NCBI GenBank assembly: GCA_036488875.1
Contig: DASXGW010000008.1
Span: 186,001 to 250,000, forward strand
Length of the DNA stretch: 64,000 nucleotides
DNA from: Candidatus Baltobacteraceae bacterium
GTDB lineage: Bacteria > Vulcanimicrobiota > Vulcanimicrobiia > Vulcanimicrobiales > Vulcanimicrobiaceae
Reading direction: 5' to 3'
Position 1 is the first letter of the stretch. The number at the start of each line of letters is the position of its first letter. Shown in pieces: positions 1-64,000 of this stretch. Position numbers and translations under genes: made by a program. A model generated the notes under the pieces. It worked only from the letters and a program-made list of their open reading frames with translations. It was not told the DNA's origin and did not search any database.

Positions 1-1169
1 AGAATCGTCGATCCCGACGTCGGTCCCAGCAAGCCGCACAGCATGCGGATCGTCGTCGTCTTGCCCGCGCCGTTGGCGCCGAGCAGCCCGTAGACTTCGC
101 CAAAGCGCACCTCGAGGCTCAACCGGTCGACCGCGGTAAAGGTCCCAAAGCGTTTGACCAGCGACTGCGCACCGATGGCGACGTCGTTGGGACGATCGAC
201 CGGCGCGCGCTTGAGCGGAAACGGACCGCAGTCGAGTGGGGGATCCGACGCGCGGATCGACGCCACGAAGACGTTTTCCAAGGTGGGTTCGTCGGTGCGG
301 ACTTCGCCGACCGCGATTCCGTCGCGCGACAGCACCGACGTTACGTCGCTCTGCACGCTCTGCACGTGCGCGTCGTCGGCTAAGACGTCGAGATGATCGC
401 CGAAACGCTGCACGTCGACGACGCCGGAGCGCGGCTCGATCGCACGCACGGCGGCACCGACCTGGCGCAGATCGTTTAAATACACCTCGAGGCGCTGCGC
501 GTGCAGGCTCTTGCGCAGACGATCGGGCGTGTCGAGCTCTTTGATTTCGCCCAAATGCATGAACGCGACGCGGTTGCAGCGTTCCGCTTCGTCCAAGTAC
601 GGCGTCGCGACGAGAATCGTCAACCCTTCGTTGGCCAAGTGCGCGAGCGAATCCCAAAACTCGCGCCGCGAGACCGGATCGACGCCCGTCGTCGGTTCGT
701 CGAGCAGCAGCACGTTGGGCTGCGGAACGAGCGCACACGCTAACGCGAGCTTCTTTTGCATGCCGCCGCTGAGATTGCCCGCGAGCCGGTCTTCGAACTG
801 CGCCATGCCGAACAGTCCGAGATAATGCCGGCCGCGCGCGACCACGGTATCGGGCGGCGCCAAGCGCAGGTCGCCGATGTAGCGGATGTTTTCCATCACG
901 GTGAGATCGTGATAGAGCGTGAAGCCTTGCGTCAGATAGCCGGTTTTCAAGCGCGCGTCGCGCGCGGATCGTCCAAAGACGTCGACTTCGCCCGACGTGG
1001 GATTCATGACGCCGGCGAGAATTTCGAAGGTCGTCGTTTTCCCGGCGCCGTCGGGCCCAATGAAGCCGAAAATCTCGCCTTTTTCGACGTCGAACGTAAT
1101 GCCGCGCACGGCTTCGAGGGTGCCGTAACGCTTACGCAGGTCGCGAAGTGCGACCGCTACTTCGGCCAC
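1..1169 (-). CDS. Tandem-domain ABC transporter ATP-binding protein (YbhF-like), 3' end beyond window
   Basis: The reading frame runs leftward from a GTG at 1169 and leaves the window without a stop. About 389 residues are visible. The first nucleotide-binding domain has Walker A GPDGAGKTTT, signature LSGGMQKKL and Walker B LLLDEPTTG. A linker with an ABC-associated C-terminal region follows, and a second domain starts with Walker A GANGAGKTTT near the window edge. Two fused ATPase domains behind a HlyD-type gene is the YbhF/YbhG/YbhRS layout, in which ABC-2 permeases would follow downstream, here out of view. It probably powers small-molecule or drug efflux across the inner membrane. The start overlaps the end of the HlyD gene by 13 bp, so the two are likely translationally coupled. 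Confidence 0.9.
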   Translation of the reverse strand, partial: MAEVAVALRDLRKRYGTLEAVRGITFDVEKGEIFGFIGPDGAGKTTTFEILAGVMNPTSGEVDVFGRSARDARLKTGYLTQGFTLYHDLTVMENIRYIGDLRLAPPDTVVARGRHYLGLFGMAQFEDRLAGNLSGGMQKKLALACALVPQPNVLLLDEPTTGVDPVSRREFWDSLAHLANEGLTILVATPYLDEAERCNRVAFMHLGEIKELDTPDRLRKSLHAQRLEVYLNDLRQVGAAVRAIEPRSGVVDVQRFGDHLDVLADDAHVQSVQSDVTSVLSRDGIAVGEVRTDEPTLENVFVASIRASDPPLDCGPFPLKRAPVDRPNDVAIGAQSLVKRFGTFTAVDRLSLEVRFGEVYGLLGANGAGKTTTIRMLCGLLGPTSGSTI

Positions 1170-2284
1170 GATCCGCCGACGAGAATCTCAGCGTCGGCAG
1201 GCATTCCCGGATGCGCGGAGCCGTAGCCGCCGCGAAGGCCTAACTTGACGCCGAAAACCTGCTGCACGCGGTCGCTTTGAAAGTACGTGTTCTCCGGCGT
1301 GAACATCGCTTCGGGATCGATGCGCATCACGTATGCGTCATACGGATGTTGGTGCTTGGGATCGTCATCGAAATAGATCCGTGCGGATTGACCGAGCTTG
1401 ACGCGTGCGATCTGCCCTTCGGGGACGAATCCGCGCAGATACACTTTCTGCAGGTTGAGCAACGTCACGACCGGGGTGCCGGCGGCCAGCACTTCGCCCG
1501 GCTCCGCCGAACGCGTGAGCACCGTTCCGGCAAACGGCGCGCGAATCGTCAAGTCGCGCAGGTTCGCGCGTGCTTGATCGAGCTGCGCCATTGCGGCGGA
1601 GACCGCCGACGTCTGCTGGTTGATCTGTCCCGAAACGGCCGCCGCTTGCTGTTCGCGCATCGGCGCGTTGCTCAACGTCGCGCTTGCCGACCGGAGCTGA
1701 CCCTGCGCCGCCTGCGTTCGCTGACGCGCGGCGTCGAGCGTCGCTTGAGCCTGCTGTGCGTCGGAGACGGCGCGATTGCGCTGCAGCTCCGACACGTCGC
1801 CGGTCTTGAACAGGTTCTTCGCCATCTTTTCGTTATAGGCGGCGAGGTTGTACGCGGCTTGCGCTTGCGAGAGCTGCGAGTCGGACGCCGCGACTTGGGA
1901 TTGCGCAGCGCTGACGTCGCCGGATGCGCCGACGCTGGCTTGCTCGGTTCCGAGTTGGGCTTGGCGCAGCTGTGCCTGCAACACCGGGACTTGCCGCTGC
2001 GCGGCCGATACGCGCGCTTCCGCTTCGGCGACGGTGGCGCGCGCTTGCGCGTCGTCGAGCGTCGCGATCACCTCACCTGCGCTCACCATGTCGCCTTCGC
2101 GCACGCGAACCGCCAGAACGCGGCCGGGCAGTTTTGAGGCAACGGCCGAGTCATCGCCTTCGATCCGTCCGCTGAGCGCGACGGTGTTGCCGGGCGCTCC
2201 CGAGCAACCACTAATTGAGGGCAGCACGACGGCGGCCGCCATGAGGGCAGCCTGAAGGAGGCGTTGATCCATGCGAACACGCAT
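1157..2284 (-). CDS. HlyD-family periplasmic adaptor lipoprotein (membrane fusion protein)
   Basis: The product has 375 residues from ATG 2284; ATGs at 2302 and 2272 are alternatives. The N-terminus is a lipoprotein signal ending in a SISGC lipobox. Next come a biotinyl-lipoyl-like half domain (GRVLAVRVREGDMV), a long Ala/Gln-rich coiled-coil hairpin of about 150 residues, the second lipoyl half (IRAPFAGTVL) and a beta-barrel. The C-terminus ends at ILVGGSWPK. It should link the inner-membrane ABC transporter encoded next to it to an outer-membrane channel. I chose 2284 because it gives a short signal n-region and avoids overlap with the divergent maf start at 2302. Confidence 0.88.
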   Translation of the reverse strand: MRVRMDQRLLQAALMAAAVVLPSISGCSGAPGNTVALSGRIEGDDSAVASKLPGRVLAVRVREGDMVSAGEVIATLDDAQARATVAEAEARVSAAQRQVPVLQAQLRQAQLGTEQASVGASGDVSAAQSQVAASDSQLSQAQAAYNLAAYNEKMAKNLFKTGDVSELQRNRAVSDAQQAQATLDAARQRTQAAQGQLRSASATLSNAPMREQQAAAVSGQINQQTSAVSAAMAQLDQARANLRDLTIRAPFAGTVLTRSAEPGEVLAAGTPVVTLLNLQKVYLRGFVPEGQIARVKLGQSARIYFDDDPKHQHPYDAYVMRIDPEAMFTPENTYFQSDRVQQVFGVKLGLRGGYGSAHPGMPADAEILVGGSWPK

Positions 2285-2301
2285 CCCGCCCTGATACTGC
2301 A

Positions 2302-2919
2302 ATGAGCGAGCCCTGTCCCCTCACGAGAATTATCTTAGCGAGCGCGTCGCCGCGCCGTTTGGAGCTGCTCCGTTCGCTCGGGCTTGACGTCGAGGTTGCG
2401 CCCAGCGGCTACCACGAGCCCGACTCGCCGCAGCTCACCCCGGCCGAGCTTGCCGTCGCGCACGCCCGCGAAAAGCTGGCCGCCGCGATCGCCAAGATCG
2501 GTGACTCCGCCGTACCGGTCGTCGCCGCCGATACCGTGGTCGACGTCGATGGGGCCGCGCTCAACAAGCCGGCGGACGAAGCCGACGCGGTCCGGATGCT
2601 CTCCGTGCTCTCGGGCCGCGAGCACCTCGTGCACACCGCCTTTGCGCTGGCCGTGCCCGGGGGCGAAACGATCAATGAACGCTCGACGACCGTAGTTCGC
2701 TTTTACCGGCTGACGCCGGACGAGATCGGCGACTACGTTGCAACCGGGGAACCGCTCGATAAAGCGGGTGCCTACGGCATTCAGGGGCTTGCCGCCGCGC
2801 TGGTGGAGTCGATCATGGGCGACTTTTATACCGTCATGGGCTTTCCGTTGGCGCGCTTCGTTCGCACGCTGCGCCGGTTGGGATTTGCGTTGCCCTTGCC
2901 GAAGAATCAAATAACGTAG
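2302..2919 (+). CDS. maf: Maf family nucleoside triphosphate pyrophosphatase
   Basis: This is a 205-residue protein, the usual Maf length. The N-terminus has the Maf signature LASASPRRLELLRSLG, followed by ADTVVDVDG, which carries the catalytic Asp of the family, and GKAGAYGIQG-like sequence (DKAGAYGIQG) near the C-terminus. Maf proteins hydrolyse non-canonical NTPs such as dTTP/UTP or m7GTP and are linked to arrest of septation. The gene is immediately upstream of mreC, the same association seen in many bacteria, so it is probably the first gene of the cell-shape operon. The ATG lies 17 bp from the divergent hlyD start, so promoters of both genes must overlap coding sequence. Confidence 0.93.
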   Translation: MSEPCPLTRIILASASPRRLELLRSLGLDVEVAPSGYHEPDSPQLTPAELAVAHAREKLAAAIAKIGDSAVPVVAADTVVDVDGAALNKPADEADAVRMLSVLSGREHLVHTAFALAVPGGETINERSTTVVRFYRLTPDEIGDYVATGEPLDKAGAYGIQGLAAALVESIMGDFYTVMGFPLARFVRTLRRLGFALPLPKNQIT

Positions 2920-2946
2920 GGGCGTTAATTCGTAAGGGGCTGGCCC

Positions 2947-3750
2947 ATTTTTACTTATCGGGACGAACGAAGACTGTTCGCGTTGATCACCGTTATCATC
3001 ATTGCGGCGATCGTTGCGCTCGTGCAAATCAGTGCCGAGCGCTCGGGCGAAGAGAGTCCGATCGCAACGGCGGCAACGTCGCTCTTCGGTATTACCGAGG
3101 TCGCGATTTCGACCAGCGTGGACGCGCTGCGTTCGGCCGGCACGGGTATCGTTTCGCTCCCGGGACTCGTGCACGAGAACGCGCGGCTGCGCGACGAGAA
3201 TCAGAAGCTCGTTCAAGAGAACGCGCGACTGCACGAGCTCGCTTCGATTTACGCATCGGAGACGACGATCCGTCCGATCGTCGACCTGTACCACGGCGTC
3301 GAAGCGCGTGTCGTCGGCTTCCCGCCCGAGAACGAGTCGCAAGCCGTCACGATCGATAAGGGCTCGATTTCCGGCGTGCATCGCGACGATGGGGTCCTCG
3401 ACGCCAACGGCGTCGTCGGACGCATCGCGTCGGTCGGACCGTTCTCGAGTACGGTCGTCTTGATCACCGACTACACCAGCCGCATTCCCGCGGTCGTGCG
3501 GCGCGGACGCTGGTGGGGCATCGCGCGCGGAAATCTCAGCAGCGTGCGCATGGAGTATATTCCCGAAGACGCACCGCTGCACGCCGGCGACGTGATCGTC
3601 ACCGGCGAAGGGCGATCGTTCCACGCCGGCGTTCCGATCGGGAACGTCGTTTCGATCGAACGCGGCGACACGACGCTGTATCAAACCGCGGTGGTCAAAC
3701 CCGCCGCAGCGTTGGGTGCTCTCGATCGCGTTGTCGTTGTCCCGCAGTAG
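2947..3750 (+). CDS. mreC: Rod shape-determining protein MreC, probable ATT start
   Basis: MreC is the periplasmic scaffold of the elongasome. The protein has one N-terminal membrane segment (TVIIIAAIVALVQI), a coiled coil rich in ENARLRDENQKL-type heptads, and the two beta-barrel domains (VDLYHGVEARVVGFPP, SGVHRDDGVLDANGVVGRI, GRSFHAGVPIGNVVSIE). The only conventional start, TTG 2983, lies just before the membrane segment. An ATT at 2947 sits 7 nt after a strong AAGGGG Shine-Dalgarno (2934-2939) and adds FTYRDERRLFA, a typical cytoplasmic n-region, giving 267 residues. The frame is closed by TAA at 2926. I prefer ATT, but the TTG cannot be excluded. mreD overlaps the 3' end. Confidence 0.88.
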   Translation: MFTYRDERRLFALITVIIIAAIVALVQISAERSGEESPIATAATSLFGITEVAISTSVDALRSAGTGIVSLPGLVHENARLRDENQKLVQENARLHELASIYASETTIRPIVDLYHGVEARVVGFPPENESQAVTIDKGSISGVHRDDGVLDANGVVGRIASVGPFSSTVVLITDYTSRIPAVVRRGRWWGIARGNLSSVRMEYIPEDAPLHAGDVIVTGEGRSFHAGVPIGNVVSIERGDTTLYQTAVVKPAAALGALDRVVVVPQ

Positions 3751-4279
3751 ACCAACCGCTTCTCCGAAACGCCGCTTCGCTCCGTACACCGGACCGCAGT
3801 GGCATATCGTCGCGCTCGTGCTCGCGGCGGCCGTGGTCGCGCAGGCGACGCTCTTACACTTTCTCGCGATTCGGGGTGCGACGCCGAGCCTCGTGCTGGT
3901 CGCAGTCGTCTGGTTTGCCATCCGCGTCGACGTGCGAAACGCCGCAATTTATGGGCTTTTTGCGGGAATTTGCGAGGACGTGCTGGCGGCCGGAACGGGC
4001 GGCGCGTGGACGATTTCGACGACCGCGACCGCGATGCTCACCAGCGTGCTGTCGCGCGGATTCTTCGCCGATTCGATTCCGATCGTCGCCGCGGTGACCG
4101 CAATCGCGACGCTCGTGCGCGCGCTCATTTTCTGGACGGTTATGTCGCTCGAAGGGTATCCGGGCGGCTTGGCCGGACTGCATTTCCATCAAGCGTTGTG
4201 GCAAGCGCTGCTCGACGTCGTCGTGATGATCGTTGCCATGCTGATCGCGCGCCGCTTCGAAACGACGCCGCGTTCGTGA
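3716..4279 (+). CDS. mreD: Rod shape-determining protein MreD
   Basis: This is a small polytopic inner-membrane protein of 187 residues from GTG 3716, with TTG 3731 and 3737 as alternatives. It shows five to six hydrophobic segments, beginning HIVALVLAAAVVAQATLLHFL, and the MreD hallmark of an early LVLVAVVWFAIRVDVRNAAIYGLFAG segment leading into GICEDVL. MreD bridges MreC and PBP2 in the elongasome. The 5' end overlaps mreC by 35 bp and the stop overlaps the mrdA start in a GTGA, so the three genes are translationally coupled. Confidence 0.88.
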   Translation: MLSIALSLSRSRPTASPKRRFAPYTGPQWHIVALVLAAAVVAQATLLHFLAIRGATPSLVLVAVVWFAIRVDVRNAAIYGLFAGICEDVLAAGTGGAWTISTTATAMLTSVLSRGFFADSIPIVAAVTAIATLVRALIFWTVMSLEGYPGGLAGLHFHQALWQALLDVVVMIVAMLIARRFETTPRS

Positions 4280-6144
4280 GTTACCCGTACGAGCGGCGCA
4301 AGAAGCCGCGCTGGGAGCGGCCCGTTTGGCGAATCGTTGGATTCGTCGGATTCGTGTTACTGTTATTGATCGCACTGATCGTGCGGCTGACGCAGATTCA
4401 AATCGTCGAGGGCGATTCGTACCGCTCCGCGGCGATGGCCAACCAAGTGCGATTGATTCCGGTCGCGGCGCCGCGCGGCATCATTCGCGACCGCAACGGC
4501 GTCGCGATGGTGCGCAGCCGTCCGTCGTTCGTCGTGGGACTGATTCCGTCGCAGGTGGCCGATATCGACGCCGAGCTGCACACCGTTTCCGAAAAGCTCG
4601 GCATTCCTTTAGACACGCTCGAGTACAAGCTGCTGCACCATCACGGCGTCAACTATCGCAACTTCGACGAAGTGGTGACCTACGAGCCGTACGGACCGGT
4701 GCTGCTCGACGAAGACGTTCCGGTCGCGCGCGTCGCGCGGCTCTCGGAAGTGCTGACGGATTTACCGGGTGTCGATCTGGAAGTCCAAGCGATTCGCGAT
4801 TATCCGTATCACGGTGAAGGATCGCATTTGTTCGGATACGTCGGACAAATCACGCAAAGCGAATACGCGCGGCTCAAAAAACAAGGCTACGCGCTCAACG
4901 ACGTCGTCGGCAAAGACGGATTGGAATACACGTACGATTCGTATCTGCGCGGCGTGCCCGGGGGGCAGCGGGTGGTGGTCGACGCGACCGGATCGGTCGT
5001 CTCGACGACCTCGGCCCAGGCCCCGATCTCCGGCGATACCCTGATCACCAATATCGATTTTCGGCTCCAGCAGATCGTCGAAGAGGCCCTCGCCGACGGC
5101 ATCAAGAGCTGGGGACACGGCCGCAAGCTGTCAGGCGGGGTCGTCGTCGAGGATCCGTGGACCGGCGGGATCCTCGCATTGGCGAGCTATCCGAACTTCG
5201 ATCCCAACGATTTCGCCGCGGACAACTATAAGAAGGTCGCGTTCGACCTGCTCGACCCCACTCAGCCGCTGTTCGATCGCGCGATTGCCGCAGCCACGCC
5301 GACCGGATCGACCTTCAAGATGGTCACCGGGTCGGCTGCGTTGACCGAGGGCGTCGTGAAAGTCGATCAGGTCGTCTACGACACCGGCGGCTGGAACTGT
5401 GGCGGCTTCTACGCGCGCGACATCGCGGCCGGCGGTCTGGGGAACACGACGTTCGTTCCGGCGCTCGCGGCGTCGTCCGACGGATACTTCTTCCGGCTGG
5501 CGTGGTGGCTGGGCAACGAGCGGCTGCGCAAGTACGCGTTGGCGTTCGGCCTCGATTCCAAGAGCGGCATCGACCTGCCGGGTGAAAACGAAGGCAACTG
5601 GCCGACCAATGCGTGGTCGATGCGCAACTTCGGCGTTCCGATGGAGCCCAGCGACTCGTGTTTCTTGGGGATCGGGCAAGGCGCGATGCAAGCGACGCCG
5701 CTGCAGATGGCCAACATCGCGTCGGCGGTAATCGACGGCGGCACGCTGTGGCGCCCGTACATCGCGCGCGAGATTCGCAAACCCAATGGAACGCTCGTCA
5801 AAACGTTTTCGTCGCAAATCATTCGCCACGTTCCGGTGACGCAGGCAGCGCTTGCGGCGGTGCGCGAGGGCATGGCGAAAGTCACCGATCCCGGCGGCAC
5901 GGCGTACGGTGAAAAGATCAAAGGCTTACCGTACTCCGGGAAAACCGGAACCGCCGAAACCGCCGGCGGCGCCGGCCCGAACACGACGTGGTTCATCGCG
6001 TGGGCTCCGACGGGTCATCCGAAACTTGCGATTGCCGTGTTCGTCGATCGCAGCGGCGGGTACGGCGCGAGCGTTGCAGCGCCGATCGCCCGCCAAATCA
6101 TGATCGAATACTTCAAGATCAAAGACCCCGGCCCGGGATACTAG
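4276..6144 (+). CDS. mrdA: Penicillin-binding protein 2 (elongasome transpeptidase)
   Basis: The protein has 622 residues from GTG 4276, which overlaps the mreD stop. It has one membrane anchor (about residues 18-38), a PBP dimerisation domain, and a transpeptidase domain. The catalytic motifs are S345-T-F-K348, S400-S-D402 and K556-T-G-T. It crosslinks peptidoglycan during lateral wall growth with MreC, MreD and RodA. No rodA follows: the next genes are convergent, and the stop codon is shared palindromically (CTAG 6141-6144) with the end of the opposing gene. RodA and MreB must be elsewhere. Confidence 0.93.
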   Translation: MSYPYERRKKPRWERPVWRIVGFVGFVLLLLIALIVRLTQIQIVEGDSYRSAAMANQVRLIPVAAPRGIIRDRNGVAMVRSRPSFVVGLIPSQVADIDAELHTVSEKLGIPLDTLEYKLLHHHGVNYRNFDEVVTYEPYGPVLLDEDVPVARVARLSEVLTDLPGVDLEVQAIRDYPYHGEGSHLFGYVGQITQSEYARLKKQGYALNDVVGKDGLEYTYDSYLRGVPGGQRVVVDATGSVVSTTSAQAPISGDTLITNIDFRLQQIVEEALADGIKSWGHGRKLSGGVVVEDPWTGGILALASYPNFDPNDFAADNYKKVAFDLLDPTQPLFDRAIAAATPTGSTFKMVTGSAALTEGVVKVDQVVYDTGGWNCGGFYARDIAAGGLGNTTFVPALAASSDGYFFRLAWWLGNERLRKYALAFGLDSKSGIDLPGENEGNWPTNAWSMRNFGVPMEPSDSCFLGIGQGAMQATPLQMANIASAVIDGGTLWRPYIAREIRKPNGTLVKTFSSQIIRHVPVTQAALAAVREGMAKVTDPGGTAYGEKIKGLPYSGKTGTAETAGGAGPNTTWFIAWAPTGHPKLAIAVFVDRSGGYGASVAAPIARQIMIEYFKIKDPGPGY

Positions 6145-6455
6145 GCCCCTGACATGGGCAGCGTTTTCAACGCGGCATCGATCGCTTTGCGCACGGACGG
6201 CGTGCGTTCGTCGCGCAGCGCGGCGCGCAGGACGTCCACGCACCACGGTTCCCCGACGATCGTGAGGCGCTCGACGATTTCGATGCGCGTGGCGGCGTCG
6301 CACGACGCGGCGTCGTCGACGCCGGCAGCTTCGAGCCACGCCGACGCCGCGGCTTCGGCGTTTGGATCGACCGAACGTGCGCGCGCGTAAATCGTGCCGA
6401 CGGCGTAGAGGATCGTGCCGCCGGCGAAGACGAGGACCGGGATCGCGTAGTTAAT
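6141..6455 (-). CDS. Small membrane-anchored HEAT-like protein, cassette A, probable ATT start
   Basis: No ATG, GTG or TTG opens this frame before its conserved-looking core, yet the frame reads cleanly for 104 residues. It begins with NYAIPVLVFAGGTILYAVGTIY, one membrane helix of about 20 residues. A helical HEAT-like pair follows (RIEIVERLTIVGEPWCVDVL, RAALRDERTPSVRKAIDAAL). The codons are GC-rich at third positions, like real genes here. An ATT at 6455 overlaps the TAA of the upstream DUF11-like gene (ATTAA), suggesting reinitiation. The neighbouring cassette has a clear counterpart at 9762-10175 with the same position and architecture, which is the main support. Function is unknown. Confidence 0.6.
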   Translation of the reverse strand: MNYAIPVLVFAGGTILYAVGTIYARARSVDPNAEAAASAWLEAAGVDDAASCDAATRIEIVERLTIVGEPWCVDVLRAALRDERTPSVRKAIDAALKTLPMSGA

Positions 6456-9400
6456 CGACGGCCAGATGTGCCGCGCCGCGAAGCGCGTCCAAGACGCCGG
6501 TGAAGGAGTCGTCGAGCCCGCGGTTTACGCTCGTGGTGAGCACGCGGTGGAACTCGTCGATCGGCAGTTCCGAAAGCACCGTGAAGACGCGCGTAATCTC
6601 TTCGCGATAGGCGGCGAGCGCCTCGGAGCGCGTGCCGTCGTGCAGCACGCTGGTTCCGAGCAGGTGCGCGTTGATGATCCACGGATTGACCGCGCCCAGC
6701 GGTGCCGTGTCGAGCTCGGGCATCAGCGCGCGCACTTTGTCGGCGTCGATCGATCCTTCGATGCGCACGATGCCGGCCGGCGGCGCGAGCGCATCTTGAG
6801 GCGATGCGAGCACGAGCTCGTCGAGCAGACCGCGCAGCGCGGCGCGGCTGTCGCGATCTTCCAAATCTTTGCCGGTAATGGTTAAGCGCGGCATGCGCAA
6901 CCGGACGAAGAACCGCTCGAGGGGCGCGCGCACCGCGCGGCTCGTGTTGGTAAACGCCGACGACAACGCCGGCGATGCGGCGACGGCGTTTTCCGGAAAG
7001 AGCATGCGCAGTGCGAAGAGGTGCTGCACCAAACCGCCGGCTTCACTGCGCTCGAGCAGTTTGATCGTGTGCGCCAATCGGTCCGCGGCGAAGTCGATGT
7101 AGAGCATCGGTCCGCCGGCGGCGGCAATCGGTGCGATGGCGGCAAGCGGTGCCGTCGCTTCGAGACGATCGGCCTGTTCGGCGATGACTTCGGCAATCGC
7201 GCGCGGCGGCGGTTCTTCGAGCGCCGGTGCCGTCAGCGCAACTTCGGGGTCGGGCAGCTCGAACTGCGGCGGCAGCGGCGGCGGTTCGTATGCGGCGGCC
7301 GATTCGGCGGGGAAGATGCGCGCCACCGAAAGCGGCACGCCGATCGTCGATTCGCCCAAGGTCGGCTGCGCCTGCACGCGCAGCGGCGGCGCGGCCAGCG
7401 CGATGTTTTGCCCGTCGCCCCACTCCAGCACGGCGCGCGTTTCGAGCGTCGTGCCGGCCGACAGCGGCGCGATGACGCTGACTTCCCAGCGGATGCGCAG
7501 CTCCACGTTGGGATTGACGTCGGCGAGAACCAAACCACGATTGGACCACAAGATCGACGCGCCGGCTTCGTCGGCAAGCGCGAGTCCGTTGATCGTCGTG
7601 CTCGACGGCACGTACACCGCCAAGTTGGTCGGAATGACGCGCACCAGCAGACGGTCGGCGGGGCCGTCGCCTTCGTTGCGCAGGCGAATCTCGTAGTACA
7701 CGTGCTCGCCGGCGTTGACGCTGTCGGAGGGCGCGGCCATGAGCTGCGCGCCGGCAAAATCGGGTTGCGCGTGCGTCGGTACTTCCAGCGGCGGGAACTG
7801 CACCGGACTGATGCCCTTTCCGCGCAGCCAGCCTTCGAGCGTGAGCGGCCGGTCGTGAGGAACCGGGCGCAGCAGACGCAACGTCAAGCGCGCTTCGTGC
7901 GTGCGCTCGGCGGCGACGTCGCCGAAGACGAGGCCTTCGCGATCGCGCCGCGCGTCGATCGCGCGCTCGAGCGCGAGCTCGGGCGGTAACGTGAGCGTCA
8001 AGCGGGCGTCGCGCAGCACGTCGGATCCGGCGTTGGTGAAACGCACCAGGACATCGACGAAGCGGTGCGGGCGCAGCGGCTCGTTCGAAGCGAGTTCCCA
8101 CGCGACCGATTCGCGGAAGACTTGCGGTCGCGAGCGTACGACGACCGTCGACGTGCCGAGATCGATCGCGCCGCCGTCGTGCTCGAGAACCACGCCGAGG
8201 GTAACGTTCGAACGGTCGGGCACTTTCGACGCGACGCGCGCGGAGATAACGAAGACGCGCTCGTGATGCGGGGGCACGATGCCCAGATCGAGCGGCTCGC
8301 GATACGGCAGCGGCTCGTCGGTGGCTTCGGCGATCCGCACGTCGTCGAGATGCACGCCGGGAATGACGCGCAGACGCACGTTGCGTTCGGGTGCGGTGCC
8401 GTCGTTATAAACGTGTGCCAGGAAGCGGACGTCGTCGCGCGCGTGCGCGACGCCGTGATCGGCTTCGACGTAGTTGCGCGCGCGGTTGAAGCGCGGTGAA
8501 ACGCGGACGCTCAGTCGCCGTGCGAAATCGCGTTCGCCGCCCTTCCAGCGCAGCGCCGCTTCGATCGGCAGCGTCAACTCGCCGCCGGGCGGTGGAACGG
8601 CAACGGTCGCTGCCAGGCCGACTTCCACGACGCGATTGGACGCGAGCGTGCCGATCGAGAACGTGAGTCCCGGAATCGATTCGTCGCTGACCGGCTGTCC
8701 GTCGACGCTTGCCGAACCGGGTGCGTAGACCAGGCCGGGCGGTAATGCGAACGAAATCGCCACAAACTCGGCCGCGCCGGTGCCGGCGTTGACGGCGCGC
8801 ATCGCGATCGGAATGCGCATTCCCGGCGCGACCGCATCGTCGCACAACACGGTCAGCGCGGTTTCTTCGCCGCTGAAATCGACCGGCGACGCGACGTAAA
8901 TCTCCGCCGACGCGATCGGAAACTCGTTACATTCGCGCGAGCCGAGTCCGCCGACGGCTTTGATGCGCGTGCTGTCGGGAAGCGGCGAGTCGATCGTCGC
9001 TTGGTATTCGATGGTCACCGACTGACCGGGCGCAAGCTTTTCCGTAACGACGGTAGCGCTGTCGTAATCGAACGGTTCGCCTTCGATTCCCAGCACCACG
9101 CGTCCGTCGATGCGCGCGCTGCGCGGAACGTAGGTCGTGTGCTCCGGCGCGGGAAGCAGTGCGACCACGTCGTGCGCGCTCGCCGATCCGGTGTTGACGA
9201 TCGTCGCGCGCACCGACACCGCGTCGCCCGGACGCGGTTTGTCGGGCGCGCTCAAGGTGACGAGCGTCGACGTGTTTTGCAGCATCGGACGGCTGCGCAC
9301 GATGACGCGCTCGATGTTCGATGCGAGCAGCGCGGTTTGATCGCTGACCAGCGCCGCTTGGAAAACGAGCTCGGTTCCGTCTTCGATCGGATCGCTGACG

Positions 9401-9726
9401 CGGAACGAACACGAGACTTTGCGTTGTGAGTTGGGTTCGAGATCGCCGATCAGCGTGCCGTTCGCGTCGACCAAGTGACCTTCACCGGCGATCGGGCGAT
9501 CGTCGACGAGATCGTCTTCGGGTACGTGCGAGACGCCCTGCGGATGCGAGAACCGCACGCGCACGCCGGTCGCGCTCGCACCGCCGAAGTTCGAGAAGCT
9601 GAACTCCGCGCGAACCGTTTCACCTGGAAGCACCGAGCGCTTGGGCTCGAGCACGAGCGTACGCAGGCTCTCGACCAATGCGGGAGAGCCCGGAGCAAAG
9701 ATGCCGGTCAGCGACGTGGATGCCAC
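6451..9726 (-). CDS. Giant multi-DUF11/CARDB-like repeat protein, cassette A
   Basis: The protein has 1,091 residues from GTG 9726. It starts STSLTGIFAPGSPALVESLR with no signal peptide or membrane segment. About six immunoglobulin-like DUF11-type modules follow over residues 20-790, recognisable by the recurring pattern PGD.V......N.G...A..V....P......PGSASVDG. A Pro-rich linker spans about 800-880. The C-terminal ~200 residues are helical (DRLAHTIKLLERSEAGGLVQ). The gene at 10182-13427 is a paralogue over its whole length, including this C-terminal domain. DUF11 modules are normally extracellular adhesive stalks, so the lack of an export signal is odd. It may act in the cytoplasm or use an unknown route. 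The small membrane protein downstream probably works with it. Confidence 0.8.
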   Translation of the reverse strand: MASTSLTGIFAPGSPALVESLRTLVLEPKRSVLPGETVRAEFSFSNFGGASATGVRVRFSHPQGVSHVPEDDLVDDRPIAGEGHLVDANGTLIGDLEPNSQRKVSCSFRVSDPIEDGTELVFQAALVSDQTALLASNIERVIVRSRPMLQNTSTLVTLSAPDKPRPGDAVSVRATIVNTGSASAHDVVALLPAPEHTTYVPRSARIDGRVVLGIEGEPFDYDSATVVTEKLAPGQSVTIEYQATIDSPLPDSTRIKAVGGLGSRECNEFPIASAEIYVASPVDFSGEETALTVLCDDAVAPGMRIPIAMRAVNAGTGAAEFVAISFALPPGLVYAPGSASVDGQPVSDESIPGLTFSIGTLASNRVVEVGLAATVAVPPPGGELTLPIEAALRWKGGERDFARRLSVRVSPRFNRARNYVEADHGVAHARDDVRFLAHVYNDGTAPERNVRLRVIPGVHLDDVRIAEATDEPLPYREPLDLGIVPPHHERVFVISARVASKVPDRSNVTLGVVLEHDGGAIDLGTSTVVVRSRPQVFRESVAWELASNEPLRPHRFVDVLVRFTNAGSDVLRDARLTLTLPPELALERAIDARRDREGLVFGDVAAERTHEARLTLRLLRPVPHDRPLTLEGWLRGKGISPVQFPPLEVPTHAQPDFAGAQLMAAPSDSVNAGEHVYYEIRLRNEGDGPADRLLVRVIPTNLAVYVPSSTTINGLALADEAGASILWSNRGLVLADVNPNVELRIRWEVSVIAPLSAGTTLETRAVLEWGDGQNIALAAPPLRVQAQPTLGESTIGVPLSVARIFPAESAAAYEPPPLPPQFELPDPEVALTAPALEEPPPRAIAEVIAEQADRLEATAPLAAIAPIAAAGGPMLYIDFAADRLAHTIKLLERSEAGGLVQHLFALRMLFPENAVAASPALSSAFTNTSRAVRAPLERFFVRLRMPRLTITGKDLEDRDSRAALRGLLDELVLASPQDALAPPAGIVRIEGSIDADKVRALMPELDTAPLGAVNPWIINAHLLGTSVLHDGTRSEALAAYREEITRVFTVLSELPIDEFHRVLTTSVNRGLDDSFTGVLDALRGAAHLAVD

Positions 9727-9761
9727 TAGTCAGCCTCTTTCACGCTGTACGGCACGGCGAC

Positions 9762-10175
9762 CTACGGCGGCGCCAGTAAGCTTAACGTATGGGCGATGCG
9801 CTCGGCTCGTTCCCCGGGGTGCCGAGCAAGATACGCGTCGACGGCGTCGGAACGTCCGCGTTCCTTGAGCGCGCGGGCCGCGGCCAGCGCGACGGTCTCG
9901 GACGGGTCGTCCAACGCGTGCTCGAGCAGCTGCGCGGAGCGCTCGTCGTCGAGTGCCGAGACGCCGAAGATCATGTCGCAGCGCGCGGCCTCGAGAAGCG
10001 AGTCGAACTCTGCGGCGGTTGCCGTGTTGAAGCCGGTATCCACGTGCACGTCCTCGCGCGGAGTCTCAGCGACCTCGCGTTCGACGCGCGCCTTGCGCGG
10101 AGCGACCAGTGCGTAGATGCCCAGCGCGGCCCCAATGGCGAAGGCCACGATCAGGGCAATCGCGATCGCGCTCAT
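9762..10175 (-). CDS. Small membrane-anchored HEAT-like protein, cassette B
   Basis: This is a 137-residue protein starting MSAIAIALIVAFAIGAALGIYALVAPRKA, a single N-terminal membrane helix followed by positively charged residues. That predicts N-out/C-in anchoring. A variable linker and an alpha-helical repeat region follow (DERSAQLLEHALDDPSETVAL, AAARALKERGRSDAVDAYL), which looks like HEAT/PBS repeats. It lies 6 bp downstream of the second DUF11-like gene and matches the small gene at 6141-6455 in position and architecture. A membrane-attached adaptor for the large partner is a reasonable guess. No family name can be given from sequence alone. Confidence 0.75.
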   Translation of the reverse strand: MSAIAIALIVAFAIGAALGIYALVAPRKARVEREVAETPREDVHVDTGFNTATAAEFDSLLEAARCDMIFGVSALDDERSAQLLEHALDDPSETVALAAARALKERGRSDAVDAYLARHPGERAERIAHTLSLLAPP

Positions 10176-10181
10176 CCTTGG

Positions 10182-13100
10182 CTAGACGCCGGCGTGAAGC
10201 GACGTGCGCACGACGTCGAGCGCTCCGTCGAGCGCGGCATCGCGCTTGCGCTGCAGCGCGTCGATGAACTCGGTCGTGTCGGCCTGCGCGAGGGCATCGA
10301 GCCGGTCGATCAGCAGCGCGCGGTAGTGCTGCAGCTGCTGCGTACCGTCGGGCAGCAGCCGCGCGAGCGCGCCCCACGGAAGCGCCGACGCGAGCGGAGC
10401 CTCTTCGAGACGATCGGCAAAGTCGCGCAGTTCCGACGGATCGTAACTGCCGCGCAGCACGACCGTCGCCGCCGGCGATTCGGCCGGAACGCCGCGCGCG
10501 TTGGCCGCGTCTTCGAGCACGCGTTCGATCGTGGTGCGCACGGACGGCGTTTCGAGATCGCGCGGCGCGATAACGTAACTCGGCAGGCGCAGCTTGATGA
10601 AGAGCCGGTCGAACTCTTCGCGCAGCAGATCGCGCAAGGCGGGAAGCGATCCGCCGTGCGTATCGCCGACCGCATCGGGCAGCAGTGCGCGCAGCGCGAA
10701 CAAGTGCGTTACCATTCCGCCGAAGCGCGCTTCTTCCAACAGCCGGAGCGCGCGCGCGAGCCGGTCGCCGGTAAAGGCAACCGAGCTGCCCGCACCGTTG
10801 GCCATCAGCGTCCCCTCGACGACGCCGCTCTGCGTCGCGTCGTTATCGGGTTCTTGCCCTTGCTCGAGTGCGGCGATGGGATACCGGTTGAGAACGCGCG
10901 TGTGACCGTTGGCTTCGCCGACCGGCGTGGCCGGCGGAAGTTCCAGGAAGCGCTCGGAGTCGATCGCGCGCTGGCTGCCGCCGAAAGCCGGCCCGATCAT
11001 GCCGTCGAGGCCGAACGGCAAACCGGGAATGGCGTTGGCGAACACCGGCGTCGCGCGCACTTTGAGCTCGCCGCTGGCGACTTCGTCGTCACGCTCGCCG
11101 TCGTAGCGAATGTGTGCGGCGCGGACGATGGCTTCACCGGCGGGCAGACCGTTGTGCACCACGTCGTGCCAGCGCACCGTCGCCTCGACGCCGGGATCGA
11201 CGTCGTTGAGCACGATGCCGCGCGAACTGGCAAACGGCGCTTGCGCGCCGACGTCGCGTACCGGAACGTCGTTGACGGTCGTCGAGTTCGGAACGTAAAT
11301 GAGCGTCTCGGGCTGCTCGACCGAGATGATGACGCGGCGCGCGGGACCGTCGCCGCCGTTTCGCACGTGCAGCACCCATTCCACCGTTTCGCCGACGTCG
11401 ACGACGTCGATCGGCTCGCTGCGGAACGTTCCCACCGAGAAGTCGGGCTCGGCAGTCGTCGCGATGACCAAGCGCGGTAACGGAACCGGAAGCATCGCGT
11501 CGGCGGTCAGCACGCCGTCGACGGTGACCGGAAACTCTTTGGCCAGACTGCGCAGCAAACGCAATCCCAAACGCGCTTTGGCGGTCGCACCGGGCAGAAT
11601 CTCGCCGAAGACGAGCGACGACTTCTCGCGGATCGCTCCGTCGACGCTTTCAAGGCGCGCTTCGGGTGAAACGTAGAGGCGCAGGCGCACGTTGTGCGCG
11701 ACGTCGGTGCCGGTGTTGACGACGATCGCGTCGACGTCGGCGAGCTGATTGGGACGCAGCACCGCGTCGCTGGCGAGCTCGAGCCGCGACGTTTGCGCGT
11801 CGAACGCCGGATGCGAATCGACGCGCCACGCGGCTTCGCCCAGCGGCGTTTCGCCCAGTTCGCGGGTGTGCACGCTCGCGCCGACGCGCACTTCGCTGCG
11901 ATCGGCGTACGGCGTGCGAATGCGCCCGCGAATGTTGATGCGGCGCGCGGAGTAGGCGTCGAGCGTGCCGAGATCGACCGTGTCGCTCTCGAGCGTCAGC
12001 CGCGAATTCTTTTCGAACACGCGCGTTTCTTCCAGTGCCGGATCGAGACGCAGATGCAGCACGACGTCGGCCGCCGGCGCGCTGCCGTCGTTGGCAACGT
12101 CGATGGTGGCTTCGACGTCGCCGCCGGGCCGCACGACCTCGCCGCCCAGGCGCGCGATATAGTTGCGTCGCTGCGCGAGCGCCGGCTCGGAATGGATGGC
12201 GATGCTGCGTTCGAGCCGCCGTGCCGCGACGTCGGTTGACGGTTCCCACGTCAGCGAAGCGGCAACCGATAGCGTCGTCGCATCGGGCAGCGGCGAAACG
12301 ACGACGGCTTCGGCGCGGAGGTCGACGTGTTCGCCCGCGTCGATGCGTCCGAGATCGAAGACCAACGGATCTTTGCGGCGGTCGCGGATCGGCCGTCCGT
12401 CGATGCTCGACGCGCCTCGAACGAGCGCGAGCGTATCGGGAAGTTCGAGCGTCGCCGTTGCGCTGTCGGCGGCCGCGGTTCCGGTGTTGTAGGCGGTTAC
12501 CGCGAGCGTGACGCGCTGTCCCGGGCGCACGTCGTGCGACGGTTCGACCGACAGTCCGGTGCGGTCGTCGCCGAAATCCGGTGCCGCGCGAACGACCAGC
12601 GTCGCGGGTTCGAGCTCGAACGCGGCCGTTTCTTGGGACGCGATCTGCGCCCTTGCCGTGACGCGCGTGCCGTCGGCCAGCGGGGCGTCGATGCGAATGC
12701 GATAGACCAGGGTCGCCGACGCGCTTGCCGATAGCGACGCGGCGACGATCGGCGCGTAGAGCCGGTCGTACGCAATGCCGAGATCGCGTTCGAGTTCGCG
12801 GCCGTTCACGCGCGCCGAACCGGTGACGTACGCGGCGTGTTCGGGAATCGGTGCGACGACGACCACGTCGTGCGCGCTCGACTCCCCGGCATTGTGAATG
12901 CGAATGGTCACCTGCGCTTCGGATCCGGGGCTCGGATCTTGGCGCGCCTCGACCGAAATGCGGGTGAGCGCGTTCTGCAGTTGCGGACGGCTGCGCGCGA
13001 CCAGCCGGACGACGTTGGAGCCGACGGGCGGGAGCTCGAACGAGGCGACGGCCGCTTGGAGCTCGACGGTCGTACCGTTCTCGATCGCGCCGGCGACACT

Positions 13101-13427
13101 GTACGCAATTTCGATCTTGCGCTCTTCGCCTGGGGCAACGTCGCCGATATGCGCGCCGCTGCGCGCGAGCAGCGGAGAGTTGCCGAGTTCGTCGTCGAGC
13201 GACGCGCCGTCGAGCTCGCCGCTTCCGACCAGATACACCAGGCCGTCGGGAAGATTGAATCGTACGCGAACGCCGGTGGCCACGGCGCCGCCCTGGTTGC
13301 GGAACGTGAACGTCGCACGTACCGTCATTCCAGGTTCCAACTCGCGGTCGGGCGAAACGGCGAGGGTTCTAAGGCCCTCGGGCAACGTAGGTGCTCCGGG
13401 GGCGAAAACTTCCGACAGCGTGCGCAT
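10182..13427 (-). CDS. Giant multi-DUF11/CARDB-like repeat protein, cassette B
   Basis: The protein has 1,081 residues from ATG 13427. This start was chosen because RTLSEVFAPGAPTLPEGLRTL aligns with the N-terminus of the paralogue at 6451-9726. Six DUF11-like modules follow, with motifs such as TFRNQGGAVATGVRVRFNLP, HNAGESSAHDVVVVAP and NTGTDVAHNVRLRLYV. The C-terminal helical domain includes DRLARALRLLEEARFGGMVT. The shared order of every module shows whole-gene duplication rather than repeat expansion. There is no signal peptide. The gene starts back-to-back with the aminotransferase (ATG 13463), leaving 35 bp for both promoters. Confidence 0.8.
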   Translation of the reverse strand: MRTLSEVFAPGAPTLPEGLRTLAVSPDRELEPGMTVRATFTFRNQGGAVATGVRVRFNLPDGLVYLVGSGELDGASLDDELGNSPLLARSGAHIGDVAPGEERKIEIAYSVAGAIENGTTVELQAAVASFELPPVGSNVVRLVARSRPQLQNALTRISVEARQDPSPGSEAQVTIRIHNAGESSAHDVVVVAPIPEHAAYVTGSARVNGRELERDLGIAYDRLYAPIVAASLSASASATLVYRIRIDAPLADGTRVTARAQIASQETAAFELEPATLVVRAAPDFGDDRTGLSVEPSHDVRPGQRVTLAVTAYNTGTAAADSATATLELPDTLALVRGASSIDGRPIRDRRKDPLVFDLGRIDAGEHVDLRAEAVVVSPLPDATTLSVAASLTWEPSTDVAARRLERSIAIHSEPALAQRRNYIARLGGEVVRPGGDVEATIDVANDGSAPAADVVLHLRLDPALEETRVFEKNSRLTLESDTVDLGTLDAYSARRINIRGRIRTPYADRSEVRVGASVHTRELGETPLGEAAWRVDSHPAFDAQTSRLELASDAVLRPNQLADVDAIVVNTGTDVAHNVRLRLYVSPEARLESVDGAIREKSSLVFGEILPGATAKARLGLRLLRSLAKEFPVTVDGVLTADAMLPVPLPRLVIATTAEPDFSVGTFRSEPIDVVDVGETVEWVLHVRNGGDGPARRVIISVEQPETLIYVPNSTTVNDVPVRDVGAQAPFASSRGIVLNDVDPGVEATVRWHDVVHNGLPAGEAIVRAAHIRYDGERDDEVASGELKVRATPVFANAIPGLPFGLDGMIGPAFGGSQRAIDSERFLELPPATPVGEANGHTRVLNRYPIAALEQGQEPDNDATQSGVVEGTLMANGAGSSVAFTGDRLARALRLLEEARFGGMVTHLFALRALLPDAVGDTHGGSLPALRDLLREEFDRLFIKLRLPSYVIAPRDLETPSVRTTIERVLEDAANARGVPAESPAATVVLRGSYDPSELRDFADRLEEAPLASALPWGALARLLPDGTQQLQHYRALLIDRLDALAQADTTEFIDALQRKRDAALDGALDVVRTSLHAGV

Positions 13428-13462
13428 GACGCGGGACGTTTCGCCGCAAGGAAAGGGTTGCC

Positions 13463-14659
13463 ATGCTCGCAGTTCACGAAGATCGTATCGCCGCCGCCGT
13501 CGCGCGTCTCGGCTCCGAAAATGCATTTGAAGTGCTCGCTCGAGCGCGTCAACTCGAGGCCGAAGGGCGTCGCGTCGTTCACATGGAGATCGGCGAGCCG
13601 GACTTCGATACGCCCGAGCATATCAAGAAGGCGGCCGTCGACGCGCTCTATGACAACCACACCCACTACACGCCGTCGGCCGGCATTCCGACGCTGCGCG
13701 CGACGATCGCCGATTACGCCAGCCGCTTCCGCCGCATCTCGCCGGCCTACACGGCCGAGAGCGTCGTCATCTCGCCGGGCGCCAAACCGATTATTTGGAA
13801 CATCCTGTCGGCTCTGCTCGATCCGGGCGACGACTTCGTCTACTTTGATCCTGCGTATCCGGCGTATGCTTCCTGTGCGAGCTACCATCAAGCCAACATT
13901 CACGCGATCCCACTGCTCGAGTCGCGCCAGTGGCGCATGGACCTCGACGAGCTCGCGCGCCGCGTCTCGGACAAGACCAAGGCGATCGTCATCAACTCGC
14001 CGCACAACCCGACCGGCGGCGTGCTCACCAAAGGCGATCTCGAACGCATTGCCGAGCTGGCGAACCGTCACGACTTCATCGTCATCGCCGACGAGATCTA
14101 CAGCCGCAACTTCTATCTGGACACCGAGTACGTCTCGATCGCGGCGCTCGACGGCATGCGCGACCGTACCATTATCGTCGACGGATTCTCGAAAGCGTAC
14201 GCGATGACGGGCTGGCGCTTGGGCTACGCGCTGATGCCGGATCGTCTCGCCAAGACCGTGACGCTCTTCAACAACAACACGTTTAGCTGCGTGGCGACGT
14301 TCGTGCAAATGGCCGGCATCGCCGCGCTCACCGGCGACGACACGCCGGTGCGCCGCATGAACGACATCTTCCGCCAACGGCGCGACCGTTTGGTCAACGG
14401 CCTCAATGCGATTCCGGGCGTTTCGTGCACGCTGCCCGAAGGCGCGTTCTACGCGTTCCCCAACGTGACCGAGATCACGCACGACGACCGCGCGCTCGCG
14501 AAGTTCCTCTTAGAGGAAGGCGGCGTCGCGTGCGGCGGCGGCTCTTCGTTCGGCGCGGCCGGAAAAGGCTATCTGCGATTCTCCTACGCGGCGTCGCTGG
14601 AAGACATCGACTGGGCGCTGGATTCTATCGCCAAGACAATCCCGAAGTTCAAGGGCTAG
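13463..14659 (+). CDS. Class I/II pyridoxal-phosphate aminotransferase
   Basis: This is a 398-residue fold-type I aminotransferase. Visible motifs are the N-terminal EIGEPDFDTPEHI, YTPSAGIPTLRATIADY, the NSPHNPTGG block that binds PLP, and the Schiff-base lysine K244 in GFSKAYAMTGWRLGY. The family includes aspartate, aromatic and branched-chain aminotransferases, and the substrate cannot be fixed from sequence. The next two small membrane genes follow closely on the same strand, but they need not be related in function. Confidence 0.9.
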   Translation: MLAVHEDRIAAAVARLGSENAFEVLARARQLEAEGRRVVHMEIGEPDFDTPEHIKKAAVDALYDNHTHYTPSAGIPTLRATIADYASRFRRISPAYTAESVVISPGAKPIIWNILSALLDPGDDFVYFDPAYPAYASCASYHQANIHAIPLLESRQWRMDLDELARRVSDKTKAIVINSPHNPTGGVLTKGDLERIAELANRHDFIVIADEIYSRNFYLDTEYVSIAALDGMRDRTIIVDGFSKAYAMTGWRLGYALMPDRLAKTVTLFNNNTFSCVATFVQMAGIAALTGDDTPVRRMNDIFRQRRDRLVNGLNAIPGVSCTLPEGAFYAFPNVTEITHDDRALAKFLLEEGGVACGGGSSFGAAGKGYLRFSYAASLEDIDWALDSIAKTIPKFKG

Positions 14660-14663
14660 CGGT

Positions 14664-14936
14664 TTGTACGGTCTTCCGGACCCACCCGAGCCGAAATACT
14701 GGAAAGCGTTGTTGATGGCGGCCCTTTTCTGTATTCCGCTATCGCTCGTTGTTCGCGCTGTTATCCGGATGTCGGACTTGGTATGGCTTATTGTGGCGGC
14801 CGTTATGACCCTGATCGTTTCGTATACGATACATGAGCGCGTCACCAGCGATTGGCGCGCGCAATACACGATGAATTATAGCGAATTCAATTCCAGGACG
14901 CGCGTCGGGCGAAACGTCCGGATAGGCCGCCGATAG
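14664..14936 (+). CDS. Small two-helix membrane protein
   Basis: This is a 90-residue protein from TTG 14664, five bases after the aminotransferase stop; AAGGGC just upstream could serve as ribosome binding site. It starts YGLPDPPEPKYWKALL, then has two hydrophobic segments (ALFCIPLSLVVRAVI and VWLIVAAVMTLIVSYTI) and a basic tail ending RTRVGRNVRIGRR. I recognise no family. Both helices and the charged tail look genuine. Confidence 0.55.
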   Translation: MYGLPDPPEPKYWKALLMAALFCIPLSLVVRAVIRMSDLVWLIVAAVMTLIVSYTIHERVTSDWRAQYTMNYSEFNSRTRVGRNVRIGRR

Positions 14937-14943
14937 CGCAACC

Positions 14944-15096
14944 GTGGCGACGTTCCTCCGAATCGCCGTAGCGGTTCTCGTGATGCTCGCGATAGCGGCG
15001 ATTGTTTTCTTCGCCTCGCGAGGGCATATTTTTTTCTTGCCGTTCGTGCTTATTTTGGGTTTGCCGCTGGGGGCGTTGCTGCTGCGGCGTTCTTAG
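14944..15096 (+). CDS. Very small two-helix membrane protein (50 residues)
   Basis: GTG 14944 opens a 50-residue frame of two hydrophobic stretches, [20 protein letters not shown] and IFFLPFVLILGLPLGALLL, separated by SRGH and ending in LLRRS. It follows the previous small membrane gene by 7 bp. Composition and position suggest a real short membrane peptide. There is no recognisable family, and it could also be a chance GC-rich hydrophobic frame. Confidence 0.45.
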   Translation: MATFLRIAVAVLVMLAIAAIVFFASRGHIFFLPFVLILGLPLGALLLRRS

Positions 15097-15112
15097 CTTC
15101 CGAAATCGGTTC

Positions 15113-15322
15113 TCAATTCGGAGGTTTCGCGTCGCCGGAAGTGAGACGCTTGAGGGCGGCTTCGAACTCGGCGCGATCTTCGTCGGTGAGATCGTCGCGT
15201 TGGAGGGCACGGCGAATACCTTCGGCGACGGGGTTTTGATCGCCGCTGCCGACGAGCTCGTTCAGCTTGTTGAACTGTGCCTCGTCGTCTTCATCCTTCG
15301 GTCGCTTCCGAAAGAACATCAC
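15113..15322 (-). CDS. Small acidic hypothetical protein downstream of trpS
   Basis: This 69-residue protein begins MMFFRKRPKDEDDEAQFNKLNELVG. It is strongly charged and probably helical, with no membrane segment. Its GTG start overlaps the trpS stop (GTGA), so it is the last gene of the trpS transcript. I do not recognise the family. Confidence 0.6.
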   Translation of the reverse strand: MMFFRKRPKDEDDEAQFNKLNELVGSGDQNPVAEGIRRALQRDDLTDEDRAEFEAALKRLTSGDAKPPN

Positions 15323-16317
15323 GTAAGCCTCATTGCGTGCTTAACCTCGGCTAGGACCCGCGCTGCCACCTCGCGCGTTCGAGCGGTCCCCTCTTCGATG
15401 ATGCGCTCTACTTCGGCGGGATTGTCGCGAAAGGCTCTATACCGCTCCCGGACCGGTCGCAGATAGGCGTTAAGCTGTTCGGCAAAGTCGGTCTTGTCGG
15501 CAACGCACCCCAGCGCGCCCGAGCGGCACCCCTCGGCGACGGCGTCCAGCTTGAGCGGATTGACGAAACGCCAGAGATAGAACAGCGGACAGACCTCGGG
15601 CCGGCCCGGATCACCCTTACGTACCTTTAGTGGATCCGTAATCATCGAGCGGACCTTTTTGGTCGTCGTCTCCTCGTCGTCTTCAATAAGAATAGCGTTG
15701 CCGTAGGACTTGCTCATCTTCCGGCCGTCCGTGCCGGGCACTTCGGGAAACTCGGAGAACGTCGGCTGCGGTTCGATGAGAATCTGCGCGCCGTTTCCGT
15801 AGAGATGGTTGAAACGGCGGACGACCTCGCGTCCGAACTCGAGGTGCGCCGCCTGATCGCGACCCACCGGAACGTACTCGCCGCGGACGATCGCTACGTC
15901 GCACAACTGCAGCAGCGGATAGCCGAGAAAACCGTAGGTCGCGATTTCCTGACCGAGCGCCTCGATCTGCCCTTTGAACGTCGGTACGCGCTCGAGCCAC
16001 GAGATCGGCGTAATCATCGACAGAATCACGTGCAGCTCGGAAATTTCCGGCACGCCGGATTGCAAGTAAATCGTGGCTTTCTGTGGATTGACGCCGGCCG
16101 CCAACCACACGGCCACCATGTCGTTGCGCACGTCGCGAATCTTCGCGGGGTCGGCGAACTCGGTTGTATACGCGTGCAGATCGGCAATTTCGAAATAGGC
16201 GTCCGCCGTTTCGCAATAGGCTTCCCACTGCGTCAGCACGCCGAGCAGGTGGCCCAGATGCAGTCCGCCCGTCGGGCGCATGCCGGCCATCACGCGGGGT
16301 TTTTTGGTTTCGGTCAT
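15319..16317 (-). CDS. trpS: Tryptophanyl-tRNA synthetase
   Basis: The protein has 332 residues from ATG 16317, giving the usual class Ic TrpRS length; a longer frame upstream lacks similarity. The ATP-binding HIGH-type motif is GGLHLGH (residues 17-23) and the KMSKS loop is K200-M-S-K-S204. It charges tRNA-Trp with tryptophan. The end overlaps the small acidic gene by 4 bp. Confidence 0.95.
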   Translation of the reverse strand: MTETKKPRVMAGMRPTGGLHLGHLLGVLTQWEAYCETADAYFEIADLHAYTTEFADPAKIRDVRNDMVAVWLAAGVNPQKATIYLQSGVPEISELHVILSMITPISWLERVPTFKGQIEALGQEIATYGFLGYPLLQLCDVAIVRGEYVPVGRDQAAHLEFGREVVRRFNHLYGNGAQILIEPQPTFSEFPEVPGTDGRKMSKSYGNAILIEDDEETTTKKVRSMITDPLKVRKGDPGRPEVCPLFYLWRFVNPLKLDAVAEGCRSGALGCVADKTDFAEQLNAYLRPVRERYRAFRDNPAEVERIIEEGTARTREVAARVLAEVKHAMRLT

Positions 16318-16334
16318 CGCGGGCCGTGTATTGG

Positions 16335-17066
16335 CTAATGCCGCGCGATTTCCGCGCGTACGAAGGCGCGCGCCGCGTGCACGGCGTGGCGCAGCGGCGT
16401 GCCGTTGGCCAACTCGCACGCAAGGGCGATTGCGAGCGTGCACCCCGTGCCGCGCATCGACGCCGCGATGCGCGGCTCGCTGAAGAGCTCGACGCCTTCG
16501 GCGGTGGCGAACGCATCGACGGGATCGCCGTCGAGATGTCCGCCCTTGAGCAGCACGGCGTGGGGGCCCAGCCGCTGCAGCGCCGACGCTGCCTCGCCGA
16601 TCGCGTCACGCGCTATCGGCTCGACCCCGAGCATCTCGGCGGCCTCTGCGAGGTTGGGCGTCATCACGACGCTGGGCAACGTGGCAAGCTCGTCGCGCAG
16701 CGCGTAGCGCCCGTCGACGTCGACGAGCTCGCCCCCGCTGCTCGCGGTGAAGACCGGATCGACGACGGTGGGAATCGAGGGGCGCGCCCGCACGATTGCG
16801 GCGGCGGCTCGAATGTTGGCGATGTTTCCCAGGGCGCCGATTCGAATCGCGCCGGCGGCGTCCCATGGCAGCGCGGCCAACTGCGCGCGCAGCACGTCGA
16901 CCGGCACGGCGTGCAGCGCGGTGACGCCGGAGGCGTCCTGGGCGCTCACGGCGGCGACGGCGGTGAAGACCCGCACGCCACGCTCAGCGGCGACGACGAG
17001 GTCGCGCCCGACCCCCGCGACGTTCCACGGATGCGTCGTGCCGATCGAGATCACAATGGGTTTCAC
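16335..17066 (-). CDS. thiD: Hydroxymethylpyrimidine/phosphomethylpyrimidine kinase
   Basis: The product has 243 residues from GTG 17066, overlapping the thiE stop (GTGA); a TTG at 17078 is the alternative. It is a ribokinase-fold enzyme with the N-terminal ISIGTTHPW block, VVDPVFTASSG in the middle, VLLKGGHLDGD, and the anion-hole motif RGTGCTLA with its catalytic region. ThiD phosphorylates HMP and then HMP-P for thiamine synthesis. Coupling to thiE fits: ThiE condenses the product with thiazole phosphate. Confidence 0.88.
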   Translation of the reverse strand: MKPIVISIGTTHPWNVAGVGRDLVVAAERGVRVFTAVAAVSAQDASGVTALHAVPVDVLRAQLAALPWDAAGAIRIGALGNIANIRAAAAIVRARPSIPTVVDPVFTASSGGELVDVDGRYALRDELATLPSVVMTPNLAEAAEMLGVEPIARDAIGEAASALQRLGPHAVLLKGGHLDGDPVDAFATAEGVELFSEPRIAASMRGTGCTLAIALACELANGTPLRHAVHAARAFVRAEIARH

Positions 17067-17719
17067 GGCGCTTGCCAAGCGTCGACAAGCGCTACGGCCG
17101 CGGCCCGCGGATCGGCGGCGGCGGAAATTGCCGAAATGACCGCGGCCATCGCGACGCCGCTGCGCCGCACGTTGACCACGTTGTCGAGCGTGATGCCGCC
17201 GATTGCGGCAACCGGCAGCGCCGTTACCGAAGCGATGCGTTCTAAGCCGCCGACGCCGATCGGTGCGCCGGCGTCGTCCTTGGACGTCGTCGCGTAAACC
17301 GAACCCACGCCGAGATAGTCGGCGAAGGCGGTTTTACGCGGATTGGCTTCCTCGACGGTGCCGCACGACAGACCGATGAGATGTTCGGGAAACGCCGCGC
17401 GCACGCGTGCCACGTCGGAAAAGCCCGCATCGTCGGGACCGAGATGCATGCCGTCGCAGTCGAACGTGCGAACCGCTTCGAGTTCGTCGTTAACGATGAG
17501 CAGCGCGCCATTCTCGAGCGTCATCACGCGCAGCGGACACAGTGTGTCGGCAACGATGCCGCCCTTCGCACGGTACTGTACGATGCGCACTCCCGCGTCC
17601 AACGCCGCACGCGCGACGTCAAGCGCGCTCGCGGATTCATTGACGATCGCGTAGATGCCGTGCAGCAGCGCCGCGCGCTGCGTTCGGTCGATTAAGCGCG
17701 TCTTCGCTGCCATAGCCAT
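17063..17719 (-). CDS. thiE: Thiamine-phosphate synthase
   Basis: The product has 218 residues from ATG 17719 (ATG 17713 is equally possible). It is a TIM-barrel ThiE: GVRIVQYRAKGG, the pyrimidine-binding LLIVNDELEAV with DGMHLGPDD, GLSCGTVEEA, DYLGVGSVYAT and VAAIGGITLDNV. It joins HMP-PP and thiazole phosphate to give thiamine phosphate. The canonical T/S-x-K segment is present as TSKDDAG. The 5' end overlaps the small membrane gene upstream by 28 bp. Confidence 0.88.
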   Translation of the reverse strand: MAMAAKTRLIDRTQRAALLHGIYAIVNESASALDVARAALDAGVRIVQYRAKGGIVADTLCPLRVMTLENGALLIVNDELEAVRTFDCDGMHLGPDDAGFSDVARVRAAFPEHLIGLSCGTVEEANPRKTAFADYLGVGSVYATTSKDDAGAPIGVGGLERIASVTALPVAAIGGITLDNVVNVRRSGVAMAAVISAISAAADPRAAAVALVDAWQAP

Positions 17720-17877
17720 AGCAGCACGTTGACGACGAGATAGATTGCATAGGTGGCGATCAGGGCGCGCGCGAGCACGACGTCGTGACGCATCAGCGCA
17801 AGCGGTACGATCAAGCCGAAGCAAACGACGCCGGCCATGAAGACGGTCATCAAGCGCGAGATCCCGACGAAGGCCAT
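17692..17877 (-). CDS. Small two-helix membrane protein between parB and thiE
   Basis: This is a 61-residue protein whose ATG overlaps the parB stop (ATGA). It has two hydrophobic helices, LMTVFMAGVVCFGLIVPLAL and ALIATYAIYLVVNVLLWLW, and ends in QRRRA. Translational coupling to parB suggests it is expressed with the partition genes. The family is unknown. Confidence 0.6.
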   Translation of the reverse strand: MAFVGISRLMTVFMAGVVCFGLIVPLALMRHDVVLARALIATYAIYLVVNVLLWLWQRRRA

Positions 17878-18743
17878 CAGTCGTTTCCGAGCAGCAGATC
17901 GCCCAAGCGCAGCAGCTCGTCCTCGTTGTCGAAACGAAACTCGATGCGACCGCCGCGGCCGCCGCGCACGAGCGCGACGTGCGCCGCGAATTTTTCGCGC
18001 AAACGCGATTCGAAATCGATCTCCTCGGGCGACAGCGTGCGCGCCTTCGGCACGGCGTTTTTCGCTTGCTGATTTGGGCCCGTGGCCTCAGCGACGAGCG
18101 CCTCGAGCGCGCGCACGGTCAGCCCTTCAATAGCGGCCCGCTGCGCGAGCTGCGTGCGAACGGCTTCGGGGACGCCGAGCAGCGCGCGGCCGTGCCGCCC
18201 GCTCAATCGTCCATCGGCGAGCATCGCCTTGATCTGGTCGGGCAGCGCGAGCAATCGCAGCGTATTGGCGATCGCCGGCCGGCTCTTCCCAAGTCGCGAC
18301 GCCAGCTGATCCTGGGTGAAGGCGAACTCGTCGATGAGGTTTTGGAAGCCGGCCGCCTCTTCGAGCGGGTTGAGGTTTTCGCGCTGCAGGTTCTCGATGA
18401 TGGCGACCTCGAGGGTCTGCCGGTCGTCGCTGCCGCGCACGATCGCCGGAATCGCCGGCCGCCCGAGGGCGGCGCATGCGCGCCAGCGCCGTTCGCCGGC
18501 AATGAGCTCGTAGCCGTCGTTGCGAGGGCGAACGATGATCGGCACCAGCACGCCAAACTCGGCGATCGAGGTCTTGAGCTCGTCGAGCGCCTCGGGGTCG
18601 AAGTGTTTGCGCGGCTGATACGGGTTGGGCGTGATGCGGTCGACCGGAATTTCTTGCAGCGATTCGACCGGCGACACCGGCACGGGCGCGTTGCCCAGCA
18701 AGGCGCCTAATCCGCGTCCCAAACCGCGCTTCGGAGCGGACAC
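17877..18743 (-). CDS. parB: Chromosome-partitioning protein ParB
   Basis: The protein has 288 residues from GTG 18743, chosen because APKRGLGRGLGALLG matches the basic ParB N-terminus that engages ParA. Next are the CTP-binding core motifs (PNPYQPRKHFD, AGERRWRAC, ENLQRENLNPLEEA), then the helix-turn-helix DNA-binding region (FTQDQLASRLGKSRPAIANTLRLLALP). The C-terminus ends with the dimerisation domain. ParB spreads from parS sites and loads SMC. It lies 82 bp downstream of parA. Confidence 0.95.
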   Translation of the reverse strand: MSAPKRGLGRGLGALLGNAPVPVSPVESLQEIPVDRITPNPYQPRKHFDPEALDELKTSIAEFGVLVPIIVRPRNDGYELIAGERRWRACAALGRPAIPAIVRGSDDRQTLEVAIIENLQRENLNPLEEAAGFQNLIDEFAFTQDQLASRLGKSRPAIANTLRLLALPDQIKAMLADGRLSGRHGRALLGVPEAVRTQLAQRAAIEGLTVRALEALVAEATGPNQQAKNAVPKARTLSPEEIDFESRLREKFAAHVALVRGGRGGRIEFRFDNEDELLRLGDLLLGND

Positions 18744-18784
18744 TAACTCACACCGCTCCGCGGTACGCGTGCCTCCGGCCCGCG

Positions 18785-18799
18785 CCCACATCCTGTGGG
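18785..18799. other. Small hairpin in the parA-parB intergenic region
   Basis: CCCACA and TGTGGG are separated by three bases and lie in the 82-bp gap between parA and parB. The surrounding bases include further GC-rich inverted segments, so this may be a REP-like element or an attenuating hairpin. There is no T-tract on either strand, so a normal intrinsic terminator is unlikely. Confidence 0.35.
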
Positions 18800-18825
18800 G
18801 TGCCTATGGCTCGCCTCCAGCTCGC

Positions 18826-19599
18826 TCACGCGTGAACTTCCGCCGGCTCGAGCATCTCGCGAGCGAGCGCAAGGTAAGCTTGTGCGCCGCGGCTCTTCAC
18901 GTCGAACAGAATGACCGGCTTGCCGTACGACGGTGCTTCGGAGATCCGTATGTTGCGCGGTATCTGCGTCTTGAACATTTGCTGCGGGAAAAACTTCTCG
19001 AGCTCGTCGAGCACTTCCATCGCCAACCGCGTGCGTCCGTCGAACATCGTTACGAGCACGCCGCTAACGTGCAAGGTTGGATTGAGCGCTTCGCGCACGC
19101 GGCGCACGACGCTGGTGAGCTGCGACAAACCCTCGAGCGCATAGTATTCCGCTTGCACCGGAATGATGCACTCGTCGGCCGCGGTAAGCGCGTTGATCGT
19201 GAGCAGTCCGAGGGACGGCGGGCAATCGATGAAAACGAAGTCGTAGCGCGCGGCAACGCGAATCAGCGCTTGCCGCAAGCGCGTTTCTCGCGACAGGGCC
19301 GAAACCAGCTCGATCTCCGCGCCGGCAAGATTGATCGTCGCGGGCACCAGCGAGAGGTTCTCGATTTCGGTGCCGACGATCGCATCGTCGATCGACGTTT
19401 CTTGCAGCAGCACGTCGTAGATGTCGCGGTGCAGACGCGTTTTGTCGACGCCGAAACCGGTGGTCGTGTTGCCTTGCGGATCGGAGTCGACGACGAGAAT
19501 GCGCTCGCCGAGCACTGCAAGTGCGGCACCGAGATTTACCGCGGTGGTGCTTTTACCGACGCCGCCTTTTTGATTGACGAGTGCGATGATACGCGAAAT
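18826..19599 (-). CDS. parA: Chromosome-partitioning ATPase ParA/Soj, ATT start
   Basis: ParA is the Walker-type ATPase that segregates origins with ParB. The deviant Walker A K11-G-G-V-G-K-S17 lies in SRIIALVNQKGGVGKST, followed by VDSDPQGNTTTGFG and Walker B YDFVFIDCPPSLG. The in-frame codons between the upstream stop and Walker A contain no ATG, GTG or TTG. The first such codon comes after Walker A (TTG/GTG region near 19515), which would give a dead ATPase. ATT at 19599 stands where homologues have their initiator (M-x-x-IIA) and has GGAG 10 nt upstream. It directly follows the cca stop. Length is 257 residues, normal for Soj. Confidence 0.92.
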   Translation of the reverse strand: MSRIIALVNQKGGVGKSTTAVNLGAALAVLGERILVVDSDPQGNTTTGFGVDKTRLHRDIYDVLLQETSIDDAIVGTEIENLSLVPATINLAGAEIELVSALSRETRLRQALIRVAARYDFVFIDCPPSLGLLTINALTAADECIIPVQAEYYALEGLSQLTSVVRRVREALNPTLHVSGVLVTMFDGRTRLAMEVLDELEKFFPQQMFKTQIPRNIRISEAPSYGKPVILFDVKSRGAQAYLALAREMLEPAEVHA

Positions 19600-19600
19600 T

Positions 19601-20992
19601 TTACGGGCGCTCCGCGTCGAGATATTGATCTAGGAGTTTCAAAAGCGAAATGCGCTCGTTACGCTCGGGTGCGTCCGTGACCTGCTCGAAAAGCCAGCGC
19701 AGCGCAGTGCCGACGCGCTCGTCTCCGCGAAAATCCGGCGGGACTTCGCTGCGGGAAACCAAGGCGGCGATTACGTCGCTGCCGCCGAGATGCAGGTCGG
19801 CCACCGAAAACGCCGGCTTGCGCGCGATTTCTTCGCGAACCCGCCGGTGAAAGCGCTCATTATGGTCGCCGCGTTTGGGCAAACCGGAGCCCGCGACATC
19901 GGCATCGCGCAAATCGAACAGACGTTCGATGTTTTCGAGCCCGATCCTCCGGATGAAGCGCCGGATCGTGGCATCTTTCATCTCCGGATCGGCCGAGAAC
20001 ATGTGCGATCGGACCAGGTGAGCCGTCGTCTTGACGACGTCGTTCGGAAATCGGAAGCGGTCGAGCATCGAGCGGACCAGATCAGAACCGACGATCTCGT
20101 GACGGTAAAAGTGTGGGCCCTCTTTCGTGCGCGGTTTCGCGACGTCGTGAAAGAGCGCCGCCAGCCGCAACACGAGGTCGCCCGGAGGCGTCGCGTCGAG
20201 CGTGCGCATCGTGTGGTTCCAGACGTCGTGGGCGTGCCACTCGTTCTGCTCGACCCCGACGCCTTCGAGCAGCTCGGGCCAGAGGTAGGCGAGGACGCCG
20301 GTTTCGCGCAGCAGCTCGAGACCGATCGACGGCCGCTCGGCCTTGGTGAAGAGTTTGGTGAGCTCGTCACAGACGCGTTCGGCCGAGACCGTGCGCACGA
20401 GCGCCGCCGAGGCCAGCATCGCGGCGCGCGTCTCCTGTGTCGGCGCGTACCCGAAGCGCGCCGCGAATTGCGCCGCCCGCAGCATGCGCAGCGGATCTTC
20501 TTCGAACGTCTCGGGGGTGAGGATGTCGATCCGTTTGGCACGGATGTCGGCTTCGCCGCCGTGCGGATCGATGAGGTCGCCGGCCGGCAGCGCTCGCGCC
20601 AGCATGTTCATGCGGAAGTCGCGCCGCGCCAAGTCTTCCGCGAGCGGAATGTCCGGGCCGCTCTGCACTTCGAAGTCGCGGTGGCCGTGCCCAACCGACC
20701 GTTCGCGACGCGGAAGCGCGATGTCGACGGTCTGGCCGTCGGCGGTCAGCTTGACGACGGCGAACGCGGCACCCACGACGTCGAGACGCCCGAGCGGCGC
20801 GAGCTGACTCTGGAGTTCCTCGATCGGCACCCGCGTGACCACGTAGTCGAGATCCTTGCTCGCTGGTTGGGCGCCTTCGAGCGCCGCGCGCAGCTCGTCG
20901 CGAACTCGACCCCCGACCGCAAAAAGGGAGCCCGGGGGCAGAACCGACGCGAGCTTGCTATCCAGCGGATGGGGCCGGTACATCCGCTCCAT
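19601..20992 (-). CDS. cca: CCA tRNA nucleotidyltransferase / poly(A) polymerase family protein with HD domain
   Basis: The protein has 463 residues from ATG 20992 (ATG 20983 is possible). The nucleotidyltransferase head has LFAVGGRVRDEL and the DLDYVV metal-binding motif, then DLARRDFRMNMLA and the RMLRAAQFAARFG motif. An HD domain with FHDVAKPRT follows. It adds or repairs the 3' CCA of tRNAs. It is the first gene of a cca-parA-parB transcript: parA begins one base after its stop. A candidate ParB palindrome lies 32 bp upstream of the start. Confidence 0.9.
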   Translation of the reverse strand: MERMYRPHPLDSKLASVLPPGSLFAVGGRVRDELRAALEGAQPASKDLDYVVTRVPIEELQSQLAPLGRLDVVGAAFAVVKLTADGQTVDIALPRRERSVGHGHRDFEVQSGPDIPLAEDLARRDFRMNMLARALPAGDLIDPHGGEADIRAKRIDILTPETFEEDPLRMLRAAQFAARFGYAPTQETRAAMLASAALVRTVSAERVCDELTKLFTKAERPSIGLELLRETGVLAYLWPELLEGVGVEQNEWHAHDVWNHTMRTLDATPPGDLVLRLAALFHDVAKPRTKEGPHFYRHEIVGSDLVRSMLDRFRFPNDVVKTTAHLVRSHMFSADPEMKDATIRRFIRRIGLENIERLFDLRDADVAGSGLPKRGDHNERFHRRVREEIARKPAFSVADLHLGGSDVIAALVSRSEVPPDFRGDERVGTALRWLFEQVTDAPERNERISLLKLLDQYLDAERP

Positions 20993-21023
20993 GGTAGCAC
21001 TAGCGGGGAATGCGGTGCGGGAT

Positions 21024-21037
21024 GTTTCCCGGGAAAC
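21024..21037. promoter_or_regulatory. Candidate parS site 1
   Basis: GTTTCCCGGGAAAC is a perfect 14-bp palindrome whose GTTTC/GAAAC arms equal those of the consensus parS (GTTTCACGTGAAAC), with CCGG instead of ACGT in the centre. It lies 2.3 kb from parB, upstream of cca in the cca-parA-parB operon. A second, near-identical copy lies 275 bp away. Identity with parS is inferred. Confidence 0.6.
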
Positions 21038-21298
21038 GCTACTCCGATTCGCGGAGCGCGGTCTGTGTCGGGAAGAGCCCCTCGTGTTGACTACAGGCAG
21101 TGACGAGACACGTGATGTTGTCGGCGGTAATGGCATGACAGCCGCAGTCCCAGGCGTATCGCATTCGGTCGGGAACCGATTCGCCAACGGTAAGACGCGG
21201 CTCGCCCAAGGCGAGGCTAAGGGCATGAAATCGCACCGACCAGACGCTCACTTTTGCCAATATACCCAAATATTTGGAGGTCATTCTCAAGGGTGAAT

Positions 21299-21312
21299 GT
21301 TTCCCGGGGAAC
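21299..21312. promoter_or_regulatory. Candidate parS site 2
   Basis: GTTTCCCGGGGAAC differs from site 1 at one position, and the identity extends to the flanks (ATG before, GC after). It ends 3 bp before the probable TTG start of the peptidase C26 gene, so part of it doubles as that gene's ribosome binding site (GGGGAA). Confidence 0.5.
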
Positions 21313-21315
21313 GCC

Positions 21316-22005
21316 TTGCTGAAGATCGGACTGAGCTACAACGAGGGGCGGCCGAAGGACCGGCTCTACGTCGACATGCTGCTGGAGGCAGGCGCACGTT
21401 ACGGTTTTCCGGTTGAACCGGTCTGGCTGGCCGGCAAGGGGCAGGTCTTTGCGCCGGACTCCCTCGACAGTCTCGCGGGCGTCGTTTTGACCGGCGGCGC
21501 CGACGTCGACCCGAAACGGTACGGCTTTCCCGATCCGCACGGATTGTGCCGGTTCGCCAATCCGCAGCGCGACGCCGTGGAGTTTCCACTGGCCGAAGCG
21601 GTGCTCGAGCGCGGACTGCCCGTGCTGGCGATCTGCCGCGGGATGCAGATGCTCAACGTCGCCTGCGGCGGCACGCTGCTGCCGGATCTGCCGGATCATG
21701 ACTGGGACGACGACTCGGAGCGCCACAGCGTGGCACTCACTGCCGGGTCGTTCCTGGCCGATCGCATCGCCGGCCGCAGCGCCGGCGCGGTCTCGTCGTC
21801 GCACCATCAAGCCGTCGATCGGCCGGGCAGCGGGTTGCGGGTCGTCGGCACGAGCCCCGACGGCATCGTCGAGGCGATCGAGTGGTCGGCGCCGGAGAAG
21901 AAGCCGTGGCTGGTCGCCGTGCAGTGGCATCCCGAGCGCATGGCGCTCGACGAACCGCTGGCGGGCACCATTTACGCAGCCTTTCTGCGCGAGGCCGCTT
22001 CTTGA
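21316..22005 (+). CDS. Peptidase C26 / gamma-glutamyl-gamma-aminobutyrate hydrolase family protein
   Basis: The product has 229 residues from TTG 21316; a TTG at 21274 would add a doubtful extension through the palindrome. It is a class I glutamine-amidotransferase fold with VVLTGGADVDPKRYG, the nucleophile Cys in LAICRGMQMLNVACGG, SSSHHQAVDRPG, and the catalytic His/Glu in VAVQWHPERM. Relatives (PuuD) hydrolyse gamma-glutamyl bonds, for example in putrescine breakdown. No putrescine pathway genes are nearby, so the substrate is open. Confidence 0.85.
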   Translation: MLKIGLSYNEGRPKDRLYVDMLLEAGARYGFPVEPVWLAGKGQVFAPDSLDSLAGVVLTGGADVDPKRYGFPDPHGLCRFANPQRDAVEFPLAEAVLERGLPVLAICRGMQMLNVACGGTLLPDLPDHDWDDDSERHSVALTAGSFLADRIAGRSAGAVSSSHHQAVDRPGSGLRVVGTSPDGIVEAIEWSAPEKKPWLVAVQWHPERMALDEPLAGTIYAAFLREAAS

Positions 22006-22030
22006 CCAATGTAGTTACAAGAACTACATT
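22002..22030 (+). promoter_or_regulatory. Promoter with overlapping operator of the toxin-antitoxin pair
   Basis: TTGACC (22002-22007) and TACATT (22025-22030) are spaced by exactly 17 bp and read as -35 and -10. A perfect inverted repeat of 9-bp arms, AATGTAGTT (22008-22016) and AACTACATT (22022-22030), fills the spacer and covers the -10. The antitoxin GTG at 22037 lies where transcription should start, so the mRNA would be leaderless or nearly so. The repeat is the likely site of autorepression by the antitoxin. Confidence 0.7.
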
Positions 22031-22036
22031 TGCGAA

Positions 22037-22321
22037 GTGAACCGGATCGGCATACGCGAGGCGAAGGCGCAACTGAGCAAGTTGTTGCGCGACGTGCGTC
22101 GCGGCGAGGAATGGATCATCACCGAGCGCGGACGTCCAATCGCAAAACTCTCTGCGGTGAGTACGCAAGCGGAAACGGACGCCGAGTGGGTCGCGCGCCT
22201 GGAGCGTGAGGGGCGCTTGATCCCGCTTCCACCGGGTGCGCGAATGCCGCGGCCGCTCGACATCGAACCGTCCGACGTCGCGCAACGATTGCTGCGCGAA
22301 GACCGAGACGCCGGCCCGTGA
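22037..22321 (+). CDS. Antitoxin, Phd/YefM family
   Basis: This 94-residue protein starts at GTG 22037. The N-terminal half has the Phd/YefM pattern IGIREAKAQLSKLLRDV, then EEWIITERGRPIAKL. These antitoxins dimerise through the N-terminus, bind the operator upstream and neutralise the toxin with the C-terminal tail (here PRPLDIEPSDVAQRLLRE). The stop overlaps the toxin start (GTGA), the classic coupling of such pairs. Confidence 0.85.
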   Translation: MNRIGIREAKAQLSKLLRDVRRGEEWIITERGRPIAKLSAVSTQAETDAEWVARLEREGRLIPLPPGARMPRPLDIEPSDVAQRLLREDRDAGP

Positions 22322-22737
22322 GCGACGGCCAGTGCTACTGGGATTCGTCCGCCGTGCTGTCTTTGCTGCTTCCCGATTCCAATTCGAGCATCGCGATGGA
22401 ACATTCGGAGCTCAATCTTTCGCATCTCATTTCGTCCGTCGGTGCGGCCGAAGTCTACGCGGTGTTGGCGCGGTTAGAGCGCGGTCACGCGATATCGGTT
22501 GACGATGCGCGAGCCGCGCGCGCGCGATTTGAGTCGGGGAGGTGGCGGTATGCCGTCGACGTGCCTTCACGTGCGCTTTTGCGCGATCTGGCACGCAAAT
22601 GGTTGCTCAAGGGCGCAGACCTCTGGCATCTTGCGGCGGCTATTACGTTGCGTTTAGAACGGCCGCGCTTGCAGATACTGACGTTTGACGCGGCGCTTGC
22701 CGAAGCAGCCCGCGGCGAAGATCTCAGCGCTACGTAG
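22318..22737 (+). CDS. Toxin, PIN-domain ribonuclease (VapC-like)
   Basis: This 139-residue protein has PIN-domain acidic residues in order: D9 in YWDSSAV, Glu in GAAEVYAVLARLE, Asp in GADLWHLAAAI, and Asp in LTFDAALAEAA. VapC toxins cleave tRNA or rRNA when the antitoxin is degraded. The gene ends 12 bp before the convergent rsmG stop, with no room for a terminator. Confidence 0.87.
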   Translation: MSDGQCYWDSSAVLSLLLPDSNSSIAMEHSELNLSHLISSVGAAEVYAVLARLERGHAISVDDARAARARFESGRWRYAVDVPSRALLRDLARKWLLKGADLWHLAAAITLRLERPRLQILTFDAALAEAARGEDLSAT

Positions 22738-22749
22738 CTCGGACGTATT

Positions 22750-23412
22750 TCACATACACAACGGCCGTTTTTCGGGAACGCCGGTGCGGCGCGGAAACCG
22801 TATCGCCGTCGCCGTGTTTTTGCGCACCAGAACGATGCGCCGCTCGCCGTCGAGCGCGATCTCCGATTCGACCGCGCCGCCCAGCATCAGCGCCGCATCG
22901 TCGAGCGCGGTGCGTTCGCGCGGGTCGAGCTTACCGCGCTGTAACACCGCGGCGCCGCCGATCGCAAGAAACGGCAGAACCAGCTCCGCAACCGTGGGCG
23001 CGACGGCAACTGCGCGCGCCGTCGCGGACGCGAAGCGCTCGCGCAACGTTTCGTCGTGTGCCGCAACTTCGGCGCGCTGCGCGATGACTTCGCCGTCGAG
23101 ATGCAGCTCGGCCATTGCGTGCTGCAGAAACCGCGCCTTCTTGCGCGTCGTCTCGATCATCGTGACCGGGATGCCGGCCGCGATTGCTGCCGGAATCGCC
23201 GGCAGTCCGGCACCCGATCCGACGTCGACGTAAGGAGCGCTGACGTAGGGAACGATCGTCAAGCTGTCGAGCAAATGCTCGGCCAGCTCGGCCTCGCTTT
23301 TCGCGCCGGTAAGGTTGAACTTGCGATTGGCTTCTAAAACGAGCTCGCCGTAATGCGCGAGCCGCTGCGCGACGTCCGCGTTTACGACCGCATCGAGCAG
23401 CGCTCTAAGCGT
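22750..23412 (-). CDS. rsmG: 16S rRNA (guanine527-N7)-methyltransferase RsmG, non-canonical start (ACG)
   Basis: RsmG methylates G527 of 16S rRNA. The SAM site [16 protein letters not shown] and [13 protein letters not shown] are clear. The family's N-terminal helix and the NLT motif ([20 protein letters not shown], then LLDSL) are also encoded in frame, but no ATG, GTG or TTG occurs between the upstream stop (23475) and TTG 23274, which lies after that region. ACG at 23412 has AGGAAG six bases upstream and gives 220 residues, the usual length; CTG 23400 is an alternative. The start overlaps the end of mnmG by 8 bp. Confidence 0.88.
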
Positions 23413-25261
23413 GGGCGACTTCCTGCGAAAGCTTGTGCACGAAGAGGCCGACGATCGCGACGTCGGAAGGCGTCACGCCGGGAATCCGGCCGGCCGCCCC
23501 CAACGTCCGCGGACGCTGATGCGCGAGCTTCTCGCGAGCTTCGGTGGAAAGCGCGTGCAGCGACGCGTAGTCGAAATCGTCGGGGATGAGCACGCGCTCG
23601 CTTTTCGCGGCCTTTTCGATCGCCATCTCTTGACGACGTACGTACCCGGCCGACTTAATTTCGATCGTCGCGCGCTCGCCGGTCTCGTCGTCGAGCGGCG
23701 GCTCGAAGTACGGCGCCACGTCGCAATACGACAGTTGCGGCCGTCGCAGCGCGTCGGCCACGGTCGCGCCGGCTTCGAACGTTTCGCTGCCGATGGCCTT
23801 GACCGGAAGCCGGCGGCGTTGCGCGCCGGAGATCGCCGCGTGCAGCGCGTCGCGCCGCGACTCGAATGCCTGCCACGACGCGTCGTCGACCAAACCGATC
23901 GCGCGGCCGGCCGGCGTCAAGCGCACGTCGGCGTTGTCGTGTCGCAGCACCACGCGGTGCTCCGCCCTTGACGAGAACATGCGATACGGCTCGTCGACGC
24001 CTTTAGTGATCAAGTCGTCGATCAGCACGCCGATGTAGGCCTGGCCGCGCTCGAGCCGTAGCGGCTCGTCGCCCCGCGCCCCGAGCGCCGCGTTGATGCC
24101 GGCGATCAAGCCTTGCGCCGCCGCTTCTTCATAGCCCGAAGTTCCGTTGAGCTGCCCGCAATGATAGAGGCCGCCGATGCGGCGCGTTTCGAGCGTGTCG
24201 AGCAGCTCGGTCGGCGGCACCATGTCGTACTCGACGGCATACCCGGCGCGCAGCATCGTGCACGTTTCCAAACCCGGCAGCGTGTGCAGCATCTCGATCT
24301 GGATCTCGGCCGGCAGCGACGTCGAGAAGCCGCCGACGTAGAGGGTCGGTTCGTCCCAGCCTTCGGGCTCGATGAAGATCTGGTGGCTGGGGTTGTGCGC
24401 GAACTTCACGACTTTGTCTTCGATCGACGGGCAGTAGCGCGGCCCGATACCGCGGATCAAATCCAAGCCGTACAGCGGCGAATGGTGCAGGTTGTCGCGC
24501 ACGAGCGCGTGCGTGCGCGCGTTGGTTTCGGTGACGTAGCACGCCAGCTGCGGACCGCCGAAACGCCGCTCGCTCGTGTACGAAAACAGCAGCGGAACGT
24601 CGCTGGGCGGCTGCAGCAGCATCGCGTCGCGATCGACGGTTGTTTTGTCGATGCGCGGCGGCGTGCCGGTTTTCAGCCGGCGCGTCGGAAACCCGAGACG
24701 CCGCAAGGTCGCCGCCAGCCCGATCGCGGGTGCTTCGCCGAAACGGCCTTCGTCTTGCACCACGCCGCCGCGGAAGGTTTTTCCACCGAGAAACGTGCCG
24801 GTCGCCAGCACCACGCGAGGAGCAAAGTAGTGCGTACCGTCGCCGCACGCGACGCCGCGCACGCGACCGGCGTCGACGATAAGATCCTCAACGAGGCCGC
24901 GCACGATGCGCAGTCCGGGCTGCGCCCGCAGCGCGCCGATCGCCGACCGCGCGTACGCCGGTTTATCCATCTGCTGACGCAGCGCGCGGACCGACGGTCC
25001 TTTGCTTTCGTTGAGAAAGCGCGCGTGCAGGCTGCAGCGATCGGCAAGCTTTGCCATGGCGCCGCCCAGCGCGTCGATTTCGCGAACGAGTTGTCCCTTC
25101 GCGCTGCCGCCGATCGACGGATTGCACGGCAACGTGCAGATTTTTTCCGGTTCGCCAGTGACCAGGAGTGTCGCAACGCCCATGCGGGCGGCGGCGAGCG
25201 CGGCTTCGACTCCCGCATGCCCGCCGCCGACGACGATGACACCCGCGTCGTCGTTCTGCAT
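23405..25261 (-). CDS. mnmG: tRNA uridine 5-carboxymethylaminomethyl modification enzyme MnmG (GidA)
   Basis: The product has 618 residues. The FAD-binding N-terminus is [19 protein letters not shown]. The GidA signatures include [22 protein letters not shown] and the later [11 protein letters not shown] and [12 protein letters not shown]. With MnmE it installs the cmnm5 group at wobble U34 of certain tRNAs, using FAD, NADH, methylene-THF and glycine. It forms an mnmG-rsmG pair as in many bacteria. The product is near full length. Confidence 0.96.
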
Positions 25262-25265
25262 GGTA

Positions 25266-25826
25266 CTAACTTACGGCGGCGTGCGGGCCGGCCGCATGCG
25301 TCCGTAGACGCAAGGACAGGCCGATCATCATGATGCCGAAGACGATAGCGTAGATGCCGATGATCCAAGCGACGGCCACCGCTCCCGCGATCGGCCGCCA
25401 CCACATGAGCACCGCAAACAGAATCGACAGAACGCCGCCGAGAATGAGCCACATTTCGCTGGCGAGTTGCTTGCGCAACTGCATCGCGGCGACGATTTCC
25501 ATGATTCCGGTGAGCAGCGCCCACGCTGCGATCGTAAAGTACAACGCCAAGATCGTGATGCCGACGTCGTAGAACGTGATCGCTGCGATGATGAGACCGA
25601 TGGCGCCTTCGATGACGAGCGGCCACCAGCGTTCGTGCGTTTCCGCGGCGCGTACCGCCGCGATGATTGCGAAAACGCCGTCGACCAACGCGTACGCGCC
25701 GAAGAGAATCCCGATCGCGACCCAGGTCGCGCCGGGCCAGACGAGCGCCAGAATACCGAAGATCACCGCCGCGATTCCGCGGATCAGCAGCGCCCACCAG
25801 TTACGTGCGAGTGCGTGAAGCAGCAT
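25266..25826 (-). CDS. DUF308/HdeD-family membrane protein
   Basis: This is a 186-residue protein with six hydrophobic helices, beginning [27 protein letters not shown], the hallmark W..L..RG....FGI...WP pattern of the HdeD/DUF308 family. HdeD is tied to acid-stress resistance in E. coli, but most family members have unknown roles. It lies directly upstream of mnmG on the same strand. Confidence 0.8.
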
Positions 25827-25830
25827 GACG

Positions 25831-26205
25831 TTACGGTCCGAAGTACCGGCCGTTGGCCAAGTACGCGCGATACACGTAGCATTGGTTGGGGTTAGGGCCT
25901 TTCCAGACGTTGCCGACCAGCGCGGTACGCAGGTTGTGGTTGATTACCGCGCCTTTGCTGAACGTGCCGCGGTCGGGCAGGATGGCGTGATGGCCGCGGT
26001 AGGCGACGTAAAAGTCCACTTCGGTAGCCGGCGACGGGTGCGTGTTGATGTACACGACGTTGACGCCGTTGGTGTAGCCGTTGTTGTTGTTCACGGTGCA
26101 GCTCGCGACGCTAACCCCGTATTGCCCATACACTGACGATGCCGCTTGCGCGCTGCCGCCCAAAACGGCCAAGGCTACTGCAAAGATACCAAGAGTGCGA
26201 AACAT
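25831..26205 (-). CDS. Small secreted hypothetical protein
   Basis: The product has 124 residues from ATG 26205, which gives a clean signal peptide (FRTLGIFAVALAVLGGSAQA, cleavage after AQA). The mature part has two cysteines (VASCTVNNNN and NQCYVY) that could form a disulfide. It is rich in Asn, Tyr and Gly and looks like a beta-sandwich domain. I recognise no family. A longer upstream frame is not supported. Confidence 0.7.
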   Translation of the reverse strand: MFRTLGIFAVALAVLGGSAQAASSVYGQYGVSVASCTVNNNNGYTNGVNVVYINTHPSPATEVDFYVAYRGHHAILPDRGTFSKGAVINHNLRTALVGNVWKGPNPNQCYVYRAYLANGRYFGP

Positions 26206-26230
26206 ATAACCAGCCCTTCTAGCCAGAGGA

Positions 26231-27568
26231 TTACTTTCCAATGCAGAAACGGGAAAAGATCCCGTCGAGCACCTCTTCGGCGGCAACGCGCTCACACACA
26301 TGCCCCAGGGCCGAAAAGGCGCACGTCAGCTCACCCGCGCACAGATCGCTCGGCTCGCCCGCCGCGAGGGTCGCGCGGGCGCGTTCGAGCGCGTCGAGTG
26401 CCTCATTGACGGCGTCGAACTCGCGCAGCGAGGCAAGGTGCGGACGCTCCAGGTCGGGCAGCTCGCCGTTCCAGCCCACCCGCGCGATCGCGTCGCGCAG
26501 CGCGTCGAGCGAGCCCTGGTCGAAAACGCTCCCGGCGACCGCGCCTTGCAGCGAGATCTTCGTGACCAGGTCGGCTTTGTTGAGGAAGACGATGCGTTCT
26601 CGGCCCTTCGTGGCACTCAGGAGGTCGTAGGCCTCCGCGTCGAGCGGCCGGCTGCCGTCGAGCACCACCAGCGCGATTCGGGCCCCGGCCAACGCGCGGC
26701 GCGTCCGTTCGATCCCGGCCGCCTCGAGTCGGTCGGCGTGCGCGCGGATGCCGGCGGTATCGACCAGCCGGACCGGAACACCGCCGACGGCGATCGACTC
26801 CTCGATCGTATCGCGCGTGGTCCCCGGCGTTTCCGAGACGATCGCCCGGTCCTCGCCCAGCAGCGCGTTGAGCAGCGACGACTTGCCCGCGTTGGGCGGA
26901 CCCACGATCGCCACCGTCACACCCTCGCGCACGAGCCGCCCGCGCTCGCCGTCGCGGCGCAGGGTCTCGAGCCGCTCGACGACACCCGCCAGCACCCGCT
27001 CGAGCGCACCGCGGTCGGGATCGGGGACCTCGTCGGGAAAATCGATGGCGCCGGAGAGCTCCTCCAGCATCGCGGTCAGCTCGGCGCGCAGCCCCGCGAG
27101 TTCGCCGGCCAGTCCGCCGCCGAGATTGGCGACGGCGGCTCGGGCGGCCGAGCGCGTTTCGGCGTCGATGACGTCGGCGACGGCAGCCGCTTCGTGGAGA
27201 TCCATTTTGCCGTTGAGAAAGGCGCGGCGCGTGAACTCGCCCGGCAGCGCGTTACGCGCCCCGCACGTGAGCGCTGCTCGCACGACTTCGCGTGCGACGA
27301 TCGGCGAACCGTGCACGTGCAGTTCCAACACGTCTTCACCGGTGTAGCTGTGCGGCCCGGGAAACAGAATCGCTAGGCCGCGGTCGATCGTCGCGCCGCG
27401 CTCGTCGACGACCGTTCCGTATCGCGCGACGCGCGGCTCGAGCTTCGCGGGCGCGCGAAAGAGCCGCCGTGCGATCGTTTGCGAGAGCGGTCCGCTCGTG
27501 CGCACCACCGCGATCGCGCCCTTTCCGGGCGGCGTCGCGATCGCAACGACCGTAGCGTCGCTGGTTAC
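26231..27568 (-). CDS. mnmE: tRNA modification GTPase MnmE (TrmE), non-canonical start (GTA or ACG)
   Basis: MnmE partners MnmG. The G domain shows GPPNAGKSSLLNALLGEDRAIVSE, VDTAGI and NKADLV, and the C-terminus ends in the catalytic FCIGK. The conserved folate-binding N-terminus TVVAIATPPGKGAIAVVR is in frame, but the first GTG (27508) comes only at its end, and no ATG, GTG or TTG exists upstream in the frame. GTA at 27568 aligns with the usual initiator and overlaps the jag stop (GTAA); ACG 27553 is the alternative. From GTA the length is 445 residues, typical for the family. Confidence 0.9.
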   Translation of the reverse strand, partial: VTSDATVVAIATPPGKGAIAVVRTSGPLSQTIARRLFRAPAKLEPRVARYGTVVDERGATIDRGLAILFPGPHSYTGEDVLELHVHGSPIVAREVVRAALTCGARNALPGEFTRRAFLNGKMDLHEAAAVADVIDAETRSAARAAVANLGGGLAGELAGLRAELTAMLEELSGAIDFPDEVPDPDRGALERVLAGVVERLETLRRDGERGRLVREGVTVAIVGPPNAGKSSLLNALLGEDRAIVSETPGTTRDTIEESIAVGGVPVRLVDTAGIRAHADRLEAAGIERTRRALAGARIALVVLDGSRPLDAEAYDLLSATKGRERIVFLNKADLVTKISLQGAVAGSVFDQGSLDALRDAIARVGWNGELPDLERPHLASLREFDAVNEALDALERARATLAAGEPSDLCAGELTCAFSALGHVCERVAAEEVLDGIFSRFCIGK

Positions 27569-28218
27569 TTGGGAAACACCACGACGCGACGTTCGGGTTC
27601 TTCTCCCTCGGATTCGGTGCGTACGCGTTCGTCGTCGGCGAGCGCCAGGTGAACGATCTTTCGCTCCGACGGCAGCATCGGCTCGAGCTTCTGCGGCGAG
27701 CTTTCGCGCAGGACGCGTTCGAGCGTTTCCATCGCGAGCGCTTTGAGCTGATCGGCGCGGTGCGCGCGATAGCCTTCGGCGTCGATCGTGTAGTAGTGGC
27801 GGTTGTTGCGCACGCCGGCGTTGAGAATGTTGTTGAAGATCAGGTTGAGCGCTTCGAGCGTATTGCCGTGCTTGCCGATGAGCATGCCGAGATCGGGACC
27901 GCTGACTTCGAGATACTCGCCTTCCGGCCGCGGAATGTAGGCGATATCGACGGTGCCGACGCCCATGCGCGTCATAATCTCGCGCAGCAGTTCGAGCGCT
28001 GGTTTAGCCTGATCGGGGGGCTCGGTCGCCCCCGCGCTTCGCCCGTAGCTGCGGCGTCCGTAGTTGTTGCGACGGCTATCGCCGCCGCGTCCGCGCGGGC
28101 CGCCGTTACCGCCGCCGCGCCGGCCTCCGCCGCCACCGCCGCCGCCTTTGCCGGGAATCGCGCGATCGCGAATGTTAGCCGGCTGTTCCTCGAACTCGAA
28201 ATCGTCTTCGTAGAGCAT
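27565..28218 (-). CDS. jag: Jag/KhpB-like RNA-binding protein with RG-rich N-terminus
   Basis: This 217-residue protein has a KH domain (VSGPDLGMLIGKHGNTLEALN) and a C-terminal R3H domain (LPSERKIVHLAL with ESEGEEPERRVVV). KhpB/Jag proteins bind RNA and affect cell division and elongation. Instead of the usual Jag_N domain, the N-terminal third is a disordered, Gly/Arg-rich stretch (GKGGGGGGGGRRGGG and YGRRSYGRS). It lies between yidC and mnmE as in most bacteria. Confidence 0.88.
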   Translation of the reverse strand: MLYEDDFEFEEQPANIRDRAIPGKGGGGGGGGRRGGGNGGPRGRGGDSRRNNYGRRSYGRSAGATEPPDQAKPALELLREIMTRMGVGTVDIAYIPRPEGEYLEVSGPDLGMLIGKHGNTLEALNLIFNNILNAGVRNNRHYYTIDAEGYRAHRADQLKALAMETLERVLRESSPQKLEPMLPSERKIVHLALADDERVRTESEGEEPERRVVVFPK

Positions 28219-28226
28219 CGCTTGTT

Positions 28227-29108
28227 TTAAGCGCCTTTCTTATTCTTTTTTCGCCTGCGCCGCGAGCTGGAGTTCCCGCTTTTGGGAGCGCCGTTGCTGG
28301 CGGGCTGGGCGCTGACCGGCAGCGCTTTCGCGCCGTTGCCGTTGCCGGCGTCCGAAGTGATGACGTGCTCGCTATCGATCATCGCGAGCGGCTGATGGTA
28401 TCTACGCAGCAGATAGAACTGCTGCCCCATCAGGAACATGTTGTAGGCGAACCAGTAGAGCACCATCGCCGACGGCCATTGATACTTCCAGCCGAAAAAG
28501 CCGAGCATCACCGGCGAAACGACGGCCATGATTCGCTGCGTCTGCGCTTGCTGCGGATCGGTCGCCGGCATGCTGACGTAGCGAACGCTCAAGTACATCG
28601 AGAGGGCGTAGAGCACGACCAGAACCAGGTCGGCGTGCGCGAGGCTTTGCGCGACCACGGGCTGTCCGAAAAGCGTCAAGGTGGCAAAGGCTTGCGAAAT
28701 CCCGCTGCCGATCCAGCCCCACGTTTGATTCTCGAAAACGTTTTTGTGATTGAGGACGACCCAGTAGACGCTGACGATCACCGGATACTGCACGGCCATC
28801 GGCCAGCAGCCGGCCAGCGGGTTGACCTTGTGCTCCTTGTAGAGCGCCATCGTCTCTTGCTGCAGGCGCTGCGCGTCGTCTTTATACTTCGCCTGCAGCC
28901 GTTTGATCATCGGCGCGATCTTCTGCATGTTCAACATCGCTTTGAACTGCGCGGTGTTGAGCGGCCAAAAGACCAGACGAATCAGGGCTGCGAGCACGAT
29001 CATGCTCCAGCCGTAGTTTTTCAGCGGTACGTCGATCGCCGACACGACCGTCCAAATGGTGTTGACGATCGGATCGAAAAACCAATTCGCGGCGATTAGA
29101 AGATGCAA
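28227..29108 (-). CDS. yidC: Membrane protein insertase YidC/Oxa1 family
   Basis: The protein has 293 residues from TTG 29108. The Oxa1 core follows a short N-terminus: GWSMIVLAALIRLVFWPL with the hydrophilic-groove Arg, a cytoplasmic helical hairpin (APMIKRLQAKYKDDAQRLQQ), then further membrane helices. There is no large periplasmic P1 domain, so it is the short Gram-positive/Oxa1-like form. The basic C-terminal tail SSSRRRRKKNKKGA could bind ribosomes. It inserts membrane proteins with or without SecYEG. Confidence 0.94.
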   Translation of the reverse strand: MHLLIAANWFFDPIVNTIWTVVSAIDVPLKNYGWSMIVLAALIRLVFWPLNTAQFKAMLNMQKIAPMIKRLQAKYKDDAQRLQQETMALYKEHKVNPLAGCWPMAVQYPVIVSVYWVVLNHKNVFENQTWGWIGSGISQAFATLTLFGQPVVAQSLAHADLVLVVLYALSMYLSVRYVSMPATDPQQAQTQRIMAVVSPVMLGFFGWKYQWPSAMVLYWFAYNMFLMGQQFYLLRRYHQPLAMIDSEHVITSDAGNGNGAKALPVSAQPASNGAPKSGNSSSRRRRKKNKKGA

Positions 29109-29110
29109 GA

Positions 29111-29332
29111 TTACCTTTCAGTTCCGGGGACAAAATCGACGCCGCCGGGATGCCAGGGATGACAGCGTGCCAACCGGCACAAGGCCATTACGGTTCCGCG
29201 CAGCGCGCCGAATCGCGCGATCGCGTCGATCGCGTAGTTCGAACACGATGGATAATAGCGGCAAGCCGGCGGCAGCAGCGGCGAAACGATCGTCCGGTAG
29301 ACGCGCAGCAGCGCGATCAAAACGAAGCGCAC
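29111..29332 (-). CDS. yidD: Membrane protein insertion efficiency factor YidD
   Basis: This 73-residue protein starts at GTG 29332. It has the family signature: [30 protein letters not shown] followed by [18 protein letters not shown], with its conserved cysteines. YidD assists YidC-dependent insertion. It is positioned between rnpA and yidC, with 2-bp gaps on both sides. Confidence 0.94.
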
Positions 29333-29334
29333 GC

Positions 29335-29664
29335 TTAGCGAACGCGTCCGAGCAGCGCCGTCATCGCGGTTTGCAGCGCGGCGAAGCCGGCCTGCGCTGC
29401 GGCGGGCTGCGGGATCACGAGCAACCGCATCGGCGGCTGCCCGGCGAGCGCATCGTCCACGATCGCGGCGAGGCGGCGTCGCACTTTATTACGGACCACG
29501 GCTTTTCCGATCGACTTGGTCACGGTGATGCCCACGAGCGATCCGGGATCGCCCGGGAAGACGTCACTGCGGTAGATAGTAAGGATAGGACTCGACGCGC
29601 GCCGGCCGCGTCGCCGCAAGCGAACGAAGTCGGCTTGGCGGCGCAGGCTGGCAAAATGACGCAT
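29335..29664 (-). CDS. rnpA: Ribonuclease P protein component
   Basis: This 109-residue basic protein has the RnpA motif [12 protein letters not shown], which binds the RNA subunit. It promotes 5' maturation of tRNAs. The ATG overlaps the rpmH stop (ATGA). The RNA component is not in this window. Confidence 0.93.
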
Positions 29665-29798
29665 CAGACCGAGAGGCGATGGCGCCCCTTCTTGCGGCGG
29701 CGAGCCAGGACTTTACGCCCATTCTTCGTCGACATGCGCTCGAGGAAGCCATGGACACGCTTACGGCGGCGGTTGTGCGGTTGGTACGTCCGCTTCAT
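29664..29798 (-). CDS. rpmH: 50S ribosomal protein L34
   Basis: This 44-residue, very basic protein begins [18 protein letters not shown] and contains the L34 signature [19 protein letters not shown]. It is the first gene of the rpmH-rnpA-yidD-yidC-jag-mnmE run. GGAAGGAACC lies just upstream of the ATG at 29798 and provides the ribosome binding site. Confidence 0.96.
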
Positions 29799-30059
29799 TG
29801 ACGAGGTTCCTTCCGGTATTGGGAGAGCGGCCGTGCGAATCGACGTCGCCGGCAGACAGCCCCTAAGTATAGCCAGGGGCCCTACGGAGCGTCAAGGACG
29901 CTTGACGCCGGCAGCTTCGGAAGGAACTTCCTGGCGCTCGCTAGCGTTCATCCGGATGGGGCAAGCGGGCGGTTAACCGCCCTTAGCGGGGCTCCCCTAA
30001 GTGACGATGAATGTAGGGTACCCCCAGGTCGCTCCCTGGACGTCTTTGGAAGGGGTCAT
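29799..30059. promoter_or_regulatory. Divergent intergenic region between rpmH and a glycosyltransferase
   Basis: About 260 bp hold several inverted repeats. The strongest is GGGCGG-TTAA-CCGCCC (29967-29982), flanked by GGGG and CCCC stretches that could extend it; another hairpin-like pair is CCAGG/CCTGG near 30027-30042. GGAAGGGG at 30048-30055 is the ribosome binding site of the gene at 30060. Promoters of both transcripts should be here. No DnaA-box cluster (TTATNCACA) was found, and dnaA is not adjacent. Confidence 0.5.
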
Positions 30060-31316
30060 GTGCTTAGCGTAGTCCCGCGAACGGGCGTTGTTAACGTCGC
30101 TGCCGTCGTTTTGAATTGGAACGGTTGGCGCGACACGATTGAATGCCTGGAAGGCTTACTGGCGTCGACGTCGCGTCCGTCGCACATCGTCGTGTGCGAT
30201 AACGGATCGGTCGACGGCTCGCTTGGCTTTCTCAAGCAGTGGGCCGCCGATAACGGCATCGGGTACGAATCGTTCGATTCGTCTTCGCAAGCGCTTGCTT
30301 CGCCGTATCACGGCGCGAATTTGATCTTCATTGCCAACGGCGAGAACCGCGGGTTCGCGGCCGGCAACAACGTGGGATTGCGGTACGTGCTGGAGCGCAC
30401 GCGCGCCGAGTATTGCTGGATTCTCAACAACGACGCGGTGGTTTCGCCCGACGCGCTACAGTCGATGCTCGAGATCGCGCAGGACGATCCCAAGGCCGGC
30501 ATGGTCGGCTGCACGCTGGTTAACTACGACGAGCCCAACGTCGTGCAAGCGATCGGCGGTGGTTACATCCTGCCGATCGTGTGCCACGACACGCAGCTCG
30601 GTCGCGGCAAGCGGCGCCGTCATCGGGCGACGCGTCGCATCGAGCTCGATCATCTGATCGGCGCGTGCCTGTTGGTACGCTCGCAAGCGATTCGCGACGT
30701 CGGCCTGATGGACGAGTCGTATTTTCTGTACCGTGAAGAGACCGACTGGTGCATTCGCATGCGCCGGCACGGCTGGCGGCTGTTCTGCCGGCCCGACGCC
30801 GTCGTGCGCCACAAGCAAGCGCGGTCGATCGGCTTCAAGAGTCCGACGCACGACTATTACGCGGTGCGCAACATCCTGCGCTTAGTGCAGAAGTTCTTTC
30901 CGAAGTCGTTGCCGGTCGCGTTTAGTTATTACGCGCTGCGCTCGCTGCTGCCCAAACTCGTGCGCCTGCAGTTCGCGCGCGCGATTGCGGTGTGCGCCGC
31001 GCTGCGCGATTTCGTGGCGGGCGTCGACGGACGCGCGAAGGAACACTCCGACGCGACGATCCGCGCGCACTACGTCGCCGCGATTGCCGACAAGCCGGTC
31101 AACTCGCTTGCCGTCAGGCGCGCTGCGGCCGTCGTGGCGGCGCTGATCTTAGCTGCCGGCATCGTGTTCGGCCGCTTTGCGGTCTCGCCGTCGCTGCTGG
31201 CCTTTGCGGCGATGAAGCCCGCGGTGCGTCGAGCGCTGCCGGTACGCACGCAAACGCTGCCCGACGCGCGCAGCCTCGCCGCGCAACGCGCGTTACCGGC
31301 CGAGCAAGGCAACTAA
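30060..31316 (+). CDS. GT2 family glycosyltransferase
   Basis: The protein has 418 residues from GTG 30060 behind GGAAGGGG. The GT2 fold is clear: VNVAAVVLNWNGWRDTIECL, NGENRGFAAGNNVGLRY, the metal-binding region LNNDAVVSPDAL, and the acceptor-side YREETDWCIRMRRHGW (ED motif). It resembles rhamnosyl-type transferases of O-antigen synthesis. A hydrophobic segment near the C-terminus (VVAALILAAGIVFGRFA) may tether it to the membrane. Its last 24 bp overlap the convergent deacetylase gene. Confidence 0.9.
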   Translation: MLSVVPRTGVVNVAAVVLNWNGWRDTIECLEGLLASTSRPSHIVVCDNGSVDGSLGFLKQWAADNGIGYESFDSSSQALASPYHGANLIFIANGENRGFAAGNNVGLRYVLERTRAEYCWILNNDAVVSPDALQSMLEIAQDDPKAGMVGCTLVNYDEPNVVQAIGGGYILPIVCHDTQLGRGKRRRHRATRRIELDHLIGACLLVRSQAIRDVGLMDESYFLYREETDWCIRMRRHGWRLFCRPDAVVRHKQARSIGFKSPTHDYYAVRNILRLVQKFFPKSLPVAFSYYALRSLLPKLVRLQFARAIAVCAALRDFVAGVDGRAKEHSDATIRAHYVAAIADKPVNSLAVRRAAAVVAALILAAGIVFGRFAVSPSLLAFAAMKPAVRRALPVRTQTLPDARSLAAQRALPAEQGN

Positions 31317-32066
31317 CTCCGCAACGTCGCCCGCGAACGCGGCGTACGTTTTTCCGAAGAGCCGTTCGTAGAGCAGCTCGCCGTCGTGCGGGCGCGCGTT
31401 CAAGCGCGCGAGATCGAAACGCACGACCGATTCCCGCGCCAGCAGCGCGCGTTCGACGAACGCGCCGGGAAACAGCCCGAGCCACGTTTTGCGCTGCGAA
31501 GGATAGCGATAGCACAGGAGCGCGAGCCGAACGCGCCGATCGGCGGAAAGGCCCGCACCGCGCGCCGGCCCGCTCGCCGGCAGCTGGCGCAGCACGCTGA
31601 AGAACGGCTTGCGGCACCGATAACCGTTATAGAGCGCGAAGTGCCACGCGTTCTCGATCGCTCCGAACTGCCGCGCGATCGCGGCGGCGATGAGATGCGC
31701 GGCGTCGTGATCGGGATGACCGCCTTCGTACGACGGGCTGTAGATGCGCGAGGGCCGCCGGGCGTTGCGTTCGATCCAGTCCGAGACCATCGCCAGGCCG
31801 TCGAGACAGCGCGCGGCGAGCGCTCCGTCGGCGATACGCGCGCCCGCGTTTTCCAGAAAGACGATGCCGTCGGCGGCGACGCCCAGCGAAAGCAACACCT
31901 TTGCGCTCTCCGCATCGCGAACCGCCGGCGCGACGCGCGATCCGCCGTCGGTGAGATAGAGACACGCAACCTCGGCACCGCTTTCGAGCTCGTCGAGAAT
32001 CCACGGCGCGGCGCCGTATTCGTCGTCTTGATGCGCGAAGAGAAAGAGCGAGCGCCGCGCGGTCAC
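31293..32066 (-). CDS. PIG-L/LmbE-family N-acetylglucosaminyl deacetylase
   Basis: This 257-residue protein has the zinc site of the family: A11-H-Q-D-D-E16, and HPDHDAAH in the GGHPDHDAAH block. These enzymes de-N-acetylate GlcNAc-type sugars or related amides. It is the last gene of a coupled run (wzt, MotA-like, OmpA-like, this gene); the GTG start overlaps the previous stop by 4 bp. It may edit the glycan exported by the neighbouring ABC system, but no substrate is visible. Confidence 0.88.
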   Translation of the reverse strand: MTARRSLFLFAHQDDEYGAAPWILDELESGAEVACLYLTDGGSRVAPAVRDAESAKVLLSLGVAADGIVFLENAGARIADGALAARCLDGLAMVSDWIERNARRPSRIYSPSYEGGHPDHDAAHLIAAAIARQFGAIENAWHFALYNGYRCRKPFFSVLRQLPASGPARGAGLSADRRVRLALLCYRYPSQRKTWLGLFPGAFVERALLARESVVRFDLARLNARPHDGELLYERLFGKTYAAFAGDVAELVALLGR

Positions 32067-33202
32067 ATGCTTTCACCGCCCGATTCCGACGCCGGCGGGA
32101 ACCGGCAGACGGTTGCGGGCGCGCGCATGATGCCCCAGGCTTGAACCGGTCGCGACGTCACGCTCACGTAGCCTTGCCAGCCGGTCGTTTCCGAGCGCAC
32201 CTGCGGCAGCGTTTGGGGGACGTCAAAACGCTGACCGCCGCCGTCGGCGGCGCCGCGCACGATGCCGCGGTCGTCGGCGAAGAGCACGCGCTCGACCGGC
32301 GCGTTCGCGGCGGTATCGTACCCCCAGCCATGCAGCTGCGCGCCGCGTCCGCCGGCATACTTTGCCGCAACGCCGTCGAGATAGCCCAAACAGTTCGTCG
32401 TGACGTTCGGATAGAGCGTGCGCAGCGACGTACCGATCATCGCCGCCGACCACGCGGGATACGGCAGCGACGGCGTTGCCGCAACGGTGGGAGCGAGATT
32501 TTGCGCCGCCAGGATTTGGCCGATCGGGGCGCTTGCGTTCGTGCGGACGCGAAACTCGACGCGCTGCGACGCGGCCGCGTCTTCGGAACCATCGGGGTTG
32601 CGGATCAAATGCGAGAACGAAAGGCCGTTGGCCGTGAGCACGTCCATCAGCCAATCCTTGTGCGGCTGCGTCGCGGGCAATCCCATTACGTAGGCGAGCA
32701 CTGACCGCGTGCGATCTTGCGACAGCTGCATGTTGCCGATGTAGCTCTGATCGAGCGACGCGCCGGGCTTCCACAGCGACGACGTGTAGCCTTCGATGCG
32801 CACTTCGGAGATGAGGTCGCGATACTTCGGCTGCGTCAGCACGCTCAAGTAGCGCGGAAAGAACCGGTCGAGGATGGCCTTGAAGCGCGGCTGCAGCTCG
32901 GCGCTTCCGGTGGCGAACAGCGCTTGCTTATTGGTGAAGCGAACGGTCAGCGTATTCGGGTCGAACTGCGCGCCCCAGCGCGCGAAGTCGGTCGCAAACG
33001 TTTTGTCGATTTCGCCGCCGAGCGCCGCACGCGTCTGCGCGTACTGCAGCGCCACGTTCTTGGGCTGATTCTTCTGATGCTCGACGGCGACCATGTACGC
33101 GAGCGCGATCAGCAAGAACAGAAACATCAAGCCGGTCATTAGATCGCTGAGCGGAATCCAATGTTCTTCGTCGGCGTGCAGGCGCAGGCCGAGGCGGCTC
33201 AC
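32063..33202 (-). CDS. OmpA/MotB-like peptidoglycan-binding protein with N-terminal membrane anchor
   Basis: This 379-residue protein has one N-terminal membrane helix containing an aspartate (D20 in WIPLSDLMTGLMFLFLLIALAYM), placed like the proton-carrying Asp of MotB. The OmpA-type domain follows (LFATGSAELQPRFKAILDRFF, then VRIEGYTSSL, SQDRTRSVLAYVMGL and QRVEFRV). About 150 residues of unknown fold end the protein, with a cysteine-containing segment. It overlaps the MotA-like gene upstream by 4 bp. Together they look like a proton-driven stator anchored to the wall. Confidence 0.82.
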   Translation of the reverse strand: MSRLGLRLHADEEHWIPLSDLMTGLMFLFLLIALAYMVAVEHQKNQPKNVALQYAQTRAALGGEIDKTFATDFARWGAQFDPNTLTVRFTNKQALFATGSAELQPRFKAILDRFFPRYLSVLTQPKYRDLISEVRIEGYTSSLWKPGASLDQSYIGNMQLSQDRTRSVLAYVMGLPATQPHKDWLMDVLTANGLSFSHLIRNPDGSEDAAASQRVEFRVRTNASAPIGQILAAQNLAPTVAATPSLPYPAWSAAMIGTSLRTLYPNVTTNCLGYLDGVAAKYAGGRGAQLHGWGYDTAANAPVERVLFADDRGIVRGAADGGGQRFDVPQTLPQVRSETTGWQGYVSVTSRPVQAWGIMRAPATVCRFPPASESGGESM

Positions 33203-33690
33203 GGCGTCCGGGCTTCTCGTTCGGCCAGTTCGGCGACCGAGCGCTGCAAGGCTTCGATTTTATATGCCAGCTCGGAACGCATGAGCTTGATTTCCGACGT
33301 CACCGTAAGATCGCTGTCGGCGGCGATCGCCTTGCGAATCGCTTCGAGGCGTTCGACGAGCACTTCGACGTCGGACTTGTCGCCGGTCGCGTCGCTTTCT
33401 TCGGGTGAAAACGCGTAGCGCAGCTTGATGAGAATCGCAAAAAAGATGCCGGTAAACGACGCCCAGACCGACGTGCGAATGCCCTCGAGCAAGCCCGGAA
33501 TGCTGCCCTGCACGTCGTTGGCGTTGAAGTAATACAGTCCGATCGCGATGCCGAGAAACGTTCCCGCGATGCCGAGCATCGTCAGCAGTGCCGGCCCCTG
33601 CGTGACCGCCCGCGCGGAGTAGCGCAGTTGAAAACGGATGCCTAGCCCCGCGATAATCACGCAGATGACGATGGTCGCGACGAGCGTCAA
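33199..33690 (-). CDS. MotA/TolQ/ExbB-like proton channel protein
   Basis: This 163-residue protein starts at TTG 33690, overlapping the wzt stop (TTGA). It has three membrane helices: LLTLVATIVICVIIAGLGI, LLTMLGIAGTFLGIAIGLYYF (the conserved MotA/TolQ/ExbB core) and SVWASFTGIFFAILIKL. A short charged coiled coil follows. It is shorter than flagellar MotA and has no flagellar neighbours. It most likely forms an energising complex with the OmpA/MotB-like protein encoded next. Confidence 0.82.
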   Translation of the reverse strand: MTLVATIVICVIIAGLGIRFQLRYSARAVTQGPALLTMLGIAGTFLGIAIGLYYFNANDVQGSIPGLLEGIRTSVWASFTGIFFAILIKLRYAFSPEESDATGDKSDVEVLVERLEAIRKAIAADSDLTVTSEIKLMRSELAYKIEALQRSVAELAEREARTP

Positions 33691-34931
33691 GAGCGCTTCT
33701 CCGCCGGCTCGTGCTCGAAGAGAATCTCGTCGATGCGCGCGCCGATGTCGCGTTCGTCGCTGCCGATGCCCAGCGCCGATTGGTTCACCGTTTCGGAGAC
33801 GATGCGCACGCGCGCCGGCCGGTCGCGGCGCAGCGGCGCGTTGCAGCGCAGCAGCATCTCGCCGGGCGTCGCCTCGGCAGCGGCGACCCGCGCGCCGTCG
33901 ACTTCCACCGCGACGTTGCCTTTGGTCGTTCCCGGCGGCACCGTTACGCGCACGCTCCACGCGCGCACGTCGCGCATCGGCTCGATGGAAAACTCGAGCG
34001 CGCCGTCGGTCCAGCCGTCTTCGTATCCGCCTTTGATCGTGCCGGACTGTCGCACGAATCCAACGATCGGGAGACGCAGCAGCGGAAGCATGCCGATGAT
34101 GCGCCGGCGGTATCGTTCGGCGATCGCCGAGGCTTGCTCGACGCTCTCGGCGCGAACGGGCAGCGTGTCGGCGACGGGTTTGCCGCGCGTCGCTTCGACG
34201 TAGGCGCGCACGACGTCGACCTTGTCGCCGTACGCCGCGACGCGTCCGTCGCGCAGCCAGAGCGCGAGCTCGCATTGCGCCAACACGTCGCCGGTGCTGT
34301 GAGTCACCAATATCGCGGTTTTGCCGCGCGCGCGAAAGCCGTCGAGCCACGCGGAGCATTTTGCGGCGAACCGTTCGTCGCCGACCGACAGCACTTCGTC
34401 GATGAGCAGAATGTCGGGGTCGACCCGAATGGCGGCAGCAAAGGCCAGCCGCATGGTCATGCCTGAGGAGTACGTGCGCATCGGCGCGTCGATGAAATCG
34501 CCCAGCTCCGAGAAGTTGATGACGGCGTCGAGCTCGCCGAAAGCTTGCGCTCGGCTGAGCCCTAAGCTCAAAAGCTCGATGAGTGCGTTTTCGCGGCCGG
34601 TGAAATAGGGATTGAACCCGGCGCCCAGGGCGAGCAGCGGCGCGACCGTGCCGCGCAGGCGCACCTCGCCGCGATCGGGCTTGCTGATGCCGGCCAGGAT
34701 CCGCAAGAGGGTCGATTTGCCCGAACCGTTGACGCCGATGATGCCGAGCGTCTGGCCGCGGGGAACCGTGAACGTCACGTCGTCGAGCGCGTCCACCACG
34801 CCGTAGCGTCCCTCGTGGAGGACGCGCCGAACGACGACGTCTTTAAGCGTTGCTTGCTTTCCCACCGAAGGGAAGCGGTAGCGCTTCGAGACGCCGACGA
34901 CCTCGACGGCATTGTCGCTGACAAAAGACAC
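33687..34931 (-). CDS. wzt: Polysaccharide ABC exporter ATPase (Wzt/TagH-like) with C-terminal carbohydrate-binding-type domain
   Basis: The product has 414 residues from GTG 34931, with AAGGAGC upstream. The ATPase domain carries the teichoic-acid/O-antigen family hallmarks: Walker A GVNGSGKSTL, TVAPLLALGAGFNPYFTGRENA, the signature YSSGMTMRLAFA, and LLIDEVLSVGD. The C-terminal ~150 residues form a beta-rich domain that in Wzt reads the capped glycan. The matching permease (45897-46673) is 11 kb away. The gene heads a four-gene coupled operon. An IS607-type element lies right upstream. Confidence 0.9.
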   Translation of the reverse strand: MSFVSDNAVEVVGVSKRYRFPSVGKQATLKDVVVRRVLHEGRYGVVDALDDVTFTVPRGQTLGIIGVNGSGKSTLLRILAGISKPDRGEVRLRGTVAPLLALGAGFNPYFTGRENALIELLSLGLSRAQAFGELDAVINFSELGDFIDAPMRTYSSGMTMRLAFAAAIRVDPDILLIDEVLSVGDERFAAKCSAWLDGFRARGKTAILVTHSTGDVLAQCELALWLRDGRVAAYGDKVDVVRAYVEATRGKPVADTLPVRAESVEQASAIAERYRRRIIGMLPLLRLPIVGFVRQSGTIKGGYEDGWTDGALEFSIEPMRDVRAWSVRVTVPPGTTKGNVAVEVDGARVAAAEATPGEMLLRCNAPLRRDRPARVRIVSETVNQSALGIGSDERDIGARIDEILFEHEPAEKRS

Positions 34932-35003
34932 TGCCCGCTCCTTCGGTACCGTTCTCGATTTTATCAGCGAATGTCTCATCGCCTCTAAAACCCCTTCCCA
35001 CTT

Positions 35004-36206
35004 CTACGCCGCCGGTTTCACGACGATCTGTTGACCGTCGCCAGCGCCTACGGCTCGGTGGGCTGACACCGGGGAACTCCCGGCGTATTCCAAGTTCTTG
35101 GCCGCGTTCTCATCGCGGTCGTGAGTAACGCCGCACTGGTCGCACGTCCATTGACGCTCTGCCAGCGCGAGCGACTCGTTGATCCAGCCGCATCGCGAGG
35201 TCGAGCAGCGCTTCGATGACGGAAACCACCGATCTACCACCACAACCGTCGACCCGGCCATCGCCGCTTTGTACTCCAACTGCCGCCGAAACTCGAAAAA
35301 GCCGACGTCGGCAATCGAGCGCGAGAGATGTCGATTCGCGAGCATGCCGCTGACATTGAGATCCTCGATGACTATGGTCGCAAAGCGCGTGAGGTGCGTC
35401 GTGAGTTTGTGGAGTGCATCGGCCCGGATGGCAGCGATTCGCCGATGCAATCGTGCCAGCTTGGTTTTTGCTTTGGCACGGTTGCGCGAACCGCGTTGTT
35501 TGCGCGTCACGGCACGCGAGAGTCGTTTAAGCTTATTGAGATACCTCCGAAGTGGTTTGGGTGCGGGAATCTTTGGAGAGCCGTCACTGAGCGTCGCTAG
35601 CGCCGTAATGCCTAGGTCGACGCCGACGACACGCGTATCGGAGCGGGCGTCGACCTGGTACGCAACGTCAATGGAGAAACTCGCGTACCAGATATCGGCC
35701 TCACGGGAGATCACTACCGAGAGAACGCGACCGGCGAAGCGGACTTCTTCGCGCATCGCCACCCAGCCGACGACCGGGAGCTTCACGCGTTTGCCATCGA
35801 TCTGCACCGCGTTCGGGTGGTTCTTATCCGGACCGTTGTCGGCTCGAAAGCGCTCGTTCCGGCCCTTTTTCTTGAATTTTGGTACCCGCACGCGCTTCCA
35901 AGCAAGCTCGCCGCGACGGTACTTCCCTAGGTCGTCGAAGAAGTTCGAAAACGCGCGTCCCAGGTTCTTGACGGCCTGTTGCGGCGCGTTCTTGGTTACC
36001 TCGCGCATCCAAGGAAAGCGCTCGTGCTTGATTGCGTTGAGCATCCTGCGTAGCGCGATCTCGGAAGGCTTCTCACCGGCATCGTAGCGCTGCCTCCATT
36101 CGGCCAGCGCCCAGTTGTATGCGAACCGTGCGACGCCGCAGGCGCGCGTAAAATACGCCGATTGTTCCGGCGTGGGATCGAGTCGGATGCGGTGCGCGAC
36201 GATCAT
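35004..36206 (-). CDS. tnpB: TnpB RNA-guided endonuclease, IS607-associated
   Basis: This 400-residue protein is full length. The RuvC-like triad is intact: D197 in VGVDLGI, E281 in IVIEDLNVSGM, and D365 in DRDENAAKNL. The zinc finger has CSTSRCG and CDQCG. The N-terminus begins AHRIRLDPTPEQ, typical of the OrfB helix-turn-helix. TnpB uses an omega RNA to cut the empty donor site and helps retain the element. Its ATG overlaps the tnpA stop by 4 bp. Confidence 0.95.
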   Translation of the reverse strand: MIVAHRIRLDPTPEQSAYFTRACGVARFAYNWALAEWRQRYDAGEKPSEIALRRMLNAIKHERFPWMREVTKNAPQQAVKNLGRAFSNFFDDLGKYRRGELAWKRVRVPKFKKKGRNERFRADNGPDKNHPNAVQIDGKRVKLPVVGWVAMREEVRFAGRVLSVVISREADIWYASFSIDVAYQVDARSDTRVVGVDLGITALATLSDGSPKIPAPKPLRRYLNKLKRLSRAVTRKQRGSRNRAKAKTKLARLHRRIAAIRADALHKLTTHLTRFATIVIEDLNVSGMLANRHLSRSIADVGFFEFRRQLEYKAAMAGSTVVVVDRWFPSSKRCSTSRCGWINESLALAERQWTCDQCGVTHDRDENAAKNLEYAGSSPVSAHRAVGAGDGQQIVVKPAA

Positions 36207-36766
36207 GGAGCTTCGATAGCCTTAACGGCGTTTCGTGCGCGCCGACCAGCCGAGCGCCGACCGTACAGGCGCGCACAAAAGCCTGTGAGAACGTCGATCA
36301 TATCCTGCACGAGATCGTCGCGCATCTCTGCCCGATCTATGACGACGAGCGTACGACCTGCGGCCAGCAGTGCCGCTTCCAAATACTCCGATCCGAAGCG
36401 GGCGAGCCTGTCGCGATGTTCCACAACAATCGTTTGGACGAATGGATCGCCCAATAACCGCATGAGTTTGGGGCGATGTCCATTCAGGCCCGAGCCGACC
36501 TCGCCGACGGTTTTTACAACGTAAAGCCGTTCGCGCGTCGCGTATTGGGCAAGTCGTCCGAGTTGCCGTTCGAGATCGGATTTCTGATCGGCACTGGAAA
36601 CACGCGCGTAGAGCGCAACGCCGCCGCTGTGAACCTCCGGCGGGTGGACTAGGATAGTGCCGGTGGGAAGCTGGGTCCACGGAACCGGCATCGTTCCGTC
36701 CCGGATCCACCTCCAGGCCGTCTGATAGTGGACGCCATGCTTTTTAGCCCAGGTCGACAAGCGCAT
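36203..36766 (-). CDS. tnpA: IS607-family serine recombinase TnpA
   Basis: The product has 187 residues from ATG 36766. An N-terminal MerR-like helix-turn-helix (WAKKHGVHYQTAWRWIRDGTMP) is followed by the serine-recombinase catalytic domain with nucleophile S57 in ALYARVSSADQK and the later HRDRLARFG motif (arginines of the active site). It moves the element through serine-recombinase chemistry. All key residues are present, so the element may be active. Confidence 0.93.
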   Translation of the reverse strand: MRLSTWAKKHGVHYQTAWRWIRDGTMPVPWTQLPTGTILVHPPEVHSGGVALYARVSSADQKSDLERQLGRLAQYATRERLYVVKTVGEVGSGLNGHRPKLMRLLGDPFVQTIVVEHRDRLARFGSEYLEAALLAAGRTLVVIDRAEMRDDLVQDMIDVLTGFCARLYGRRSAGRRARNAVKAIEAP

Positions 36767-36868
36767 ACGAATACACGTTCGCTGACAATCAGTGAGATTC
36801 CCACCAGTGCGGCTCGGTACCCCAGCGTGCCAGGTCCCGCCGGGAAACGCCGATAACAGCAAAAGCAG
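36767..36868. other. Left end of the IS607 element and upstream region of a glycosyltransferase gene
   Basis: These 102 bp must contain the tnpA promoter, the element boundary, and the promoter or leader of the gene at 36869. No strong Shine-Dalgarno precedes that gene. The insertion has probably altered or replaced its promoter. Confidence 0.4.
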
Positions 36869-39115
36869 ATGAACGAGAACGGTCGCTATCGCGAGCTTGA
36901 AGCACGCGTGCGCGACGAGCGTACGCGCCTGGAGAGCGTGCGTGCCGATTACGAGGTCATCATGCGCAGCCGCTTTCACGCACTGCGCATGTTGTGGTTT
37001 TCGATCAAGCAGCTCTTCGGCGTTTCGAGCCCCTCAGACGTCTACGCGGCGTGGTCGGCCGGCCTCGAGCCGAGCCTGACCGGTGGTCGACGGGCGCAGC
37101 GCGGCAACGGCAAACGCAAGGACGTCGCGCCGACGGCCGCGCTTTCGGAAGAAGAGACGGCCCTGATTTCGTCGTGGAACGAGCGCGTCGCCGCGCGCGC
37201 GATGTCGGAGTCGCCGCTGGTCACCGTGGTCATTCCGTTTTACGATCGCCGCGACCTCACGGTGCGCTGCCTGCAATCGATCGCCGATTCGTGGTTCGAA
37301 TCGCTCGACGTGCAGTTCGTGCTCGTCGACGACGGCTCGACCGACCAAACGAGCGCGGTGGCTACCCGTTTAGACGGCGTCGAGTACGTGCGCAGCGCGA
37401 AGAACGAAGGCTTCGTGCGCGCGTGCAATCGCGGCGCGGCGCTCGCGCGCGGCAAATACGTTTGCTTCGTCAACAACGACACGATCGTGCGCGACGGCTG
37501 GCTCGACTATCTCGTCATGACGCTCGAACACGACGCGTCGGTCGGCATCGCCGGTTCGAAGCTCCTCTTTCCCGACGGGCGGCTGCAAGAGGCGGGCGGC
37601 ATCCTATGGCGCGACGCGACCGGCTGGAACGTCGGGCGCAACGAACACGCCGACGATCCGCGCTACGGGTTCGTGCGCGACGTGGATTACGTGTCGGGCG
37701 CGTCGCTGATCGTGCGCATCGACCTGTTCCGGCGCTTGAACGGATTTTCGGAAGCGCTGCGTCCCGCGTACTACGAAGACGCCGATCTCTGCTTCGGTGC
37801 GCGCGCGCTGGGCTACCGCGTCGTCTATCAACCGCGCTCGGTGCTGGTACACGAAGACGGCGGCAGCTCGACCGATGCATCGTCTGGCGCAAAACGCTTT
37901 CAAGAAATCAACCGGCCCAAGTTTTACGAAAAGTGGAAAGCCGAGCTCGACGATCATTTCGAAAACGCGCGCGCGAACGTTCCCGCGGCGATGCGCCGCC
38001 ACAGCAAAGGCCCGCGCGTGCTGGTCGTCGATTCCTACGTACCGCTTTACGATAAGGAAGCCGGATCGCTGCGATTGCTGCACGTCGTCACGATGCTGCG
38101 GCAGGCCGGCTACGGCGTCGTGTTCTTGCCGGACAACTACGCGCCGCTGCAGCCGTACACGAGCGAGCTGCAGCAGCTCGGCGTCGAGGTGCTGCATCAT
38201 TTCGACGGCGGCCGTACGCCGCAAGAGTCGTTGGAGCACGTGCTGCCGTATATCGACGTCGCGTGGATCAGCCGCACGGAGCTTTACGATAAGTACGAAC
38301 CGCTGCTGCGCCGCAACGCCAACCTCCGGATCATTTACGACACCGTCGACTTGAGTCACGTGCGCAAGAGGCGCAAAGCCGAGGTGCACGGCGAGACCGA
38401 CCGGCAGTGGGAAGAGCTGCAGCGTCAGGAAGCGTCGGCCGCGCGCCGCGCCGACGCCACGATCGCGGTGACGCCCGAGGAGCAAAGCGTGCTCCACGAT
38501 CTCGGCGCGCGCGAGGTGTTCGTGGTGCCGACGATTCACGAGCCGCGCGTCGGCGACGAGCGCGCGTTCGACGCGTCGTCGGGGTTGCTGTTCATCGGCA
38601 ACTACAACCATCCGCCCAACGTCGACGGGGTTCGCTGGCTCTGCCACGACGTGATGCCGATCGTATGGCGCTCGCTCCCGAACGTTCGATTGACCTTGCT
38701 CGGCAGCAACGCGCCGCGCGAAGTTGAGGCGCTAGCCGCCGATCGGGTGAGCGTCGCCGGCTACGTGCGCGACGTCGCGCCGTATTTTCTGCAGAGCCGC
38801 GTCTTCGTCGCGCCGTTGCGCTTCGGTGCGGGGATGAAAGGCAAGATCGGTCAGGCGCTCGAGTACGCGCTGCCGGTCGTCACGACGCCGGTGGGCGCCG
38901 AAGGGCTCAACCTGCGCGACGGAGAGAACGCAACGATCGTCGCCGCGAACCCCGAAGCGTTCGCACAGGCCGTCGTCGCGCTTTATGGTGACGCCGAACG
39001 TTGGCAGCGATACTCGCGTGCGTCGGCGCAAACCCTCGAGCCCTTCACGCCCGAATGGGTACGCCCGCGCCTCCTGGATATCTTCGACCGCGTACGGTCG
39101 TTAGTGCCGCAGTAA
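36869..39115 (+). CDS. GT2-GT4 fusion glycosyltransferase with N-terminal coiled coil
   Basis: This is a 748-residue bifunctional enzyme. A coiled coil occupies residues 1-50 (RYRELEARVRDERTRLESV). The GT2 domain spans about 115-370: VTVVIPFYDRRDLTVRCLQS, LVDDGSTDQT, FVNNDTIVRDGWLDYL and YYEDADLCFGARALGY. A GT4-type (GT-B) domain spans about 385-748: VVDSYVPLYDKEAGS, IYDTVDLSHVRK, FIGNYNHPPNVDGVRWL and FGAGMKGKIGQALEYALPVV. Both domains have their usual active-site motifs, so two successive sugar transfers by one chain are likely. Similar fusions are at 39101, 46654 and 50202. The 3' end overlaps the convergent gene by 15 bp. Confidence 0.9.
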   Translation: MNENGRYRELEARVRDERTRLESVRADYEVIMRSRFHALRMLWFSIKQLFGVSSPSDVYAAWSAGLEPSLTGGRRAQRGNGKRKDVAPTAALSEEETALISSWNERVAARAMSESPLVTVVIPFYDRRDLTVRCLQSIADSWFESLDVQFVLVDDGSTDQTSAVATRLDGVEYVRSAKNEGFVRACNRGAALARGKYVCFVNNDTIVRDGWLDYLVMTLEHDASVGIAGSKLLFPDGRLQEAGGILWRDATGWNVGRNEHADDPRYGFVRDVDYVSGASLIVRIDLFRRLNGFSEALRPAYYEDADLCFGARALGYRVVYQPRSVLVHEDGGSSTDASSGAKRFQEINRPKFYEKWKAELDDHFENARANVPAAMRRHSKGPRVLVVDSYVPLYDKEAGSLRLLHVVTMLRQAGYGVVFLPDNYAPLQPYTSELQQLGVEVLHHFDGGRTPQESLEHVLPYIDVAWISRTELYDKYEPLLRRNANLRIIYDTVDLSHVRKRRKAEVHGETDRQWEELQRQEASAARRADATIAVTPEEQSVLHDLGAREVFVVPTIHEPRVGDERAFDASSGLLFIGNYNHPPNVDGVRWLCHDVMPIVWRSLPNVRLTLLGSNAPREVEALAADRVSVAGYVRDVAPYFLQSRVFVAPLRFGAGMKGKIGQALEYALPVVTTPVGAEGLNLRDGENATIVAANPEAFAQAVVALYGDAERWQRYSRASAQTLEPFTPEWVRPRLLDIFDRVRSLVPQ

Positions 39116-40966
39116 CGCCAGCACGTCGTCTAACGCCGTTCCTACGGCTTCGGGTGAGAAGCGTTGCGCGATCTCGCGTCCGCGTAGCGCGAGCGATTCC
39201 CAGAGCGCGCGATCGTCGTGGGCGCGCGCGATCAGTGCGGCAAGCTCGGCGGGCGCGTTTGCGATCGCCTCCCATTCGCCGGGCGCGAAAATACCTTCGG
39301 CGGCAATCGGCGTCGCCACGACGGGAATGCCGTGCGCGAGTGCGTACACGACCTTCCCTTTCATCCCCGCACCGAAGCGCAGCGGCGCGACGAACACCCG
39401 CGCGCGATCGAGTAGGGCGGCGGGATCGGCGACGTAGCCGGTGACCGCAACGTCGCGCCGCGCGAGCGCGCGAACCGCACGCGTTGGATCGGCGCCGGCG
39501 ATCGTCACCGTGATGCCGGGAACGCGTTGACGCAGCAGCGGCACGACCTCGGAGCAGAGCCACTGCGCTGCGTCGACGTTCGGTGCGTGCGCGTAGTTGC
39601 CTAAGAACACGATACCGTCGCGCGACTCCCAGCCGTCCGGTGCGCGCGGCGGAATTGATTCGATGACCGGCACGACGCTGACGTTACGAACGCCGGCTTC
39701 CGAGAGCGCGTCGCGATCGTTCGTCGTCGTCGTCACAGTAACGGCGGCGCGGCGCGCAATCTTCAACTCGCGCTCGCGCACGGCTTGCCAGCCGGTCTTC
39801 TTTCCCCGCAGGCGCTCTTCGCGCTCGAGCCGCACGTAGTGAACGTCAACGGTATCGAAAATAACCGGAACGTCACGCAGCGCGTCGAGCAGACGTTCCG
39901 CCGGCTCGGGCCGGCAGAGCCATGCGCCATCGATCGCGATGCCGTCGCGTTCGAGTTGGTCGAACGCGGCAGCACCGAATCCAGTGATGACATCGACGCC
40001 GCGCTCGCGCAGCGCATCGGTATATGGCTCGTACGCGGCGCGGTCGATGCTGCCGAAGATGACGTTCCAGCCGCGCGCGCCCATCAGTTCGACCAGCGCG
40101 AAGATGCGGCGCGAGCCGGCGTCACGATCGGTGAACGGCACGTGTTCGTCGACGACGAGCATCGTACGCGTGCCGCCTAGCCGGCGGGCCGCACGATCGA
40201 TGACCGCGGGATCGGGCTCGACGTGTTCGCTCAAGCGCTGCGCCCACTTTTCGACGAAGACGCTGCGATTGCGCTCTTGCAGCGCGCGCGCGTCGGGACG
40301 CGCGTTACTGCCGTAGCTGATGCCTTCGGCGTGATAGACGACCGAACGCGGCTGATAGACGACGCGGCCGCCGCGCTCGCGCAGCCTGAAGCAAAGATCG
40401 GCATCTTCATAAAACGCGGGCGCGAACTCCGGCGCGAAACCGCCGGCTTGCGCGAAAGCCGTTGCGCGCACCATTAGACTTGCCGCCGATCCATAGTCGA
40501 CGTCACGGGCGCTGGCATACCGCCAATCGCCGGGCGAATCGCCGCGGCCGTAGTTCGAACCGCGTCCGTCGCGCCAGATTACGCCGCCCGCTTCGGCGAG
40601 CGTGCCGTCGGCGTAACGCAATTGCGACACGGCGGCCGCAACGCTCGCATTGAGTTCGAGCGTCTCGACGAGCGGCGCAAGCCAGCCGGGCGTTACGATC
40701 GCGTCGTTGTTGAGAAAGTGCAGGTACCTGCCGCGTGCGGCGGCGGCGCCCGCGTTGCTCGCGGCAACGAAACCGCCGTTGCGGTCGAGGCGGATCGTGC
40801 GTACGCCGTCGCACGCCGCGAGAAGCTCGGCGGTAGGATCGGTCGATCCGTCGTCGACGACGATGACTTCCATTTCAATCGCCGGGTCGCGCGAAGCCGC
40901 CAATGCGCGCAGTGCGGCGTTCGTATAGTGCCAGCGGTTAAACGCCGGAACGATAACGGAAACCAC
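39101..40966 (-). CDS. GT2-GT4 fusion glycosyltransferase
   Basis: The product has 621 residues from GTG 40966. The GT2 domain comes first (VSVIVPAFNRWHYTNAAL, VVDDGSTDPT, FLNNDAIVTPGWLAPL, YEDADLCFRLRERGG). The GT4-type domain follows (VVDEHVPFTDRDAGS, FDTVDVHYVRLERE, FLGNYAHAPNVDAAQWL, FGAGMKGKVVYALAHGIPVV). The frame stays open for about 64 codons upstream, to 41158, with Arg-rich sequence of coding-like third positions. It has no ATG, GTG or TTG there, so the true protein may begin earlier at an unusual codon. It overlaps the fusion gene at 36869-39115 tail to tail. Confidence 0.87.
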   Translation of the reverse strand: MVSVIVPAFNRWHYTNAALRALAASRDPAIEMEVIVVDDGSTDPTAELLAACDGVRTIRLDRNGGFVAASNAGAAAARGRYLHFLNNDAIVTPGWLAPLVETLELNASVAAAVSQLRYADGTLAEAGGVIWRDGRGSNYGRGDSPGDWRYASARDVDYGSAASLMVRATAFAQAGGFAPEFAPAFYEDADLCFRLRERGGRVVYQPRSVVYHAEGISYGSNARPDARALQERNRSVFVEKWAQRLSEHVEPDPAVIDRAARRLGGTRTMLVVDEHVPFTDRDAGSRRIFALVELMGARGWNVIFGSIDRAAYEPYTDALRERGVDVITGFGAAAFDQLERDGIAIDGAWLCRPEPAERLLDALRDVPVIFDTVDVHYVRLEREERLRGKKTGWQAVRERELKIARRAAVTVTTTTNDRDALSEAGVRNVSVVPVIESIPPRAPDGWESRDGIVFLGNYAHAPNVDAAQWLCSEVVPLLRQRVPGITVTIAGADPTRAVRALARRDVAVTGYVADPAALLDRARVFVAPLRFGAGMKGKVVYALAHGIPVVATPIAAEGIFAPGEWEAIANAPAELAALIARAHDDRALWESLALRGREIAQRFSPEAVGTALDDVLALLRH

Positions 40967-41150
40967 CGGTATTCCGGCAGCGCCGGCAAAGCGAACGGGA
41001 ACGGGCTTCTTTGGGAGCCGCCATGCGCGTCGCAGCGCGCGCTTACGTCGGGCGGACGCCGTGCGTTCGCGGGCGTTGCGCGCGACCCATCTGCCGGCAC
41101 GGCGAACGAGACCAATCGGGCCGTGGGCCGCGAAGATCGTTCGCGCTTTG

Positions 41151-42254
41151 TTAAATATAGCCGACTCGCTGGAGCATCACGCTGAGCTCGCGCCGGTCGT
41201 TGCCGAGTCCCAGTTGTGCAGGAACCCACGTCACCGATGACACGAGCGTGGCGGTCAGGTGCGGTGTATTCCGTAACGCGGGCGGCACGACAAAGGTAAT
41301 CGTCTGCAGTCCCAACTGTAAGCGTACCGGCGGTCCGGCCGTGACGCCATCGAACGCGCACGACAACGTGACAGGCTTAATGGTTAGCGGTCCGTTCGAC
41401 GGAACGTAGACGTCGAACGCGACCATTTGCGTGCCGGCTGGATTGGCCAGACGAACGCCGGCTCGCTTAGCAAGGAAGCAACACGATGCGCGCGTATCGG
41501 CCGACCACACACCGTCTCGCTGTTGCTGCTGCCAGTTCGCCGGCGGCAGCACGCCGAGTGGAAAGAACGGCGCTTGCAAGGCGGCCGGCGGGATTGCCGC
41601 CGCCTTTGCGCGCGGACCGTTTTTCGAATCGAAGTAGAGATAGCGCAAGATCACGCCGAGCCGGCGAGCGTCGGAGCCGTGCTGCGCCACTCGCAAGCCG
41701 AGAAAGACGAGCACTCGATCGACCAACGACGGCGGCGCCGCGTTTTCTTTTGGAACGTACGCTGTCGCGCTCGTGATGTTGACCGGAATCAGTCCGGTCG
41801 CGCCGCGCAAGGCCGGCGGAAGCGAAATGGTAACCGCAGTCGGCCCATTTGCATCGAGATCGTACCAAGCGCGCTTAGCATCGCCGGGCAACGCAATTCG
41901 CACGCGCTGACCCTCGCTGAACGGTGCCAAATTCGGAACCCAAAAACCGGCGACGAGCTTGTCTGCGGGGCCGTGCTTGCGCACGTACAGCGTTGCTTGC
42001 GCTGCTATCCAGCAGCACGTCAACACCTGCGGCGGCTCGACGTAGAGTCCGTTGAAGTCGAACGACGTGTTGGTCCATCCGCCGGGAACGGCGACGTCAG
42101 GCGGCGCGACGACCGCGTGCACGACGAAATGTGATGGATTGTACGCATCGTTCCGCGGGCCGCACGAAACGAGCAGGCACACCGCGATGACGGCGGTAAT
42201 GTAGCGAAAATGCAGGCGCTGTTGCACGTTTTGCAAGGTCTTGCCGTCGCCCAT
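41151..42254 (-). CDS. Lipoprotein with two beta-sandwich modules, glycan-cluster associated
   Basis: The product has 367 residues from ATG 42254; GTG 42227 would shorten the signal and reduce overlap with the divergent gene. The signal peptide ends in a lipobox (AVIAVCLLVSC). The rest consists of two similar modules, each with a C-C pair (VLTCCWIAAQATL, RASCCFLAKRAGV), a YVP strand, a LPPALR-type segment and a terminal R-x-LGV-L/R-x-LSV-L strand. Such modules appear next to glycosyltransferases and may bind carbohydrate. The function is otherwise unknown. Confidence 0.7.
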   Translation of the reverse strand: MGDGKTLQNVQQRLHFRYITAVIAVCLLVSCGPRNDAYNPSHFVVHAVVAPPDVAVPGGWTNTSFDFNGLYVEPPQVLTCCWIAAQATLYVRKHGPADKLVAGFWVPNLAPFSEGQRVRIALPGDAKRAWYDLDANGPTAVTISLPPALRGATGLIPVNITSATAYVPKENAAPPSLVDRVLVFLGLRVAQHGSDARRLGVILRYLYFDSKNGPRAKAAAIPPAALQAPFFPLGVLPPANWQQQQRDGVWSADTRASCCFLAKRAGVRLANPAGTQMVAFDVYVPSNGPLTIKPVTLSCAFDGVTAGPPVRLQLGLQTITFVVPPALRNTPHLTATLVSSVTWVPAQLGLGNDRRELSVMLQRVGYI

Positions 42255-44177
42255 GTGAGCCTACTGCTGTTCTTTCTGATCGGTTCGGTGGCCTTTCCGT
42301 GGTGCGATATGGAAGCGGATTTCGGCAACGCGTCGCGCATCTTGCTGCGCGTTGCGTGCACGTGCGGTCTCGGCCTGTCGCTCGTCGGACTCGGCATGTT
42401 CGCTATCGGCTCGCTGGGATGGTTCAACGTTCCGGCGACGACGGCGATGCTCGTGGTGCTCTTCGGGGCCGGCTGCGCGGCGTGGCGCACATCTCCGCTG
42501 CGTGCGGGATTCTGGCACTCGCGCCTACGCGCGCTGACGCATTGCTGGAGTTGGCCGATGGTGCCGGTCTACGCGGCCCTGCTGCTCATCGGCGTGCGCG
42601 CGACGGTTCCCGACGCCAACGTCTACTCCGATGCGATTTACTATCACTTGGCGCAAGCGCAATGGTGGGCCAATGCCGGCGGCCTGCAGCCCGACCCATT
42701 CTTGCAGTATCCGTTTTACGCGAACAACTTTCTCTTGCTCTACGTCACGTGGATGGTGTACGGCGTCGGCGAGTTCTCGACGTACCTGACGTGGCTGACG
42801 GGTTTGCTTGCGGCGTTGGCGGTATACGCGGCGATCGACGATTATCTGCCGAGCGTGCATCGAGCGGTGCGCGCGATCATCGCCCTGCTGGGCGTCTTCT
42901 CGCTCATCGCGACGGCGATCTTTTTGGATTACTCCGTTTTGGGATACGTCGACGTGCAGATCGGCGCGATTGCGCTGCTGGCGGTGCTTTCCATTCAGAT
43001 CGGAATCCGCGACTGCCGTCCGGGTTGGTTCTACGCGGCGGCGGTGATGGCGGGCTTTCTCGCGGGTATGAAGGCGTCGTTTTTCCTGTTAGTGCCGCTG
43101 TTTGCGATCGCGATTGCGTGGGCGGCGGTAACGGCCGGCCGGCCGCGTGGGCGAATCGCATTGATGCTGGCGCTGCTCTGCGCGGTCGCCGCACCGTGGT
43201 ACGTGCGCAATCTCGTTTTGACCGGCGATCCGATCGATCCGGTGCTCAATCTCGCTCTCTACGGTCACGACGGCGTGTGGGAGAAGGCGGAGTGGGACGG
43301 GATCGTCTCGGACTTCTCAACGCCGCGCACGCTCAAGGCCTACGCCACGTTACCGGTTCGCGCGTACGTCGATCCGACCAGCGACGACTTTCGCGAGTAC
43401 GGCGCGTCCGGCGTGATCTTATTCTTGTACGTTCCGACCGCGGTGTGGCTCATAGCGCTATTGCGCAAGCGCCGGGTATCGGCGCAGTTCGCGATTCCGA
43501 TCTTCGTGCTGACCGGCTTAATCGGCTATTACCTGGCAACCACGTACCTCTTGCGGTACGCGCTGCTGTTCTATCCGCTGCTCGCCGTGTGCATGGGGAT
43601 GGTGCTGCTCGAGCTGGCCTACCGGTGGCCGCGTCTCATCCCGGCCGCGCTGGCCGTCGCGGTCGTGGGGGCGATGCCGAACCTCGCCAACGAGCCGGTG
43701 ATGCGCCAGTTCACCCGCAACGACGTGATCTCCGATCTCAAGCACTTGCCGTCGTATCACGGCGATCAAGCGTTTTTGATGGAGAACGACGAGGGGTATC
43801 CGGCCGCACAAGCGGCGATGGATTGGATGCGCGCGCACGGTTACGCCGGAAACGTCTTCGTCGTCTCGGGCACGGCTTTCGATTACTACATGCTGCGCCA
43901 AGGCATTTCGAGCATCGGTACCAGCAACGGTCCCGCCAGTTATCTCCGGCTGGCCCGGGCGATCGACGCCGGCGAAGCCGTTGAGTTTCTCGCCGACCTC
44001 GGAACGCACGCCGTCGTGCTAGGCCCGCAAGATTATCTCGACGCGAACTACGGCGCTTTGCTCGCCCGGCAGCTGCGAGCCGGCGGCTACCGACAGATCG
44101 CGGTGACGAACCCGCAGGGCTACCGCGTCTTCGTTAAAGACGGAAACCGTCGGTACACGTTGACCAGTAGCTCGTGA
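42210..44177 (+). CDS. Polytopic GT-C-like membrane glycosyltransferase
   Basis: This 655-residue protein has about 12 membrane helices. The first extracytoplasmic loop contains VPDANVYSDAIYYHLAQAQWWANAGG, resembling the acidic catalytic loop of GT-C enzymes that use polyprenyl-phosphate sugars. The C-terminal soluble portion (residues ~500-655) begins around FTRNDVISDLKHLPSYHGD. It may add sugars or other groups on the periplasmic face. The start overlaps the divergent lipoprotein gene, and the last 58 bp overlap the convergent GT2 gene, a notably deep overlap. Confidence 0.75.
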   Translation: MQALLHVLQGLAVAHVSLLLFFLIGSVAFPWCDMEADFGNASRILLRVACTCGLGLSLVGLGMFAIGSLGWFNVPATTAMLVVLFGAGCAAWRTSPLRAGFWHSRLRALTHCWSWPMVPVYAALLLIGVRATVPDANVYSDAIYYHLAQAQWWANAGGLQPDPFLQYPFYANNFLLLYVTWMVYGVGEFSTYLTWLTGLLAALAVYAAIDDYLPSVHRAVRAIIALLGVFSLIATAIFLDYSVLGYVDVQIGAIALLAVLSIQIGIRDCRPGWFYAAAVMAGFLAGMKASFFLLVPLFAIAIAWAAVTAGRPRGRIALMLALLCAVAAPWYVRNLVLTGDPIDPVLNLALYGHDGVWEKAEWDGIVSDFSTPRTLKAYATLPVRAYVDPTSDDFREYGASGVILFLYVPTAVWLIALLRKRRVSAQFAIPIFVLTGLIGYYLATTYLLRYALLFYPLLAVCMGMVLLELAYRWPRLIPAALAVAVVGAMPNLANEPVMRQFTRNDVISDLKHLPSYHGDQAFLMENDEGYPAAQAAMDWMRAHGYAGNVFVVSGTAFDYYMLRQGISSIGTSNGPASYLRLARAIDAGEAVEFLADLGTHAVVLGPQDYLDANYGALLARQLRAGGYRQIAVTNPQGYRVFVKDGNRRYTLTSSS

Positions 44178-45109
44178 CTCGTTTTCTGCGCGAACTGCAC
44201 GTCGTACATCAGCGCGTTGAGCACGAGCTGAAAGCCCATTAAGAACGGCAGCACCGCCAGCATCACGGTGCCGGTCGAGCGGTCTTGATTCGTCGCTTCG
44301 CTCAGGGCCCACTGATACGCACCCCACACCGTACCACCGAGCATCAGCAAACTGCCGAAGAACAAATAGAGCGATCCGAGATTGAGATCGAAGATGAAGT
44401 ACTGCACCAGTACGCGGCGCAGGATCAACCGCAACAGCTTGAACGGAAAATCCCAAATTATGCGCGGTATAGAAAGTGAGCTCGGCGCGTTCGTATAGAT
44501 GGTCGGCATCTCGAGCTCGAGGATCGGCAGTCTCCGCAAACCCAGCTCGCAGAGCACCGACGTCTCGAAAAAGTACGAATCGGCGAACTTCTGCCACGGC
44601 AGCAGCGCCAGTAGCGAACCGTTGAACGCCAGATAGCCGTTGGTGGGATCGATGACGTTCCAATAACCCGATGCGAACTTCGCGAGCAGCGACAGCACGG
44701 CGTTGCCGAAGAGCCGGCGCTTGGGCATCTGCGAGATCACCGACGAGTCGAAGAAACGGTTGCCCTTAATGCACACGAGCGACGTATCGTTTGCGAAGAG
44801 GTCGCGGATGATCGGAATGAACTTGGCGTCCATCTGACCGTCGGCATCCAGCTTAACGATTACTTCGGCCCCATTTTCGATGCAGAAAGCGATGCCGGTT
44901 TTCATCGCCGCGCCGACGCCGCCGTTGCGTTCGCGCTGCAGCACCACAACGGCGGGGTTACCGCCGTAAGCGGCCCGCACCGCCTCGCCGGAGTGCTGCG
45001 GGCATCCGTCGTCGACGACCACGACCGCGTCGGCGTATTGCAGCGCTTGTCCCACGACTGCTGCGACCGTCTCGGCCGCGCGGTACGCCGGAATCACGCA
45101 GTAGAGCAC
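44120..45109 (-). CDS. Polyprenyl-phosphate glycosyltransferase (DPM1-like GT2 with C-terminal membrane helices)
   Basis: The product has 329 residues from GTG 45109, just after the upstream stop. The GT2 domain shows VLYCVIPAYRAAETV, VVVDDGCPQHSG, ERNGGVGAAMKTGI and KLDADGQMDAKF. Two C-terminal helices follow (LGSLYLFFGSLLMLGGTVWGA and VMLAVLPFLMGFQLVL). This is the layout of enzymes making polyprenyl-phosphate sugars, which would serve as donor for the GT-C-like protein encoded convergently next door. Confidence 0.86.
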   Translation of the reverse strand: MLYCVIPAYRAAETVAAVVGQALQYADAVVVVDDGCPQHSGEAVRAAYGGNPAVVVLQRERNGGVGAAMKTGIAFCIENGAEVIVKLDADGQMDAKFIPIIRDLFANDTSLVCIKGNRFFDSSVISQMPKRRLFGNAVLSLLAKFASGYWNVIDPTNGYLAFNGSLLALLPWQKFADSYFFETSVLCELGLRRLPILELEMPTIYTNAPSSLSIPRIIWDFPFKLLRLILRRVLVQYFIFDLNLGSLYLFFGSLLMLGGTVWGAYQWALSEATNQDRSTGTVMLAVLPFLMGFQLVLNALMYDVQFAQKTSHELLVNVYRRFPSLTKTR

Positions 45110-45111
45110 GG

Positions 45112-45882
45112 TCAGTCTGTCGGGTTCGGCAGCGTCGGCCGCGGCAGTCCTAGTTTCACGCACATCGCGTGAATGCCGGGATTGGTTTGGCCGCACGCGG
45201 TGTTCAGTTTCGCAACGAGATCGTTGGCAATGCGCTCGGAGGCGTCGTGAGTGGTCAATGCGTCGTTCACCGGCGGGATCGTCGATGCGCCCGACTCGCC
45301 GCCGATCGCGGTGCCCAAGAAGAGCGCTTTCGAATCGGAGTTCTTGATGCTGGCACCCACGACGCCGGCAGCGATCGTTTCGAACGGAAAGCCGTTGCGA
45401 GATCCGTAGCCTTTGAGATCGTTGGAGACCCACGTGATCGTCGGCTTGGGAAAACCGGTCGGTGCGCACGATATCAACTCGGCGTTGGTGCTGACTTTCG
45501 ACCAGCCGTGATTCCATATCACAAAAGGATCGTTACTACTGTAGGTATTGGTGCCTTCCAAGATGATGCCGCCGAGCACTTGCGGGCCATTGGGATTGCC
45601 CTTGCCGGGGTCGTTCTCGCACTGATCCTCCAGATCGTTGGGCGCCCACGAAAGGCGCGGCAGAACCCAGACCGTGCCGGCGTGCGCCTCGTCGAAAAGC
45701 TGCTGCAGCCGATCGACGAGCGAGTGAACCATCGGCGCGATGCTGTTGTCGCCGCCGGGCGCCACAATATAGAAGGTAGAGGCCGACGCGGCGAGCTCGT
45801 TATCGGCGTTGGCGGGAGCCTGAACGCCCAGCAGTAGAGCGAGGGCCAAAATCCCAGCACTCAAGCGAAGAAAGGGAGCCAT
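45112..45882 (-). CDS. Secreted hypothetical protein
   Basis: The product has 256 residues from ATG 45882. This start gives a good signal peptide (LSAGILALALLLGVQAPANA, cleavage after ANA). The mature protein starts DNELAASASTFYIVAPGGDNS, contains several Asn/Gly-rich loops and has four cysteines. It is likely periplasmic or secreted. Its stop overlaps the upstream side of the GT2 gene closely, so the two may be co-expressed. I recognise no family. Confidence 0.68.
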   Translation of the reverse strand: MAPFLRLSAGILALALLLGVQAPANADNELAASASTFYIVAPGGDNSIAPMVHSLVDRLQQLFDEAHAGTVWVLPRLSWAPNDLEDQCENDPGKGNPNGPQVLGGIILEGTNTYSSNDPFVIWNHGWSKVSTNAELISCAPTGFPKPTITWVSNDLKGYGSRNGFPFETIAAGVVGASIKNSDSKALFLGTAIGGESGASTIPPVNDALTTHDASERIANDLVAKLNTACGQTNPGIHAMCVKLGLPRPTLPNPTD

Positions 45883-45896
45883 CGGCGCCTTCTTTT

Positions 45897-46673
45897 CTAG
45901 ACGAATTCTACGAATGCATCCCGATTGCGGTTGAAATACGACAGCGCAACCAGGAGCAGCACGACTCCGAAGGCGCCCGCGAAGAGCAGATCTTGCCATC
46001 TTGGGGGCGTTCCGAAGTAGAAGACGTGCTGATAGCCCGAGATCATTGCCGCGATCGGGCTGAACTTCACCATCCACTGAAGGTTCACTGGTACTCTTGC
46101 CCGCTCGTAAAAAATCGGCGTGAGAAAGACGAAGGCCATGAGCAAGTAGGTAACGATCTGCTGGAAATCGCGATAGAAGACGTTGAGCGTTGCTGCCAGG
46201 AGCGCGAAGCCCAGCGTAATGCACAACTGAATAACGAGTAGCAACGGCAAAAAAGCCAGTGCCCAGACGACGTTTATGCCAATCGCCAGACTGACGAAGA
46301 ACAGCAGCACAATTGTGATGAGAAAATTCAAGCCGTTTGAGAGCACGGGCACGATAACCAGCAACTCCGTTGGCAAAAGTGTCTTTCCGACGAAGGATCG
46401 ACCGTCGATAATCGATGTTACCGCTTGCGATATCGCGCTCGAGACCCATAACCATGGGATCATACCGCTCAGAAGAAAGAGAGGATAGGCGTGGACGCCC
46501 GAGTTGAGATAAACGGAAAACACCAGCGTGTACACGGCCATGAAGAGCAGCGGGTTGAGGAGGGTCCAGGCGAAGCCCAACACCGAGCCGCGATAGCGTA
46601 GAACGAGATCGCGCCAGACGAGCTCATAGAGGAGCCAGCGGAACCGGTAGACCTTACGAAGCGCTTCGAGCAT
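45897..46673 (-). CDS. wzm: ABC-2 type polysaccharide exporter permease (Wzm/TagG-like)
   Basis: This 258-residue protein has six membrane helices. The N-terminus LLYELVWRDLVLRYRGSVLGFAWTLLNPL is diagnostic of the Wzm/TagG/KpsM family. The ATG at 46673 has GAGGAG upstream and overlaps the end of the fusion glycosyltransferase by 20 bp. It should pair with the Wzt at 33687-34931 to export lipid-linked glycan, although no second ATPase is nearby. Confidence 0.92.
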   Translation of the reverse strand: MLEALRKVYRFRWLLYELVWRDLVLRYRGSVLGFAWTLLNPLLFMAVYTLVFSVYLNSGVHAYPLFLLSGMIPWLWVSSAISQAVTSIIDGRSFVGKTLLPTELLVIVPVLSNGLNFLITIVLLFFVSLAIGINVVWALAFLPLLLVIQLCITLGFALLAATLNVFYRDFQQIVTYLLMAFVFLTPIFYERARVPVNLQWMVKFSPIAAMISGYQHVFYFGTPPRWQDLLFAGAFGVVLLLVALSYFNRNRDAFVEFV

Positions 46674-48621
46674 CGGCTCCTCGGGTGGTTAGCGCGCGTT
46701 CGATCACATCGCGCCACGTTACGCGTTGAACTTCCCACGCCTGCATGCGACGCTCGAGTGCCTGGCGGCGGCGGTACCACAGTGCGTCGTCGGTGGCCAG
46801 TGCGATGAGACGCTGCGCGAATGCGGCAGGATCGTCGGCAACGTCGGCATCGTCACCGTCGTGCAGGTCGAGGCCCTCGGCGCCGACCGCGGTTGCGACG
46901 ACCGGAACGCCGGATTGGAGCGCCTCCATCGTTTTGTTTTTCACGCCCGCGCCGATCCGCATCGGCACGATCGCGACGCGCGCATTACGGTACATCCGCG
47001 CTATCGACTCGACAAATCCTGTGAGCACGAGCGCATCGCTTGCCAGCGCTTGTACGGCCGGCGGCGGACTCTTGCCCGTAACGATCGTGCGGAAATGCGG
47101 CAGCGCGGCGCGAACGAGCGGCAGCACCTCGTCGCAGTACCAGCGCAACGCATCGACGTTCGGCGATTGCGTCCCGCCTAGCCACCCGGCCACGAACACG
47201 GCGCCGGCGCGCCCGTCGAGCGCTGCGGGCGAAACTTCGATGCCGGAAAGCAGCGGCGGCATGAACTTAATGGGCGCATGACCGTCGACGCTTTCCAGCC
47301 ACGCCCGTTCCTCCGGGGAAATCGTGACGAGCAGATCGGCCGCTCGGGCAATGTGACGCTCCAGCTCTTCCGTGTCCCGCGCACGGGCTTCGATGAGATC
47401 TCTGCGCTCGTCATTGCATTCAAGCCGCGCCTGTAGCCAGAGACGCTTGTGATAGAGCGCCTCGGCGTCGTAGATCAACGGGACCCCCGGCAGCGCCGCA
47501 CGGACGGTATCGCAGAAGAACCGGAAGTTGTGGGGGCGAGAGATAACCATGGCGTCGTACGTTTTGCCCGGATGCGCTAAGTGGTTTGCGAGCGGCTCGT
47601 CCATCACGTCGACACCGAGTTCCGCCAGCGTGTTGCGCCGCGGACGGTGCGTTACGAAGGCGGAGACGGCGCAGCTCTTGAGATCCGCGAACAGCTCACT
47701 TGCGCGCACGAATCCCGACCCTAAGCCGCCTGAGCCCGCGCCGGCATCCGGAAGCCGGTCGTCGATCACCAAGACGCGTGGTGCGCCGCGGCGGCGCGAC
47801 ACTGCTGCCTCGATCGCTCTCGGCGAGTCCGGCTTCGGTGAGGGATAGGTTTGCAGTACGTCATGCCACTTCTCGGCGAGGAATGCTTGATTGCGCCGAA
47901 ACAGAAAGGCGCGAAAGTCGGCATCGTTTGAACTGGCCGCTTCCAGGTGCGAGATGAGCGAGCGCGGCTCGTAGACAATTTCGCGCTCGAGCTGATGGCG
48001 CAGCGCCAGGCAGAGATCGGTATCTTCATAGTACGCCGGAAAGTAGCGCATATCGAATCCGCCCAGCCGATCGAAATCGTCGCGGCGGACGAGCATGCCG
48101 TTTGCCGACGTGTAATCGACGGCGCGAACGTACGAGTAGGCGAGCGACCCGGGACGCTCGCCGCGGCCTAACGGCATCGTGGAGCCGTCCGACCAGATGA
48201 TTCCGCCGGCCTCTTGCAGCGTTCCGTCGGGGAAGAGAACTCTGGAACCAACCGCGCCTACGCGCTCGTCGCTTTGCGCCGCGGCAACTAGCGCATCGAG
48301 CCAGCCGGGATGCACTTCGCTATCATCGTTGAGGAAGACGAGGTATTTGCCCTTTGCGTGCTTCGCCGCGAAGTTTGCCCCACCGCCGAAACCCAAATTG
48401 AGCCGCGCATGCAACGGACGAATTCCCCGCACCTCGGCTACGAAGGCGTCGACCGTATCCTGGCTCATTTGTTGGAAGAGCACGAGAACTTCGTACGGCG
48501 TTGATGCAGTCTTAGTCGATCGCGCGATTGCGGAAAGGCAATCCCGCAACAGCGCCACGTCCTCATACGAAAGAATGACGATCGAAGCAATGGGGTTTGT
48601 CGAAGCGATCAGCTGAGTCAA
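46654..48621 (-). CDS. GT2-GT4 fusion glycosyltransferase
   Basis: The protein has 655 residues. The GT2 domain has ASIVILSYEDVALLRDCLSA, ARLNLGFGGGANFAAKHAKG, FLNDDSEVHPGWLDAL and YYEDTDLCLALRHQL. The GT4-type domain has VLVIDDRLPDAGAGSGG, IYDAEALYHKRL, FVAGWLGGTQSPNVDALRWY and IGAGVKNKTMEALQSGVPVV. It is the same architecture as the genes at 36869 and 39101, but clearly diverged. It is coupled to the exporter permease that follows. Confidence 0.9.
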   Translation of the reverse strand: MTQLIASTNPIASIVILSYEDVALLRDCLSAIARSTKTASTPYEVLVLFQQMSQDTVDAFVAEVRGIRPLHARLNLGFGGGANFAAKHAKGKYLVFLNDDSEVHPGWLDALVAAAQSDERVGAVGSRVLFPDGTLQEAGGIIWSDGSTMPLGRGERPGSLAYSYVRAVDYTSANGMLVRRDDFDRLGGFDMRYFPAYYEDTDLCLALRHQLEREIVYEPRSLISHLEAASSNDADFRAFLFRRNQAFLAEKWHDVLQTYPSPKPDSPRAIEAAVSRRRGAPRVLVIDDRLPDAGAGSGGLGSGFVRASELFADLKSCAVSAFVTHRPRRNTLAELGVDVMDEPLANHLAHPGKTYDAMVISRPHNFRFFCDTVRAALPGVPLIYDAEALYHKRLWLQARLECNDERRDLIEARARDTEELERHIARAADLLVTISPEERAWLESVDGHAPIKFMPPLLSGIEVSPAALDGRAGAVFVAGWLGGTQSPNVDALRWYCDEVLPLVRAALPHFRTIVTGKSPPPAVQALASDALVLTGFVESIARMYRNARVAIVPMRIGAGVKNKTMEALQSGVPVVATAVGAEGLDLHDGDDADVADDPAAFAQRLIALATDDALWYRRRQALERRMQAWEVQRVTWRDVIERALTTRGADARSAS

Positions 48622-48631
48622 CGTCCGCGCT

Positions 48632-50098
48632 TTAGGAGCGGAAACTGCCGCGCAACCGGTTCAGCCACCGTTTGAAGCGCCAAAAGCGGCTCGATTGCAC
48701 GGTATCGACCAACTGAGAAAGCTGAGCGCTTTCCGCTTGCAGCGTTGCAATGACGGCGTCGGTTTGCGCCGCCAGCGCTCCCTCGGCCGAGGCGACCCGC
48801 TCACGTAACTCGCGAGTTTCAGCGCCTAACCGCGATTCCGCTTCGCGAAGGGCCGCTTGCAAATCCTCAATGCGTTGAGTGAGTCCTTCGCTCGTTTGGC
48901 GCTCGCGTTCGGTCGCCGCTGCAATTTCGCAGCGAAGTCCGTTCAGGCTGCGTTCGCTTCGTTCCCGAACGTCGTCAGCGTATGCCTGCATGACGGCCTT
49001 ATCGGCCAACGAGGCAATACGGATGGCATCGAGTTCGCCGAGCAGCTGCTTCACGTATGCAGCTCCGCCGGAGACCTCGCGCTCCAAGTCGGAAATCTTA
49101 CGCTGGAGCTCTGCCGCGCGCTCCTTAGAAGACGTTTCGATTGTGGTAAGGCGATCGACGCGGGCTTTAGCGACGTCCCGATCGCGGCGCGCGTTTTCGA
49201 GCATCGCTCGCATTTGCGAGAAAGCCTTGTCGGCGTCCGCGCGCGTGCTCTCGAGCTGAGTGAGAAGCGAATACCAGTCCGCTTCCGCATTCGCCGCATC
49301 GCGCTGCGCCACGTCGGTGACGTGCTGCGACAGGAGCAACGCGATGTGAAGCCTCAGACGTGCTTCGCGCTCCGCGACGAGCGCCAGAGACTGCGTCTCG
49401 TAATCGTTACGCCGAGCTGCGATGTCGGAAGCCTTGCGTTGGATTTCCGCTGCCGAGCGTTCGGCGGTTGCCAGCGCGTGGAGCAGCTGATGCCGGGCCG
49501 CTTGCTCGCGCTCCAACTCAAGATACAATCCTTGCACGGATTCAGCGCCGACAGCACTCGGCGAGCTCAACGTCGCAGCGGGTCGCGCGTGCACCAGCAG
49601 CGAGCCAATGACGCTATGCAACTCGTCGGCGCCTTCGATCACGTACCCGGCTCGCGTGAAGATATCGAATCGCGGCGACCCCACTGCAGCGACGACGATG
49701 CCGTCTTCGCCTAAGATGTGGCGCGCGCTCTGCAGCACGCCCGCGAGATCGCTCAAGCGATCGGACGGGTCGCAAAGAACGATTGCATCGGCTCTGCCGG
49801 CGAGGAACTCGGGCGGAATCGAAATGTCTGCGGGCATAACCGTCGTAACCTGAGTCGCAAAAATTCGCGCTTCGTCCTCATCCATCGAACCCGTGAGGAT
49901 GCACGCAATCGAGCAACCGCGTCGATCGAGAGCGTGCAGCAATTCTTCGCCGACGTCACCAATCAGCAGTACGTCGTGCGCCGCGCTCAGAAGGTCGACG
50001 CATCGCGTAATGCCGGGATCGGGAACGTTTTCTGAAACCGCCTTCAAAGTGTCCGCGCGCTCCATATCGTCAGATGCGGCTTTCCTTTGCCTTATCAT
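48632..50098 (-). CDS. Rossmann-type (methyltransferase-like) N-domain fused to a long coiled coil
   Basis: The product has 488 residues from ATG 50098 (ATG 50065 and 50137 are alternatives). Residues ~30-170 resemble a degenerate SAM-methyltransferase fold: HDVLLIGDVGEELLHALDRRG, RADAIVLCDPSDRLSDLAGVL and EDGIVVAAVGSPRFD. The GxGxG loop is not canonical (GDVGEE). A coiled coil of about 270 residues follows, ending with a basic tail FWRFKRWLNRLRGSF, typical of proteins tethered to glycosyltransferase complexes. It is divergent from the giant fusion gene, which also carries a long coiled coil, so the two could interact. Confidence 0.65.
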   Translation of the reverse strand: MIRQRKAASDDMERADTLKAVSENVPDPGITRCVDLLSAAHDVLLIGDVGEELLHALDRRGCSIACILTGSMDEDEARIFATQVTTVMPADISIPPEFLAGRADAIVLCDPSDRLSDLAGVLQSARHILGEDGIVVAAVGSPRFDIFTRAGYVIEGADELHSVIGSLLVHARPAATLSSPSAVGAESVQGLYLELEREQAARHQLLHALATAERSAAEIQRKASDIAARRNDYETQSLALVAEREARLRLHIALLLSQHVTDVAQRDAANAEADWYSLLTQLESTRADADKAFSQMRAMLENARRDRDVAKARVDRLTTIETSSKERAAELQRKISDLEREVSGGAAYVKQLLGELDAIRIASLADKAVMQAYADDVRERSERSLNGLRCEIAAATERERQTSEGLTQRIEDLQAALREAESRLGAETRELRERVASAEGALAAQTDAVIATLQAESAQLSQLVDTVQSSRFWRFKRWLNRLRGSFRS

Positions 50099-50201
50099 CG
50101 GCCGGCACCCGCGCCGAGGCGAGCGGCGGGCGCTCAAACGCCGTCCGATTTAGGCCGATTCAAGAGGCTACGAGTGCCCAGAGAGCGGATTGAGGTAAGG
50201 G

Positions 50202-53200
50202 GTGCCAGCAGAACGCGACCGTTCGGGTAAGAACGTCAACCAGCGCGTGGTACGAGACGCGGACTTCGTCACGCGCCGCGCGGCGATCGTTCTGGGCATG
50301 CATCGTTCGGGAACCTCGCTGATGGCTGCCCTCCTTTGTAAGGCAGGCGCGGACCCGCCGCGACAGCTCATGGCCGGCGGCGGCGATAACCCGACCGGCC
50401 ACTGGGAGTCATGGCCGCTGTATTTTCTCGACAACGAGCTGCTGGCCGCGCTTGGTCTCTCGTGGGATTCGACCCTTAGTCTGCCGCCCGAAATGCTGCG
50501 CTCAACAAAAACTGAGCGCTTCATGCCGCGCTACGCCGAGGTGATCGCTGAGGAGTACGATGGCTCCGATTTCCTCTGCGCCAAGGATCCACGTCTCTGC
50601 CGAATCTTCCCGGTGCTGCGGAGAGCATTGGAAGACGGCGGCATTGCACCGAGCTGCATACTGATTGCGCGGCATCCGCTCGAAGTTGCGGCCTCGCTTC
50701 GCGACCGCGACGGGTTCCACTGGAGCAAATCGCTGCTGCTTTGGCTGCGCCACGTTCTGGAAGCGGAGCTTCATAGCCGCGATTTGCCTCGCGTCTTCGT
50801 CACGTACGACCAACTCATGAGCGATTGGCGAGACGTGCTGCACAAGGTCGGCGAGCGGCTCGATATCTCGTGGCCGCGTCGCCAGTCCGAGATCGACCTC
50901 GCCTTCGAGTACATTATTGCCGACTCGCTGCGGCATCATCGCAACAGCATCAAGCAACTCGATGCGCGCAGAGACGTCGTCCGCTGGGTGAAAGCGATTT
51001 ACCGCGCATGCGTTGCCGCGTCGGAAGACGAGGACGTGACGGCGATCTTCGACGACATTCGAAATCAAGTCGCCGTGGCGGACAAAGCGTACGAACCGCT
51101 TCTCGCTGCCGCCGAAGTGCAACGCAAAGGCCTCGAAGCTTCAGTCACATCCGAACAGAAAACGGTGAAGACCCTGCGATCGGATCTTTCCGCTCGCGAT
51201 GGCGATCTCGAAGCACTACGGAGTGAAGCGGGCTCGCTCAACGACCAGCTCGCCGCGCGCCGGCAAGAGCTTGAGGACGCGCGGCGGCAAGCCGAGGCAG
51301 TTCGGGCCGATAGCGACGCACTGAGTGCGAAAGCTGACTGGCTCTACACGGAGCTCACCGCGCGCGACGAGGAACTTCAAGAGTCTCGACAGCAAGCGGA
51401 AGCGCTGCGCAGCGAAGCCGAAGCCATGCGCGGCCAAGCTCAAGATTTCCGCGCCAGGAACGCGATTTTACTTAACGAGGTGCGTTTGCAGCACGCGGAA
51501 CTCGTTAAACGCGACGCCGACCTTGGAGCCGCTCGGAATCAGGCAAAGGCCGCGACCGGTGCCAACGACGCGCTCAGCGGTGAAAACGAAGCCCTTCGCG
51601 GCGAGAATGAAGCCCTGCGTCGCGAAAGTGAAGCTTTGCATGGCGAGTTAACGCTGTTGCGCGAGCAGACCGCGCGCATCGAGTCGGAATTTGGGAAAGC
51701 TCAGTCCCACGCTACGGAGACTCTCGCCAAAGCCGAGGCGTTGCTCCTCGAGAACGACGAGCTGAACCGCAAGGCGGAGTGGCTCTTCGGGCGACTGACT
51801 ACCCGCGAAGCGGAACTCACGCAAGAGCGGCAGCACGTTGAGGACAGCCGACTCGAACTGGATGCGTCGCGCGCCGATTGCGAGGGGTTGCGGGCCGAGG
51901 CCGATGATCTGCGCAATCAGCTTAACGCGCGCGCGGCGGAGCTGGAGAGCGCGCAGCAGCAAGCAGCGGCGGAAAGAGCGGAAAATCAGCTGCTGCGAAC
52001 CGGCGAAGCGGGCGTATCCGAGCAACTCAACGGGCGTAACGCCGAGCTCGATGCGTCGCGTGGCGAGACCCGCGCGCTACGGGAACAACTCTCGTCCCGA
52101 GACTCGGAGCTCAACGAAGCGAAGCAGCGGGCCGAGGCGGTTCGCGGTGAGATGGAAACGTTAAGCGCCAAGGCAGACCGGTTGTACGAGCAGCTTACCG
52201 CTCGCGAGGCCGAATTGCTGCAATCCCGGCAAAGGCTCGCATCGTCCACCGAAGATATGGCGGCACTGAAAGTTGAGCGCGACGCAGAGCGACGCGACTC
52301 CGAGGTGGCCCGAAACGAACTCACCAGTGCCCATTCGACCCTCTCGTCTGCCAAGGATCAGATTGGACTCCTGCGAGAGCAGCTCGTTACGTTACAGTCG
52401 GTAATTGCGCAACGCGACGCAGACGTGACGGCAATGCGCGAGGAACTGGCTGCGGTGCGCCGCGAGTCGGGTGCACTTCACGAGCGCTTGTTCTCTTTAC
52501 AGCGGGAGGCCGACAGCGAATCCGCTCGCTTAGCGGTTCGCGATCGGGAGCTCACGGAACGTCAGGCGCGCGTCGATGCGGCTTTGGCCGCCGTGGAAGA
52601 CGGTCGCAGCGAGGTTCAAGCCCTACGCGAAATGGTCCATGGTCGCGACGCTGAGCTAAACGATCTCCGTGAGCTTCTGTCTGCCGAACGTGCGGCAAAA
52701 CGCTCGATCGAAGTGCAGAATGCGATCCTTTCGGCGAGAGCAGCCCAGGGGCGCGCGGAAGCGGTGCTCGATTCTAAAGATCAGGCACAGGCGCCCGTAG
52801 CCGAATCGTCCCAACGGGCGGTCCCCATCGGTGACCGTTCGCCGCTTCGAGACGATGAGAGGATCGAGTCGCTGCTTCAGCAGCTCGCGGCGGCACGGGA
52901 AGCGCGCGACGCTATGCGTGCCGAGCTTGCGCTCGAGCGTGAGGCAGCACTCGGTGAGCGGCTTCCCGAGCTGAAGTACACGGAGCTCGTCGCGAAGGTT
53001 GCCGCCGAAGATGCGGGTGCCGGGTCTAATGCCGATGCTGCGGCCAAGATACGGTTGCCGATTTCTGCCGAGCCCGAAGTCAGCGTAATCATCCCAACGT
53101 ATGGTAAGGTCGGGTACACGCTGCAGTGTTTGGCTTCGATCATGAATTATCAGTCACGCCGCGCGTTCGAAGTAATTGTCGCCGAAGATGCTTCGGGCGA

Positions 53201-54998
53201 TCCGGAAGTAGAGCTGCTCGCGAGCATCCCCGGCGTGCGATTGCTGAACGCGCAAGAGAACCTCGGCTTTATCGGGAACTGCAACCGCGCAGCCGCAGCA
53301 GCTCGAGGCCGGTATCTATTCTTTTTAAATAACGATACCGAAGTCACGAGCTGGTGGCTCGATCGCCTGGTTGATGTGTTCGAAATGCACAGCGACGCGG
53401 CCATTGTTGGATCGAAGCTCGTCTATCCCGATGGGCGTTTGCAGGAAGCCGGCGGAATCGTCTGGCGCGACGGGAGCGCCTGGAACTACGGGCGTCTCGG
53501 TGATCCCGATGCTCCTCAATTTGCTTACGTTCGTGAAGCCGACTACATTTCGGGCGCGGCCATTTTAGTCGATGCGGAATTCTTTAGGAGCGTCGGCGGC
53601 TTCGATGTGGAGTACGCGCCGGCATACTACGAAGATACCGACCTTGCGTTCAAGGCACGCGCTCACGGCAAGAAGGTGTATTTTCAGCCCGCCTCAGTCA
53701 TCGTGCACTACGAAGGCGTTTCGCATGGAACGGACGTGGGCGGGGGCGTGAAAGCCTATCAGGCGCTCAACGCGACGAAATTCTTTGAGCGGTGGAAAGA
53801 GACGCTCGAGCGAGACCACTTTCCAAACGCCGAGAACGTCTTCGCGGCCAGAGAGCGGTCGCGAAACAAGCCGTGCGTTCTCGTCGTCGACCACTACGTT
53901 CCGCAGCCGGATCGCGATGCCGGGTCGCGCTCAACGCTGGCCGCGATGCACGCGCTCCAAAAATGTGGGATGAACGTTAAGTTCTGGCCACAGAACCGCT
54001 ACCGCGATCCTCAATACATCGACCACCTGCTGCAGTCCGGTATTGAAGTGTTCTACGACTCGAACACCGGCAGCTTCGAGGACTGGATCCGTGACATTGG
54101 AACCCATGTCGACTACGCACTATTGAGCCGCCCGCACGTCGCTGCTGAATTTATCGAAGCGCTGCGAACTCACAGTCGCGCCAAGCTTCTCTACTACGGG
54201 CACGACATCCACCACTTGCGAATAGCCAGACAGCGGGAGGTCGATCCGACGTCGGAATCTTTGCTTGAAGAAGAGTCGTACTGGCGCGAACTCGAGGAAC
54301 GTGTTTGGAGCATGGTGGACACGGTTTATTATTTCTCAGCCGAAGAAGCGGAATATGCGCGGGAATGGCTTGCTAGTCGCGGATTGTCGACCCGCGTTCG
54401 CACCGTGCCGCTGCTGGCCTTCGAAGACGTCGCAGCGTGCCCGGCGGCAAATCTTAGCGAGCGGCGCGACGTTATTTTCGTCGCCGGTTTCGGTCATCCG
54501 CCAAATATCGACGCGGCGCAATGGCTCGTTTCGAAGATCCTGCCGCAGGTCCATAGCCGCCGGCCGAATACACATATGTGGATCGTCGGCTCGAATCCAA
54601 CGGATGAGGTGAGAGCGCTCGCCGGTCCCGACGTGACCGTTACGGGGTCGGTTTCCGAAGCGGAACTGGAGGCATTCTACCAGCGCGCACGAGTCGCCGT
54701 TGCGCCCATGCGGTTCGGCGCGGGCGTGAAGGGAAAAGTCGTCGAGGCGATGCGTTATGGCTTGCCCATGGTTACGACCAGCGTCGGCGTGCAGGGACTC
54801 GGGTACGCATCCGATGCCTTGCGAGCTTCAGACGATGCGACGACGCTTGCGGACTATATCGTCGCGTTGCTCGAGGATGACGACCTGTGGCGGGAGCTTT
54901 CTGCGCGATCGCAGGAAATCGTTCGTCGTGAGTTTTCCCTTGATGCGATGTGTCGCGCGTTTGCAGACGACGTTCTGATGCCGCCGGTCCGGGCTTAA
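50202..54998 (+). CDS. Giant sulfotransferase-coiled coil-GT2-GT4 fusion protein
   Basis: The protein has 1,598 residues from GTG 50202. Residues ~27-280 are a sulfotransferase-like domain with the PAPS-binding G32-M-H-R-S-G-T-S-L40. A coiled coil of roughly 600 residues (~300-940) follows, containing near-exact heptad-like repeats. The GT2 domain starts at ~956 ([53 protein letters not shown]). The GT4-type domain starts at ~1221 ([56 protein letters not shown]). All domains keep their core motifs, and the frame has no interruption. It may sulfate and extend a surface glycan from one scaffold. It overlaps the convergent FkbH-like gene by 4 bp. Confidence 0.88.
51579..51662 (+). repeat. Tandem heptad repeats in the giant fusion's coiled coil
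   Basis: Four consecutive seven-residue units ([28 protein letters not shown]; residues 460-487) are encoded by imperfect 21-bp direct repeats. They keep the heptad phase, so they lengthen the coil without breaking it. This suggests recent growth by repeat slippage. Confidence 0.65.
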
Positions 54999-56821
54999 GC
55001 CGGAAGGGAGTCGCCACTCTTGGGAGCCGTCTCCCAAGATTTCGTTAACCTCACGTGCGCTGGAACACAAAGCGCCTGAGCCAACGGCCGTTCCCATCGG
55101 CCGTTGGCGCCAACAAAACCGCAGCGGTCAAAGAGGTCTCGCACGACGCTGTTGAGTGGTGTCTCAACGATCGTCCCGACCGCACTCTTCCGCCCACTCT
55201 CACCGAACAGCTCTAAAAGCGCAGACATCGCTGCCACCTCAACGTCGAGTGCAATGACCCTGCAGCTCATTGCAAACTGTTCGATGTGCGACCCCTCGGT
55301 AATAATAATGCCGACGAGCCCATAGTTGGTGAACCGGTCGCTCGCGCGCAGCGTGAAAAGGCGCTTTCCCGCGCGAAGGGCTTCCCGACATTCCTGCTCG
55401 GACCGCCGCACGCCGGTCGTGTTGAACTGATTGGTCCGATTGAGCAGCTCGACGGCACGCGCGAACTCCTCTGAATCCGTGTCGACGATCTCGCTGAGCG
55501 ACACCTTAAGATCGAGCGTTTTGAGAAAATCTTCGCGCCCAAGCTGTTGGCGCTGCTCCTCCCGCACGATCTGCGCCCGAACCATCTCCGTGCGGCTTGC
55601 CGCTTCCGTGCTAAGGCGCGCTACCTGCGTTTCAGCAGACCACAGCAATATCCGCCGCCACAACAGCGGGTTAGAGCCCAACGTTCGAATGCCTGGGAAG
55701 GCGCCTTCGATCGCAGCGCGTTCCACGGGATTGTCGTCGATGAAAAGGACGCTGCGCGGTGTTAAATTCACCGTTTTTAAGATCTGTTCGATTCCGTTGG
55801 CTTTAGGTTCCCAGCTGATCTTCAAAGCGACAAAGTCTTCGGGCCTAAGCCGCCCCATAAATATCTGGTTCCACAGGTCACTTATTCGCTTTTCGTCGTT
55901 CTTACTGACGACGGCGAGCAGAACGCCTCGGCGGCGCAAATACGTCAGCGCCTCAACGACACCGAGCGGCCAGCCTTCTAGCGCATGCGGCTGTACTTCT
56001 GTGAACTCGGCGGCAACGCCGCGCCACAATGTGTCGTCGAGGTCGAGAATGACCATTTTTACTGAGTCAACCTGTCGCAACGTTCGATACATGGCGACGA
56101 TCTCGTCCCAGACGGCAACCATCACGTCTTCGCCATTCGAAGGGTACCACTCCGTGGCGCGTGCGGGGCCCTCGAGCCGTTGTTCGTCGTATTCGAAGTC
56201 GTAGTCGGTAAGTTGGCTGCTGTGGTTGGTTACGGCCAGCACGTCATCCTGATAATAGCGGCGTCCGAACGTAGCGATAACGGAATCTAGATCGAAAAAA
56301 TAGCAGTTCTTATAATCGAGGAGCATGTCCGCAAGAGCTTCGTTCAACTTTTCAACGAAGTGAACCATATTGCGGAGATCGTACCGCGGGAAGAATCTGC
56401 CCATCGGGTTCTGTTGTGGGACCATGAAGTTCCAAACGAACGTCAATAACCCATGCTCCACGTTCCACAGCAGCGCCGCGTCCAAGAACATACGGAGGTT
56501 CTGCTTCGAAGTTTCGAACAACCGTTCATATGCCGTGACGTCGCCGTACGACAACGAGAAATACTCGTAATCTTTCAGGATAGACCGCATCGGTATTTGC
56601 AGCACCTGAAAGTCGTATTCCGCGACTGGTTTGGGCGGAAGCTCGGGAAGCCGCGGAACGTTATTGATTAGGAAGAAGTCGCACGGGCATCCATTATCGG
56701 CGTGTTCGATATAAGGCGGATAGCCGGTTATGAGGCACTCGCCCAGGACGATGCAACGACGAATCCCAATCGGCGTCAGAGCCAAATCCAGCGGAACCCT
56801 GAATTCCTTGTTCTCTATCAT
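54995..56821 (-). CDS. FkbH-like HAD-superfamily protein with C-terminal GNAT-like domain
   Basis: The product has 608 residues. An N-terminal ~240-residue region (SGNH-hydrolase-like in this family) is followed by the HAD motif [10 protein letters not shown] (around residue 256), [11 protein letters not shown] and the [10 protein letters not shown] motif. The C-terminal region ([22 protein letters not shown]) is GNAT-like. FkbH proteins attach glyceryl or other acyl units from activated precursors to carrier proteins. No acyl carrier protein gene is next door. Here it may supply an acyl or glycerate decoration for the glycan. Confidence 0.85.
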
Positions 56822-56874
56822 TGCCGGTGCCGTGGATTTTACGAGAGAACGGAGCGGCTCCTAGCGCGTTGAAT

Positions 56875-56990
56875 CGAGGAAGGGCTGGCTGGGCTGCTAA
56901 AGAGCCCGACCAGGTAAGCCCTCGCGCCGAAGGTCCGAATAAGTGGAAGTATGGTATGCGGCCGGGGGTAACCAGGCCAGCGCCCCATAC
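56875..56990 (+). ncRNA. Structured leader, possible cis-regulatory RNA upstream of the phosphoesterase gene
   Basis: Two hairpins can be folded. In the first (56875-56924), CTGG/CCAG and GGGCT/AGCCC form a stem with a CT/GA internal loop and a gcuaaag loop. In the second (56949-56990), GTATGG pairs with CCATAC and encloses GGCC/GGCC. Spacing and order do not match a riboswitch class I can name. The element ends about 15 bp before the GTG at 57006. It could also be an ordinary leader with chance GC-rich pairing. Confidence 0.3.
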
Positions 56991-57005
56991 GTTGCAGGTT
57001 AGGAC

Positions 57006-58436
57006 GTGGAACCGACAAAGTACAGGCAGCCCATGCGTGCGCTCCTTAGCGACGTCGTCATTTCAATGCGTGCCGGCGGGCGCACTTTGTGCGCCGCGAT
57101 CGTAGCGAGCGCGCTATTATCCGGCTGCTCGCCTGGCGCCGCCCCCTCGTTGCTGGGGGGCGCGTCCGCCGTACCGCAGGCTCGCCCCGCGATGTCGCCA
57201 AGCACGCCGATCAAGCACATCATCGTCATCGTCCAGGAAAACCGAAGCTTCGATAACATCTTCGCCGGCTTCCCCGGCGCAGAGGCACCGACGTTTGGAA
57301 AGCGGCACGACGGGACGACGGTGCCATTGCGCCCCTTAGGGTTTATCGCGCCGGGGGACGCCTGGGGCTACTACTCGTTCCAGCAAGGCCAAGCGGACTA
57401 CGATCACGGGAAGATGGACGGGTTCGATCTGGCGCAGAACATTAACAAGCTTCCCGTCGGCAACGATGTCTATAGCTATATTCCGCGCAACCTCGTTGCG
57501 CCATATTGGACGATGGCACATCAATACGTGCTGGCCGACCATATGTTCCCGACGATGTTTGGCCCGAGCTACACTGGGCACCTCACGCTCGTTGCCGGCG
57601 ACACGCTGTTGCAGACGGGCCTGGCCGAAGTCGACACGCCGACCGCGATGCCGTGGGGCTGTGATGCGCCAGCCGGGACTGGATCCGATACGTACAGCTC
57701 GTCTGGGGTTTACACGTATAAAAATGGCCCTTTTCCTTGCTTTGATGACTCGAACTCAATCTTCGGTCCGAAGACCATCGCCGCTTCCCTCGATGCTGCG
57801 AAGGTTTCTTGGAAATACTATGACCCGGCCTTGTCTAACCCCGGTTTTCAATGGTCCGTCTTCGACTCTATCCGCGACGTGCGCTACGGACCGGACTGGA
57901 AGAATAATGTCAGCAGTCCACCGACGAACGTGCTCAAAGATATCTCGAGCGGAGACTTGCCGGCGGTTTCTTACGTCATACCAGACTGGCTCGACTCCGA
58001 TCATTCGGATACGAACAGTAACACGGGACCATCCTGGGTTGCCTCGGTGGTTAACGCAGTAGGTCAGAGCAAGTATTGGAACTCCTCAGCGATCGTCGTG
58101 GTATGGGACGATTGGGGCGGCTGGTATGACAACGTACCGCCGCCACAGCTGGACTTCTTGGGACTGGGCATCCGCGTGCCTTGCATCATCATCTCCCCGT
58201 ACGCGCGCGCACACTACGTTTCGCACACGCAGTACGAGTTCGGCAGCGTTCTCAAGTTTATCGAGCAGACGTTTGGCGTCCCCTCGCTCGGCGCAACCGA
58301 CGCACGCGCGGCCAGTCTCGTAGACAGCTTCAACTTCCTGCAGTCTCCGCGCAAGTTCGTCCCGGTATCCGCGCCGTACAGTATGATTCACTTCCTGCGG
58401 GCGAAGCCATCGCACAGGGCTCCGGACGACATGTGA
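57006..58436 (+). CDS. Phosphoesterase-family (AcpA/phospholipase C-like) lipoprotein
   Basis: The product has 476 residues from GTG 57006; ATG 57033 and ATG 57066 are also in frame and give shorter signals. The lipobox is ALLSGCS. The phosphoesterase motif is IIVIVQENRSFDNIFAGFPG, with PTMFGPSYTGHLTLVAG and the metal-binding VVWDDWGGWYDNV and ISPYARAHYVSHTQYEF. Relatives hydrolyse phosphomonoesters or phospholipids outside the cytoplasm. It is coupled to the following lipoprotein gene by a 1-bp TGATG overlap. Confidence 0.88.
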   Translation: MEPTKYRQPMRALLSDVVISMRAGGRTLCAAIVASALLSGCSPGAAPSLLGGASAVPQARPAMSPSTPIKHIIVIVQENRSFDNIFAGFPGAEAPTFGKRHDGTTVPLRPLGFIAPGDAWGYYSFQQGQADYDHGKMDGFDLAQNINKLPVGNDVYSYIPRNLVAPYWTMAHQYVLADHMFPTMFGPSYTGHLTLVAGDTLLQTGLAEVDTPTAMPWGCDAPAGTGSDTYSSSGVYTYKNGPFPCFDDSNSIFGPKTIAASLDAAKVSWKYYDPALSNPGFQWSVFDSIRDVRYGPDWKNNVSSPPTNVLKDISSGDLPAVSYVIPDWLDSDHSDTNSNTGPSWVASVVNAVGQSKYWNSSAIVVVWDDWGGWYDNVPPPQLDFLGLGIRVPCIIISPYARAHYVSHTQYEFGSVLKFIEQTFGVPSLGATDARAASLVDSFNFLQSPRKFVPVSAPYSMIHFLRAKPSHRAPDDM

Positions 58437-60841
58437 TGATACGCGGCAAACGCGGAGCGGGCGTTTTAATCGCATGCGCCTTTCTCATCGCAGGCTGTGC
58501 CGGACCATATCGTGCGGGTACAGGGCAGTTGGTTCCACCGGTGGTGCCGATGACCGATGCCGGCGCAGGCGCACCTTGGGACGGGAAAGGCCCACAGTTA
58601 GTCGTTACGTCGAAGGCTGATAGCGGTCGTGGATCGTTGCGTGACACCCTTGCGAAAGCACAGAGCGGCAGCACGGTCACGTTCCATCTGCCCAAGCACG
58701 CGCAGATCAAGTTGACGACGGGGCCAATCACAATTTCGAAGAAGATCAGAATCACTGGGCCTGGGACGACGGTGCTCTTTATCTCCGCAAATCGAAAGTC
58801 GCAGATCTTCTCGGTGGCCGCGCACGTCGTGGCGAGCATCAGTGACCTCACATTACGGGACGGAAAGGCCGCGCAAGGCGGCGCGATCTATAATGCCGGG
58901 TCGCTCACTGTCGACGATGTGGCGTTCAACGGGAATGCGGCGTCGGGCGCCGGCAGCTCGACTGCCGTCGCAGAGAAGGCGACCCCGCTAAGTCGACGGC
59001 CCTTCCGCCTAGGCTCTCACGCGATCAGACACGCCCACGCTCCGCGGATGATGGTTACCGATGCGTCGGGGGCGGGCGCGGGTGGTGCAATCTACAACGC
59101 GGCTCACGCGAAGCTCACCGTTACTAAGAGCATGTTTTCAGAAAACGCGGCTGCCTACGGCGGAGCAATCGACAACCTGGGCATGGCGAAGCTGACCTCC
59201 GACGTGTTTAAGAACAATGCGGGGTATCGCGGCTCCGGGTCACCCGTTGTGGGGGCATTCGGTTATGGCGCGGCGCTCTACGACAGCGGAAAGCTCACCG
59301 TCGCGTCGTGCACGTTCACTGCGAACGTCGCCGGAGGACATTCGCAGGGGAGTTTCGGCGTCGGCGGTGCGATTGCACAGATTTCAGGTGTGACGACTGT
59401 GGTAAACAGCGTTTTCGATTCGAACATCGCAGGCGGTGGAACAGGCGGATCGTGGGGAACCGGGGGAGCGATATATACAACGGCGGGATCGCTAAGCGTG
59501 TCCGGCAGCACGTTTAATGCAAACGAAGCTGGAGGCGACTCGTACGGTTACGGAGGCGGCATTTATGCCGATCAAACTTTTTCCGGTTCCAAGAACAAGT
59601 TTTCCCAGAATTTCTCGGACGGAACGAGCGGATCGGGGGCCGCGTACGGGGGTGCCGTGTATGCCGGCAACGGCGTCTCAATGAGCGTAAGCACGTTTTC
59701 CAGCAATAGTGCAAGGGCCGGCTACGCCTTCGGCGGCGCCATAGACGGCGAGTCGAGCTCCACGCTCCCGTCCGATTCATTTACCGGCAATAGCGCCGTC
59801 GGTGGCTCGGGAGGCTACGCTGAAGGCGGCGCCGTCTACCTCGGAAGCGGAAGCAGCGTGTTTACATCTGCGACGTTCTCGGCAAACCGCGCTTCGGCAG
59901 CTGGGGCGGGTTCGTTTGCAAGCGGCGGCGGGGTTGCCGCATTCGCCGCCGTGAACATCGGCGGTGCGAGCTCCTTTTCCGCAAACGTCGCTAGCGCGGC
60001 GATCACGGGTTATGGTGGGGAAGGAGGCGCGATGGCAATCGAGCAAGGGCCGTTCTCGTTCATCGGCGCCATTAGCAACAACACCGCGACTACTCAGGGC
60101 GGCGGTTTGTGGATCGACGGCCTGGCAACGCTGACGAACTCCACAATCTCCGGAAACAGTGTCACTGCCATGCAGGCTGCTAATGACGGTGGCGGTGGCA
60201 TCTACGCGGCGTACGCGGCCACGCTGACGATGTCTGGCTCAACCATAGCATCGAACAAGGTGTACGGTACGCCCGCCTATGCTGGTGGAGGCGGGATCTT
60301 CAACGCCGGCGGTGCTACGATGACGAACAGCACCATAGAGAACAATACTTCGTCGGTCGACGGGGGCGGCTTGGAAAACGATGCTGCCGCGAACGTCAGC
60401 CTTGAAAATATGACGATCTACGCCAACACGGCCTCCTTAAACGGTGGTAGCCTCAAGAATCTCTATGCCGATGCCTCCATCACTATCGCCAACTCGATTC
60501 TGGCTCACGGGACCGCGTCAGGTGGTCCGAACGAGATCTCGAACGACGGCAGCGTTGTTTCAGGCGACTACGACATCATTCAAAGCCCGGTAGTAGGTAA
60601 CGTTATCAGCGGCACGACCTCGCACGATCTCGCCGTCGACCCGCAACTCGCGGGATTGGCCAGTAACGGCGGTCCGACGCAAACGAGCGCCGACGGCAAA
60701 ACAAGTCCCGGGACCGCTTATATTCCCTTTGACAGCTGCTTGCAGTTCAACATCTTCGTCGATCAGCGCGGGCTTCCGAGAGATCCAGTCCTCGACAAGG
60801 ATAGCTGCGACGTCGGTGCCTACGAAAATCAAGATCCTTAG
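58436..60841 (+). CDS. Right-handed beta-helix lipoprotein (Pmp/autotransporter-like repeats)
   Basis: The product has 801 residues from ATG 58436, giving a lipoprotein signal with the lipobox LIAGCAG. An early TSKADSGRGSLRDTLAKAQSG segment is the usual entry to CSLREA/beta-helix proteins. Many imperfect repeats follow of the type GGAIYNAG.....V..S.F..N.A, including GGGIYADQ and GGGIFNAGGATMTNSTIENN. These fold into a parallel beta-helix. It is probably surface-exposed, perhaps binding or degrading polysaccharide, though no catalytic site is evident. Confidence 0.82.
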   Translation: MIRGKRGAGVLIACAFLIAGCAGPYRAGTGQLVPPVVPMTDAGAGAPWDGKGPQLVVTSKADSGRGSLRDTLAKAQSGSTVTFHLPKHAQIKLTTGPITISKKIRITGPGTTVLFISANRKSQIFSVAAHVVASISDLTLRDGKAAQGGAIYNAGSLTVDDVAFNGNAASGAGSSTAVAEKATPLSRRPFRLGSHAIRHAHAPRMMVTDASGAGAGGAIYNAAHAKLTVTKSMFSENAAAYGGAIDNLGMAKLTSDVFKNNAGYRGSGSPVVGAFGYGAALYDSGKLTVASCTFTANVAGGHSQGSFGVGGAIAQISGVTTVVNSVFDSNIAGGGTGGSWGTGGAIYTTAGSLSVSGSTFNANEAGGDSYGYGGGIYADQTFSGSKNKFSQNFSDGTSGSGAAYGGAVYAGNGVSMSVSTFSSNSARAGYAFGGAIDGESSSTLPSDSFTGNSAVGGSGGYAEGGAVYLGSGSSVFTSATFSANRASAAGAGSFASGGGVAAFAAVNIGGASSFSANVASAAITGYGGEGGAMAIEQGPFSFIGAISNNTATTQGGGLWIDGLATLTNSTISGNSVTAMQAANDGGGGIYAAYAATLTMSGSTIASNKVYGTPAYAGGGGIFNAGGATMTNSTIENNTSSVDGGGLENDAAANVSLENMTIYANTASLNGGSLKNLYADASITIANSILAHGTASGGPNEISNDGSVVSGDYDIIQSPVVGNVISGTTSHDLAVDPQLAGLASNGGPTQTSADGKTSPGTAYIPFDSCLQFNIFVDQRGLPRDPVLDKDSCDVGAYENQDP

Positions 60842-60881
60842 CTCAAGATCCTACGGAAACGCGTTTCGGGTGGAGGAGTAC

Positions 60882-62672
60882 ATGAAGCGAACCCTCGTTT
60901 TTTCAGCGCTGGCGCTGGCCGCGCTTTCGGCCTGTAGCGGCGGCAACGGCGTTCTGCCGTCGTCGTTCGTGGGGGGAGCGGCAGGGCGCCACCGAACGAC
61001 TACTAAGAGTCACGCGACGATCGTCATTTCCATTCCCACGATCGGTGCCGCCGCTCGGCGCCAAAGACAGAAGTTGCATCGTCACTATGTGTCGCCCGCC
61101 ACACAGTCGGTTGCGATCGCCGTCACCTTCGCCGACGCCACCGTCAAAAGCTTTAACGCTGACCTCACGCCAGCATCCAACTCGCATTGCGTTGCAGATT
61201 CGACGGGTACGACCTGCACGATTACAGCAGATCTTCCCGTCGGGAACTACACGGCTGCATTTACCACCTACGACGGCTTGCTGAGCGGAAAAACGCCGAC
61301 AGGCCACGTGCTGTCGGCCAATCAAAGCATTCCCTTTTCGATCAAAAAGAATAACCCGAACGACGTCAAGGTGGTACTCGACGGAATTCCAACGGCGGTT
61401 GCCTTCATTCCGTCTGCTTCGTCCACGATCTACGGAAACCAGACGCTGGGTTACGTTATGCCGCGGTGCAGTCCAACCCCGCAGTCCGTCAGCGTGGTCG
61501 GCATCGACGCCGACGGCAATTTCATCGTTGGCCACGGTGCACCGGCGGTCACCCTGCGTTCGGGCTCCTCGATGCTGGCCGTGTCGACGCCAAAACCGTC
61601 ATCTCCCAATACGTTCGTGTTAATGCCTCCAAAACCGCCGACTTATCCGCCGGGCGGCTCGGCGGTGTTTTTGGAAGCGCTCGCGACGCCGCGAAGCGGC
61701 AGCGGCGGCATCCCAGTTGCTCTCGTGTTAAAGATAACGTTCAGCAGCGACATCTGCGGAGTCGTGACCGAGTTTCCGCTTCCTAGCGCGAGCAGTCAGC
61801 CGTTCGGTATCACCGTGGGTTCAGACAACGCCATTTGGTTCACCGAAAAGAACACGAACAAGATCGGCCGCATTCCAACGACGGCAACGCTCTCCAACTC
61901 GCAGATCACCGAGTATACGCTGCCGACGGCAAACGCGGGCCCGATTAGCATTGCCGCTGGTAGCGACGGAGCATTGTGGTTCGCAGAATACAACGTCGGG
62001 CAAATCGGGCGGATACCGATGAATGGCTCGCCGATATTTGAGTTCGTCGTTCCAACGGCACACAGCTTTCCTCGTGCCATCGCCGCTGGACCGGATGGAG
62101 CTATGTGGTTCACGGAGCTGTTGGGAAACAAGATCGGGCGCATTCCGACGAGCGGACCAATCGTGGTCATGGAATTCTCAGTTCCAACCGCGTCGAGCCA
62201 ACCGGCCGGTATTGCGCCTGGTCCGGATGGCGCGATGTGGTTTACGGAATCCTCTGGGAATAAGGTTGGCCGTATCACGACTGATGGTACGTCGGTGGCG
62301 GACTACTCCGTTGGTGCTTCGGTAAAACCGTTTGACCTGGCAGCCGGCCCAGACGGAAATTTGTGGTTCACGCAATGCGGCGCACACAGTGTCGGTACCG
62401 TCGCAACCGCAGGTTCACCAGTCACCGAATACTTAGTACCCGCCTTTTTAGGTTTTCCCGCCACAACCTATGGGATTACCGCCGGCCCGGACAGCGCGAT
62501 GTGGTTTACGAACGAAGCATCGCAATCGATCGGTCGCGTTGCCACTGATGGTTCTTTTTCTCAGTTCCCCTTAGCGACGGCTGCCGCTCACCCAGTTAAC
62601 ATCATCAAAGGTCCGGATGGGAATTTGTGGTTTACAGAGTTCCTTGGAAATAAAGTCGGTCGCATCCAATAG
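60882..62672 (+). CDS. Virginiamycin B lyase-like (Vgb) beta-propeller lipoprotein
   Basis: The product has 596 residues from ATG 60882, with GGAGGAG three bases upstream. The lipobox is ALSACSG. An N-terminal ~300-residue region is followed by a Vgb-type propeller. Its repeats are of the form GITVGSDNAIWFTEKNTNKIGRI, with AAGPDGAMWFTELLGNKIGRI and KGPDGNLWFTEFLGNKVGRI later. Vgb lyases linearise streptogramin B antibiotics, but most such lipoproteins are probably structural propellers. Resistance is not implied. Confidence 0.85.
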   Translation: MKRTLVFSALALAALSACSGGNGVLPSSFVGGAAGRHRTTTKSHATIVISIPTIGAAARRQRQKLHRHYVSPATQSVAIAVTFADATVKSFNADLTPASNSHCVADSTGTTCTITADLPVGNYTAAFTTYDGLLSGKTPTGHVLSANQSIPFSIKKNNPNDVKVVLDGIPTAVAFIPSASSTIYGNQTLGYVMPRCSPTPQSVSVVGIDADGNFIVGHGAPAVTLRSGSSMLAVSTPKPSSPNTFVLMPPKPPTYPPGGSAVFLEALATPRSGSGGIPVALVLKITFSSDICGVVTEFPLPSASSQPFGITVGSDNAIWFTEKNTNKIGRIPTTATLSNSQITEYTLPTANAGPISIAAGSDGALWFAEYNVGQIGRIPMNGSPIFEFVVPTAHSFPRAIAAGPDGAMWFTELLGNKIGRIPTSGPIVVMEFSVPTASSQPAGIAPGPDGAMWFTESSGNKVGRITTDGTSVADYSVGASVKPFDLAAGPDGNLWFTQCGAHSVGTVATAGSPVTEYLVPAFLGFPATTYGITAGPDSAMWFTNEASQSIGRVATDGSFSQFPLATAAAHPVNIIKGPDGNLWFTEFLGNKVGRIQ

Positions 62673-62680
62673 CCGTTTGG

Positions 62681-64000
62681 GTGCCTCTACTGTTGGCGAA
62701 CGTTATCCTTAGCAGGCGCGAGTTTTTAAGTGTGCCGCTTGCCCTGAGCGCTGCTGCCCTTGCGCCGGCGTCGCAGAGGAATGAGAATATCGTTTCCCTT
62801 GGAAAGCTCGGTCGCTTCTGGCGCTTCAGCGCGGCATTGGGCCCCTATCTCGAAACGGGTAACGCACTTATCGACGTGCCGTCGTACATGCTGCAGGGTG
62901 ACTTTCCTTATCTCAAACGCCCGTTTTTGAAAGAGGCCTTATTCGCGGATCAACTGACCGTCGTTCGACTGTTGGGTGGATATGTGAAGCCGGGACTATC
63001 GGGAGCCGAGCTGCAGAAACTCGACCTCGCCTATCGCGGGGACGACGGCACGATCCACTATCGTATGGAGTTACTCAGACCGAGGCTGCAGCCATACCTC
63101 GACAACGGGTACCGCGATATTACCCTCGTGCTCGACAATGTTCCTTACTGCTTCCCCTCCGAACCGAAGATTGCAACTTTTGGGCAGATCGCGCCGCCGC
63201 GCGATCCAGCCGAGTGGAAGGCGTTCGTTCGTGAAGTCGCCCGCGAGGTCTTAGGGATCGTCGGGTCCTCCGGTGCGTCCAGATTGCGATTTCGCGTTGG
63301 AAGCGAATGTAATGGGCGCGAGCGCTTCGACGGATCGCAGGCTCAATACGAGCGTCACTACCAAGATACCGCGGCCGCCATCCGCGAGATCATGCCGGAC
63401 GTGCCCGTCAGCTTCTACAACATATCACGAGTCAACGTTCGCTCGATTCCCTCGCAAAACGTCGACTCGTTCGCTTTAGCCCGAAGCTGCTTTGCACGTA
63501 CACCCCAGGTACCCGTAGATTTCATCGCATTTTCTCGTTACTACTGGCAACAAGATGATCCCGAGCAAGTCGGGCAGCAATGCCGCGCCGTATGGGACGA
63601 GTTTGGGAGCCTCGTTCCGGAGCTTCGCGGTGCATCTCGGGAGGTTCAGGAGTTTGGAATTGCGACGTGGCAGATGACCGCGCATGGGCAAATCGCACGA
63701 TCGGAGCCGGGTGCATTGGGTGCGGCCCAGCTCTTGCAGATGCTGTTCTGTCTTCGCGAAGCGCGAGTCAACCGCGTGTGGCATTGGAGCGTTCTAGATA
63801 CGCAGATCCGGGACCATGCCGGCGTGCGACGATCGCTGCCAACCGGCCAAGCCTGGGTCTATTCTGTTCTCGAGCACATGGCTGACGGTGACGCGTTCCT
63901 TCTGCGCGGTGTCGATAGTGAAGGCGGCATTAAGCGGATGGCAGTTGGTTCGTGGAAGGTGGATTCTGTAATCCTTGCCATTTCGGCCTATCATCCCGAT
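62681..64000 (+). CDS. Tat-exported putative glycoside hydrolase (TIM-barrel, GH-A clan-like), 3' end beyond window
   Basis: GTG 62681 opens a frame of 440 codons that leaves the window without a stop. The N-terminus SRREFLSVPLALSAAALAPA is a twin-arginine signal. The remaining sequence has the alternation expected of a TIM barrel. Two glutamates fall at plausible clan GH-A positions: E209 in VGSECNGRERF (acid/base region) and E324 in VQEFGIATWQM (nucleophile region). A distant relation to GH39-type enzymes is possible. It follows the Vgb-like gene by 8 bp and is probably in the same transcript. Confidence 0.6.
   Translation, partial: MPLLLANVILSRREFLSVPLALSAAALAPASQRNENIVSLGKLGRFWRFSAALGPYLETGNALIDVPSYMLQGDFPYLKRPFLKEALFADQLTVVRLLGGYVKPGLSGAELQKLDLAYRGDDGTIHYRMELLRPRLQPYLDNGYRDITLVLDNVPYCFPSEPKIATFGQIAPPRDPAEWKAFVREVAREVLGIVGSSGASRLRFRVGSECNGRERFDGSQAQYERHYQDTAAAIREIMPDVPVSFYNISRVNVRSIPSQNVDSFALARSCFARTPQVPVDFIAFSRYYWQQDDPEQVGQQCRAVWDEFGSLVPELRGASREVQEFGIATWQMTAHGQIARSEPGALGAAQLLQMLFCLREARVNRVWHWSVLDTQIRDHAGVRRSLPTGQAWVYSVLEHMADGDAFLLRGVDSEGGIKRMAVGSWKVDSVILAISAYHPD

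Follow-up and report, generated by a model that had tools for sequence, protein, structure and literature searches.

A candidate two-component, membrane-tethered intracellular scaffold with DUF11-type arms in the phylum Vulcanimicrobiota

Two adjacent cassettes in the window (the whole stretch of 64,000 nucleotides that was analyzed, derived from a 3.7 Mb genome of the phylum Vulcanimicrobiota / Ca. Eremiobacterota) each encode a large protein with DUF11-type modules and a helical C-terminal domain (CTD), and a small partner with a membrane helix and HEAT-like repeats. The sequences show that the pair formed by the CTD and its partner is conserved, the large proteins are devoid of an export signal, the CTD is distinct, the small protein and the CTD occur as natural fusions, and one CTD clade resides in a type IV pilus operon. 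We lean towards the view that each cassette specifies a two-part scaffold in the cytoplasm with a tether to the inner membrane, and that scaffolds of this kind serve different envelope machines; on balance, the CTD-HEAT pair would be the core of the system.

The cassettes are transcribed from the minus strand in the order bigB-smB-bigA-smA and are convergent to mreC-mreD-mrdA, an arrangement that an earlier note on this DNA had correctly described. The same note had assigned about 1,080-1,090 residues to the large proteins, in good agreement with the two products listed here, each composed of six DUF11-type modules and the helical CTD:

10182..13427, minus strand: big protein B, 1,081 amino acids, ATG start; six DUF11-type modules, linker and CTD, without an export signal
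9762..10175, minus strand: small partner B, 137 amino acids; membrane helix at the N-terminus and HEAT-like repeats
6451..9726, minus strand: big protein A, 1,091 amino acids, GTG start; module order as in B, 33% identical
6141..6467, minus strand: small partner A, about 104-108 amino acids; membrane helix and HEAT-like repeats; non-standard start, ATC at 6467 or ATT at 6455
6454..7113, minus strand: CTD of A; model pLDDT 95.7, no solved fold known
10185..10796, minus strand: CTD of B
11058..13382, minus strand: DUF11 array of B, six modules (residues ~16-790)
7327..9681, minus strand: DUF11 array of A, six modules; approximate, from the alignment to B
2983..6144, plus strand: mreC-mreD-mrdA, convergent neighbor; context only, outside the cassette
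13463..14659, plus strand: class I/II aminotransferase, divergent neighbor 35 bp away; context only

In most copies of the large protein, the N-terminal motif MRTLSEVFAPGAPTLPEGLRTL (in A copies VASTSLTGIFAPGSPALVESLRTL) starts at the start codon, and a longer start for big B at position 13526 is not used by its relatives, which begin MRTLSEVFAPGAPTLPEGLRTL. The start of small A is unsure because there is no ATG, GTG or TTG upstream of its helix, the nearest codons being the ATC and ATT given above; in several relatives, small A has a TTG start at about the place that corresponds to positions 6455-6467 of the window. The starts of big B and of the aminotransferase gene (window positions 13427-13463) are divergent and only 35 bp apart, so that one promoter or both must extend into coding sequence. 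At the other side of the cassettes, the mre operon of the window (positions 2302-3750; compared with loci L065-L081) lacks an mreB paralogue that many relatives possess between maf and mreC.

Pfam recognizes DUF11, CARDB and NPCBM_assoc modules in the large proteins, with PF01345 (DUF11) scoring 64 and 106 bits against a cut-off of 24.6. Big A and big B align over their full length with 33% identity and share the same module order. The earlier note had concluded that whole cassettes were duplicated; the duplication is old and not a fresh copy, since in a tree of the CTD, which covers many genera, A-type and B-type sequences fall into different clades. Loss of copy A has occurred repeatedly. 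In the full-length AlphaFold model of big B, six β-sandwich modules occupy residues ~16-790 and the helical CTD residues 879-1081, with a linker between them that is disordered (794-875); the relative placement of the domains is uncertain at a pTM of 0.35. Foldseek retrieved Ig-arrays of the ciliary central apparatus (9ijj, 7sqc) as the best matches of this model, with E-values down to 1e-25 and low TM-scores of 0.13-0.18, because the placement of the modules differs. Extracellular proteins (integrins, complement) are matched as well, and the ciliary likeness is hence an analogy only. The DUF11 arm is dispensable, as copies consisting of the CTD without the DUF11 array exist in two genera (g18 and g24) as well as among the copies encoded in pilus operons. 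A distant array is found in another family of the phylum, where a 1,333-residue, signal-less DUF11-like protein (L063, genome G056) is encoded beside genes for ExeA-type ATPases; the CTD was not detected in this protein.

No named family covers the CTD: the last ~215 residues of the large proteins have no match in Pfam, and NCBIfam agrees. A model of this domain built from 43 homologues reaches a pLDDT of 95.7 and a pTM of 0.91. Foldseek searches of the PDB gave a best E-value of 0.29, with query-normalized TM-scores of no more than 0.26 among the matches listed, and nothing significant was returned when PDB sequences were searched with a profile. The CTD is a distinct, confidently modeled domain with no solved relative among the PDB matches. 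A comparison with viral models yielded no significant match (best E-value 0.27), and a phage or defense origin of the cassettes was discarded given the lack of both a viral fold match for the CTD and a PADLOC match. A weak alignment of one half of the CTD to the other (hhalign P 1.5e-4, probability 25%) raises the possibility that the domain arose by internal duplication. Across the phylum, the CTD profile has matches in 84 of 149 genomes, with none outside families f1 and f2. A scan of genome contigs matched only three close relatives, and those relatives that bear a name are Candidatus Eremiobacterota MAGs.

The earlier note had asked whether the small gene always follows the large one, and virtually always it does: the partner was detected by profile just downstream of 61 of the 64 distinct assessable CTD genes. 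Since it was the big protein or the CTD, and not the partner, that served to pick the loci, this count is free of selection for the partner; the 64 CTD copies are related to each other and do not therefore represent 64 independent events. As to the remaining three genes, the partner in genome G006 was recognized by eye, one CTD is itself fused, and copy A in locus L037 has no partner. HEAT_2 is the best Pfam match of both window partners at 22.9 and 17.6 bits, below the curated cut-off of 27.7, while a longer partner from family f2 attains 33.9 bits with a HEAT profile (cut-off 27.7). Each window partner has an N-terminal membrane helix, followed by weak HEAT-like repeats. The helix is present in 56 of the 61 partners; among those of the pilus type, two are without a clear helix and two are marginal.

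The net charge of the partners averages +1.4 on the C-terminal side of the helix and +0.2 on its N-terminal side, with the C-terminal flank being the more positive one in 33 partners and the N-terminal flank in nine. By the positive-inside rule, the excess of positive charge after the helix points to a cytoplasmic location of the HEAT part. Natural rearrangements support this topology and the partnership as well. All ten sampled genomes of genus g24 encode an in-frame fusion of the helix and HEAT segment (TM-HEAT) with the CTD, and in genome G029 (L054) a complete DUF11 array that lacks the CTD is joined to the transmembrane helix and a linker, with the sequence RRPRPSRR following the helix. 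Taken together, the helix charge, the g24 fusion and the TM-DUF11 fusion would make the entire complex cytoplasmic, with a tie to the inner membrane, which fits the internal, membrane-tethered scaffold that the earlier note had considered. The helix of the partner in genome G015 (L062) is replaced by a long, soluble, charged repeat. The divergent cassettes of G015 and G006 are followed by genes (L062:371-1510 and L066:6866-7975) for proteins of 369-379 amino acids that have no Pfam match; they possibly encode a third component.

Most members of family f1 carry the cassette between mrdA and the aminotransferase gene, and in most relatives without the cassette, the aminotransferase gene comes directly after mrdA. 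The mrdA neighborhood is vertically inherited synteny within one family, and adjacency to mrdA is on this account weak evidence of function. A specific role in envelope growth, at which the earlier note had hinted from the position next to mreCD-mrdA, is not supported in that form; other copies are found in pil operons, by clpX/priA, or alone. In the CTD tree, each of these contexts forms its own clade, with the pil-type and mrdA-type copies being separate and with further clades beside clpX/priA or standing alone ('solo'); one genome (G009) carries both 'solo' and 'clp' type cassettes. One or both cassettes were lost in some genomes (e.g., G036), and the cassettes are hence not essential.

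Seven genera (represented by G004, G014, G016, G017, G023, G031 and G103) possess a CTD-HEAT pair inside a type IV pilus operon, whose gene order is pilB-pilT-pilC-pilA-pilD-pilM-N-O-P-pilQ-CTD-HEAT-PilT-like ATPase, although contig ends cut off some of these parts and the gene caller left others unscored. The CTD protein encoded there (317-441 amino acids) directly follows pilQ, with a gap of -4 to +8 nucleotides in six of the seven operons and of 130 nucleotides, by the predicted start, in the seventh; its HEAT partner lies upstream of the gene for the PilT-like T2SSE ATPase. In family f2 (G038), a DUF11-CTD-HEAT cassette is part of a pilM...secretin-GGDEF-HD operon. The GGDEF and HD-domain genes are located between the secretin gene and the DUF11-CTD gene (L094:12563-14298), hinting at c-di-GMP control.

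These operons raise the question of whether all versions, including those of the window, belong to the type IV pilus machine as accessory parts that, for example, position or regulate its ATPases, with the window copies acting in trans. In seven genera, complete pil operons contain members of one CTD clade beside a PilT-like ATPase, the f2 copy sits in another pil operon together with c-di-GMP genes, and a pilM-Q operon is also present in the genome of the window. This latter operon, however, contains no CTD gene, the pil-type and mrdA-type CTDs belong to separate clades, and mrdA-type cassettes are present in four genomes (G033, 96% complete and with two cassettes; G005, 96%; G026; G034) that lack the T2SSF platform protein and, in all four cases, a close PilT-like ATPase. 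As mrdA-type cassettes persist without T2SSF, they do not need type IV pili; a dependence of the window-type cassette on these pili was therefore ruled out, and we consider the general pilus interpretation to be fairly unlikely. A regulatory or stress-linked membrane assembly that is unrelated to envelope machines, for instance a docking platform for signaling or proteolysis, could be envisioned from the clade by clpX/priA and from the f2 copy that comes after GGDEF and HD genes. In the loci read, the clpX neighbors nevertheless lie outside the transcription unit of the cassette, and the contexts differ between clades and so imply no single pathway; we view such an assembly as unlikely.

It is quite improbable, in our opinion, that the cassette is a component of the elongasome (Rod complex) that replaced an operon-linked second MreB. 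This idea derives from the fact that genomes with a B-type cassette at mrdA are without the mreB paralogue that separates maf from mreC in other relatives. The apparent mutual exclusion is broken by genus g9 (L099-L101), in which a cassette between mrdA and the aminotransferase gene coexists with that mreB, and by G006, in which a divergent cassette does so; moreover, the paralogue was lost on a single branch of the family and thus in one event, G036 has neither the cassette nor the operon-linked mreB, and a canonical MreB is kept elsewhere in nearly all genomes. Replacement of MreB was rejected on these grounds, and a constant linkage to mre genes is not found either, given the pil, clp, solo and f2 contexts. 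DUF11 and CARDB modules are usually extracellular, and the large proteins might accordingly be exported by a non-Sec route and work outside the cell like other DUF11 proteins. This we judge to be very improbable: neither a signal peptide nor another hydrophobic stretch was found in big A, big B or 40-odd homologues, in keeping with what the earlier note had reported for the two window proteins, the conserved N-terminal motif begins at the start methionine, and the pair is not accompanied by any dedicated export gene. The helix charges of the partner and the TM-HEAT-CTD and TM-DUF11 fusions place the domains on the cytoplasmic side, and a secreted protein was dismissed because of the missing signal and the wrong charge topology.

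In the tethered cytoplasmic scaffold that we favor, the small protein would sit in the inner membrane by its one N-terminal helix in an N-out/C-in orientation that leaves its HEAT domain cytoplasmic; the large protein would reach into the cytoplasm with its six Ig-like DUF11 modules, a jointed arm by which other proteins would be collected or spaced at the membrane. We infer that the CTD of the large protein would bind the small HEAT partner, that the assembly would act as a scaffold, and that the tandem pair of the window, beside the Rod/mre genes, would most likely organize a membrane-bound envelope machine; the Rod complex next door is a possible candidate, a suggestion that rests on inherited synteny. 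In one lineage, the CTD-HEAT pair belongs to the type IV pilus operon; paralogues that carry long DUF11 arms would have moved elsewhere. A broader proposal is that of a new two-component, membrane-tethered intracellular scaffold on a new fold, with a CTD-HEAT docking unit whose origin may lie in a type IV pilus operon and whose Ig-armed paralogues were redeployed to other envelope machines, comparable to the hydin-type arrays of cilia; we take this seriously without calling it probable.

If true, bacteria would have an intracellular Ig-array scaffold comparable to those ciliary arrays. DUF11 modules, usually treated as surface decoration, appear here inside the cell, as an arm that has a membrane anchor of its own, and these signal-less arms argue against the default extracellular reading of DUF11 proteins. 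The pil-operon CTD clade is directly testable in a phylum that has a cultivated, type IV-piliated member, V. alpinus WC8-2, whose cells vary from rods to filaments and which exhibits phototactic movement with type IV pili (PMC9758169). Among the papers searched, none pairs DUF11 with HEAT repeats and the cytoplasm, and none is relevant to HEAT repeats and twitching motility.

Among known systems, PilM, PilN, PilO, PilB and PilT are encoded in the same pil operon as one CTD-HEAT clade, which follows pilQ there, but no sequence or fold relation of these proteins to the CTD-HEAT pair was found, and we know of no pilus accessory protein that combines such a CTD with a TM-HEAT partner. RodZ/MreC-type elongasome adaptors likewise feature, as an analogy from general knowledge, a single-pass tether and a cytoplasmic domain beside mre/mrdA; the window proteins have neither the HTH domain of RodZ nor homology to it, and their linkage to mrdA is not universal. 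The HYDIN/CFAP-type ASH (MSP-like) proteins (9ijj, 7sqc) resemble the arms of the window proteins in being long strings of Ig-like modules, and theirs is an intracellular scaffold; they are, however, eukaryotic and have no CTD or HEAT-TM partner, and homology is not claimed. The modules of the arms themselves significantly match the Ig-like families of DUF11 (PF01345), CARDB (PF07705) and NPCBM_assoc (PF10633) repeat proteins. To our knowledge, the known DUF11-type repeat proteins are exported surface proteins, whereas the large proteins of the window lack a signal, possess a CTD that is unique to them, and are almost always paired with a membrane partner that has a putative cytoplasmic domain.
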